Below, in pieces: positions 1 to 41,104 of a DNA stretch of 41,104 nt. The position numbers and the translations under genes were made by a program. Numbering within the stretch: the stretch's first letter is position 1; the number at the start of each line of letters is the position of its first letter. A model generated the notes under the pieces. That model worked only from the letters and a program-made list of their open reading frames with translations, was not told the origin of the DNA and made no database searches. Source of the DNA: an uncultured Hyphomicrobiales bacterium (GTDB lineage Bacteria > Pseudomonadota > Alphaproteobacteria > Rhizobiales > Beijerinckiaceae); assembly GCA_903902915.1 (NCBI GenBank), contig CAIUWR010000092.1, positions 1 to 41,104 of the forward strand, written 5' to 3'.

Positions 1-363
1 CAGACCGGCGGTTCGGCCGCCAACGGCAACGCCACCTACGACTCGACCACCGGCTGGAACCTCAACGCCGCCTTCACCCACTACTGGGCGGCCCAGTGGC
101 GTTCCAACTTCTCGGCTGGCTACGTTTCGCTCAGCACGCCGACATCGACCGTCGCCTCCACCTGGGGCAGCGCCAAGATGTGGGAAGTTACTGGCGGCGT
201 GATCTACTCGCCCGTCAAGGATCTGGATATCGGTCTTGAGGTTCAGTACGCGAACCTGAAGAACACCATGCAGAACCCGGCTGCGGCGTTCGTCACCGCT
301 GGTTCGCCCGGCCTGAACGTCAACAACTTCACCACCAAGCTGCGCGTCGAGCGCTCCTTCTGA
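1..363 (+). CDS. Porin, C-terminal part (5' end outside window)
   Basis: The frame is open from base 1 and stops at 361-363, giving about 120 residues of the end of an outer-membrane beta-barrel protein. Alternating hydrophobic/polar strands rich in Tyr, Asn and Trp are visible, for example FTHYWAAQWRSNFSAGYVSL. The protein ends in LRVERSF, with the terminal Phe that the BAM machinery recognises. The wording is typical of the alphaproteobacterial porin_2 family, which forms passive diffusion channels. The start lies upstream of the window, so total length is unknown. A strong terminator follows 28 bases after the stop. Porin identity is confident; substrate range cannot be told. Confidence 0.88.
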   Translation, partial: QTGGSAANGNATYDSTTGWNLNAAFTHYWAAQWRSNFSAGYVSLSTPTSTVASTWGSAKMWEVTGGVIYSPVKDLDIGLEVQYANLKNTMQNPAAAFVTAGSPGLNVNNFTTKLRVERSF

Positions 364-391
364 TCCATCCTTTTGGATGATCCGCTACAGG

Positions 392-418
392 CCCCGGCGC
401 GCAAGCGCCGGGGTTTTT
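392..418 (+). terminator. Rho-independent terminator of the porin gene
   Basis: A perfect 9-bp stem (CCCCGGCGC at 392-400, GCGCCGGGG at 405-413) closes a GCAA tetraloop and is followed at once by five T (414-418). This is a textbook intrinsic terminator placed just downstream of the porin stop. Confidence 0.93.
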
Positions 419-527
419 CGTTATGCGTCAGCGTGGCTATCCGCTTGAAACGAAGCGATTATGCCTTTAGGGTTGGCGTTCGAGGGTCGTTGTCTGGACA
501 TTCGCCCATTCGCGGGAGCGCGCAGGT

Positions 528-884
528 TTGAACGACAAGACCGACATGATGGCGTCCGCCCGGTTCGCCTCCCGATTCTTCAGGATCATGATCAGCCTGA
601 AGGGCCGTTTCGGCGTTGAATTTGACGAAATCGTCATTTTCTTCGGCTTGGGACGCCTCAACTTCGACCCCACCCAGGGGCCGATGATGTTCATCAAGCC
701 GATCAATATCCTGTCGCTGTCCGAATTTCTCGTGGTTCCCCGCGAGACCTTGCGGCGCAAGCTGTTGCGTCTGGAGGAGAAGGAACTCGTCCAGCGCACC
801 AGCTATGGCTATGTAGTCAAGGATGTCGCCTCTTGGCGGCGCCTCGCTGACGCTGGCCAGCAAGGCGCCGACGCGGACGTCTGA
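528..884 (+). CDS. Small winged-helix DNA-binding protein
   Basis: 118 residues if translated from the TTG at 528, which has GGGAG about 10 bases upstream; the ATG at 546 is an alternative start. The C-terminal half (about residues 60-105) reads as a helix-turn-helix with wing: LSLSEFLVVPRETLRRKLLR followed by LEEKELVQRT and a YGYVV wing. The arrangement matches MarR/Crp-like winged helices, so it probably binds DNA. The N-terminal half has no motif I recognise. The gene is monocistronic, lies between a porin terminator and the 3' end of nadK (convergent, 5 bases apart), and its target is unknown. Confidence 0.6.
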   Translation: MNDKTDMMASARFASRFFRIMISLKGRFGVEFDEIVIFFGLGRLNFDPTQGPMMFIKPINILSLSEFLVVPRETLRRKLLRLEEKELVQRTSYGYVVKDVASWRRLADAGQQGADADV

Positions 885-889
885 TCGGA

Positions 890-1681
890 TCAGTATCCGA
901 ACTGCTCGCGCAAGATTCGCTCGTCCAGGGAATGGCCAGGGTCGTGCAAAAGCACGAGGCCCGCGCCATGATCCATGGCGATTTCGACGCGCGCCACGTC
1001 CCGGGTCTCGAAATGATCGGCCACTGCGGCCACCGGCCGCTTGTCGGCTTCCAGAATTTCGATGATGACCGTCGCCTTGTCAGGCAACAACGCGCCGCGC
1101 CAACGCCTTGGCCGAAACGCCGAAATGGGCGTCAGCGCCATGAGGGGCGCGTCGAGGGGCAAGATCGGTCCATTGGCGGAGAGATTATAGGCAGTCGAAC
1201 CTGCCGGCGTGGCGACGAGAACCCCATCGGCCACCAACTCGCCCAAACGCTCGACGCCATCGATGGAAATCCGCATTTTCGCCGCCTGATAGGACTGGCG
1301 CAAAAGGGAGACTTCATTGATCGCGCGGGCGATTTCCGTCCGGCCATCCACCGTGGTCGCCCGCATGATGAGCGGATGGATGAGCGAGGCGTGGGCGGCG
1401 CCGATTCGCTCGCGCAGGCCCGCCTCATGATATTCGTTCATCAGAAAGCCGACAGAACCACGGTTCATGCCATAGATCGGCTTATAGGCGCCCATGAAGC
1501 GATGCAGGGTCTGGAGCATCAGCCCATCGCCCCCCAAAGCCACCACCACGTCCGCCTCTTCGGGGGCGACGTCCCCATAGGCCTTGCGCAACCGCCCAAG
1601 CGCCTTTTCCGCCTCGGGAGTGCCGGAGGAAAGGAAGGCGATCTTGTCCAGAGAGTGTCTCAGCCCGTTCGAAGGTGACAT
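890..1681 (-). CDS. nadK: NAD kinase
   Basis: Cytosolic enzyme that phosphorylates NAD+ to NADP+ with ATP or polyphosphate. From the ATG at 1681 the protein is 263 residues, near the family norm. The diagnostic GGDG is at residues 50-53 ([14 protein letters not shown]), followed by the NEVSLLR motif (122-128) and the conserved [20 protein letters not shown] segment that forms the NAD-binding fold. An in-frame ATG at 1720 would add 13 residues and cannot be excluded. The open frame continues further upstream into the fnr 5' region, but that stretch is not NAD-kinase-like. Divergent from fnr, with an FNR box between them, so oxygen control of NADP supply is conceivable but unproven. Confidence 0.93.
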
Positions 1682-1798
1682 GGATTCATCCGAAGGCGTC
1701 AGGGACCCTATCCGCTTCATAGCTGTTTCAAGCGCCGTGCGGAAGAGCTTCGCAATAGACAAACCGGCGCCGGAAAGCAGAATTCCGTCCTCATCACA

Positions 1799-1812
1799 TT
1801 GATGAAGATCAA
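1799..1812. promoter_or_regulatory. Perfect FNR/FixK box
   Basis: TTGATGAAGATCAA matches the consensus TTGAT-N4-ATCAA in all ten specified positions. It lies 74 bases before the fnr start (1886) and 118 bases before the chosen nadK start (1681). If it works as a class II activation site at -41.5 for the + strand, transcription would begin near 1847; A/T-rich TGAAAATGATAGAT at 1833-1846 sits where a -10 region would be. The likeliest role is autoregulation of fnr. Confidence 0.82.
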
Positions 1813-1885
1813 TAGAGCTGTTTGCGACCGTCTGAAAATGATAGATTTGTCGGCAGGATCGCAACAGCTCAACTGAAGGCACTCC

Positions 1886-2623
1886 ATGCTTGATGTCCAG
1901 GCCCCGGACGCTCCCCTTACGCTTTGCCCAAACAGCAACGCCAGCAGCGAATGCGCGCACTGCAAGGTCAGAGCCCTCAGCGTTTGTTCCGCCCTTGAGG
2001 CGGAAGAATTGGCGGCTCTGGACAAACTTGCGCGCCACGTGTCCTTCGAGAAGCATCAAACGATCTTCGCCCAAGGCGAGGCCTCCCATAGCGTTTTCAA
2101 CATCACCTCCGGTTCCGTCAGGCTTTTCAAGCTCTTGCCCGATGGACGGCGGCAGATTGTCGGCTTCGCCCTGCCCGGCGACTTTCTGGGCCTGTCCCTG
2201 AGCGAGCGCAACGCCTTCTCAGTCGAGACCCTGAGCATCGCTTCAGCCTGCCAGTTTCCTCGCGCGGCCTTTTCCGAGCTGGCGGACGCAAAGCCCCACC
2301 TGCTTCGGCGCCTTTATGACATGGCCGGCCATGAGCTCAGCCTCGCTCAAGACCAGATGGTGATTCTGGGCCGCCGCACGGCGGAGGAGAAAGTCGCGGC
2401 CTTCCTCCTTGGCCTTCGCAAGCGCTGGGCGCGCATCGACGGCTCGACAGTGCGGGCGCCCTTGCCCATGAGCCGACAGGACATCGGCGATTTTCTGGGC
2501 CTGACGGTGGAGACCGTCAGCCGCATGATGACGAAGCTGGCGCGCGACAAGATCATCGTCATCGTGCCCGACGGCGTGCGCCTGCTCGATCTCGCCCGGC
2601 TGGAAGCGCTCGCGGAAACCTGA
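1886..2623 (+). CDS. fnr: FNR-type oxygen-sensing transcription regulator (FnrN/AadR class)
   Basis: 245 residues, Crp/Fnr superfamily. The N-terminus has C14, then C23-X2-C26-X7-C34, and a further Cys at 122; the CX2CX7C plus central Cys set is that of [4Fe-4S] FNR-type sensors, unlike FixK, which lacks it. A cyclic-nucleotide-like beta-barrel spans about 45-150. The C-terminal helix-turn-helix (about 193-218) contains LTVETVSR, giving Glu209, Ser212 and Arg213, the residues that read TTGAT in E. coli FNR. The protein should dimerise without oxygen and bind the perfect FNR box at 1799-1812 in its own upstream region. Candidate targets here are itself and nadK. High confidence in class; the symbol follows E. 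coli usage. Confidence 0.9.
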
Positions 2624-2651
2624 GCGCGAAGGGGTTTGATCCGGAGGATCT

Positions 2652-2717
2652 ATGCCTTATCCTGCACGCAGTCCCTTCTCCGTGCCGGATTGCATCCATG
2701 ACCCTTCGCGCCGATGA
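2652..2717 (+). CDS. Possible 21-codon leader ORF overlapping the next gene's start
   Basis: ATG at 2652 follows an ideal ribosome site (GGAGGA at 2643-2648) and runs 21 codons to TGA at 2715-2717, overlapping the Mo-hydroxylase start at 2698 by 20 bases in another frame. The peptide begins MPYPARSPF and shows no family resemblance. Because the 2698 start has no visible Shine-Dalgarno sequence of its own, this short frame may load ribosomes for it by coupling. It could equally be chance. Confidence 0.25.
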   Translation: MPYPARSPFSVPDCIHDPSRR

Positions 2718-5064
2718 CGAACACCTCGCGACCCTCAAATTCGGCGTGGGACAGCCCGTGCTGCGCAACGAGGATCCCAAGCTCGTCCAGGGACAGGGAA
2801 CCTATACGGACGACGTGAATGCGCCAGGTCAGGTCCACCTCGCCATGGTGCGCTCCATCCAGGCGCATGGCCTGATCCGCAACATCGACCTCAACGCGGC
2901 CCGCGCCATGCCGGGTGTGCTCGCCATCTATACGGCGGCGGACTTCGAGGCGGCCGGTTACGGCGTCTATCCCCATCGCGTGGCCCTGACCAACCGCGAC
3001 GGCTCGCCGCTCATTAAGCCCAAGCGCTACGCGCTGGCCACCGACAAGGTCGCCTATGTCGGCGACCCCATCGCCTGCGTGATCGCAAACACTGCCGCTG
3101 AAGCGCAGGACGCCGCCGAGGCCGTGGTGGTGGACATCGAATCGCTGCCCGTCGTCGTGGAGATGCGCGACGCCGTGAAGCCGGGCGCCCCGCAGATTCT
3201 CGACGATGTGCCCGGCAATGTGGCGCTCGACTATCACTTCGGCGACAGCGCGGCGGTGGAGGCGGCCTTCAAGAGTGCGGCCCATGTGACGAAGCTGCGC
3301 CTGCTCGACAGCCGCATCGTGGTCAACGCCATGGAGCCGCGCGCCTGCCTCGCCGAATATGACGCCGCCGAGGGCAAATTCACGCTGCATGCGCCGACGC
3401 AGGGCGTGAATGGGTCGCAGGCCAATGTGGCCGAGATGATGAAGTTGCCGCTGGAGAAGATCCGCTTCGTCTCCATCAATGTGGGCGGCTCCTTCGGGCT
3501 CAAGGGCTCCATGTTCCCCGAATATCTCTGCGCTCTGCATGGCGCGCGCGAGCTTGGGCGCCCGGTGAAGTGGAACGACACCCGCTCCGCCTCCTTCCTC
3601 TCCGACCATCATGGCCGCGCGCAGGAATTCGATTGCGAATTGGCGCTCGACAAGGACGGGCATTTTCTGGCCGTGCGCTGCAACGGCTTTGGCGATCTGG
3701 GCGCCTATATGACGCCCATCGGCCCGCTCTTCGCGTCCTTCAACATCGTGAAGCACGTGAACGGACCCTATCGCACCCCGCTCATCGAGGTGAACACGCG
3801 CTGCGTCATCACCAACACCGTGCCGATCACCGCCTATCGCGGCGCGGGGCGGCCCGAGGGCAATTATTACATGGAGCGGCTGATCGACACCGCCGCCCGC
3901 GAAATGGGCATCGACCCCGTCGAGATCCGCCGCCGCAATCATATCCAGCCTGACCAGATCCCCTACAAGGCGCCCTCGGGCTCCACCTATGATTCCGGCG
4001 ATTTCCCGGCCATCCTCGACCGCGCGCTGGAGGCTGCCGACTGGGCGGGCTATGAGGCCCGCAAGGCCGCCAGCGCCAAACGCGGCAAGGTGCGCGGGCG
4101 CGGCGTCGGCCAGTTCCTCGAAGTCACCGCCCCCGTCATGGGCGAGCTGGGCAAGATCACCTTCGATCAGGACGGCGGGGTCACGCTGTTCACCGGCTCG
4201 CACGATCACGGCCAGGGCCACTGGACGACCTTCGCCCAGGTGCTCTCCACCCAGCTTGGCATCCCCTTCGAGAGCATCCGCCTGATGCAGACCGATTCCG
4301 ACGCGCTGCGCATGGGTTCGGGCACCGGCGGCTCCAAGTCGCTGATGTGCAGCGGCACGGCCATTGTGGAAGCGAGCGAGCTCGTCATCGAAAAGGGCCG
4401 CATCATCGCCTCCCATTTGCTGGAAGCGGGCTTGCAGGATATCGTCTTCGAAGCTGGCGCTTTCTCGGTCGTGGGCACGGATCGCAAATTGTCGGTGATG
4501 GAGATCGCGGAAAAGCTGCGCGTTGGCGTGGCCTTGCCGGAGGGCGCGCCCGACAGCCTCGACGTCGATCACAAGTCGAGCGCCAAGCCCGCCACCTTCC
4601 CCAATGGTTGCCATATCTGCGAGGTCGAGATCGACCCCGAGACCGGCGTCACCGAGATCGTGCGCTATTTCATGGTGGGCGATTTCGGAACGGTGGTGAA
4701 TCCGCTCATCGTGCGCGGTCAGGTGATCGGCGGCGTGGTGCAGGGCATCGGACAATGCCTCATGGAACATACGGTCTATGACGCCGAGGGTCAGCTGGCG
4801 AGCGGCTCCTTCATGGATTACGCCATGCCGCGCGCCGACGACGCGCCCATGTTCCATCAGGAGTTCCTGTCCTTCCCCGCCACCACCAATCCGCTGGGCG
4901 TGAAGGGTTGCGGCGAGGCGGGGTGCGCGGGTTCGCTCACCTCCGTCATGAACGCCATTTGCGATGCGCTGGCGCCTTTCGGCGTCCACCACATCGACAT
5001 GCCCGCCACGCCTCTGGCGGTGTGGGAAGCGATCCAGAAGGGCAAGGCGGCGAAAGCCGCCTGA
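2698..5064 (+). CDS. Molybdopterin hydroxylase large subunit (CoxL-like, paralogue 1)
   Basis: 788 residues, the usual length for the Mo-binding large subunit of xanthine dehydrogenase/CO dehydrogenase-family enzymes, which hydroxylate carbon centres of heterocycles or aldehydes with water as oxygen source. The start region contains the family opening FGVGQPVLRNEDPKLVQGQG. The active-site loop is AYRGAGR (residues 379-385), not the AYRCSFR of true form I CO dehydrogenase. Mo-cofactor motif GQGH occurs in GSHDHGQGHWTTF, and the catalytic Glu is in GCGEAG (about 740). No FeS or FAD subunit gene adjoins it; the ThDP enzyme follows. It may borrow the CoxM/CoxS pair of the - strand operon. The substrate is unknown. 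Confidence 0.9.
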   Translation: MTLRADDEHLATLKFGVGQPVLRNEDPKLVQGQGTYTDDVNAPGQVHLAMVRSIQAHGLIRNIDLNAARAMPGVLAIYTAADFEAAGYGVYPHRVALTNRDGSPLIKPKRYALATDKVAYVGDPIACVIANTAAEAQDAAEAVVVDIESLPVVVEMRDAVKPGAPQILDDVPGNVALDYHFGDSAAVEAAFKSAAHVTKLRLLDSRIVVNAMEPRACLAEYDAAEGKFTLHAPTQGVNGSQANVAEMMKLPLEKIRFVSINVGGSFGLKGSMFPEYLCALHGARELGRPVKWNDTRSASFLSDHHGRAQEFDCELALDKDGHFLAVRCNGFGDLGAYMTPIGPLFASFNIVKHVNGPYRTPLIEVNTRCVITNTVPITAYRGAGRPEGNYYMERLIDTAAREMGIDPVEIRRRNHIQPDQIPYKAPSGSTYDSGDFPAILDRALEAADWAGYEARKAASAKRGKVRGRGVGQFLEVTAPVMGELGKITFDQDGGVTLFTGSHDHGQGHWTTFAQVLSTQLGIPFESIRLMQTDSDALRMGSGTGGSKSLMCSGTAIVEASELVIEKGRIIASHLLEAGLQDIVFEAGAFSVVGTDRKLSVMEIAEKLRVGVALPEGAPDSLDVDHKSSAKPATFPNGCHICEVEIDPETGVTEIVRYFMVGDFGTVVNPLIVRGQVIGGVVQGIGQCLMEHTVYDAEGQLASGSFMDYAMPRADDAPMFHQEFLSFPATTNPLGVKGCGEAGCAGSLTSVMNAICDALAPFGVHHIDMPATPLAVWEAIQKGKAAKAA

Positions 5065-5185
5065 CCCGCACGCTTTTCCTGATGGCGATTCGCTTCGGCG
5101 CGCCAAGGCGTTGCCCCCGTCGCCCGAGCCGTATAAGCGTGTGCGCATATGAGACGCGCCAGACGCGCGACAGGGGAGAAATGCT

Positions 5186-6904
5186 TTGGGACAGAAGACC
5201 GTCGATGGAACCGTTGCGGACGCTTATCTCGCCTTGCTGGCGGATCGCGGGATTGAATATCTTTTCGCCAACGCCGGCACGGATTTCGCGCCGCTGATCG
5301 AGGCCTATTCCAAGGCCACCGTCAACGGAACCAAGGTTCCCAAGCCCATCACCGTGCCCCATGAGAACGTCGCCGTCTCCATGGCGATGGGTTATTATCT
5401 CAAGACTGGCAAGCCGCAGCTGGTCATGGTTCATGTGAATGTCGGCACCGCCAATGCGGTTTGCGGCGTCATGAACGCCTGGCGCGGCAATATCCCGGTG
5501 CTGTTCAGCGCGGGCCGCACGCCCTTCGCCGAAGAGAGCGGCGAATTGGGCCAGCGCTCCGGCGAAATCCACTGGCCGCAGGAAATGCGCGATCAGGGCG
5601 CCATGGTGCGCGAATTCGTGAAATGGGACTATCAACTCCCCAATGGCGCGGTGCTGGAAAACACCGTGGACCGCGCCCTCAATCTGGCGATGAGCGAGCC
5701 CAAGGGCCCGATCTACCTGACCCTGCCGCGCGAAGTGCTGGCCTCGCCCGCGCCCGGCTTCACCTATCAGTCGCCCTCGCGACACCACAACGCGGCGCCG
5801 CCCTATCCCGACAGCCGCGCCATAGATCAGGCGGCGGAGATGATCGCGCGCGCCGAACGCCCGCTCATCATCACCTCCAGCGCTGGCCGCGACGAGTCCG
5901 AGGTCGCCAAACTTGCCGCGCTGGCGGAGGCTTTCGCCATTCCCGTCACCCAGCGCAAGCCCCGCTACGTCGCCCTGCCGACCGAGCACCCGATGCATCT
6001 GGGCTTCAACCCCGACGCTTATTTGCAGGACGCCGATTGCATCATCGTGCTGGAATGCGATGTGCCGTGGATCCCCTCCAAGCGTAACCCGAAGGCGGAC
6101 GCCAAGATCATCCATATCGGCGTCGATCCTTTGTTCTCGCAATATCCGATGCGCAGCTTCCCCTGCGATCTCGCGATCAGCGGCGTGATCGGCGCCACTT
6201 TGCCCGCCCTGACCGAAGCGCTGGCCACCCGCCATGCTGGCGCCCATGCGCGCATTGAAGCGCGCCGCGCGCGTCTTGCGGTGGAGCGCGCCGCCCAACG
6301 CGAGCAATGGGCCGCCATGATCACCCGCGCCCGCGACGCCAAGCCGATGTCGCCGGTCTGGATCACCCATTGCCTCGACGAGGTGAAAGGTGAGGACGCC
6401 ATCATCATCAAGGAATCGCCGATCACCTTCGAACATATGCGCTTCACCAAGCCCGGAACCATGTTCTCCATCGGCGCCGCTGGCGGCCTTGGCTGGGGTC
6501 TGGGCACGGCCTTGGGCGTGAAGGCGGCGGTGGGCGACAAGCTGGTGATCTGCACCGTGGGCGACGGCGCCTATATGTTCGGCAATCCGCTACCCGCCCA
6601 TTACGTCTCCGCCGCCGAGAAGCTGCCGATCCTGACGGTGGTGTTCAACAACCAGATGTGGGGCGCGGTGAAGCGCAACACCCATGAGGTCTATCCTGAC
6701 GGCTATGCAGCCAAGGACAACCGCGAAGCGCTGACCTATTTCGATCCGCAGTTGCAGTTCAACAAGGCGGTCGAAGTGGCTGGCGGCTATGGCGAGACGG
6801 TGGAAGATCCCGCCGACATGCCCAAGGCCATCGAACGCGCCCTCAAGGCCGTGCAGGTCGAGGGGCGTCAGGCGCTGCTCAACGTCATCTGTCGCGGGGT
6901 CTGA
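5186..6904 (+). CDS. Thiamine-diphosphate-dependent enzyme, acetolactate-synthase-like (1)
   Basis: 572 residues with the three-domain plan of ThDP decarboxylases/ligases: N-terminal pyrimidine-binding domain (about 8-180), central domain (about 205-340) and C-terminal pyrophosphate domain (about 395-550). The cofactor-activating Glu is in PHENVAV (Glu60), and the ThDP motif starts GDGAYMFGN (459-467) and ends at the Asn pair 488-489. I chose the TTG at 5186 because GGGGAG lies at 5173-5178 with 7-base spacing; the ATG at 5181 is in another frame. It lies 121 bases after the CoxL-like gene, same strand, so probably co-transcribed. Family members act on 2-oxo acids, oxalyl-CoA or sulfoacetaldehyde; the substrate cannot be chosen from sequence. 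Confidence 0.85.
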   Translation: MGQKTVDGTVADAYLALLADRGIEYLFANAGTDFAPLIEAYSKATVNGTKVPKPITVPHENVAVSMAMGYYLKTGKPQLVMVHVNVGTANAVCGVMNAWRGNIPVLFSAGRTPFAEESGELGQRSGEIHWPQEMRDQGAMVREFVKWDYQLPNGAVLENTVDRALNLAMSEPKGPIYLTLPREVLASPAPGFTYQSPSRHHNAAPPYPDSRAIDQAAEMIARAERPLIITSSAGRDESEVAKLAALAEAFAIPVTQRKPRYVALPTEHPMHLGFNPDAYLQDADCIIVLECDVPWIPSKRNPKADAKIIHIGVDPLFSQYPMRSFPCDLAISGVIGATLPALTEALATRHAGAHARIEARRARLAVERAAQREQWAAMITRARDAKPMSPVWITHCLDEVKGEDAIIIKESPITFEHMRFTKPGTMFSIGAAGGLGWGLGTALGVKAAVGDKLVICTVGDGAYMFGNPLPAHYVSAAEKLPILTVVFNNQMWGAVKRNTHEVYPDGYAAKDNREALTYFDPQLQFNKAVEVAGGYGETVEDPADMPKAIERALKAVQVEGRQALLNVICRGV

Positions 6905-6914
6905 GTGAACTGCG

Positions 6915-6945
6915 GCCATGAGGCGCGCGATCAGCGCCTCGTGGC
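6915..6945 (+). terminator. Stem-loop 10 bases after the ThDP gene stop
   Basis: A 12-bp stem (6915-6926 with 6934-6945, one G-U pair) encloses the 7-base loop GCGATCA. There is no T tract, so it may protect the mRNA 3' end or act with Rho rather than being a complete intrinsic terminator. The GTGA/TCAC flanks could extend it. Confidence 0.5.
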
Positions 6946-6974
6946 TCACATGAAAAGCGCTGAGAGCGGCATCT

Positions 6975-7166
6975 GATCAAGTTGTACCGAACCCTGGAGG
7001 GACGACGTCTCGTCGTCCACTTCGGGCTGGGCGACGTCCCGTCGCCCTGGTTGCGTCGTCATGGGGACGACGAGGACGTCGTCCCTCCCGGTGGCGAGGG
7101 CGACGAGGACGTCGCCCCTCCCGGGTTCGTCATGTCATGCTGTCGCCGGTTCCATGCAAATTGATC
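6975..7166. repeat. Nested inverted-repeat element carrying four tandem hairpins
   Basis: Four short palindromes follow one another: 7000-7018 (GGACGACG/CGTCGTCC, loop TCT), 7029-7047 (GGGCGACG/CGTCGCCC, loop TCC), 7064-7085 (GGGACGACG/CGTCGTCCC, loop AGGA) and 7098-7117 (GGGCGACG/CGTCGCCC, loop AGGA). The first two and last two are arranged as mirror copies of one unit. Outer arms are also inverted: GAACCCTGGAGGG at 6989-7001 against CCCTCCCGGGTTC at 7116-7128 (one mismatch), and GATCAAGTTG at 6975-6984 against CAAATTGATC at 7157-7166 (one mismatch). It sits between two convergent genes. It could be a REP/MITE-like element or a bidirectional transcription barrier. Confidence 0.75.
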
Positions 7167-7176
7167 GGAACCCGCT

Positions 7177-9495
7177 TTAAGCGCGCTTCGCCTCGTCCAT
7201 GATCCGCCACAAACGTTCGGGGGTCGCGGGCATCTCGACATGCGTGACGCCCAGATGGGACAGCGCGTCCACCAGCGCATTGCCAACAGCAGGCAGCGCG
7301 CCCACGCAGCCCGCCTCGCCCGCGCCCTTCACGCCCAGAAGGTTCGTCTTCGTCGGCACCGGATTCGACTTGATGTCGATATGCGGGAAGATTTCCGCAT
7401 GGGGCATGGCGTAATCCATGAAGGAGCCAGTCAGGTTCTGCCCGCTGGTTGGGTCGAAGCGGATCTGCTCCATCAGCATCTGCCCCACGCCCTGGGAAAT
7501 GCCGCCGATGATCTGCCCCTTGAGGAGCAGCGGATTGAGCACATTGCCCACATCGTCCACCACCACATAACGATCCATTTCGACCTGCCCGGTGTCCTCG
7601 TCGATCTCGAGTTCGACGATGTGGCAGCCGTTGGGATAGTTCTGCTTGGTCGTGTGATAGGCGGCGGTGGCGTTGAGGCCCAGCTCCATGCCCTGGGGCA
7701 GGTTCTTCGGGCTCATGGCGGCGCGCGCCACATCCTTCATGGACAAGGTGCGATTGGTCTGGCGGGCGGTGAAGACGCCCTCGGCGAAGTCCACCTCATC
7801 CACGCCCATCATATGGGCCGCGATCTTCTTCGCCTTGTCGACGACCTTGCCCGTGGCGACGGTCACAGCCGAACCGCCCAGCGAGGCGGTGCGCGAACCG
7901 CCCGTACCCTCGCCGAAGAAGACCTGATCCGTGTCGCCTTGCAGATAATGGATCTCGTCGGGATGGATGCCCAATGTGTCCGACACGATCTGTTTGAAGA
8001 TGGTCTCGTGCCCCTGCCCCTGCGTGACCGAGCCCGCCAGAACTGTGACGGAGCCCGTGCGATCAAAGCGCACTTCGGCGCCCTCATAGCCTGGCGAAGC
8101 CGCCTTTTCGATGGTGAAGGACATGCCGATGCCGCGCAACTTGCCGCGCTTGCGCGCCTCGGCCCGGCGCGCCTCGAACCCCTTGTAGTCCGCCATTTCA
8201 AGGGTGAGATCGAGGATCTTCTCGAACTCGCCGCAGTCAATATTGAAGGACAAGCCTGTCTGGAAAGGCATTTTTTCAGGCGGGATCAAATTGCGGCGGC
8301 GCAGCTCCGCCGGATCAATGCCCAGCTCATCCGCCGCCATATCGACAATGCGCTCGATGACGAAAGCCGCCTCCGGGCGTCCATTGCCGCGGAAGGGGCG
8401 CATGGGATTGGTGTTGGTGTAAACCGCCGTCACGTCCACATGGATCGCCGGCGTCAGATAGACGCCCGCCAGCGTGCCAAGGTTGCTATAGGCGCCGCTG
8501 TCCGTGCCGGGCTGCGTATAGCTGCCCATATTCACAAGATTATGCACCCGCAAGCCAAGGAACATGCCGTTCTTGTCGAGCGCGAGTTCGGCGTCCGACA
8601 CATTGTCGCGGCCATGGGCGTCGGCGAGGAAACTCTCGGAGCGCGTGCTCACCCATTTCACCGGATGGCCCGTCACCTTGGAGGCCAGCAACACGAGGCC
8701 CACTTCGTTGAACACGCCCGACTTCATGCCGAAGCTGCCGCCGATGTCGCCCGCAACCACGCGCAAACGGCTCTCGGGGATGTTCAGCGTCTCGGCAAGC
8801 TCCTCGCGGAAGTTCAACGCGCGCTGCAGCGTCGTATAGATCGTGTAGCGGTCGGCGGCCTGATCGTAATGGCCGATGGAGCCGCGCGTCTCCATGGTCG
8901 CCGCCGTCACGCGGCTGATCACGAAGCGCTTCTTGACGATATGGTCGGCCTTGGCGAAGGCGGCGTCGGTCGCCTGTTTGTCACCTTCCAGATGCACGAA
9001 GCAGATGTTGTTTTCGCAATCGTCCCAGACCAGAGGCGCGCCCGGCTGGGAGCCCAGCGCCACGGAGGTGACCGAGGGCAGAATGTCGTAATCGACCTCG
9101 ATCAGTTCGGCGGCGTCCTGCGCCTGCTCGATGGTGTCGGCCACGACGAAGGCCACGGGGTCGCCGACGTAGCGCACCTTCACCTTCGCCAAGGCTGGAA
9201 AATGCGGGCGATACATGGGCGAGCCGTCGCGCTTCTTCTTGCCCTCCGCGCGCGGCAGATCGCCATAACCGGACTTCGCCCAATCCTCGCCGATCAACAC
9301 GGCGCGGACGCCGGGCGCAGCCTTGGCCTTCGAAATATCGAGGCGGGTGATGTTCGCATGGGCGTGGGGGGAGCGCAGCACATGGCCGTAGAGCATGCCG
9401 GGAAAGGCCAGATCGTCCACATAGCGACCGCCGCCTTTGAGAAGGCGCGGATCCTCAAAGCGTGTAACCGGCTGTCCGATCGCAAACTCACCCAT
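7177..9495 (-). CDS. Molybdopterin hydroxylase large subunit (CoxL-like, paralogue 2)
   Basis: 772 residues from the ATG at 9495, which gives the family opening MGEFAIGQPVTRFEDPRLL; an in-frame TTG at 9513 would add six residues without family support. This is a Mo-cofactor-binding large subunit of a xanthine dehydrogenase/CO dehydrogenase-type enzyme. The active-site loop reads PFRGNGR (367-373), different from both other copies here. The Mo-binding segment is GSVTQGQGHETIF and the catalytic Glu is in GAGEAG near the C-terminus. It is the last gene of a large-small-medium-large operon, 87 bases after the FAD subunit, with competing hairpins in that gap. The different loop suggests another substrate pocket from paralogue 3. 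Family is certain, substrate unknown. Confidence 0.9.
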   Translation of the reverse strand: MGEFAIGQPVTRFEDPRLLKGGGRYVDDLAFPGMLYGHVLRSPHAHANITRLDISKAKAAPGVRAVLIGEDWAKSGYGDLPRAEGKKKRDGSPMYRPHFPALAKVKVRYVGDPVAFVVADTIEQAQDAAELIEVDYDILPSVTSVALGSQPGAPLVWDDCENNICFVHLEGDKQATDAAFAKADHIVKKRFVISRVTAATMETRGSIGHYDQAADRYTIYTTLQRALNFREELAETLNIPESRLRVVAGDIGGSFGMKSGVFNEVGLVLLASKVTGHPVKWVSTRSESFLADAHGRDNVSDAELALDKNGMFLGLRVHNLVNMGSYTQPGTDSGAYSNLGTLAGVYLTPAIHVDVTAVYTNTNPMRPFRGNGRPEAAFVIERIVDMAADELGIDPAELRRRNLIPPEKMPFQTGLSFNIDCGEFEKILDLTLEMADYKGFEARRAEARKRGKLRGIGMSFTIEKAASPGYEGAEVRFDRTGSVTVLAGSVTQGQGHETIFKQIVSDTLGIHPDEIHYLQGDTDQVFFGEGTGGSRTASLGGSAVTVATGKVVDKAKKIAAHMMGVDEVDFAEGVFTARQTNRTLSMKDVARAAMSPKNLPQGMELGLNATAAYHTTKQNYPNGCHIVELEIDEDTGQVEMDRYVVVDDVGNVLNPLLLKGQIIGGISQGVGQMLMEQIRFDPTSGQNLTGSFMDYAMPHAEIFPHIDIKSNPVPTKTNLLGVKGAGEAGCVGALPAVGNALVDALSHLGVTHVEMPATPERLWRIMDEAKRA

Positions 9496-9496
9496 G

Positions 9497-9555
9497 GCGC
9501 CCGCCCTCTTCAAATCTTGAAATCATGGAATGCAGGCGGGCGCTTTCGCCCGCCT
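9497..9555 (-). promoter_or_regulatory. Three-arm competing hairpin before CoxL-like paralogue 2
   Basis: On the transcribed (-) strand, arm 1 (GGCGGGCG, from 9554-9547), arm 2 (CGCCCGCC, from 9542-9535) and arm 3 (GGCGGGCG, from 9505-9498) occur in order. Arms 1 and 2 form a 9-bp stem with tetraloop AAAG. Arm 2 can instead pair 9 bp with arm 3, which lies directly before the ATG at 9495 and next to its AGAGGG ribosome site. The pairings are mutually exclusive, so this could set expression of the last operon gene. No T tract is present. Confidence 0.45.
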
Positions 9556-9582
9556 TGTGGCCCCGGAGCCGGAGCCCTTTGA

Positions 9583-10380
9583 TCAGCCCACCATGGCCTC
9601 AACCGCGCGGCGCGCGTAGACCGTGATGAGATGGGCGCGATAGGCCGCGCTGCAATGGATGTCGCCCATGAGCTGCTCGGCGGACACATGGATATTGGCC
9701 ACGCTGGCGGGCGCGAAGCTCTTCTCCAGCGCCGCTTCCATTTCGGCCACGCGGAACACGCAGGGGCCTGCGCCGGTGACAGCCACGCGCACCTTGGCGC
9801 CAAACTGCGCCACCATGACGCCCACCACCGCATAGCCGGAGGCCGGGTGACGGAACTTCATGTAGTAGGCGCGATCAGGAATCTGGAAACGCACTTCGGT
9901 GATGATCTCGGACGGCTCAAGCGCGGTCTCGAAGAGGCCCACGAAAAAATCATCCGCCGCGATCTTGCGCTGGCTGGTGACGATGGTGGCGTCAAGGCCC
10001 ACGCAAGCGGCGGGATAATCCGCAGCCGGATCGGAGTTGGCGACGGAGCCGCCGATGGTGCCGCGATGGCGCACGGCGGGATCGCCGATATTGCCCGCAA
10101 GCTGCGCCAGCGCGGGAAGCGCTTTCTGCACCTCGGCGGAAGCCGCGACGACCGCATGCGGCGTCATGGCGCGCACGACGACTTCCCCGCTCTCGACCGA
10201 AATCCCCTTGAGGTCGGAAATCGCGGCCAGATCGATCAGATCGCTCGGCGCCGCGAGGCGGTTCTTCAGGGTGGGGAGCAAGGTCATGCCGCCCGCGAGG
10301 AGCTTGGGATCCTCGGTGGCGGTAAGCTTGGCGGCCGCATCGGCGACGTCGGCGGCGCGATGATAATTGAAATTATGCAT
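9583..10380 (-). CDS. Molybdopterin hydroxylase medium (FAD) subunit, CoxM-like
   Basis: 265 residues, slightly shorter than the usual 280-290. It binds FAD and passes electrons from the FeS subunit to an acceptor. Both FAD-binding signatures are present: AGGMTLLP (29-36, family AGGQSLxP) and RHRGTIGGSVANSDPAAD (104-121). The C-terminal CO_deh_flav_C domain follows. It starts at an ATG 10 bases after the small-subunit stop, so the two are translated together. It is the only medium subunit in the window and would have to serve both operon large subunits, and perhaps the + strand one. Confidence 0.92.
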   Translation of the reverse strand: MHNFNYHRAADVADAAAKLTATEDPKLLAGGMTLLPTLKNRLAAPSDLIDLAAISDLKGISVESGEVVVRAMTPHAVVAASAEVQKALPALAQLAGNIGDPAVRHRGTIGGSVANSDPAADYPAACVGLDATIVTSQRKIAADDFFVGLFETALEPSEIITEVRFQIPDRAYYMKFRHPASGYAVVGVMVAQFGAKVRVAVTGAGPCVFRVAEMEAALEKSFAPASVANIHVSAEQLMGDIHCSAAYRAHLITVYARRAVEAMVG

Positions 10381-10390
10381 GGCGATCCCC

Positions 10391-10873
10391 TCAGCTGCGC
10401 GCGGCGTTCATCACGGCGCTTGCGTCCATGATGGCTTCGACGATGCCCTGATAGCCCGTGCAACGGCAAATATTGCCTTCGAGCTGGTGGCGAACGGTCT
10501 TCTCGTCAGCGCCCGGCAGGCGATTGGCGATATCGACGCCCATCATCACCATGCCCGGGGTGCAAAAGCCGCACTGCAAGCCGTGATGATCGCGGAAGGC
10601 CTGCTGCATGGGATGCAGCGTACCGTCGGCGGCGGCCAAGCCCTCGATGGTGGTGATCGCCTTGCCGTCGGCCTGAACCGCCAGCATGGTGCAGGACTTC
10701 ATGGCGACGCCGTCCACATGGACGACGCAGCAGCCGCATTGCGTGGTGTCGCAACCCACATGGGTGCCGGTCAGCCGCAGATGTTCGCGGATGAACTGCA
10801 CCAGCAGGGTGCGGGCCTCTACCTTTCCGCTGACGGCCTTGCCGTTGACGGTCATCTTGACATCAATATCCAC
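10391..10873 (-). CDS. Molybdopterin hydroxylase small (2 x [2Fe-2S]) subunit, CoxS-like
   Basis: 160 residues, typical length. The plant-type ferredoxin cluster is bound by Cys41, Cys46, Cys49 and Cys61 (CDTTQCGCC and KSC). The second, all-helical cluster uses Cys101/Cys104 (CGFCTPGM) and Cys136/Cys138 (CRCTGYQGI). All eight ligands are intact. The start is a GTG at 10873 with GGGAGG a few bases upstream. It relays electrons from the Mo centre to FAD in the large-medium-small heterotrimer. It follows large-subunit paralogue 3 by 36 bases in the same operon and is the only small subunit visible here. Confidence 0.94.
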
Positions 10874-10909
10874 TTTCGGTCCTCCCGAAACATTTCGCGT
10901 TGAAACGGC

Positions 10910-13243
10910 TCACGCCGCCTTGACGATGCTGGCTTCCTGAATGGCCCGCCAGACCCGCTCGGGGGTCAGCGGCATGTCGATATGGCTGACGCCGAGACGC
11001 GAGAGCGCATCGCCCACAGCCGAGAGGATGGCGGGGGGAGCGCCGCAGGCGCCAGCCTCGCCGGCGCCCTTGACGCCCAGTTCGTTGGTCTTGGCGGGCA
11101 CCACATTGAACAGCGCCTCGATCATCGGCATATGCGCGGCGCGCGGCATGCCGTAATCCATGTAGGACGCGCTGAGCAGCTGACCGTCCGCATCATAGAC
11201 CACATTCTCGGTCAGCGCCTGCCCCACCCCCTGCAAGACGCCGCCATAGACCTGGCCATGCACGATGAAGGGATTGAGAACCACGCCGCAATCGTCGACC
11301 GCGACATAGTTGAGAATTTCGAGCATGCCCGTCTCCGGGTCGATCTCCAGCTCGCAGACATGCGCGCCATTGGGGAAATTCTCGACGTCGTTCTCGAAGA
11401 CCACCGACTCGTCGAGGCCAAGCGCCATGCCTTCTGGAATCTTCTTCGCGTCGCGCGAAGCGGCCGCCACTTCGGCCAGCGTGACGCTGCTCGATTGCGC
11501 GCGGAACACGCCGCCTTCGAAGACCACGCGCTCGGCGTCGGTCTGCAACAGATGGGCTGCGATCTTGCGGCCCTTGGCGATGATGGCTTCAGAGGCGCGC
11601 TTGACGCCCATGCCGCCCACCATGGAGGAGCGCGAACCGAAAGTGCCGTTCGAGGTTTCGGGCGAGGTCGCGGTGTCGCCGTCGATCAGCTTCACCTTGT
11701 CGAAATCGACGCCGAGGAACTCGTTGACGAGCTGCGCATAGACCGTCGCATGGCCCTGCCCGTGCGAATAGGTGCCCGCGAACAGCGTCACATGGCCATC
11801 CTCTTCGAAGCGCATGCGCATGCCCTCGACGGGACGGCTGCCAGCGCCTTCGATAAAGGTCGAAAGCCCTATGCCGCGCAGCTTGCCGCGCGCAGCGGAC
11901 TCGGCGCGGCGCGCCTCGAAACTGTCCCACTTGGCGGCGTCCAGCGCCATCTGCATGGTGCCGTCGAAATCGCCAGAGTCGATGGTGAAGCCCAGATGCG
12001 TCTTGTAGGGCATCTGCTCCTGCGTGATGAAGTTCCGGCGGCGGATCTCCTCGCGCGACAGGCCCAGCGCCTTCGCGCCCGCGTCCATCAGCCGTTCCAT
12101 GATGTAATTGGCTTCGGGACGCCCGGCGCCGCGATAGGTGTCGGTGCAGATGGTGTTGGTGAACATCGGCTTCACGGAGAAGTAGAAGTTCGGAATGTCA
12201 TAGACGCAGGGAATGATGCGGCCGCCGCCCTCCATGGGCAGGCGCACGCCATTCTCCGACAGATAGGCGCCCACGTTGAGCAGGGTCTCGACCTTCAGCA
12301 CGCTGGCGCGGCCATTGGCGTCGAGGCCCATCTCCGCGATATTGATCTGATCGCGGCCATGATAGTCGGACACGAAGGTCTCGGAACGGTCGCCGCGCCA
12401 TTTGACGGGCCGCGCCAGTGCGCGCGCGGCGAAGGCGACCATGGCGGTCTCGGGATACATCTTGCTGCGAATGCCAAAACCGCCGCCGGTGTCGCGCGAA
12501 ATGATGCGCACCTTCTCGGGCGCCATCTTCAATAGGGCGCGCGCCAACGTCATTTGCAGGCGCCGACCGCCCTGGCTTGGGGTGTAGACCGTGAGCGACC
12601 CGGTGGCGGCGTCATATTCGGCGGCGGCGGAACGGGGCTCCATGGGGCTGACGATGAGGCGGTTGTTGACCAGATCGACCCGCACGCGCGTATGGGACGC
12701 CGCGAGCTTGGCCTCCACGTCAGCCTGGTCGCCATATTCCCAATGCACCACAAGATTCTCGCCGAATTCCGGCCAGACATGCGGCGCGTCCTTGTCGAGG
12801 CCGTGGGCGGTGGAGGCGATGGCGGGCAACACGTCATAGTCGATCTCGACCGCCTCTGCGGCGTCGCGCGCCTGCGCGGGCGTGTCGGCGATGACCATGG
12901 CGAGACATTCGCCCACGAAGCGGGTCTGATCGACAGGCATGATGCGGCGCGAGGGCTTGTTCATCGGCTTGCCGGAACGGTTCGTGTAGCTCGCGTCATT
13001 GATCATGACGCCCATGCCCGCATCCACGAGATCCTGCCCCGTGTAAACGGCGATCACGCCGTCCATGGACCGGGCGGCCAACGTATCGATGGCGGTGATC
13101 TTCGCATTGGCGTGGGGAGACCGAACGAAGGCGGCGTAGACCTGCGCCTCCAGGTTGATGTCGTCCGTGAATTCTCCGCCGCCTGTCAGAAGGCGAACAT
13201 CTTCCTTGCGCCTGACCGGCTGCCCGATACCAAATTCACCCAT
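10910..13243 (-). CDS. Molybdopterin hydroxylase large subunit (CoxL-like, paralogue 3)
   Basis: 777 residues beginning MGEFGIGQPVRRKEDVRLL, the family start. The active-site loop is TYRGAGR (369-375), the Mo-cofactor segment is GTYSHGQGHATVY, and the catalytic Glu is in GAGEAG near the end. It is the first gene of the large-small-medium-large operon and is divergent from the IclR gene, with operator-like palindromes between. Enzymes of this type oxidise N-heterocycles, aldehydes or similar; true CO oxidation (form I) is unlikely because the loop is not AYRCSFR. Compared with paralogue 2 the residues around the loop differ clearly, so this is not a recent duplication. Confidence 0.9.
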   Translation of the reverse strand: MGEFGIGQPVRRKEDVRLLTGGGEFTDDINLEAQVYAAFVRSPHANAKITAIDTLAARSMDGVIAVYTGQDLVDAGMGVMINDASYTNRSGKPMNKPSRRIMPVDQTRFVGECLAMVIADTPAQARDAAEAVEIDYDVLPAIASTAHGLDKDAPHVWPEFGENLVVHWEYGDQADVEAKLAASHTRVRVDLVNNRLIVSPMEPRSAAAEYDAATGSLTVYTPSQGGRRLQMTLARALLKMAPEKVRIISRDTGGGFGIRSKMYPETAMVAFAARALARPVKWRGDRSETFVSDYHGRDQINIAEMGLDANGRASVLKVETLLNVGAYLSENGVRLPMEGGGRIIPCVYDIPNFYFSVKPMFTNTICTDTYRGAGRPEANYIMERLMDAGAKALGLSREEIRRRNFITQEQMPYKTHLGFTIDSGDFDGTMQMALDAAKWDSFEARRAESAARGKLRGIGLSTFIEGAGSRPVEGMRMRFEEDGHVTLFAGTYSHGQGHATVYAQLVNEFLGVDFDKVKLIDGDTATSPETSNGTFGSRSSMVGGMGVKRASEAIIAKGRKIAAHLLQTDAERVVFEGGVFRAQSSSVTLAEVAAASRDAKKIPEGMALGLDESVVFENDVENFPNGAHVCELEIDPETGMLEILNYVAVDDCGVVLNPFIVHGQVYGGVLQGVGQALTENVVYDADGQLLSASYMDYGMPRAAHMPMIEALFNVVPAKTNELGVKGAGEAGACGAPPAILSAVGDALSRLGVSHIDMPLTPERVWRAIQEASIVKAA

Positions 13244-13406
13244 TCCCAGTGCCCCGTCCCGTGCTCGCGCCGCCTCGGCATACGTCGTTCCCCAAGCGCT
13301 TTAAGCCCTTTGTCGGCTGTGCCGCAAGGGGCTCAGCCGCCCCCGCTTCCGGGTGGGACGTCTGGTCGCGCGTCTCATGGAGCGACCCGTAGCCGATCTC
13401 GGATCT

Positions 13407-13430
13407 TTTCATTGATGAAATCCTATTTCA
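13407..13430. promoter_or_regulatory. Overlapping palindromes, IclR-type operator candidate
   Basis: Two perfect inverted repeats overlap: TTTCAT-TG-ATGAAA (13407-13420) and TGAAAT-CCT-ATTTCA (13416-13430). The second resembles IclR-family operators such as the E. coli consensus TGGAAATNATTTCCA. They lie 51 bases before the iclR-like start and about 165 bases before the divergent Mo-hydroxylase operon. Control of both units by the IclR protein is inferred. Confidence 0.6.
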
Positions 13431-13481
13431 AATCTACGCTGAGCGACGCGAAACACTCAAGCCCCCAGCTGAACTTCTTCC

Positions 13482-14321
13482 ATGACCAAGCCTGCCCCGC
13501 CCTACTGCGAAGACGAGACGCCCCAGCGCGACGAGGGCGAACAGCGCTATCGCGTGGAGGCGGTGACCCGCGCCGTGCGTCTGCTCAAGACGCTCCAGCA
13601 GAGCATGCCGCTGGACACGGCGGCGCTGGCCGCGGCGGCCGACGCTCCCCCCGCCTTCACCCAGATGGCCATGGAGACCCTCGCGAAACAGGGCCTCGCC
13701 CGCAAAACAGGCGCGGAGGGGCGGCAGCGCTGGGACATCGGGCTCGCCTGGCTGCGGCTGGCTGAGGCGCGCAGCCGCCAGATTGATCTGCGCGAACTGG
13801 CTCTGCCCATCATGCGACGCATGCGCGACGGGGTGGACGAGACGATCATCCTTGGCCTGCGACGCGGCGGGCGGCGGGTGAACATCGACTATGTGGAAAG
13901 CACCCAGGCGATTCGCCGCGTCACCCAGCATGGCCACGAGAGCCCGCTGCATGTGGGCGCGGCGGGCCGGGTGCTGCTCAGCGGCCTGCCCCACGACGAG
14001 GTGGGAGATTATTTCGCCAGCGTGGCGAGCGGCGCGGGCCGCAACGCCAAACTCTACGACATAGAGAAATACATCGCCGAAATCGCCGAGGTCCGCCGCA
14101 AAGGCTATGCTGACGTGCAGGGCGAACTCAGCCTCGACAGCTGGGCGGTCTCGGCTCCCGTTCATGACCACACCGGGGCCGTCATCGCGTCCTTGACGAT
14201 CTCATGTCCGAGCGACCGTTTCACCCCCGGCCTGGAAGCGGCCTGCATCGCCAATGTGCTCGAGGGGGCGAGCGAACTCTCCCTCCTTCTGGGCTTCACG
14301 CCCACCACCCGCGCGCCCTGA
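13482..14321 (+). CDS. IclR-family transcriptional regulator
   Basis: 279 residues. An N-terminal winged helix-turn-helix (about 23-85: VEAVTRAVRLLKTLQQSMPL followed by ALAAAADAPPAFTQMAMETL) precedes the IclR effector domain (about 100-275). The effector part shows characteristic LHVGAAGRVLLSGL and KGYADVQGELSLD segments and a C-terminal SAPVHDHTGAVIASLTIS stretch. IclR proteins usually control adjacent catabolic genes in response to a small acid or aromatic ligand. It is divergent from the Mo-hydroxylase operon, overlapping operator-like palindromes lie upstream, and the lyase gene begins 11 bases after its stop, so the two are probably one operon. Confidence 0.9.
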   Translation: MTKPAPPYCEDETPQRDEGEQRYRVEAVTRAVRLLKTLQQSMPLDTAALAAAADAPPAFTQMAMETLAKQGLARKTGAEGRQRWDIGLAWLRLAEARSRQIDLRELALPIMRRMRDGVDETIILGLRRGGRRVNIDYVESTQAIRRVTQHGHESPLHVGAAGRVLLSGLPHDEVGDYFASVASGAGRNAKLYDIEKYIAEIAEVRRKGYADVQGELSLDSWAVSAPVHDHTGAVIASLTISCPSDRFTPGLEAACIANVLEGASELSLLLGFTPTTRAP

Positions 14322-14332
14322 CCGGAGCCCCC

Positions 14333-15193
14333 ATGAACTGGAACGAACGCCGCGCCCGCATGCGCGCCATCCTGGAAGGCGAGGGCTGCATCTATCCCGC
14401 CTCGGTCCATGATCCGATTTCGGCCAGGCTGGCGCAGAGCGTCGGCTTTGAAGCAGGCATGTATGCGGGCTCCATCGCCTCGCTGGCGGTGCTGGGCGCG
14501 CCTGACCTGATCTTGCTGACCCTCACCGAATTCGCCGATCAAGCCTTGCGGATCAACCGCGCCTCCGACTTGCCCGTGGTGGCGGACGCCGACCATGGCT
14601 ATGGCAATGCGCTGAACGTCATGCGCACCGTGCAGGAGCTGGAAGCGGTCGGCCTCGCCGCGCTCACCATCGAAGACACGCTGCTGCCCCGCCCCTTTGG
14701 CGACGCCACCGTGCGGCCGATGTCCATCGACGAGGGCGTGGGCAAGATGAAGGCCGCCGTGGCGGCGCGCACCGATCCGTCCATGGCGATTCTGGCGCGC
14801 ACCGGCGCCATCGCGATGACCGGGCTGGAGGACACGCTGGCCCGCATCCGCGCCTATGAAAAAACCGGCGTTGACGGGATCTTTCTGGCCGGAGTCCGCA
14901 CAAGGGCCGAGATCGAGGCGATCCACGCCACGACGAAGCTGCCGATCCTCTTCGGCGCGCTTGTGCCCGAGATCGACGACACGGACTTTCTGGCCGCCCA
15001 CGGGGTGCGCTTCGCCCTGCAAGGACACGCGCCCTTCATGGCCGCCATCGAGGCCGTGCGGGCCACCATGCAGGCCCTGCGCGACGGGGTGAAGCCCGCC
15101 GACCTGAAGGGCCTGCCCTCCGACGCCCTCGTGAAAGAGGTCAGCCGCGAGGCGCATTGGCGCGCCGCGACCAACGCCTACCTCATGCCGTGA
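14333..15193 (+). CDS. Isocitrate lyase/PEP mutase superfamily protein, oxaloacetate decarboxylase-like
   Basis: 286 residues from the ATG at 14333 (GGAG five bases upstream). The (beta/alpha)8 lyase signature DADHGYGNALNVMRTV (85-100) followed by LTIEDTLLP places it with the oxaloacetate decarboxylase group typified by Pseudomonas PA4872, also about 287 residues. The KKCGH motif of true isocitrate lyase is absent. Expected chemistry is Mg2+-dependent C-C cleavage or decarboxylation of a 2-oxo or 2-hydroxy diacid. Related superfamily members include 2,3-dimethylmalate lyase of nicotinate breakdown, so another substrate is possible. It is coupled to the IclR gene; its 3' end overlaps the convergent ThDP gene by 11 bases. 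Confidence 0.82.
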   Translation: MNWNERRARMRAILEGEGCIYPASVHDPISARLAQSVGFEAGMYAGSIASLAVLGAPDLILLTLTEFADQALRINRASDLPVVADADHGYGNALNVMRTVQELEAVGLAALTIEDTLLPRPFGDATVRPMSIDEGVGKMKAAVAARTDPSMAILARTGAIAMTGLEDTLARIRAYEKTGVDGIFLAGVRTRAEIEAIHATTKLPILFGALVPEIDDTDFLAAHGVRFALQGHAPFMAAIEAVRATMQALRDGVKPADLKGLPSDALVKEVSREAHWRAATNAYLMP

Positions 15194-16856
15194 CGCCGCG
15201 AACCTTGGGCGCCTGCGGGTCGGCCGCGGCGCCCCGGTTGCGCAGGCGCAGCAGGGACCAGGGGCTCGGCATCTGGCCCACGGGAACCTCGATGAAGGCC
15301 GGGCCGCCCGCCGCGATGGCCGCTTTCAGCGCGCCTTCCAGGGCTTCGGGCGAAGTCACGCGGGTGGCGGGAATGCCGAAGGCTTTCGCCAGCGTCATGA
15401 AGTCGGGATTGGCCAGCTCGGTCTCATAGGCCTTGCCGAACTGCTCGGTGAGCATGCCCCGCACATTGCCGAAATGCCCATCGGCGAAGACCACCGTCAC
15501 CAGCCCCAGATGATATTTGCGGGCAGTGGACAGCTCCTGCATGCACCAGCCAAAGCCGCCATCGCCCGAAATCGCCACCACCGGACGCCCGGGATTGCCC
15601 GCCGCGACCCCAAGCCCCGTGGGAAAGCCATAGCCCAAAGTGCCCTGATGGCCGGGCGAGATGATCGTGCCGGGCTCATAGACCGGATAGGCCTCGCGCG
15701 CGAAATAGCCGACCTGCGTCAGCTCGTTCACGAAGACGCCATTTTCGGGCAAAGCCGCGCGGATGGCGCGCACATAGGTCGCCTGCGGCTCGATGGCGTC
15801 CACTTGGCGTTGTCGCCACGCCCGCAGCTTGGCCACAGCGCCTGCATGAAGGCTGCGGCGGGGCGCCTGCAACCCGTCCATCTCATCGCACAACGCATCC
15901 AGGGCGAGGCCAGCGTCGGCGCACAGATGCAACCCTGCGGGACGCGGCGCCTCAGCCGCCTGCGCGTCCACGTTGATGTAGAGATACTGCTGCCCCGGCT
16001 GGCTCCAGACGGCGTCGGGGGCGCGCGAATCGGCGAAGCGGCTGCCCACCACGATCAGCAGATCCGCCTCGGGCACGAGCACGCGCCCGCTCAGGGAGGT
16101 GAAGGCCAGCGGGTGATGATCGGAGATCGCGCCGCGTCCGTTCTCGCTCATCACCACAGCGGCGCCCAGCCGCTCGGCGAAACGCGTCAGCGCCTTGGAG
16201 GCCCGCGCCGCCAGCACGCCCCCACCCGCGAAGATCACGGGAAATTCGGCCTTGGACAGAAGCTCCGCCGCGCGCCGCACCATGGCCTGATCGGGCTTTG
16301 TGCGCAGATCGCGGCTGGTGGGCTCGACCAGCGAAACTTCGCCCGTCATCGCCAGCACATCCTGCGGAATCTCGACCGCCACGGGACCGGGGCGCCCGGT
16401 CTCCATCTCCTCGTAAGCGCGGCGGATCAGGCCCGGCACTTCGCCGGGGCTATTCGCCAGCCCACGCCATTTCGTCACCGAATCGAAGACGGCGGAGGCG
16501 TTCTTGATCTCATGCAGCAGCCCAAGCCCGCGCCCGATGGCCTGCGAATGGATCTGCCCCGCCACGCAGAGCACCCGCGAATTGCAGGCATAGGCGGTCG
16601 AGAGCCCGGCCAGCGCGTTCAGCACGCCCGGCCCCGGCACCACCATGCAGACGCCCGGCTGGCCCGTGGTGCGCGCGAATCCATCGGCCATGTAGGAGGC
16701 CGCCTGTTCGTTGCGCGTGGTGCGCAAGGCGATGGTGTCCGAGCGCCGCAGCGCGTCCACGGCGAAATCGAGCTGAACGCCCGGAATGCCGAAAATCTGG
16801 GTCGCGCCTTCGCGCTCCAATTGCGCGACCAGCGCCTCGCCCCCGGTGAGCTGCAT
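15183..16856 (-). CDS. Thiamine-diphosphate-dependent enzyme, acetolactate-synthase-like (2)
   Basis: 557 residues from the ATG at 16856, chosen because AGGGGGA lies just upstream on the coding strand. It has the three-domain ThDP fold: FGIPGVQLDF opening, catalytic Glu50 in RNEQAASYMADGFAR, a central domain, and the ThDP motif from GDGGFGW (431-437). The usual Asn-Asn end of that motif is replaced here by ADGHFGN. It is clearly diverged from the enzyme at 5.2-6.9 kb, so not a duplication. Large-subunit-like only: no ilvN regulatory subunit is near, which argues for a catabolic carboligase or decarboxylase rather than acetolactate synthase. It lies divergent from the cupin gene. Confidence 0.85.
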   Translation of the reverse strand: MQLTGGEALVAQLEREGATQIFGIPGVQLDFAVDALRRSDTIALRTTRNEQAASYMADGFARTTGQPGVCMVVPGPGVLNALAGLSTAYACNSRVLCVAGQIHSQAIGRGLGLLHEIKNASAVFDSVTKWRGLANSPGEVPGLIRRAYEEMETGRPGPVAVEIPQDVLAMTGEVSLVEPTSRDLRTKPDQAMVRRAAELLSKAEFPVIFAGGGVLAARASKALTRFAERLGAAVVMSENGRGAISDHHPLAFTSLSGRVLVPEADLLIVVGSRFADSRAPDAVWSQPGQQYLYINVDAQAAEAPRPAGLHLCADAGLALDALCDEMDGLQAPRRSLHAGAVAKLRAWRQRQVDAIEPQATYVRAIRAALPENGVFVNELTQVGYFAREAYPVYEPGTIISPGHQGTLGYGFPTGLGVAAGNPGRPVVAISGDGGFGWCMQELSTARKYHLGLVTVVFADGHFGNVRGMLTEQFGKAYETELANPDFMTLAKAFGIPATRVTSPEALEGALKAAIAAGGPAFIEVPVGQMPSPWSLLRLRNRGAAADPQAPKVRGVTA

Positions 16857-17012
16857 GTTTCCCCCTATCGGATTGTTCTGCCGCCATCGGGCCACCAGCG
16901 CGCGCGCCTGTCAACCTTGCGGCGGGATGGAAGATTGGGGCGCCCTTATGCTAAAGGGGACGCAACAGGCGCCGCACGCAGCGCCACCAGGAAACGCCGA
17001 CAGGAGAAAACC

Positions 17013-17981
17013 ATGGCGCATGTCTCCCCCGAAGCGTTCGGAAACGCCGGGAACATGGACGAGCTGCTCGCGCTGCTGGGGCGCGCGGGCATCGAGAATG
17101 GCTGGGCCAAGCGCGAGCCCTCCATGTACGCCAAGCCCAAGAAACCGTTCATCCCCGCCCAGTGGGAATGGGCGCAGGCCCGCGCCGCGCTGGATGCGGC
17201 GGGCCGCTTCGTCAATACGGAGCTGGCCGAGCGGCGCAACCTCATCCTCAACAATCCCGTGCCCGGCAATTTCTATCCCACCGTCACCACGCTGGTCAGC
17301 GCCTATCAGATGGTGAAGGCGGGCGAAGTGGCGCGCTCCCACCGCCACACCGCCAATGCGCTGCGCTTCGTGGCGCAGGCGGAGCCTGGCATGTTCACCC
17401 TCGTCGATGGCAAGAAGATCCCGATGGAGCCGAGCGACGTGTTGCTGACGCCCAACTGGGCCTGGCATGGCCACGCCAACGAGAGCAAGGCCAGCGGCTA
17501 CTGGATCGACTTTCTCGACGTGCCGCTGACCCATCTGCTCGGCCCCATGTTCTTCGAGCATCACGAAGAGATGGTGGAACATACCGACATTGTGGCGCCC
17601 GATAGCCCCGCGCGCTTCGCCTTCACCGAAACCGTGCGCCGTTTGGCGGAAGCCTCCGACATCACGCCCGGCCACCGGGAAATCACATTGGGCGATCCCG
17701 CGCTCACCACCATCGCGCTGAATGTGGTGCGGCTGGAAAAGGGCGCGAGCTTCTCCATGGAGCCCTCGACGCTGAGCTGCATCTATACGGTGATGCAGGG
17801 CAAGGCGCGGGCGACCATTGACGGCGTGACCTTCGACGCCAGCCGCGCCGACGTCATCGCGGCGCCCAGCAGCACGTCGCAGCTCTGGCAGGCGCAGGAG
17901 GAATGCTATCTTCTGCGCGTCAGCGACGAACCCCTCATGCGCTTCCTCGGCTGGCTGCGGCCCATCGAAGCCGCGCGCTGA
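17013..17981 (+). CDS. Bicupin ring-cleavage-type dioxygenase, gentisate 1,2-dioxygenase-like
   Basis: 322 residues from the ATG at 17013 (AGGAGA at 17002-17007). It contains the gentisate-dioxygenase motif HRHTANALRF, giving Fe ligands His110 and His112, followed by DVLLTPNWAWHGHANE with His152/His154. A second cupin half (about 230-310) lacks an obvious metal site, as is usual. Family enzymes open gentisate, salicylate or 1-hydroxy-2-naphthoate with O2. It is slightly shorter than classical gentisate dioxygenase (about 350). It is the first gene of a + strand run with the class II aldolase 35 bases downstream, consistent with aromatic catabolism. No maleylpyruvate isomerase is visible, so gentisate itself need not be the substrate. 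Confidence 0.8.
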   Translation: MAHVSPEAFGNAGNMDELLALLGRAGIENGWAKREPSMYAKPKKPFIPAQWEWAQARAALDAAGRFVNTELAERRNLILNNPVPGNFYPTVTTLVSAYQMVKAGEVARSHRHTANALRFVAQAEPGMFTLVDGKKIPMEPSDVLLTPNWAWHGHANESKASGYWIDFLDVPLTHLLGPMFFEHHEEMVEHTDIVAPDSPARFAFTETVRRLAEASDITPGHREITLGDPALTTIALNVVRLEKGASFSMEPSTLSCIYTVMQGKARATIDGVTFDASRADVIAAPSSTSQLWQAQEECYLLRVSDEPLMRFLGWLRPIEAAR

Positions 17982-18016
17982 ACCACTTCACACTCACATA
18001 AATCAAGGGATGAAAC

Positions 18017-18754
18017 ATGGCCGACCTCGACGCGCTGATCAATGAACTGGTGCTCGCCAACCGCATTCTGGCGGGCCAGGGCGTGGTGGACGCTTTCGGC
18101 CATGTGAGCGTGCGCCATCCCGAAAAGCCCGACCGTTTCTTCCTGTCGCGTTCGCGCAGCCCCGAACTGGTCGAACACGAAGACATCATGGAATTCGGCA
18201 TGGACGGTCAGGTGACCGACGGGCGCACGGATCCCGCCTATCATGAGCGCTTCATCCATGCGGCGGTCTATGAGGCCAATCCGGAAATAAACGCCGTGGT
18301 GCATAGCCATGCGATCGACGTGCTGCCCTTCACCATCAGCTCTGTGCCCTTGCAGCCCTGCATCCACACCGCCAGCCAGTGCGGCGCCACGATCCCCGTC
18401 TGGGACATCCGCGACACATTCGGCGACACCGGCCTGCTGGTGGTGAATATGGATCACGGGCGCGATCTGGCGAAGACCATGGGCGCGAACCGCGTGGCGC
18501 TGATGCGCGGCCACGGTTTCACCGCCGCAGGCCGCACGCTGGGCGAGGTGCTGAAATCCTCGATCTATCTGCCCCAGAACGCCAAGGTTCTGAAAGAGGC
18601 CATGATGATGGGCGGCACGGTGAAAGTGCTCTCGAAGGGCGAAATCGCCGTGCGCGACGCCGACGGCCCCGGCGGCAAGGATCTGTTCCGCGCCATCGCC
18701 TATTGGGCCAACAAGGCGCGCTGCGGCCACCTGCTGCAATATAAAAAGAAATGA
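18017..18754 (+). CDS. Class II aldolase/adducin family protein (HCOMODA-decarboxylase-like)
   Basis: 245 residues. Divalent-metal ligands are visible as His96 and His98 in VVHSHA and His166 in MRGHG, with the substrate-phosphate-type loop region at GHVSVRHP (28-35). The overall wording resembles the group annotated as 3-carboxy-2-hydroxymuconate semialdehyde decarboxylase, which removes CO2 from ring-cleavage products, rather than fuculose- or ribulose-phosphate aldolase. The gene lies 35 bases after the bicupin dioxygenase, so the pair may open and then decarboxylate an aromatic acid. That order of reactions is inferred. Confidence 0.8.
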   Translation: MADLDALINELVLANRILAGQGVVDAFGHVSVRHPEKPDRFFLSRSRSPELVEHEDIMEFGMDGQVTDGRTDPAYHERFIHAAVYEANPEINAVVHSHAIDVLPFTISSVPLQPCIHTASQCGATIPVWDIRDTFGDTGLLVVNMDHGRDLAKTMGANRVALMRGHGFTAAGRTLGEVLKSSIYLPQNAKVLKEAMMMGGTVKVLSKGEIAVRDADGPGGKDLFRAIAYWANKARCGHLLQYKKK

Positions 18755-18760
18755 ACGACA

Positions 18761-18788
18761 GGCGGGGGCGCATCGCGCAGTCCCCGCC
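18761..18788 (+). terminator. Stem-loop after the aldolase-like gene
   Basis: GGCGGGG at 18761-18767 pairs with CCCCGCC at 18782-18788, with GCG-CAT-CGC able to pair inside the loop. It begins six bases after the stop and lacks a T tract. It may weaken read-through into the binding-protein gene. Confidence 0.35.
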
Positions 18789-18867
18789 AAGCCCAGACAC
18801 GGCGCAGCGCAATGGCGAATGACAAGCCTGCCGCGCCGTGACAGATTATAAAAAACGGGAGGGACAC

Positions 18868-19902
18868 ATGAAGACTTCGGTGACGAAGGCGATCGCCCTT
18901 GTGGCGGCGGTGACGATGGCGCCCGCTCTCGCGCGCGCGCAGGAGGTCAGCGCCGAGCTGATCGCAAAAGCCAGACAGGAAGGCAAGGTCGTCTATTACA
19001 CTGACCTGATCGTCGATCAGATCGTGCGTCCGCTGGTCGCCGGTTTCGAGGCGAAATATGGCGTGAAGGTGGAATATGCGCGCGGTGACAGCCAGGGCAA
19101 TCTGCTGAAACTCATGGGCGAGCAACAAGCCGGGAGCATGCAGGCCGACGTCTTCGCCATGACCAGCGGATTGAAACCGCTGCTCGAAGCAAAAGCGGTG
19201 ATGAAGCTCGACCTTGAAGGCGCCAAGGCCTTGCCCGCAGATTTCAAGGATCCCAACGGCTATTGGATCGCGGCGAATTACTATGTGATGACGGCTGCGG
19301 TGAACACCGATCTCGTGCCGGAAAAAGACAGACCCAAAACATATGACGATCTGCTCGACAAGAAGTGGGCGGACAAGATCGTCTGGAAACCCAACGACAC
19401 CTCCGGCGCGCCCGGCTTCATCGGCCATGTTCTGCGCGTCATGGGCGAAGAAAAGGGCATGGACTATCTGGGCAAGCTGAAAGAGCAGCGCATCAAATCG
19501 GTCAGCGCCAGCGCGCGCGCCGTGCTCGATCAGGTCATCGCGGGCGAATATCCCATCGTGCTGCAAATCTTCAATCACCACGCCGCGCTCAGCGCCCGGA
19601 AGGGCGCGCCTGTGCAGTGGCTGAAGCTGGAGCCTGTGATGGTGCAAACAGAATTGCACGCCATCACCGCCGCCGCGCCCCACCCCAATGCGGCGAAGCT
19701 CTTTGTTGAATATCTGATCTCGAAAGAAGGCCAGCTCATTTTCCAGAAGGCGGATTACTTCCCCACCCGCTCCGACGTTCCCGCCTCCATGCCGGAACTT
19801 GCGCCCTCCACGGGCGGCTTCAAGGCGGTGGTGATGAGCCCCGAAGACATCGCGCGCGATTATGAAAAATGGGCCGCGATTTACATGCAAATGTTCCGCT
19901 AG
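18868..19902 (+). CDS. Periplasmic substrate-binding protein (iron(III)/spermidine-type family 1), no transporter partner
   Basis: 344 residues from the ATG at 18868, preceded by GGGAGG. A clear Sec signal peptide (MKTSVTKAIALVAAV then TMAPALARA, cleavage before QEV) directs it to the periplasm. The mature part resembles family 1 ABC solute-binding proteins of the ferric-iron/aminoethylphosphonate type: EGKVVYYTDLIVDQIVRPLV at the start, a ligand-lobe segment ANYYVMTAAVNTDLVPEKD and VEYLISKEGQ near the end. No permease or ATPase gene is adjacent; neighbours are enzymes. It may feed a permease elsewhere or act as a sensor component. The ligand is unknown; an organic acid is as likely as iron given the context. 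Confidence 0.82.
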   Translation: MKTSVTKAIALVAAVTMAPALARAQEVSAELIAKARQEGKVVYYTDLIVDQIVRPLVAGFEAKYGVKVEYARGDSQGNLLKLMGEQQAGSMQADVFAMTSGLKPLLEAKAVMKLDLEGAKALPADFKDPNGYWIAANYYVMTAAVNTDLVPEKDRPKTYDDLLDKKWADKIVWKPNDTSGAPGFIGHVLRVMGEEKGMDYLGKLKEQRIKSVSASARAVLDQVIAGEYPIVLQIFNHHAALSARKGAPVQWLKLEPVMVQTELHAITAAAPHPNAAKLFVEYLISKEGQLIFQKADYFPTRSDVPASMPELAPSTGGFKAVVMSPEDIARDYEKWAAIYMQMFR

Positions 19903-19925
19903 GCGGCGCGCAGGAGACTGAGGAC

Positions 19926-22082
19926 ATGACGAACAATCATAGCGTCGCGCAGGTGCGCGCACTGCTCGATCCAACCAGCATCGCCATTGTGGGCGCGAGC
20001 GACCGCAACGGCAGTTGGGCCAAGCGAGTCTTCCGCGTGCTGAAACGCGGCGGCTACAAGGGCGCGATCTATCCGGTGAACCCGCGCGTCGAGACCGTGT
20101 GGGACGGCCAGACCTGCTATCCCGATCTCGCCTCCCTGCCCGGCAAGCCCGACCATGTGGTGGTGCTTGTGCCCGGCGCCGCCGCCATCGACGCCATTCG
20201 CGCGGCGGGCAAGGCTGGCGCGCGCAGCGCCACGATTTTCTCCAGCGGCTTTGGCGAAGGCGGCGATGCGGAAGGGCGTGCGCTGGGCGAGCAATTGCGC
20301 ATCGCCGTGCAGGATAGCGGACTTGCGGTGTCGGGGCCAAATTGTCTCGGCAATCTCGCCTCGCCCTTCGGTTTCTGCACCATTCCCGATGATCGCATCA
20401 CCGATTTCTCGCTCGGCGGCATCGGGCTTTTCGGCCAGAGCGGCGGCATCGTCATGGCGATTTATCGCACCATGAAAAGCCGCGGCATGACGCCCGCCTA
20501 CGCCATCACCAATGGCAATGAAGTCGGCCTCACGACAGCCGATTACATCCGCTACATGGTGGCGGATGAGAATGTGAAGGTCATCTGCTGCTTCATCGAG
20601 GCGATCCGCGACGCTGACGATTTTCTGGCCGCCTGCGGCGAAGCCTTCGCCGCGCGCAAACCCATCGTCGCCATGAAGATCGGCGGCTCCGAGGCGAGCC
20701 GCGCGGCCGCGCTCGCTCATACGGGATCGCTGGCGGGCTCGCTCGCCTGTTTCGACGCCGTGACCAAGCCGCTGGGCGTATTGCGCGTCTCCACCATCGA
20801 CGAAATGGTGGAATGCGCCGACTATCTCACCCATGCGCATATTCCCGCAGGCGCGCGCCTCGGCGGCATCACCTTCTCGGGCGGGCTCAAGGGCCTGATG
20901 CTGGAAGGCGCGGAACGCCATGAGGTCTCCTTCCCCGCGCTGACGCAGGAGACTCTGGCGCGGCTGAAGGAACAGCTTGGCGTCGGCACGTCGCTGGGCA
21001 ATCCGCTGGACGCGGGCTTTGCGGCTTTGTCGAGCGCGGAGGTCTATTTCAAGTGCATCGACATCATGCTCGACGATCCCAACATTGATTTGTTGCTCGT
21101 GCAGGAGGAGCTGCCGCTGGTGGAAGGGCAGAACGCCAAGGCGGGCAATCTGCGCACGGTTGACCGCATGGTGGTGGAGGGCGCGCGCAAGCCTGTCGCC
21201 GTGGTCTCCATGGCGTCCTATATGTACAGCGATCACACCCGCGCCTTCCGCGCGGAATTTCCGCATCTGCCGGTGCTGCATGAAATCGACAAGGCGCTGC
21301 GCGCCATCGCCCATGTGGGCCGCTATAGCGCCATGGCGAAAACGGCGCCTGCGCCCCGCTCTCGGCAGAAGCTAAACGCAGCGGCTGAAGCGTTGCTCGC
21401 GCAGGCCGCGCCCGCCGCTGACGGACGCAGCGTTGTGGGCGAGGCCGCCTCCAAGCAATTGCTCGGCGCCTATGGCGTGGCGGCGCCCGGCGAGGCCTTT
21501 GCGGGCGATGCAGATGCAGCCGCGCGCGCTGCTGACGCACTTGGCTATCCCGTGGTGTTGAAGCTCGTCTCCGATGACGTCCAGCACAAGTCCGATGTGG
21601 GCGGCGTGCTGATCGGTTTGCGCAGCGCGCAAGAGGTGCGCGAAGGCTTCGCGCGCATCGCGGCCTCCTTGGAGGCGGCCAAGCCCGGCGCGCATTTTGG
21701 CGGCGTGCTGGTGGTTCAACAGGTGAGCGGCGGCGCGGAGCTGGTGCTGGGCGTGCATCGCGATCCCGAAGTGGGGCTCGTCACCATGTTCGGCGCGGGC
21801 GGCGTGTTGCTGGAGCTGGTGAAGGATGTCGCCTTCGGCCCCGTGCCGTTGAGCGAGGCGCAGGCTGCAAACATGATCGAACGCACCATGGCCGGGCGCC
21901 TGCTCGACGGCTATCGCGGCGGCGCCAGGCTTGACCGCGCGGCTGTGGTGACGGCGCTCGTGGGCCTGTCACATCTGGCGCAGGATCTGGGCGAACGGCT
22001 GGAAAGCGTCGATGTGAACCCGCTGATGGCGCTGCCCACAGGCGCGCTGGCGCTGGACGGGCTGATCGTGCTGAAGGCGTGA
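19926..22082 (+). CDS. ADP-forming acyl-CoA synthetase (acetate-CoA ligase family)
   Basis: 718 residues from the ATG at 19926 (GGAG a few bases upstream, 23 bases after the previous stop). It has the fused alpha-beta layout of ADP-forming acyl-CoA synthetases: N-terminal CoA-binding domain with IAIVGASD (19-26), a succinyl-CoA-ligase-like flavodoxin domain (about 150-460), and a C-terminal ATP-grasp domain opening YPVVLKLVSDDVQHKSDVGG. These enzymes interconvert an acyl-CoA and acid plus ATP. At the end of the bicupin-aldolase run it could activate the acid product of ring cleavage. The acyl substrate cannot be predicted. Its stop lies nine bases from the convergent cytochrome gene. Confidence 0.9.
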   Translation: MTNNHSVAQVRALLDPTSIAIVGASDRNGSWAKRVFRVLKRGGYKGAIYPVNPRVETVWDGQTCYPDLASLPGKPDHVVVLVPGAAAIDAIRAAGKAGARSATIFSSGFGEGGDAEGRALGEQLRIAVQDSGLAVSGPNCLGNLASPFGFCTIPDDRITDFSLGGIGLFGQSGGIVMAIYRTMKSRGMTPAYAITNGNEVGLTTADYIRYMVADENVKVICCFIEAIRDADDFLAACGEAFAARKPIVAMKIGGSEASRAAALAHTGSLAGSLACFDAVTKPLGVLRVSTIDEMVECADYLTHAHIPAGARLGGITFSGGLKGLMLEGAERHEVSFPALTQETLARLKEQLGVGTSLGNPLDAGFAALSSAEVYFKCIDIMLDDPNIDLLLVQEELPLVEGQNAKAGNLRTVDRMVVEGARKPVAVVSMASYMYSDHTRAFRAEFPHLPVLHEIDKALRAIAHVGRYSAMAKTAPAPRSRQKLNAAAEALLAQAAPAADGRSVVGEAASKQLLGAYGVAAPGEAFAGDADAAARAADALGYPVVLKLVSDDVQHKSDVGGVLIGLRSAQEVREGFARIAASLEAAKPGAHFGGVLVVQQVSGGAELVLGVHRDPEVGLVTMFGAGGVLLELVKDVAFGPVPLSEAQAANMIERTMAGRLLDGYRGGARLDRAAVVTALVGLSHLAQDLGERLESVDVNPLMALPTGALALDGLIVLKA

Positions 22083-22091
22083 TCGGCCTGC

Positions 22092-22433
22092 TCACTTGTC
22101 CGGCGGCGACAGGGACATGAGATAGGCGACCAGATCGTCCATCTCGGATTCGCTGAACTGAAGGTTCGGCATACCCGCATGGCTGGTGCGCAGGAAGACG
22201 CGCAGGGACAATTCCGTGGTGGAGGGCATGCGCGCCACCAGCTGGAAGGGCGGCGCCGACGGCCTCGGGCTTGGGCCGGTCTCGCCGGGCCGGACCTCGT
22301 GGCAGGCGGCGCAATCCCGCTCGGCGATCCGCCGCCCGGGCGCGGGATCGCGCTGCTGCGCCGAAGCCTGCTGCGCCAACGCCGCCTGCGCGCAGGCCAT
22401 GGCGATCAGAAGCGGAAAGATGCGGCGAACCAT
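22092..22433 (-). CDS. Small periplasmic cytochrome c (class I)
   Basis: 113 residues with a Sec signal peptide (MVRRIFPLLIAMACAQAALA). Haem is attached at CAACH (Cys41, Cys44, His45), and the distal Met ligand is probably Met88 in HAGMPN, followed by the usual C-terminal helix FSESEMDDLVAYLMSL. It is a soluble single-haem electron carrier of about 9-10 kDa after processing. Electron transfer from the Mo-hydroxylases to the respiratory chain is possible but there is no direct evidence. The gene stands alone, convergent with the acyl-CoA synthetase and divergent from fic. Confidence 0.9.
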   Translation of the reverse strand: MVRRIFPLLIAMACAQAALAQQASAQQRDPAPGRRIAERDCAACHEVRPGETGPSPRPSAPPFQLVARMPSTTELSLRVFLRTSHAGMPNLQFSESEMDDLVAYLMSLSPPDK

Positions 22434-22511
22434 ATGCGACCCCTCTCCTTGCCCTGCCCTTCACATAGGACAGCGGGGCGGAAAGCAAAGCGGGGGCGGG
22501 AGGCGGTTGTT

Positions 22512-22577
22512 TGGGTGTAACTGGGTGTTTCATTGGGCTTGCTTAAATGGGTGTAATTGGGTGTATAATTGGGTATG
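22512..22577 (+). repeat. TGGGTGT iterons overlapping the fic start codon
   Basis: TGGGTGT occurs at 22512, 22522, 22548 and 22558, with shorter TGGG copies at 22534 and 22570. The spacing is 10, 12, 14, 10, 12 bases, so the array is two copies of a 30-base block (22512-22541 and 22548-22577) with a 36-base period, 25 of 30 identical. The second block ends exactly with the fic ATG at 22575-22577. Pairs one helical turn apart look like binding sites for a repeated protein, perhaps the Fic protein's own winged helix. Confidence 0.7.
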
Positions 22578-23636
22578 AGCGGTTCCGTCATCAACGCAAC
22601 GACCATCTGGATCACCCCCGAGATCCTCAGCGTGATCGCGGAAATCGACGAGTTCAAAGGCGCTTGGCGCGCTTTGGGCACGCTGGCGCCAGACCGGCTG
22701 TCCGCGCTCCGCCGGGTCGCGACCATCGAAAGCATCGGGTCATCGACCCGCATCGAAGGAAGCAAACTTTCCGACCGCGAGGTCGAGCGGCTTCTGCGCA
22801 ATCTGGAGATCAAGTCATTCGCCACGCGCGATGAGCAGGAAGTCGCCGGTTACGCCGAGGTGATGGAGCTGCTTTTTCGCGCCTTCGACGACATCCCGAT
22901 CACCGAGAACCACATCAAGCAATTGCATCGCGATTTGCTGATTCACAGCGAGAAAGACGCCTGGCACCGAGGCAATTACAAGACATCGTCCAACAGCGTC
23001 GCCGCCTTCAATGAAGACGGCAAGCAGATCGGCGTCGTTTTGGAGACGGCTGCGCCATTCGATACGCCCCTGCGCATGGCCGAGCTGGTCGCTTGGCTCA
23101 AAGCGGAACGCGAGCAGAAACGGTTGCACCCGCTTCTGCTGATAGCGGCCTTCACGGTGGTTTTTCTGGAAGTGCATCCCTTTCAGGACGGCAACGGGCG
23201 ATTGAGCCGCATCCTGACCACTCTGCTCCTGTTGCAGGCTGGCTACGCCTATGTTCCTTACAGCTCTTTGGAAAGCGTCATCGAGCAAAGCAAGGAAGGT
23301 TATTATCTGGCGTTGCGTCAGACTCAAGGGTCGATCCGCACCGCAGCGCCCGATTGGCAGCCATGGCTCGTTTTCTTTCTGCGCGCCTTGCAGCAGCAGA
23401 TGAAGCGGCTCGCGAAGAAAGTCGAGCGCGAGAGGATCGTGCTTTCCGATCTGCCTGACCTGTCGCTGCGCGTTCTGGATTTCGTCCGCGACCACGGCCG
23501 CGTCAGCATCGGCGACATGATCAAATTGACCGGCGCGAGCCGCAACACGCTGAAACAGCAACTGCGCGTCCTCGTCGAGAAGCAGCACCTCGTCATGCAC
23601 GGGGGCGGGCGCACGACCTGGTATGCATTGCCGTAA
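22575..23636 (+). CDS. Fic-domain protein with C-terminal winged helix
   Basis: 353 residues from the ATG at 22575. The Fic core carries HPFQDGNGRLSR (201-212), an intact HPFx(D/E)GNGR catalytic motif for transfer of AMP or a related nucleotide group onto target hydroxyls. An N-terminal inhibitory helix is present: Ser57-Thr-Arg-Ile-Glu61-Gly matches (S/T)xxxE(G/N), so this is a self-inhibited class II Fic rather than a toxin needing a separate antitoxin. The C-terminal 65 residues (VSIGDMIKLTGASRNTLKQQ onward) form a winged helix-turn-helix. The ribosome site and start codon lie inside the iteron array, suggesting autoregulation. GC at third positions looks lower than in neighbours, hinting at transfer. 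The target is unknown. Confidence 0.9.
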   Translation: MSGSVINATTIWITPEILSVIAEIDEFKGAWRALGTLAPDRLSALRRVATIESIGSSTRIEGSKLSDREVERLLRNLEIKSFATRDEQEVAGYAEVMELLFRAFDDIPITENHIKQLHRDLLIHSEKDAWHRGNYKTSSNSVAAFNEDGKQIGVVLETAAPFDTPLRMAELVAWLKAEREQKRLHPLLLIAAFTVVFLEVHPFQDGNGRLSRILTTLLLLQAGYAYVPYSSLESVIEQSKEGYYLALRQTQGSIRTAAPDWQPWLVFFLRALQQQMKRLAKKVERERIVLSDLPDLSLRVLDFVRDHGRVSIGDMIKLTGASRNTLKQQLRVLVEKQHLVMHGGGRTTWYALP

Positions 23637-23711
23637 GACGTCACGGGATTTCCACGGCCAGTCCACCGTTTGCCTTTCATCGCAAAAACAGCCAAGCTCA
23701 AGCGAACCAGC

Positions 23712-23729
23712 GCCCGCGCGAACGCGGGC
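23712..23729. terminator. Perfect stem-loop downstream of fic
   Basis: GCCCGCG (23712-23718) pairs perfectly with CGCGGGC (23723-23729) around a CGAA tetraloop, 75 bases after the fic stop. No T tract follows, and the next gene's ribosome site (GGGGGG) begins soon after, so it may be a weak terminator or a 5' leader structure of the next gene. Confidence 0.35.
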
Positions 23730-23752
23730 CCGTTGAAAGCAGGGGGGAATCC

Positions 23753-24151
23753 ATGCCTCTTTTCAGAGCCGTCACGCTGGCGCTCCTCGCCCTCTTGTGT
23801 TTCAGCGGCGCTGCGAGGGCGGAATTTCCGACCTTCATCGAGAAAACCGTCAGTCGCGGCAGGGGCGTCGGGCTGCTTGCGATGACGCAATATCAAAACG
23901 AACGCGGCTGTACGCCCACGCCCGCCGGGCCCATCGACACCGAGCCCAAACCCCGGTTCGGTCAGGTCGGCTCCAGATCGGTCGTCGCCAAACGCAACGG
24001 CCCCTGCGGCGTGCAGGAATATACGAAGGAGATCATCTATTACCGAGCGGGAGCGACCCCCGGCGTCGATGAATTCGTCCTCTTCATCTATCCCACGGCT
24101 TTCTGGGGCGGCTCGGCCTGGCGCATCCGCGTCAAGGTGACCGTGAAGTGA
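23753..24151 (+). CDS. Secreted protein of unknown function
   Basis: 132 residues from an ATG preceded by a GGGGGG ribosome site. A typical Sec signal peptide (MPLFRAVTLALLALLCFSG, cleavage after ARA) precedes a mature part of about 108 residues with two cysteines (GCTPTP and GPCGVQ) that could form a disulphide. The C-terminal half alternates like beta strands (EFVLFIYPTAFWGGSAWRIR). I do not recognise a family. Its 3' end overlaps the convergent phosphotransferase/kinase gene by 20 bases. Codon use and signal peptide support a real gene. Confidence 0.65.
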   Translation: MPLFRAVTLALLALLCFSGAARAEFPTFIEKTVSRGRGVGLLAMTQYQNERGCTPTPAGPIDTEPKPRFGQVGSRSVVAKRNGPCGVQEYTKEIIYYRAGATPGVDEFVLFIYPTAFWGGSAWRIRVKVTVK

Positions 24152-25643
24152 GGCGCAAAACCTCGCCCGCCATGGCCTCCACGCCCTGCGCGGCGTCCAG
24201 CCGCGTCCAGCGCACGTCCTCGTTGCCCCGCGCCGCCTGCGCCCGCATCACCGCCTCGTCAGCGTCGGAGGGGTCTCCCCGGCGTCCCGCGATGCGCTTC
24301 GCCAGCACCTCCACCGGCGCGTCGAGCCAATAGCCCGCGAAAGGCGCGCCCAAAGCTTGCGCCACCTCCTCCATGGCGGCGCGATCTTCGGCGCGGTCGA
24401 AGACGGCCTCCGCGATGCAGCCATGGCCCGCGCGCAGGGTGGCCGCGCAGGCCTCGCGCTCCAGCGCGTAGACACGGGCCGAGATCTGCGGCGCATAGGC
24501 CGCTTGCGGCAGCTTGTCGGTGGCCGCCACCCCATGCAGCGCCTTGCGGATGCGGTCGGTGGCGTGGATGCGCGCGCCGGGCGCTGGCCCCAGCTCGCTG
24601 GCGATGCGGGCGGACAGCGTCGATTTGCCCGAGCCGCTGAACCCGCCCAACGCGATCAGCATGGGCGCGCGCGGCTCCATCAAGGCTTCGGCGAGGGCGA
24701 AATAGGCTTGCGCCTCGGCCAGACGCTCGGGCTCCTCCTGCGCCAGCGTCGCCGCCACATGGGCGCGCACCACGGCGCGGGTCGCCATGAAGAGCGGCAG
24801 CACCGGCAGGCCATCGGCCTCATCGCGGGCGTCGAGATAACGGTTGAAGAGCAGGTTGGCGTGGCCCCGCGCGCCCAGCCGCCACAGGTCCATGAGCGGA
24901 AAGGCGAGATCGTAGAGCACGTCGATCGTGGCGAGGCCTTCGTCGAATTCCAAGGCGTCGAACAGGGCGGGCTCGCCTTCGAAGAGGCAGATGTTGCGCA
25001 AGGTCAAGTCGCCATGGCAACGCCGCACGCAGCCGCGCGCCGCCCGCGCGTCGAGCAGATCGGCATGGCGGGCGTGCGCCTCGCGCAGTCGCCCCGTCAA
25101 AGCCTCGATGCGCTCCTGCGCCACCGGCGGCGCCGCGCGCAAGGCCGCCTCGTTCAGCGCAAGCACATGGCCAAAGGCCTGCGCCCGGCCCTGCGTCGCA
25201 GGCTCCGCGCGCTCATGGGAGCCCGCGATCACGCCCGCCAGCTTCGTCACCAGCGCAGGCGTGGCGCGGCCCTCCTCCACCATGCGCGAGAACAAATCTT
25301 CATCCCTGAAACGCAGCATCTCCACCACCCCATCCACCACCTCGCCCGCGCCATCCAGCTGCAAGGCGCCATCCGCCGCGCGGGTGATGCGGCGCAGACC
25401 AAGATAGAGACGCGGCGTGAAGCGCTGGTTGATCGCCAACTCCCGCTCGCAATCGGCGATGCGTTTTTGCGGCGTGGTGAAATCGAGATAGGGATAACGC
25501 AGCGCGCGCTTCAACTTGAGCGCATGCGCTGGATAAAGAAACACTTGCGAGGCATGGGTCGTGATCTGCGCGCAGGGCTCCAGCGCACGCAGGAAGGCGA
25601 TGGTCTCTTGTTGTTCGGCTTCGGATGGGCGGGCCTCGGACAT
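24132..25643 (-). CDS. Fused aminoglycoside-phosphotransferase-like and P-loop kinase protein
   Basis: 503 residues in two domains. The N-terminal half (about 1-310) is an APH/choline-kinase-like fold with a Brenner-type catalytic loop CHGDLTLRN (209-217) and a following LFDALEFDE metal-site segment. The C-terminal half (about 325-500) is an AAA/adenylate-kinase-like NTPase with Walker A GFSGSGKS (334-341). This two-domain arrangement is a known bacterial family of uncharacterised kinases, often annotated bifunctional aminoglycoside phosphotransferase/ATP-binding protein; antibiotic resistance is not implied. The substrate is unknown. It overlaps the convergent secreted-protein gene by 20 bases. 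Confidence 0.85.
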   Translation of the reverse strand: MSEARPSEAEQQETIAFLRALEPCAQITTHASQVFLYPAHALKLKRALRYPYLDFTTPQKRIADCERELAINQRFTPRLYLGLRRITRAADGALQLDGAGEVVDGVVEMLRFRDEDLFSRMVEEGRATPALVTKLAGVIAGSHERAEPATQGRAQAFGHVLALNEAALRAAPPVAQERIEALTGRLREAHARHADLLDARAARGCVRRCHGDLTLRNICLFEGEPALFDALEFDEGLATIDVLYDLAFPLMDLWRLGARGHANLLFNRYLDARDEADGLPVLPLFMATRAVVRAHVAATLAQEEPERLAEAQAYFALAEALMEPRAPMLIALGGFSGSGKSTLSARIASELGPAPGARIHATDRIRKALHGVAATDKLPQAAYAPQISARVYALEREACAATLRAGHGCIAEAVFDRAEDRAAMEEVAQALGAPFAGYWLDAPVEVLAKRIAGRRGDPSDADEAVMRAQAARGNEDVRWTRLDAAQGVEAMAGEVLRLTSRSP

Positions 25644-25700
25644 GCGCGCACCTTAACCGCCCTGCGCCGCGCCGTCCCTGATGTCGATCAGAGCGGGCGC

Positions 25701-26264
25701 TCACCCAGCGGTCGACCGGAACTCCTTCTCCACCGCGCGCAGCACCGTCGCGCTGGTGGGATCGGTGATCGTGCTGAAGACGTCGGCGATGCGGCCGTCC
25801 TTGCCGACGAGATATTTGTGAAAGTTCCAGCGGGGCAGATCGTTGGGACGCTCCAACGCCGCCCAGCGATAAAAAGGATGGGCGTCCGACCCCAGCACCT
25901 TGGCCTTGGCCGCGATAGGGAAGCGCACGCCATAGCCTTCGGCGGCGTGGTGGATCTCCTCGACCCCGCCCGGCTCCTGGCCGCCAAAATCATTGGAGGG
26001 GACGGCGATCATCATCAGCCCCATGGGCGAGTACCGCTCCCAAAGCTTTTGCAATCCGGCGTACTGGCCCACGAAGCCGCAGAGCGAGGCCGTGTTGACC
26101 ACCATGATCGGCTTGCCAGCGAAGGCGCTCAGCTTGATCTCGCCCTTGTCGAGGCCCGTGAAGGACATGGTGTAGCAGGTGCGGCCGCTGACCGCAGGCG
26201 CCTGCGCAAGCGCAGGCCCCGCGACGAACGCCAAGCCCGCACCCAAAAACGAGCGACGCTTCAT
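25701..26264 (-). CDS. Exported glutathione peroxidase family protein
   Basis: 187 residues. The N-terminus MKRRSFLGAGLAFVAGPALA looks like a twin-arginine-type signal (RRSFLG), so it may be exported folded. The thioredoxin-fold core has the peroxidatic Cys62 in NTASLCG, the second family motif PSNDFGGQEPG and the conserved WNFHKYLV near the end with its catalytic Trp/Asn. It uses Cys rather than selenocysteine, and such enzymes usually take electrons from thioredoxin to reduce peroxides. It stands alone beside the kinase gene. Family is certain; export route is inferred. Confidence 0.88.
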   Translation of the reverse strand: MKRRSFLGAGLAFVAGPALAQAPAVSGRTCYTMSFTGLDKGEIKLSAFAGKPIMVVNTASLCGFVGQYAGLQKLWERYSPMGLMMIAVPSNDFGGQEPGGVEEIHHAAEGYGVRFPIAAKAKVLGSDAHPFYRWAALERPNDLPRWNFHKYLVGKDGRIADVFSTITDPTSATVLRAVEKEFRSTAG

Positions 26265-26523
26265 GATCCATCCTCCTGCAAAACACTCTTACACCACTCC
26301 ATACGCGCCCTGGAACCCGCCGGTTCACAGTTGGGCGGCGCGTTTGGCCCGGACGTCATCGTGGCCATCGTTGTGGCGGGGCTCGCGATGATCTATCCAG
26401 ACGCGAGACTGCAATTTGCGGCGGCCGCTTTAGTGACCGCGCTCTTCATTGCGCCGCTTCGCGCCGCGCGGCTGAGGGGCGAGCTCACGGCGCGAAGACC
26501 GCGTGACTGGAGGAACGCCCACA
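26265..26523. other. 259-base intergenic region between gpx and the amidohydrolase gene
   Basis: Divergent promoter region. One + strand frame (about 26345-26500) is very hydrophobic (for example DVIVAIVVAGLAMIYPDARL), but it has no convincing start and runs deep into the amidohydrolase gene out of frame. I see no clear operator or hairpin. The ribosome site GGAGGA for the next gene lies about 10 bases before 26524. Confidence 0.4.
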
Positions 26524-27510
26524 ATGATCATCGACATCTACACCCACCTCGCGCCGCGCAGCTTTCTGGACCGCATGGTGGTGCTGGCGCCCAAGCTGGG
26601 CAATATCGTCAACCGCCTGCTGGCCGTGAAACCGCTCTCCGATCTCGACGTGCGCTTCCGCGATATGGACACGCTGCCCGATTATCGCCAGCTGATCAGC
26701 CTGCCCAACCCGTCGCTGGAGGAGATCGGCCCCGCCGACACCGGCCGCGAGCTGGCGCGCATCGCCAATGACGAGCTGGCCGAACTCTGCGCCAAATATC
26801 CCGACCGTTTCGTCGGCTTCGCCGCCTCGCTCTATCTTGACGATGTCGATAGCGCCATCGCGGAGGCCGACCGGGCCATTCACCAGCTCGGCGCCAAGGG
26901 CGTGCTGATCTACAATCATGTGGCGGGCCATCCGCTCGATGAGGAGCGCTTCCGCCCCTTCTTCGCCGCCATGGCGGCGTGGAAGCGCCCGATCTGGCTG
27001 CATCCCAGCCGCCAGGCCAATGTGAGCGATTACGCCAGCGAGACGAAGTCGCGCTTTGAGATGTGGTGGTGCTACGGCTGGCCCTATGACACCTCGGTCG
27101 CCATGACGCGCCTCGTGTTCGACGGATTGTTCGACCGCCATCCCGATCTGGAAATCATCACCCACCATTGCGGCGGCATGGTTCCCTTCTTCGATGGCCG
27201 CGTGGGGCCGGGGCTGGACGTCCTGGGCGCGCGCACGTCAGATGAGGACTATTCGCAGATCCTGCCGTCGCTGAAGCTGCCGCATATGGATTATTTCAAG
27301 AAATTTTTCGGCGACACGGCCATGTTCGGCGCCACCAACGGCGTCAAATGCGGCCTCGACTTCTTTGGTCCGAGCAAGATCGTCTTCGCCACCGACGCGC
27401 CCCTCGGCCCCATCCGCAAAACCCATGACGGCATCGCCGCGATGGATCTGGACGCTGAAACCCGCCAGGCGATCTTCTACGGCAACGCGGCTAAGCTGTT
27501 GAGGCTGTAG
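26524..27510 (+). CDS. Amidohydrolase_2 (ACMSD/resorcylate-decarboxylase-like) family protein
   Basis: 328 residues from the ATG at 26524. The TIM-barrel family includes aminocarboxymuconate semialdehyde decarboxylase and gamma-resorcylate decarboxylase, which cleave C-C bonds without hydrolysis. Metal-site segments are IYTHLAP (6-10), WLHPSRQ, THHCGGMVPFFDGR and FATDAPLGP with the catalytic Asp. The first segment is normally HxH; here the first His appears as Tyr6 with only His8 kept, so metal binding may differ. Its role in decarboxylating an aromatic or ring-opened acid fits the neighbourhood. It converges with the SDR gene, four bases apart. Confidence 0.82.
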   Translation: MIIDIYTHLAPRSFLDRMVVLAPKLGNIVNRLLAVKPLSDLDVRFRDMDTLPDYRQLISLPNPSLEEIGPADTGRELARIANDELAELCAKYPDRFVGFAASLYLDDVDSAIAEADRAIHQLGAKGVLIYNHVAGHPLDEERFRPFFAAMAAWKRPIWLHPSRQANVSDYASETKSRFEMWWCYGWPYDTSVAMTRLVFDGLFDRHPDLEIITHHCGGMVPFFDGRVGPGLDVLGARTSDEDYSQILPSLKLPHMDYFKKFFGDTAMFGATNGVKCGLDFFGPSKIVFATDAPLGPIRKTHDGIAAMDLDAETRQAIFYGNAAKLLRL

Positions 27511-27514
27511 ACGT

Positions 27515-28360
27515 TTACGCCCGATCCGGCGCCCGCAGCACAGGAGGCTCCAGCGCCACGCGCAGGGCCTCCTCGATGGGGGCCTGCGGGTTCCAGTCCT
27601 TGCCCACATAGCGCTTGCCCGTGACACCATCCGACAGGGTGGAGGCGAGCCAGAGCATGGGGGCGATCATGACCTCGGGCTCCAGCAGCGGCCGCCCCGT
27701 TTCGCGCGCCTGACGTTTGCCCGACGCGCTGACGAAATCCGTGTTCACCGCTCCGCCGGGGATCAGCGAATTCACGGTGACGCCCGTGCCCGCCAGATCC
27801 TGCGCCCAGATCAGCGTCTCCGCCTCGATGGCGGTCTTGCTGACGCCATAGGGCGAGTTTTCGCGGCGCTGCATGGTGGACAGGCTCGTGGTCACATTCA
27901 CGATGCGGCCCCAGCCCGACGCGATCAGCGCGGGGGCGGCGGCGCGCGCCATGAAGAATGTGCCGACCACATTGGTCTCGATGATCTGGCGCCAGACGTC
28001 GGCGTCCGATTCCCAGAAGCGCAGACTCTTCGTGCCGGGCGCGGCTTCCAGTTGGGCGGGGCCTTTGCCCGCATTGTTGACCAGGATGTGCAAGCCGCCA
28101 AACAGCCGAATGGTCTCGGCCACCGTGCGCTCGCAATCACCCCTAAGGGAGATGTCGCAGGGCATGCCCATGGCCTTGCCGCAACCCTCGAGGAAGGCGA
28201 CCTGCGCCACCGCGCCGCCCGTCGCGCCCGCATTGATGTCGGCGAAGACCACATTGGCGCCCGCCCGCACCAAGGCCTGCGCCATGGCGCGGCCAAGGCC
28301 GGCGGCGGCGCCGGTGACAAGCGCCACGCGCCCGTCGAGACGGATGTCGGAAGCGAGCAT
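27515..28360 (-). CDS. Short-chain dehydrogenase/reductase (SDR 1)
   Basis: 281 residues. NAD(P)-binding TGAAAGLG at about 16-23, structural NNAG, catalytic Ser in VTTSLS and Tyr-X3-Lys in SPYGVSK are all present, so it should be an active oxidoreductase on an alcohol or ketone. It is slightly longer than the usual 250 because of an insert after NNAG (KGPAQLEAAPGTKSLRFW). Its ATG overlaps the stop of the hydratase alpha-type gene by one base (TGATG), so it is translationally coupled and likely acts on a related metabolite. The substrate is unknown. Confidence 0.9.
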   Translation of the reverse strand: MLASDIRLDGRVALVTGAAAGLGRAMAQALVRAGANVVFADINAGATGGAVAQVAFLEGCGKAMGMPCDISLRGDCERTVAETIRLFGGLHILVNNAGKGPAQLEAAPGTKSLRFWESDADVWRQIIETNVVGTFFMARAAAPALIASGWGRIVNVTTSLSTMQRRENSPYGVSKTAIEAETLIWAQDLAGTGVTVNSLIPGGAVNTDFVSASGKRQARETGRPLLEPEVMIAPMLWLASTLSDGVTGKRYVGKDWNPQAPIEEALRVALEPPVLRAPDRA

Positions 28361-29010
28361 CAGCGCGCGCCCCCGTCCAGCAGCGCCACGCCGATCATGG
28401 AATCGCGGGTGACGAGGGCGGCGAGCGCCTCCTCATCCAGCGCGTCGGTCCCCACGGGCCGTTGCGGCAGCACGAGGAAGCGGATGTCGGCGGTGGAGTC
28501 GTGCACGCGCAGGGCCACATCGTCGGACAATTCCGTGCCGAATTCGCGCAGAACCGCGCGCGGCTCACGCACCACGCGGGCGCGATAGGCGCGGCTCTTG
28601 TACCAGGCGGGCGGCAGGCCCAGCAGATCGCGCGGGTAGCAGGAGCAGAGCGTGCAGACCACGACATTATGGGTGTCGGACGTATTCTCCACCGCCACCA
28701 GCTTCGTGCCGGTGATCGGGAAGCCCAGCTCCGCAGCGGCGGCGTTGCCGTCCTCCAGCAGCCGCGCGCGATAGGCGGGATCAAGCCAGGCGCGGGCCAC
28801 CACCTTGGCGCCATTGGCGGGGGTGATGGAATCGCGCTTCTCGATGAACTGGCGAACCTCGGCGGCGGTGATGACACCCTTTTCGATCAGCAGCTCCTTC
28901 AGCGCGATGCTGAGGATCTGGTGATAGCTATGCACCTTGTCGTCGGGCTGCGGCGGCGCGTGCGGATGGTCGTGATCGTGGTCATGGTCGTGGTGGTGAT
29001 GGCCGCTCAT
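28360..29010 (-). CDS. Nitrile hydratase alpha/thiocyanate hydrolase gamma-type subunit with His/Asp-rich tail
   Basis: 216 residues from the ATG at 29010. The metal claw CTLCSC (Cys119, Cys122, Cys124) has Thr in the second place, which marks the cobalt type; iron types have CSLCSC. Two of these Cys are normally oxidised after translation. Residues 4-17 are HHHHDHDHDHDHPH, an unusual metal-binding tail that could load or store cobalt. Family enzymes add water to nitriles, or hydrolyse thiocyanate to carbonyl sulphide and ammonia. It is third in a three-gene hydratase operon, with start and stop overlaps of one base (TGATG) on both sides. No separate activator gene is visible. Confidence 0.9.
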   Translation of the reverse strand: MSGHHHHDHDHDHDHPHAPPQPDDKVHSYHQILSIALKELLIEKGVITAAEVRQFIEKRDSITPANGAKVVARAWLDPAYRARLLEDGNAAAAELGFPITGTKLVAVENTSDTHNVVVCTLCSCYPRDLLGLPPAWYKSRAYRARVVREPRAVLREFGTELSDDVALRVHDSTADIRFLVLPQRPVGTDALDEEALAALVTRDSMIGVALLDGGAR

Positions 29011-29288
29011 CAGATCGTCTCCAGCCAATGGTCGTAAAGATCGGCTTCGATCACATCCTTCTGCGAGCCCTGATAGTCCGGCCACAGATCGGCGGCGCGA
29101 AAGCGCACCTTGTAGAGATCCTTCTTCGGGCCGGTCAGGTTGTAGGCGAGGCGCTCAGGGTTGCCGAAGGCGCCGAAATAGCGCTGCACCACGCCCGGCT
29201 TGCCGCGCAGATAGACGGGGGTTCGGATATGGCCGGGCGGACAATCCTCGCGCACGCGCACCTTGGCGCCGGGTTCAAACCGCGTCAT
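29010..29288 (-). CDS. Nitrile hydratase beta C-terminal domain/thiocyanate hydrolase alpha-type subunit
   Basis: 92 residues that match only the C-terminal SH3-like half of a normal nitrile hydratase beta chain: VRVREDCPPGHIRTPVYLRG followed by KPGVVQRYFGAFGNPE and a closing VRFRAADLWPDY. The conserved GHxRxPxYxRGKxG is intact and supplies an Arg that hydrogen-bonds the oxidised claw Cys in known structures. Its stop overlaps the next start in TGATG, and its own ATG overlaps the previous stop by four bases. A separate gene for this half is known in thiocyanate hydrolase (ScnA) and toyocamycin nitrile hydratase. Which of these functions applies is unresolved. Confidence 0.86.
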   Translation of the reverse strand: MTRFEPGAKVRVREDCPPGHIRTPVYLRGKPGVVQRYFGAFGNPERLAYNLTGPKKDLYKVRFRAADLWPDYQGSQKDVIEADLYDHWLETI

Positions 29289-29632
29289 GGCAGCTTCTCC
29301 GCTTCGCCTGCGCTCAGCTCCAGCTCGCCGGTTTCCACGAGGCGCTGGCGCACCTGCGCCACCTTGGCGTCGATCTCATCTTGCGTGAGCACGCCGCGCT
29401 CGACCATTTGCAGGGAGAGGGCGGCGGTCCAGCGTTCGTAATAGGTCAGCCGCCCCATGGCGTCATGGCCGAGCGATTCGATGGCGCGGCGGCTTTCGTG
29501 GCTGGACATGAGCCCCTTGGAGCCGACGGCGGCGCGCAGGCCATCCGCCTGTTTTTCCCAGAAATTCAGGGTGTGTTCCGATGGATCGACCGGCCCTTCG
29601 GGCAGGCCGCCTATGTCCTGTGGGCTGCGCAT
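29285..29632 (-). CDS. Nitrile hydratase beta N-terminal domain/thiocyanate hydrolase beta-type subunit
   Basis: 115 residues corresponding to the N-terminal half of nitrile hydratase beta: DIGGLPEGPVDP opening, FWEKQADGLRAAV, then LTYYERWTAALSLQMVERGVLT. Gene order N-half, C-half, alpha equals the scnB-scnA-scnC order of thiocyanate hydrolase. In the helix usually reading IERM, which carries a conserved active-site Arg, I read IESL, so that Arg may be lost or displaced. It could also be taken for a hydratase activator (P14K/P15K-like), but then the beta N-half would be missing altogether. GGGAGAAGG precedes the ATG. Divergent from the dienelactone hydrolase gene. Confidence 0.82.
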   Translation of the reverse strand: MRSPQDIGGLPEGPVDPSEHTLNFWEKQADGLRAAVGSKGLMSSHESRRAIESLGHDAMGRLTYYERWTAALSLQMVERGVLTQDEIDAKVAQVRQRLVETGELELSAGEAEKLP

Positions 29633-29747
29633 GACCTTCTCCCTGTTTTTCTCATTGTGGCAGGGGCGGGCGCGGGCGCAAGCCCCCTCCCCAAACGCGC
29701 CGCACCAAGTATAGTAGAGGGGAGTTTTGAAACACAGGGGGGGTTTA

Positions 29748-30491
29748 ATGACCTATCGGGACATCACATGCGAAGTGGTCCAGTTCACCGGCCATAACGG
29801 CGAACAGGGCGAGGCCTATTATGCGCGGCCTGCGGGCCCCGGCCCCTTTCCGGGCGTCGTGCTGATTCACCACATTCCCGGCTGGAACGAGTTCTGCATT
29901 GAAGCTGCGCGCAAGCTCGCCCACCATGGCTTCGCCACCATCTGCAACAATCTGTATTTCCGCATGGGCGATGGCGACCCTGACGACATCGGCGCCCGCG
30001 CCCGCGCCGAGGGCGGCGTTTCCGATGAGCAGATGCTCGGCGACGTCGCAGGCGCGATGGCCTTCCTGCGCGCCCAGAGCAACGCCAATGGCAAGGTCGG
30101 CGTCATCGGCTTCTGCTCGGGCGGCCGCCAGACCTATCTTTCCGCCTGCCGCCTGCCCGATGTGAATGCGGCGGTGGATTGCTGGGGCGGGCGCGTGATC
30201 GCCGATCCCGCCGCGCTGAACGCCAAACAGCCGGTCTCGCCGATCGACTATACGAAGGATCTGAACTGCCCGCTGCTGGGCCTCTTCGGCAATGACGACA
30301 AGGAGCCCGCGCCCGCGCAGGTGGACAAGACCGAGGCGATTCTGAAGGATCTCGGCAAGACCTACGAGTTCCATCGCTACGATGGCGCAGGCCACGCCTT
30401 CTTCGACTGGAGCCGTCCCAGCTATCGCCCCGAACAGGCGGTGGATGGATGGAAGCGGGTCATCGACTTCTTCAACCACAACCTTGGCTGA
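29748..30491 (+). CDS. Dienelactone hydrolase family protein
   Basis: 247 residues from the ATG at 29748, preceded by GGGGGG; a TTG at 29727 with its own GGGGAG would add seven residues. The alpha/beta-hydrolase nucleophile is Cys123 in GFCSGG, the hallmark of dienelactone hydrolase, with Asp183/184 in GNDDKEPAP and His216 in GAGHAFF completing the triad. Family enzymes open lactones formed after aromatic ring cleavage. A possible -10 element TATAGT lies at 29710-29715. It heads a tight run with the DUF6295-like and GST genes. Confidence 0.9.
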   Translation: MTYRDITCEVVQFTGHNGEQGEAYYARPAGPGPFPGVVLIHHIPGWNEFCIEAARKLAHHGFATICNNLYFRMGDGDPDDIGARARAEGGVSDEQMLGDVAGAMAFLRAQSNANGKVGVIGFCSGGRQTYLSACRLPDVNAAVDCWGGRVIADPAALNAKQPVSPIDYTKDLNCPLLGLFGNDDKEPAPAQVDKTEAILKDLGKTYEFHRYDGAGHAFFDWSRPSYRPEQAVDGWKRVIDFFNHNLG

Positions 30492-30499
30492 GGCGGGCC

Positions 30500-30796
30500 A
30501 TGTGCTCCTACATCACTGAAAAAGCGAGCATTTTCGGCAGCGCCAAAGGTCGCGACGGCTGGATGCGCGTCGATACGGCTGTCATCTATTACGACCATCC
30601 GGTGCATGTGCCGCTCGACCATGCGCTGAACATCGACTTCGTGGACTCGCGCTCGAAAGCGCGCGTGGCCGTCGAATTATCCGCTGATTCCGCCCGCGAA
30701 CTCGTGCGCCGCATTCAGGCGGCGCTCGATAGCGGCGACGCCATCCATCTGGGGTCTGGCGAGGCCGACCCGCAACAGCTAGCGAGGACGATGTGA
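30500..30796 (+). CDS. DUF6295-like small protein
   Basis: 98 residues starting MCSYITEKASIFGSAKG, with YYDHPVHVPLDHALNIDF and VAVELSADSARELVRRIQAA. This wording matches what I recall of the DUF6295 family; there is no known function. It begins eight bases after the dienelactone hydrolase stop, and its TGA overlaps the GTG of the GST gene (GTGA), so the three are surely co-translated. The His/Asp cluster DHPVHVPLDH could bind a metal, but that is speculation. Confidence 0.72.
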   Translation: MCSYITEKASIFGSAKGRDGWMRVDTAVIYYDHPVHVPLDHALNIDFVDSRSKARVAVELSADSARELVRRIQAALDSGDAIHLGSGEADPQQLARTM

Positions 30797-31488
30797 CCAT
30801 CCGCATGTATGATCTGGCCGGGGCGGACCCGGCGGTCCGTTTCAGCCCCTATTGCTGGCGCATCCGCATGGCGCTGGCCCACAAGGGCCTCGCGGTGGAG
30901 ACGATCCCATGGCGCTTTACCGACAAGAGCGCCATCTCCTTCTCGGGTCAGGGCGCAGTGCCCGTCATCCGCGACGGCGAGACGGTTCTGCACGATTCCT
31001 GGGCTATCGCCGAATATCTCGACGCCCACTATGCGGACCGCCCGAAACTGATGGACGGGCCGCAGGGCCGGGCGCTGGCCAATTTCGCCCGATATTTCGC
31101 GCAGCTGGTCTTCTCGCCCATCGCCTTCAAGGCGGTGATCCTCGATCTATATGCCGCGATTGACGAAAGCGACCGGGACTATTTCCGCCAGAGCCGCGAG
31201 GCGCGGGTGGGCAAGACCCTGGAGGCTTTCGCCATCGGCGAGGACGAGGCGCGCGCGCAGATGCGCCCGGCCCTTTCGCCGCTGCGCGCGCTGTTGCAGG
31301 AGCAGCCCTTCATCAACGGCGATGCGCCCGCTTTCGCCGATTACTGCATGCTGGGCGGCTTCATGTGGGCGCGCGGCGTCTCGGCGAAGAAGCTCATCGC
31401 GGAGGACGATCCGGTTTACGCCTGGCGCGAGCGCATGCTGGACCTGTTCGACGGTCTGGGTCGCAAGGCGCCTGCTGTCGGCGCCTGA
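30793..31488 (+). CDS. Glutathione S-transferase family protein (LigE-like)
   Basis: 231 residues from a GTG overlapping the previous stop by four bases. The thioredoxin-like N-domain (1-80) has FSPYCWRIRMALAHKGLAVE, similar to the beta-etherase LigE group (FSP-x-x-W), then GAVPVI with the cis-Pro and HDSWAIAEYL, the Ser-rich glutathione-binding edge. The C-terminal helical domain follows (about 95-220). It may cleave ethers, isomerise, or dehalogenate using glutathione. The third gene of the dienelactone hydrolase run; a stem-loop follows its stop. Confidence 0.86.
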   Translation: MTIRMYDLAGADPAVRFSPYCWRIRMALAHKGLAVETIPWRFTDKSAISFSGQGAVPVIRDGETVLHDSWAIAEYLDAHYADRPKLMDGPQGRALANFARYFAQLVFSPIAFKAVILDLYAAIDESDRDYFRQSREARVGKTLEAFAIGEDEARAQMRPALSPLRALLQEQPFINGDAPAFADYCMLGGFMWARGVSAKKLIAEDDPVYAWRERMLDLFDGLGRKAPAVGA

Positions 31489-31500
31489 TGGACAAGCGAA

Positions 31501-31527
31501 GCCGGACGCGACATCCTCGCGCCCGGC
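31501..31527 (+). terminator. Stem-loop between the GST and ABC-transporter genes
   Basis: GCCGG-A-CGCGA (31501-31511) pairs with TCGCG-C-CCGGC (31517-31527), ten pairs with one A/C mismatch, around CATCC. It starts 12 bases after the GST stop. No T tract follows, so it may be a weak terminator or an operator for the transporter operon starting at 31580. Confidence 0.4.
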
Positions 31528-31579
31528 ACGATACTTGATTGAGACGGGATGACCCGCGAATCCGCATAAGGGAGATGAC

Positions 31580-32434
31580 GTGACCATTACGCAGGAGGTT
31601 CAGACCGACGCCCCGCGTCCCGCGCCCATCATCGAAGTTCGCAACGCCGCGAAACGCTTCTCCGTCAACGGCCAGTCGCTGACGGTCTTCGACGGTGTCT
31701 CCTGCGCCATTCCGCAAGGCGCTTTTCTGTCCATCGTCGGGCCGTCGGGCTGCGGCAAGTCCACCCTGCTGAAACTGATTTCGGGTCTTGAGGCGCCCAG
31801 CGGCGGCGAAATTCTGTTCAACGGCGCCAAGGTCACCGGCCCCGCGCAGGGCATGATCTATGTCTTCCAGCAATATACGAAGTCGATTTTTCCGTGGCGC
31901 ACGGTGATCCAGAACATCGAATTCGGCCTCAACAGCCACAAGAAAAAGCTGTCGCGGAGCGCGCGCGCCGACCTGTGCCGCCATTATGTGAAGCTGGTGG
32001 GGCTCGAAGGCTACGAGAACTATTTCCCCTACCAGCTATCCGGCGGCATGCAGCAGCGCGTCGTCATCGCCCGCGCGCTCATCTGCGAGCCCGCCGTTCT
32101 GCTCATGGACGAGCCCTTCAGCGCAGTGGACGCCCTGACCCGCGCGATTCTTCAGGAATTGCTGCTGAAGATCTGGCAGACCATTCCCGTCACCATTCTC
32201 TTCGTCACCCATGACGTGGAGGAGGCCGTCTTCCTGTCGAGCCGCATCATCTCGCTCAGCAAGTCGCCTGCGAAGATCCATGAGGACGTGGCGATCGACC
32301 TACCCTATCCGCGCGATCAGATCGCCACCCGGGCGGACGAGCGGTTCCATGAGCTGCGCCAACAGCTTTTCGCCAGCATCTTCCTGCAAGAAAAAGGCGG
32401 CGCTCCTGGCGCCTCCCCATCTGTGAAGGCCTGA
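31580..32434 (+). CDS. NitT/TauT-type ABC transporter ATP-binding protein
   Basis: 284 residues from a GTG with GGGAG six bases upstream. Walker A is GPSGCGKST (54-62), the Q-loop lies in YVFQQYTKSIFPW, the ABC signature is LSGGMQQR (153-160), Walker B is LLMDEPFSAVD and the switch His is in FVTHDVEEAVFLSSR. The sequence belongs with nitrate/taurine/aliphatic sulfonate/pyrimidine-precursor importers. It powers uptake through the permease that starts four bases after its stop; the binding protein is encoded 2.3 kb downstream beyond two SDR genes. The ligand is probably a small organic compound used by this cluster. Confidence 0.93.
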   Translation: MTITQEVQTDAPRPAPIIEVRNAAKRFSVNGQSLTVFDGVSCAIPQGAFLSIVGPSGCGKSTLLKLISGLEAPSGGEILFNGAKVTGPAQGMIYVFQQYTKSIFPWRTVIQNIEFGLNSHKKKLSRSARADLCRHYVKLVGLEGYENYFPYQLSGGMQQRVVIARALICEPAVLLMDEPFSAVDALTRAILQELLLKIWQTIPVTILFVTHDVEEAVFLSSRIISLSKSPAKIHEDVAIDLPYPRDQIATRADERFHELRQQLFASIFLQEKGGAPGASPSVKA

Positions 32435-32438
32435 TCCC

Positions 32439-33200
32439 ATGAAAAAGCGCTGGCCCGGATTTCTGCTCATCGTCGTGCTGCTCCTGGCGTGGGAGTTCGC
32501 CTCCGCCAACAGAATGATCGACCCCATCACCTTTCCGCGCGTGAGCGTGATCTTCGCCGCCTGGATGAAGGCGGTGGCGGGAACGGGCGAGTTGACGCGC
32601 CAGCTCATGCCGAGCATGGGACGCATTTTTGCGGGCTTTAGCCTCGCGGCGCTCGTCGCTGTGCCGCTGGGCCTGCTCATGGGCACGATCCCCATGGTCT
32701 ATCGCCTGCTGGAACCGATCACCGAATTCATCCGCCCCATTCCCAGCTCCGCCTATATTCCGGTGGCGATCCTGTTTCTGGGCATTGGCAACGAGATGAA
32801 GATTTTCGTGATCTTTCTGGCCTGTATGTTCCCGATCCTGCTCAACACCTATGGCGGCGTGCGCGGGGTCGATCCGGTGCTGATCGACACGGGGCGCACC
32901 TTCGGCCTGTCGCGGGTGAAGTCGCTGTGGCGGATCATCCTGCCCGCCGCCCTGCCGAACATCCTCACCGGCATGCGCATCAGCCTTGGCATCGCGCTGA
33001 TCGTGGCGGTGGTGGCGGAGATGATCACCGGCAACAGCGGCATCGGCTATTTCATTCTCGACATGCAGCGCATTTTCCGCGTGCCGGAAATGTTCGCTGG
33101 CATCTTCACGCTCGGCCTGCTGGGATTCCTGATCAACTTCGCCTTCCTGCGGGTCGAGGGCCATTTCCTGCGCTGGAGGGGCGCCAGTGTCGAAACCTGA
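32439..33200 (+). CDS. NitT/TauT-type ABC transporter permease
   Basis: 253 residues with about six membrane segments (first: WPGFLLIVVLLLAWEF). The cytoplasmic coupling helix of BPD_transp_1 permeases is visible at about 148-180: DTGRTFGLSRVKSLWRIILP followed by AALPNILTGMRISLG. It forms the inner-membrane channel with the ATPase above. The GTG of the next SDR gene lies inside its last codons (14-base overlap). Confidence 0.92.
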   Translation: MKKRWPGFLLIVVLLLAWEFASANRMIDPITFPRVSVIFAAWMKAVAGTGELTRQLMPSMGRIFAGFSLAALVAVPLGLLMGTIPMVYRLLEPITEFIRPIPSSAYIPVAILFLGIGNEMKIFVIFLACMFPILLNTYGGVRGVDPVLIDTGRTFGLSRVKSLWRIILPAALPNILTGMRISLGIALIVAVVAEMITGNSGIGYFILDMQRIFRVPEMFAGIFTLGLLGFLINFAFLRVEGHFLRWRGASVET

Positions 33201-33921
33201 CGAGAAAGGCGCGGTCTGCGTCACAGGCGCTGCGGGCGGCATAGGGGTCGCGCTTGTGCGCCGCTTGCTGGATGAGGGCTATGGGGTCAGCGCCTGGGAC
33301 ATGGCGCCGGGACCGCTGGCGCAGATCACGGACGAACATCTCGTTTTCGAGACGCTGGATGTGCGCGATGGCGCGGCGATGAAGGGGGCCGCGCAGCGAG
33401 CGCAAGCGCGCTTCGGATTCGTTCATGGGCTGGTGTCGCTGGCCGCGATCTATCGCACCCAGCCCTTTCTGGACATCGACGACGCGACCTTTGATCTGCA
33501 TTTCAGCATCAACCTGAAGGGCAGCCTGCTGGCGGCGCAGGCGGTGCTTCCGCTTATGCGTGCGCGCAAGTCGGGCGCCATTGTGCTGTTTTCCTCATCG
33601 TTGGCGCGCAATGGCGGGACGAACTCCGCCGCCTATGCGGCGACCAAGGGCGGCGTCCTGGGCCTCATGCGCTCCATGGCTCTGGACGTGGCGGGCGACA
33701 ATGTGCGGGTCAACGCCGTCTCACCGGCCATCGCGGACACGGCCATGCCACGCGGCAATCTGGATGACGCCATGCTCACCGCTCGCGCCGCCGCCAATCC
33801 CATGGGCCGGCTGGGCTCGCCGCGGGACATGGCCGAGGCCGCCCTGTTCCTGCTGGACAAGGAGAATGGCTTCATGACCGGCCAGGACATTCGCGTCACC
33901 GGCGGCGCGCTGCTGTTTTGA
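33187..33921 (+). CDS. Short-chain dehydrogenase/reductase (SDR 2)
   Basis: 244 residues from a GTG that overlaps the permease gene by 14 bases. Cofactor motif TGAAGGIG (13-20), catalytic Ser in LFSSSLARNGG and Tyr-X3-Lys in AAYAATKGG are intact, with the C-terminal MTGQDIRVTGG typical of classical SDRs. The usual NNAG reads LVSLAAIY here, a weak match to the structural motif. It is embedded in an ABC importer operon, so it may oxidise or reduce the imported compound. The substrate is unknown. Confidence 0.9.
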   Translation: MSKPDEKGAVCVTGAAGGIGVALVRRLLDEGYGVSAWDMAPGPLAQITDEHLVFETLDVRDGAAMKGAAQRAQARFGFVHGLVSLAAIYRTQPFLDIDDATFDLHFSINLKGSLLAAQAVLPLMRARKSGAIVLFSSSLARNGGTNSAAYAATKGGVLGLMRSMALDVAGDNVRVNAVSPAIADTAMPRGNLDDAMLTARAAANPMGRLGSPRDMAEAALFLLDKENGFMTGQDIRVTGGALLF

Positions 33922-33932
33922 AGGGGCTCTCC

Positions 33933-34673
33933 ATGCAGGTGATCATCACGGGAGCGGCGAGCGGCATCGGGCGAGCGAGCGCGCTGCGCCTGGGACGGCG
34001 CATGAAGGTTGTCGTGGCGGACCGGAACATTGAAGGCGCGCGCCAAGTTGCAGGTGAGATCGAGGCTGCGGGCGGGGTGGCGCTGGGCGTCGAGGTGGAC
34101 GTGACGCGCCGCGCCAGCGTCGCCGCCATGGTGGCGAGCGCACGCAAGGCCTTTGGGCCGGTGGATGCGCTCTTCGCCAATGCGGGCGTCAATCGGCGCA
34201 ACCCGGTTGACCAAATTTCGGAAAGCGACTGGGATCTGATGATGGACACCCATGTGAAGGGCGTCTTCCTGTGCTGTCAGGCGGTGCTGGGCGAGATGGT
34301 GGAGCGGGGCAAGGGCGCCATCGTCAACACCTCTTCCGATTTCGCCATCATGGGGGTTGCGGGCAACGCGACCTATACCTCGGCGAAAACCGCGATCTAT
34401 TCCCTCACCAAAGCCATCGCCACCGAGTTCACGCCCAAGGGAATCCGTGTGAACGCCATCGGGCCAGGGCCTATCGACACGCCGCTGCTGGCTTCCGGCC
34501 GCAACGACGAACAGCATGCCGCGCTAAAGCAGAAGTTCGCCGCCGCCTTGCCGCTGGGCCGCATGGGCCAGCCCGAAGATGTGGCCTTTGTGGTGGATTT
34601 TCTGCTGAGCGAGCGCGCGTCCTATATTTCGGGCCAGATCTTGCATCCCAATGGTGGGCAGCTGATGTGGTGA
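33933..34673 (+). CDS. Short-chain dehydrogenase/reductase (SDR 3)
   Basis: 246 residues from the ATG at 33933, preferred to the TTG at 33918 because AGGGG lies six bases upstream. Cofactor motif TGAASGIG (6-13), ANAG, catalytic Ser in VNTSSDFAI and Tyr-X3-Lys in ATYTSAKTA are present, ending SGQILHPNGGQ. It differs clearly from SDR 2, so the pair could catalyse two oxidation steps or opposite stereochemistry. It follows SDR 2 by 11 bases and precedes the binding-protein gene by 29. Confidence 0.91.
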   Translation: MQVIITGAASGIGRASALRLGRRMKVVVADRNIEGARQVAGEIEAAGGVALGVEVDVTRRASVAAMVASARKAFGPVDALFANAGVNRRNPVDQISESDWDLMMDTHVKGVFLCCQAVLGEMVERGKGAIVNTSSDFAIMGVAGNATYTSAKTAIYSLTKAIATEFTPKGIRVNAIGPGPIDTPLLASGRNDEQHAALKQKFAAALPLGRMGQPEDVAFVVDFLLSERASYISGQILHPNGGQLMW

Positions 34674-34702
34674 TCCGCTGCGGCGGGCATGAGGGAGGCA
34701 GT

Positions 34703-35662
34703 ATGAAAACGAGACTGTTGGTTGCGGCGCTTGTCGCCACGTTGATGGGGGCGGGCTCCGGCTCCGCGCTCGCCGCCGAGAAGGTGAAGGCCGGCATTCT
34801 GAAAATGGCGGCGCTGACCAATCTATGGGTCGCCAAGGAGGCCGGCATCTTCGCGAAGAACGGGCTCGATGTGGAGTTGGTGGAGTTCCGCAACGGCAAC
34901 GAGGCGATCAACGCCCATCGCGCAGGTTCGGTCGATTTCGTCCTCTCCATCCCCGGCACGGCCATGACGGCCACCGAGCGCGGCTTCGATCTCGTTTTGC
35001 TGACCCAGAACGAGGCCGCCAAAGCGCAGGGGCCGGACGCTGGCTCGATCATGGTTCTGGCGGATTCGCCCTACAATTCCCTCGCCGATCTCGCCGGCAA
35101 GCGCATCGCCGTGTCGGCGCTGCATAGCCAGATGTCGGTCGCGACTCAGGTGGCGCTGACCAAGGGCGGCGCCGACATGAAGGATATGCAGATCATGGAA
35201 ATGCCGCTGCCCAGCATGGGCGATGCGCTGAAGTCGAAGCAGGTGGACGCGGTGGCCCTTCTCGACCCCTGGGTGACGCAACTGCAAACGACGGGCGTGG
35301 CGCGTAACCTGTCATGGCTATATGTGGATTCCATTCCAGAACAGCCCATCGGCGCCTGGTACGCCACCAGCGGCTTCCTCGCCAAGAAGAAGGATGTCGC
35401 CATGGCCTTCGTGAAATCCGTTCAGGAAGCCATTGACTATATGAAAGCTGATGAAGCGCGCGCGCGCAAGAATGTAGCGCTCTTCACCGGGCTCGATCCG
35501 AAGCTGACCGAGGCCATGCCGCTGAACAATTGGGACTACCGCATCAGCCCCGCCCGCTGGCAGGCGACCATCGACATGATGGTGAAGAGCGGCGAGTTGC
35601 AGCAGGCGCACAAGGTCGATGAATATATCTCGGATGTTTCGCGACAGTTCGTGGTGCAATAA
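34703..35662 (+). CDS. NitT/TauT-type periplasmic substrate-binding protein
   Basis: 319 residues from the ATG at 34703 (GGGAGG upstream). Sec signal peptide MKTRLLVAALVATLMGAGS then GSALAA, mature from about EKVKAG. The family 3 bilobal fold is visible: LTNLWVAKEAGIFAKNGLDV at the start, FVLSIPGTAMTATERGFD, then LADLAGKRIAVSALHSQ and VDAVALLDPWVTQLQTTG. It is the ligand-capturing partner of the ATPase and permease at 31.6-33.2 kb, being the last gene of the same operon. A strong shared terminator follows. The ligand is unknown; sulfonates, nitrate, or pyrimidine-like compounds are typical for the family. Confidence 0.92.
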   Translation: MKTRLLVAALVATLMGAGSGSALAAEKVKAGILKMAALTNLWVAKEAGIFAKNGLDVELVEFRNGNEAINAHRAGSVDFVLSIPGTAMTATERGFDLVLLTQNEAAKAQGPDAGSIMVLADSPYNSLADLAGKRIAVSALHSQMSVATQVALTKGGADMKDMQIMEMPLPSMGDALKSKQVDAVALLDPWVTQLQTTGVARNLSWLYVDSIPEQPIGAWYATSGFLAKKKDVAMAFVKSVQEAIDYMKADEARARKNVALFTGLDPKLTEAMPLNNWDYRISPARWQATIDMMVKSGELQQAHKVDEYISDVSRQFVVQ

Positions 35663-35670
35663 AATACGCC

Positions 35671-35700
35671 GGAGCGCTTTCGATTCAACGAAAGCGCTCC
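35671..35700. terminator. Bidirectional stem-loop between the transporter operon and thrS
   Basis: GGAGCGCTTTCG (35671-35682) and CGAAAGCGCTCC (35689-35700) form a perfect 12-bp stem around ATTCAA. It lies 8 bases after one stop and 11 bases from the convergent thrS stop, so it probably ends transcription from both sides, although neither side has a long T tract. Confidence 0.75.
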
Positions 35701-35711
35701 ACGCCTGCGCC

Positions 35712-37649
35712 TCACTCGCCGCGCTGCACGTCCGGCGCGATCGCCTCTGACGAGAGCAACGCCAGCGCGTCGTCCAGCGTCATGGGCGTCTGGTTCTGCG
35801 AGCCGAGGCGGCGCATGGAGACGGTGCGTTCGGCCGCCTCCTTCTTGCCCAGAACCAGCAGCACCGGAACCTTGGCGAGCGAATGTTCGCGCACCTTGTA
35901 GGTGATCTTCTCGTTGCGCAGATCCATCTCGACCCGCAGGCCGAGCTTGCGCGCCGCCGCCACCACTTCCATGGCGTAATGATCGGCTTCCTGCGTGATC
36001 GTCGCGACGACGATTTGCAGCGGCGAGAGCCACAGCGGCAGATGGCCCGCGTAATGCTCGATCAGGATGCCGGTGAAGCGCTCCAGCGAACCGAACATGG
36101 CGCGATGCACCATCACGGGCGTGGTCTTCTCGCTTTCGGCGGAGATGTAGAAAGCGCCGAAACGGCCCGGCAGGTTGAAGTCCACCTGCGTCGTGCCGCA
36201 CTGCCACTCGCGCCCGATGGCGTCGCGCAATGTATATTCGAGTTTGGGACCATAAAAGGCGCCCTCGCCCGGATTGATTCCTGTCTTCATGCCGCGCTCG
36301 GTGAGCACGTCGAGCACGCGGCCAAGGGCGGCTTCGGCCTTGTCCCAGGCGTCGTCCGAACCCACGCGCTTTTCGGGGCGGGTGGAGAGCTTCACCACCA
36401 CGTCCTCGAAGCCGAAGTCCTTGTAGATGGACATGATGAGGTCGTTGACCTTCATCGCCTCGTCCATGATCTGGTCTTCGGTGCAGAAAATATGCGCGTC
36501 GTCCTGCGTGAATGCGCGCACGCGCATCACCCCATGCAGCGCGCCCGACGGCTCATAGCGATGCACGACGCCGAATTCCGCGATCTTCATCGGCAGGTCG
36601 CGATAGGACTTCAGCCCGTTCTTGAAGATCTGCACATGGCCGGGACAGTTCATCGGCTTCAGGGCGAAGACGCGCTCGTCCTCGGTCTGGGTGACGAACA
36701 TGTTCTCGCGATAGGTCTGCCAATGGCCCGAGGTCTCCCACAGGGCCCGGTCGAGCACCTGCGGCGTGTTCACCTCGATATAGCCGGACGCCTGCTGGCG
36801 GCGGCGCATGTAGGAAATGAGCGCCTGGAACAGGGTCCAGCCCTTGGGATGCCAGAAGACCGTGCCCGGCCCCTCTTCCTGGAAATGGAACAGATCCATT
36901 TCGCGGCCAAGGCGGCGATGGTCGCGGCGCTCGGCCTCTTCGATCTGCTTGAGATAGGCGTCAAGGTCTTCCTGCTTGGCGAAGGCTGTGCCGTAGATGC
37001 GGCTCAGCATGGGCCGCGTGCTGTCGCCGCGCCAATAGGCGCCCGCCACCTTCATCAACTTGAAGGCCGCGCCGATCTTGCCGGTGGAGGTCATGTGCGG
37101 GCCGCGGCACAGGTCCATCCAGTCGCCCTGGCGGTACATCTTGAGGTCTTGATCGGCGGGGATGGTCTCGACCAGCTCCACCTTGAAGGCCTCGCCCTTC
37201 TTCTCGAAATGGGAAATGGCGTCGGCGCGCGACCAGACTTCCTTGGTGAAGGGCGCGTCGCGCGCGATCAGCTCGCGCATCTTCTTCTCGATCGCCTCGA
37301 AATCGTCGGGCGTGAAGGGCGTCTCGCGGAAGAAATCGTAATAGAAGCCATTCTCGATCACCGGGCCGATGGTGACCTGCGTGCCCGGATAGAGCGCCTG
37401 CACCGCTTCGGCGAGCACATGGGCGCAATCGTGGCGGATGAGTTCGAGCGCGCGGGGATCGTCGCGGCTGACGAATTCGATTTTGGCGTCCTGATGGATG
37501 GGATCGGCGAGATCGACCACCGCGCCATCCAGAGCCATGGCGACGGTGCGCTTGGCCAGCGACGGGGAGATGGATTTGGCGATCTCGAAGCCGGAGACGC
37601 CGGGTTCGAACTGACGCTGCGCGCCATCGGGGAAAGTGACGGAAATCAT
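35712..37649 (-). CDS. thrS: Threonyl-tRNA synthetase
   Basis: 645 residues, normal length. It charges tRNA-Thr with threonine in the cytosol. N-terminal TGS domain (1-62), editing domain with HDCAH (74-78), class II catalytic core with Zn-binding MNCPGH and motif 2 [18 protein letters not shown], then the C-terminal anticodon-binding domain (about 540-635). AGGAG lies just before the ATG at 37649, and a hairpin with an anticodon-like loop lies upstream (37670-37687). This core gene marks the right border of the accessory catabolic region. Confidence 0.97.
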
Positions 37650-37669
37650 AAGCGCTCCTGTGGCTCACT

Positions 37670-37687
37670 CGCCGATACGAGTCGGCG
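37670..37687 (-). promoter_or_regulatory. thrS leader hairpin resembling a tRNA-Thr anticodon arm
   Basis: On the coding (-) strand CGCCGA and TCGGCG form a 6-bp stem around CTCGTA. CGT in the loop, a threonine anticodon triplet, lies at about -30 to -28 from the thrS ATG, just ahead of the AGGAG ribosome site. E. coli thrS is autoregulated by the synthetase binding a similar anticodon-like hairpin in its leader. Similar control here is inferred. Confidence 0.45.
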
Positions 37688-37704
37688 TAAGCGGATGATG
37701 CGCT

Positions 37705-37733
37705 TCTATAGCGGCGGGGCGCCTTCAGGGCAA
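37705..37733 (-). promoter_or_regulatory. Probable sigma-70 promoter of thrS
   Basis: On the - strand TTGCCC (37733-37728) and TATAGA (37710-37705) are separated by exactly 17 bases, four of six matches in each box. Transcription would start near 37698, giving a leader of about 50 bases that contains the anticodon-like hairpin. Confidence 0.5.
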
Positions 37734-37777
37734 CGCGGGGGCGTCCTGGATATTTCGGTAGGCAAAACGGCCCCCGC

Positions 37778-37793
37778 GCCCCCATATGGGGGC
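37778..37793. repeat. 16-base perfect palindrome at the yidD start
   Basis: GCCCCCATATGGGGGC is fully self-complementary, and GGCCCCC (37769-37775) can also pair with GGGGGCC (37788-37794). It covers the first possible ATG of yidD (37786) and lies just before the second (37795), so it could bind a dimeric regulator or mask the start in mRNA. Confidence 0.5.
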
Positions 37794-37794
37794 C

Positions 37795-38130
37795 ATGGTC
37801 GGTCCAATCTCCCGTAGCGCGCGATATGGCGCGCATCTGCTGCTGCGCTTCTACCAGCTCACCCTGTCGGCGGTGATCGGACGCTGGTGCAGGCACATGC
37901 CCTCCTGCTCCAGCTACATGGACGAGGCCATCCAGCGCCATGGCCTGTGGGCGGGCGGCTGGATGGGAACCGCGCGCCTGTGCCGCTGCCAGCCCTGGGG
38001 GACCAGCGGCTATGACCCAGTGCCGGAGGGCTTGCCTGAGAAGGCGGGCGTTTTGACGCCATGGCGTTATGGAAAGTGGCGGGGGCCGTTGGTTTGTGAG
38101 GGGGCGGAGGGGAAGGCGTCGCACGATTGA
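37795..38130 (+). CDS. yidD: Membrane protein insertion efficiency factor YidD
   Basis: 111 residues from the ATG at 37795; the ATG at 37786 inside the palindrome would give 114. The family signature is complete: LLLRFYQLTLS, CRHMPSCSSYMDEAIQRHG and RLCRCQPWGTSGYDPVP. YidD is a small inner-membrane-associated protein that helps YidC insert membrane proteins. The Cys-rich core is intact; the C-terminal 25 residues are a poorly conserved tail. It usually sits by rpmH-rnpA-yidC, but here it stands alone beside thrS, as seen in some alphaproteobacteria. Confidence 0.92.
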   Translation: MVGPISRSARYGAHLLLRFYQLTLSAVIGRWCRHMPSCSSYMDEAIQRHGLWAGGWMGTARLCRCQPWGTSGYDPVPEGLPEKAGVLTPWRYGKWRGPLVCEGAEGKASHD

Positions 38131-38396
38131 ATTAAGCTTTAACTTGGCAAATTTGTCCGCAATCTTCAGACCAAGCTTGCGCTCAGGCCTGCATCGCGCC
38201 TTACCGTCCATTTGGGGAAACGAAGGTCCGCGCGCCCAAACTTTGCTCAATGACGAGATCGGCTGCGCGGGCAAGTTCGCCGAATCGATGAACTTTGGTG
38301 GCGAAGGCGCGACAATTGTCCCGAAAGCCTTCGTCGTCCGCACCTGTCCGCCTGTCGCCAACAAACTCATAGTGCTCAACGGGCAAGCCCGCAGTC
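38131..38396. other. 266-base region between convergent yidD and DUF2325 genes
   Basis: The yidD-proximal part is comparatively A/T-rich (AATTAAGCTTTAACTTGG), with AAGCTT present twice about 40 bases apart. A - strand frame of 84 codons (38201-38455) overlaps the end of the DUF2325 gene by 58 bases and lacks a good start, so I do not call it. No clear terminator hairpin was seen. Confidence 0.4.
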
Positions 38397-39659
38397 TCAG
38401 AACCGCCCCACCTCTGGCCCAGGCGCCTGCGCCAGAACGCGCAAAAGGCTTCCAAGTCCGCTGCGGGGAAGCGGGATGTAGGGTTTCTCCGCCTGCTTGC
38501 AGAATTTCTTGATGGTCGCGACGGCGCTGTGCCCCACGCAATCCAGGGGAAACAAGACGAACTGCGCTTGGCTGATCAGACCCGGCAACAGGCTCAAGGC
38601 CTCAGATTGCCCCCCATCATGGTGCAGAAACGTGGCGCCTGTCTTTTGGACTTCCGATTTCAGCGTGGCGATATGATGGGTGCGCCCGCCAACATAAAGA
38701 AACCGAACGCCCGAGAGATCCCGCCGCGCCTCTTGCTCCGGCGTTGCATGACCTTGCAGGCGCTGGATCATATCTTCGAGTGAACCAAGCTCATCGATCA
38801 GCGCGGCTTCGCTGCGCGACAAACGCTGCAACTCTTGCGACAGCCGCTCACGCTCGTCGCGCCAGGCCTGTTGTTTCTTTTCCAACGCCGCCAGCCGTAT
38901 CAATTGGCTTTCCAACTTGGCGCGCAGGTGATCGGTGGCGTCGGAGAGAACGCCGACTGAGTCGTTGATGCGCCGCCCCGGCTGCCGTTCACGCAGGCGT
39001 TCCATCACCAGCGCATCATAGGCCCTGGCTTTTTCATCTCGCTCCAGAGCCACCATCTGAATGCGCTTTTCCTGTCGAGCCACCTTGTCGTTCAGGGCGG
39101 CGACTTCGGCTTCGAGTTCCGCAAGTCTACGAATATCCGCACGATTGGCCGAACCAATGAGATGCGACAGCATATGCACCTCGCCAAAGATTTGACGAAG
39201 CGCCATTCCATCGGTCGCGGGGTGGGTTACGCAGGCCCAATAAGCCCCGGGAATATCCCCTTCAGCCTTCACCGCGCTCCAGAGCGCAAGAATGTCCTGC
39301 CCGTTTTTGGCGGGCGTGAACTTGCGCACAATGGCTGCGTGACGCGTGTCCAGAGATTTATTCAAAAGCTTGCCGAGGGCGTCGTTCCGCCCCGCCAGTC
39401 GCATCCCTTCCGTATGAATATCGTGGTCGGACCATTTCGCGGCGGACGAACCTGCGGCCTTGACGACAATCCGTCGCAATTCATTGGCGGTCAGACAGGT
39501 GCCGATGACCGAGCAATGAAGGTAGGTGCTGAGATCCCAGAGCTTGCGGCGCGACTGGCCAAGCGAGGCCTCGAACGTCAGGTGAGAAGGCGGCGCAAAA
39601 TACTGATGCCGCAGGGCGTTCTTGCCTGGGCTCAATGTCTTGAAAGGATAATTGACCAT
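38397..39659 (-). CDS. DUF2325 domain protein with long coiled coil
   Basis: 420 residues from an ATG with GGGGG about 10 bases upstream. The N-terminal third (40-180: LWDLSTYLHCSVIGTCLTAN onward) is helical and of unknown role. Residues about 185-315 are a strong heptad-type coiled coil (ELEAEVAALNDKVARQEKRI onward), so it should oligomerise. The C-terminal 90 residues are DUF2325: VRFLYVGGRTHHIATLK, FLHHDGG and PLDCVGHSA, with Cys and His that could bind a metal or a thiol. The function of DUF2325 is not established. It stands alone between two intergenic regions. Confidence 0.85.
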   Translation of the reverse strand: MVNYPFKTLSPGKNALRHQYFAPPSHLTFEASLGQSRRKLWDLSTYLHCSVIGTCLTANELRRIVVKAAGSSAAKWSDHDIHTEGMRLAGRNDALGKLLNKSLDTRHAAIVRKFTPAKNGQDILALWSAVKAEGDIPGAYWACVTHPATDGMALRQIFGEVHMLSHLIGSANRADIRRLAELEAEVAALNDKVARQEKRIQMVALERDEKARAYDALVMERLRERQPGRRINDSVGVLSDATDHLRAKLESQLIRLAALEKKQQAWRDERERLSQELQRLSRSEAALIDELGSLEDMIQRLQGHATPEQEARRDLSGVRFLYVGGRTHHIATLKSEVQKTGATFLHHDGGQSEALSLLPGLISQAQFVLFPLDCVGHSAVATIKKFCKQAEKPYIPLPRSGLGSLLRVLAQAPGPEVGRF

Positions 39660-39825
39660 AACATTTTACCCCCAACAGGCCGGTGAAGCTTGACTGACGG
39701 ATGGCTGCGCAGAGGTGGCCTCAGACGCGCCGAAGCCGATCAATTCCGGGCGGCGTCAAACCCGCGCCCGTCGAGACGGCGGTGCGAACGACCCGGCGCA
39801 GAGCGTTTTCTCGACTTCGCCAAAC

Positions 39826-40686
39826 TCAGCTTTTCAAATGTTGAGCGAACCAGTCCACTGCATGACTTGCGCTTTCCGTAAATCCGGATTCATACGCATC
39901 GAAGTGACCCCCCGCTATATGCACGACGTCTATGATCGGGTTTGTTGACGCAACCTTCATCCCTTCCTGCGGCAGCGCGAGCTTGTCGTCCGGCGCCACG
40001 ACAAGGCGCAGCGGGGTTCTCACCTTGGGCAGGACTTCGATCGGCTCGAAGGGCTCGGCAAGGGCGCCGACGCGAATTTCGTTGCGCCAGCTTGGCGCAC
40101 GCTCCTTATGAACCCGGGTGAACCAGCCGTAGGAGTGATCGGGATAGAGCAGGCCGAGCCCGTCGGCGCTCTCGGAGACGGCGGGTATCACATCGTCAAA
40201 GCGCCCATTTTGCAATGCGTCGCCAATGGCCGCCAAGGTGGCCGCCGAAACCTGTCCCGGACCGCCGCTTAAAGCCGGAACCTGGGCGACGGCGCACCGG
40301 ATCGGAAGATTTTCCGACGCCAGCATGATGACCTGTCCGCCGGAAAAGCTCGAACCCCAAATCCCGATCCGATCAGAGTCGACGCCAGCCTGACAGCGGA
40401 GCCAGTTTATGGCGTCGCGATAGCCCTCCAGCTGCCAACTGGGCGTCGGAGACTGGCGAGGCTCCCCGTCGCTGGCGCCGAACCCGAAGTGGTCATACAC
40501 CAGCGTCACGAAGCCCGCCGCCGCGAAGGCCTCTGCGTAGCGATCAAGGAACATCTCGCGCACCGCCGTGAGCCCATGGGCCATGACGACGCCTGGCGCC
40601 GCCACGGGGCGCTTCGGCCGGTAGAGCCAGCCACGAAGTTGCGCGCCGCGGGACGTAAACTCGATATTCGTACGGGTGACGCTCAT
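39826..40686 (-). CDS. Alpha/beta hydrolase (dipeptidyl-peptidase/acetyl-xylan-esterase-like)
   Basis: 286 residues from the ATG at 40686, chosen because GGAG lies seven bases upstream; ATGs at 40710 and 40749 are less likely. Oxyanion-hole region VVMAHGLTAVREMF, nucleophile Ser in GIWGSSFSGGQ, Asp in VVAPDDKLALP and His in IAGGHFDAYE form the triad. It is a cytosolic hydrolase of an ester, amide or peptide; the substrate is unknown. The gene follows the alcohol dehydrogenase by about 70 bases on the same strand and may be co-transcribed with it. Confidence 0.87.
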   Translation of the reverse strand: MSVTRTNIEFTSRGAQLRGWLYRPKRPVAAPGVVMAHGLTAVREMFLDRYAEAFAAAGFVTLVYDHFGFGASDGEPRQSPTPSWQLEGYRDAINWLRCQAGVDSDRIGIWGSSFSGGQVIMLASENLPIRCAVAQVPALSGGPGQVSAATLAAIGDALQNGRFDDVIPAVSESADGLGLLYPDHSYGWFTRVHKERAPSWRNEIRVGALAEPFEPIEVLPKVRTPLRLVVAPDDKLALPQEGMKVASTNPIIDVVHIAGGHFDAYESGFTESASHAVDWFAQHLKS

Positions 40687-40758
40687 CACATTCTCCGAAG
40701 GTTGACGCATGGCGTAAAAACCACACGCCAACGCTGCGCCCGGCCCCATCGTGAAATT

Positions 40759-41104
40759 TCAGCCCAATGTCGCCAGATCAATCACAAAGCGATATTTCAC
40801 ATCGCTACGCTGCATGCGGACATAGGCCTCGTTGATCGTCGCCATGTCGATGACTTCCACATCGGCGACGATGTTGTGCCGCCCCGCGAAATCAAGCATT
40901 TCCTGCGTCTCCTTGATGCCGCCGATCAAGGATCCCGCCACATTGCGCCGCCCCATGATCAAAGGCGCCGTATTCAGCGCCGCCGCCGGGCCAATCGAGC
41001 CCACGATGCACATGGTGCAGTCCCGCTTCAGGAGTCCCATATAGGCGTTGAAGTCATGGGGGACCGGAATCGTGTTCAACAGGAAGTCGAACTTGCCGGT
41101 CCAG
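40759..41104 (-). CDS. Zinc-dependent alcohol dehydrogenase, C-terminal part (5' end outside window)
   Basis: About 115 residues, open to the window edge. The first complete codons read WTGKFDFLLNTIPVPHDF, continuing MGLLKRDCTMCIVG and GSLIGGIKETQEMLDFAGRH, which is the coenzyme-binding and C-terminal part of the cinnamyl-alcohol-dehydrogenase/YahK group of NADP-dependent medium-chain dehydrogenases. Catalytic-zinc residues lie in the missing N-terminal part. It probably reduces aldehydes. Confidence 0.88.
   Translation of the reverse strand, partial: WTGKFDFLLNTIPVPHDFNAYMGLLKRDCTMCIVGSIGPAAALNTAPLIMGRRNVAGSLIGGIKETQEMLDFAGRHNIVADVEVIDMATINEAYVRMQRSDVKYRFVIDLATLG

Follow-up and report, generated by a model that had tools for sequence, protein, structure and literature searches.

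A probable three-gene cobalt nitrile hydratase, with a divided beta chain and no recognised activator, in an uncultured Hyphomicrobiales bacterium

In known nitrile hydratases two arginines of the beta chain hold the oxidised cysteines of the metal claw. Among the enzymes with three subunits, the toyocamycin nitrile hydratase ToyJKL is said to have an alpha subunit that is active and fully modified when alone, and the thiocyanate hydrolase ScnBAC of Thiobacillus thioparus (PDB 2dd4) reportedly has an activator, P15K. In Streptomyces canus CGMCC 13662 the genes anhD, anhE and anhA encode the N-terminal half of the beta chain (betaN), its C-terminal half (betaC) and the alpha subunit, respectively, of a cobalt-type nitrile hydratase, and no activator gene was found in that genome (PMC7329996). 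The same paper reports that holo-AnhD2A activates apo-AnhDEA, and that apo-AnhDEA reaches 54% of the holo activity with holo-AnhDA and 38% with apo-AnhDA in a buffer with cobalt and DTT, while cobalt and DTT alone already give 36% (PMC7329996); the effect of AnhD, as far as these figures go, is a moderate one. Its authors conclude that AnhD is a part of the beta chain and also a chaperone for metal and for subunit swapping, beside direct cobalt insertion. This activator-less enzyme of three subunits, which the original prediction for the present locus overlooked, is the closest functional precedent. In those parts of the literature that we found it is the one case of an activator-less three-piece cobalt hydratase, with ToyJKL (mentioned in PMC7329996) perhaps a second.

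The window, by which we mean the whole stretch of 41,104 nucleotides analysed here, contains the gene set listed in Table 1. The original prediction had seen in it a three-gene hydratase with a split beta chain, in the order scnB-scnA-scnC, with a claw of the cobalt type and with overlapping junctions that extend to an SDR gene. Family matches and coordinates bear out the gene set and its order, the claw is present in the alpha sequence, and the junctions do overlap, by 4 nt between betaN and betaC (ATGA) and by 1 nt (TGATG) both between betaC and alpha and between alpha and the SDR gene.

Table 1. Positions in the window of the hydratase gene set and of two features of its alpha subunit
Feature	Coordinates	Strand	Description
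betaN	29285..29632	minus	115 aa; free-standing N-terminal half of beta chain; PF21006 (NHase_beta_N), E=5.2e-19
betaC	29010..29288	minus	92 aa; free-standing C-terminal half of beta chain; PF02211 (NHase_beta_C), E=8.9e-21
Alpha subunit (putatively catalytic and cobalt-binding)	28360..29010	minus	216 aa; ATG at 29010; PF02979 (NHase_alpha), E=1.6e-81
SDR-family oxidoreductase, last of the overlapping set	27515..28360	minus	PF00106 (adh_short), E=1.9e-41
His/Asp-rich N-terminal tail of alpha, HHHHDHDHDHDHPH	28960..29001	minus	Residues 4-17
Metal claw CTLCSC, followed by Tyr-Pro-Arg	28639..28656	minus	Alpha residues 119-124

The alpha protein scores 263.2 bits against the curated nitrile hydratase equivalog model TIGR01323 and so passes its cut-off of 249.85; it matches PDB chain 2dpp_A (phmmer, E=9.2e-66), and its CTLCSC claw is invariant in an alignment of 19 alphas (A3). 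Both beta halves match TIGR03888, betaN over positions 1-99 and betaC over positions 137-225 of the model, neither half by itself being above the cut-off. The N- and C-domains each score over their Pfam cut-offs, betaN aligns with ScnB (2dd4_B, E=4.6e-6) and betaC with ScnA (2dd4_A, E=3.3e-5). Both conserved arginines are present; that of betaN (HESRRAI) aligns with an arginine of ScnB and of conventional beta chains, and that of betaC (GHIRTP) with one of ScnA and of conventional beta chains. The idea that betaN is really an activator was rejected on its scores, 57.4 bits with the beta model and 18.5 with the activator model TIGR03889, whose cut-off is 46.

We favour, at a probability of roughly 0.6, the interpretation that these three genes encode a cobalt nitrile hydratase (alpha, betaN and betaC) that matures without a dedicated activator, with betaN most likely doubling as activator and the tail an accessory. 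Alpha, betaN and betaC would assemble into a nitrile-hydrating complex, in which the two beta pieces would jointly do the work of the single beta chain of other enzymes. By homology, cobalt should be bound by the CTLCSC claw of alpha, the cysteines of which are presumably oxidised, and alignment places a conserved arginine from each beta half where the cysteine-holding arginines are expected to lie. Free betaN would most likely also bind alpha in a small complex and, as is reported for AnhD, promote cobalt loading and subunit swapping. The S. canus set is like that of the window in its betaN-betaC-alpha order, its three subunits, its cobalt type and the lack of an activator in the genome. It is because of this common gene order and common lack that we propose betaN as activator, and the chaperone role proposed for it is carried over from AnhD by architecture rather than by demonstrated orthology; its low TIGR03889 score and its resemblance to a beta half count against such a role. 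The S. canus AnhA is given as 21.33 kDa (PMC7329996), which would leave little room for a tail as long as that of the window alpha. The tail itself would be an accessory extension that gathers or buffers metal rather than a replacement for an activator. The substrate would be some organic nitrile, perhaps one met in the neighbouring catabolic module.

That module is suggested by a divergent group of neighbours, which comprises a dienelactone-hydrolase-like gene, a small gene, a GST, an ABC ATPase and permease, two SDRs and a binding protein; neither this module nor the SDR gene of the set names the nitrile. The set and these neighbours are conserved in the relative L062, and the first three of the neighbours also in L034, where the SDR gene again follows alpha (68% identity over 101 aa, up to the end of the contig). 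The best NCBIfam match of the GST is a beta-etherase model, at 175.7 bits far below its cut-off of 440. An attempt to deduce the substrate from the neighbours was given up, since the surroundings of the relatives inspected are unlike one another and have no pathway in common. Viral copies were looked for as well, and the collection viral_contigs held no relative.

To place the window set we compared 152 distinct alphas (sequences identical over the 120-residue core being counted as one), a non-random sample drawn from the window's relatives, from the order and phylum to which it belongs, from the family that includes the Roseomonas genome G300, and from plasmids; L062, whose alpha is cut by the contig end, and the later additions L191-L194 stand outside it. 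The residue after CSCYP is Arg in 54 of these and Lys in three, and a second betaN-type gene is present in the surrounding DNA of none of these 57 (at four of the loci, L034, L063, L174 and L181, the DNA on one side of alpha is shorter than 600 nt and may have lost an activator gene; the search for L034 extended to its whole genome). One of the 57, L186, is a true thiocyanate hydrolase (378.4 bits with the thiocyanate hydrolase gamma model TIGR03887) and has a P15K-like gene. Conventional Co-type nitrile hydratases (2dpp, 3qxe) are like the window set in their alpha sequence, their claw, beta halves that can be aligned and, often, a tail, but differ from it in having a single beta gene, an adjacent activator, and, in the sample, Trp, His, Phe or Tyr at the position that follows CSC and two further residues; the other 95 alphas have one of these four residues at that position, and 88 of them have an adjacent activator. 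A tree of 84 alphas (82 of the 152, namely 54 with Arg/Lys and 28 chosen conventional ones, with ScnC and 2dpp added and the incomplete L125, L063 and L181 left out) places all 55 Arg/Lys rows (ScnC is one of them) to one side of a branch supported at 98/97, and in an earlier tree of 105 rows the 77 conventional ones split off with support 100/99. The window alpha falls on the Arg/Lys side of this well-supported branch, where the genes are arranged as betaN-betaC-alpha, as betaC-alpha-betaN or as a betaN-alpha fusion. This branch seems to be a little-studied one that is without the usual cobalt-loading helper. A split beta chain occurs with a retained activator in nine sets on the conventional side (in three of which, L116, L139 and L140, the split may be due to a frameshift) and on an annotated Gloeocapsopsis plasmid, so beta fission alone does not explain activator loss; and since those nine sets keep an activator, and L186, with its separate scnB and scnA, a P15K-like gene, neither does a free betaN by itself abolish the need for one.

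Two other explanations bear on what the enzyme does and on how it gets its metal. The set could be a thiocyanate hydrolase, or a close variant that acts on a small anionic substrate; we regard this as unlikely. ScnBAC is like the window set in its betaN-betaC-alpha order (scnB-scnA-scnC), in the tail on its alpha-type subunit and in the sequence CTLCSCYPR, the last Arg of which is Arg136 of ScnC, and a grouping of the window, L034, ScnC and L186 is not rejected by the alpha data (p-AU 0.474), although window alpha and ScnC stand apart in the best tree. Against it, the window alpha fails the TIGR03887 cut-off (205.9 bits against 291.45, with L186 as the positive control), it lacks the insert that precedes the claw in ScnC, and the Arg90-Arg91 pair of ScnB is Ser-Arg in the window betaN (we chose the insert and this pair as family signatures from the sequences). 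In addition, the gene after alpha is an SDR and not a P15K gene, a P15K-like frame being found at that place in the thiocyanate hydrolase loci L186, L191 and L192; no P15K was found in the window's genome; and the Arg after CSCYP is shared throughout the branch, plasmid relatives that carry a nitrile hydratase annotation among them. Membership was rejected on the cut-off and the signatures, and by most tests the window set thus appears not to be a thiocyanate hydrolase. The other explanation, to which we give about the same small weight, is that the cobalt is loaded by an activator that lies elsewhere and escaped recognition, either a CobW-type GTPase or a divergent P15K. The original prediction was right that no activator gene is adjacent, and none was recognised genome-wide either. 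In this genome (G000; 99.91% complete, in 102 contigs) PF21006 matches one protein, betaN itself, with no second gene, and TIGR03889 finds nothing over its cut-off. The P15K-like protein beside scnC in L186 escapes both PF21006 and a betaN profile, so P15K-type activators can be divergent enough for PF21006 to miss, and for that reason we built an activator alignment of 17 rows that includes this protein. The resulting profile (E limit 10) matches only betaN in G000 (E=0.0017), and the P15K-like protein alone as query likewise matches only betaN (E=0.058). As controls, the profile recovered activators in G035 (2e-48) and G218 (7e-30) and the P15K in G705 (1e-12), the proteins of G218 and G705 being rows of the alignment and that of G035 not. 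Eight relatives with a split set (G034, G504, G553, G392, G657, G297, G298 and G299) each have a single PF21006 match, which is the split betaN, and no activator was recognised in them: the activator profile gave no matches in G034 and G504, and in the other six its matches below E=0.01 lie only within the set (G657 has one further match outside it, at E=0.14). One of the six CobW-family stretches in G000 could serve, but CobW is matched in 13 of 14 control genomes too, so its presence is uninformative. Within the sensitivity of these searches, the genome as a whole yielded no activator of the P14K/P15K type.

The tail of alpha was the basis of a further explanation, the one put forward in the original prediction, in which the His/Asp string captures cobalt and passes it to the claw, so that an activator can be dispensed with. 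The N-terminus reads MSGHHHHDHDHDHDHPHAPPQ, with CTLCSCYPR further in. The His and Asp codons of the tail are mixed synonyms, and L034 and L062, the nearest relatives, have a tail too, with altered length, so it is a feature of the protein and not a chance repeat. The original prediction knew of no such tail in either prototype, which for ScnC proved wrong: when the first 60 residues of alpha were compared with PDB sequences the top match was the thiocyanate hydrolase gamma chain 2dd4_C (E=3.3e-8), and this ScnC itself starts SADHDHDHDHDHDHKPAP. The Co-type alpha of PDB entries 3qxe and 3qz5, which we take to be that of Pseudomonas putida, has SHTHDHHHDG (with a weak score in the tail search). 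In favour of replacement are the presence of the tail with no activator in the window and a (His)17 linker that joins the subunits of the Monosiga brevicollis nitrile hydratase (PMC7193024, PMC3323583); this enzyme is like that of the window in its long His run next to alpha and unlike it in being eukaryotic, with beta and alpha in one chain and the run between them. The P. putida hydratase, whose alpha has the SHTHDHHHDG just mentioned, needs P14K (PMC4709657), which argues the other way. So does the survey, in which we scored as tail the maximal number of His in any 20 of the 66 residues preceding the core (six or more, tail; three or fewer, none; four or five, unclear, because frames upstream of the true start may add a few His). 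All four combinations occur among the 152 alphas, 17 of which are unclear: 60 have a tail and an adjacent activator (thus 60 of the 78 activator-accompanied alphas with a clear call are tailed), 31 a tail and no adjacent betaN-type activator (one of them, L186, with its P15K-like gene), 18 an activator and no tail, and 26 neither. These last are 20 split Arg-type sets, five with a conventional beta chain, and L125, where an insertion element has broken the alpha gene and a tail is in fact visible on the first of the fragments. The 20 sets are all betaN-betaC-alpha and all from Roseomonas-family genomes, and for 12 of them the host genome has a single PF21006 match. In each of the three thiocyanate hydrolases that we examined (L186, L191 and L192) alpha has a tail and the P15K-like frame stands behind scnC. 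Tail and activator thus vary independently in this sample, which makes the tail a poor candidate for a replacement of the chaperone, and we consider that role very improbable. The idea that the tail is a novelty was rejected on ScnC and the survey; a His/Asp tail is widespread among these enzymes and not a new device, and its frequent occurrence should not be taken as evidence of chaperone loss.

What is new to us is the extent of the arrangement, an activator-less enzyme of three subunits being itself already known. Of 200 genomes in the family of G300, betaN-like matches occur in 122, of which 95 have a single one; the part of the 95 that was inspected includes at least three of other kinds, namely a thiocyanate hydrolase (G705), a genome with a fusion only (G709) and a conventional hydratase with a second betaN that had escaped the search (G714). 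At 12 loci, in the Roseomonas family, betaN is fused to alpha through a His/Asp-rich linker, and no betaC was found. The suspicion that a betaC had been overlooked was rejected, as a profile search without filters of five of the 12 (L043, L045, L046, L050 and L063, the last of which ends at alpha) gave none, with a best E of 0.64. Ten of the 11 fusion genomes searched also carry a separate split set, which lacks a tail in some of these genomes and has one in others (G861, G840 and G789). We found no paper on such fusions in the nitrile hydratase literature, in searches that were mostly of open-access texts and aimed at other questions. It is conceivable, and we offer it as a tentative idea with the odds against it, that the Arg/Lys branch outside the thiocyanate hydrolases matures without a dedicated activator, its free betaN being both enzyme part and cobalt chaperone, and that the Roseomonas fusion may serve as a permanently linked form of the cobalt-loading pair of alpha and betaN, from which the three-gene enzyme would be supplied. 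Judging by the survey, the arrangement seems to be widespread, and it offers many small natural test cases for the delivery of non-corrin cobalt; a hydratase free of helper genes would also be easier to use in biocatalysis.

The betaC-alpha-betaN order is found on plasmids of Polymorphobacter, Microvirga, Rhizobium, Azospirillum and Agrobacterium. No cobalt transporter is adjacent to the set in the window. Plasmid relatives with a split beta chain and no annotated accessory gene adjoin cobalt transporters of the NixA type or CbtAB; such adjacency is seen in Streptomyces, Polymorphobacter, Microvirga, Rhizobium and Agrobacterium, and not in Planktothrix.

Besides the arrangement in which the two halves of the hydratase beta chain (betaN and betaC) and the cobalt-claw alpha subunit are encoded by three separate genes, a single frame carries betaN joined to alpha through a His/Asp-rich linker at loci L043, L045, L046, L050, L063, L156, L159, L162, L166, L167, L169 and L173. 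A search without filters around the first five of these found no betaC near the fusion. A separate split set, with or without the His/Asp-rich N-terminal tail on alpha, is also present in 10 of the 11 searched genomes that have such a fusion; the remaining genome, G709, has the fusion with no separate split set. In two halophilic archaea (L041 and L057) it is the activator, the betaN-like cobalt-loading helper, that shares one open frame with alpha and lies C-terminal of it.

The alpha subunits of L146, L148, L150 and L154, which read CTLCSCTA(F/Y)TIIG and have a conventional beta gene adjoining, are a separate lineage within the surveyed family of the Roseomonas genome G300; no second betaN was found within the 3.3 kb fetched at these loci.

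The P15K-like (activator-type) frames of two plasmid-borne thiocyanate hydrolase loci, L191 and L192, are about 59% identical to that of thiocyanate hydrolase locus L186, and the PLSDB table, a resource with known gaps, has no gene entry for them. One 852-nt gene occupies the expected place of scnB and scnA.

No aquaporin, DUF302 or cobalt transporter gene is adjacent to the three-gene set in the window; such genes (the transporters being of the CbtAB or NixA type) adjoin several of the plasmid three-gene sets L114, L119-L124 and L127, among which L122 is without annotation.

Positions of features in the sampled loci and elsewhere in the window
Feature	Position	Strand	Source
P15K-like frame, immediately after scnC	L191:3717-4040		plasmids (L191, L192): Roseomonas marmotae, Azospirillum ramasamyi
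P15K-like frame, immediately after scnC	L192:3717-4043		plasmids (L191, L192): Roseomonas marmotae, Azospirillum ramasamyi
Alpha gene split by an IS21-type element	L125:824-3941		Rhizobium sp. C104
Glutathione-peroxidase-like gene	25704-26264	(-)	window
Molybdopterin-binding subunit with adjoining FAD-binding subunit, xanthine-dehydrogenase type	7180-10380	(-)	window
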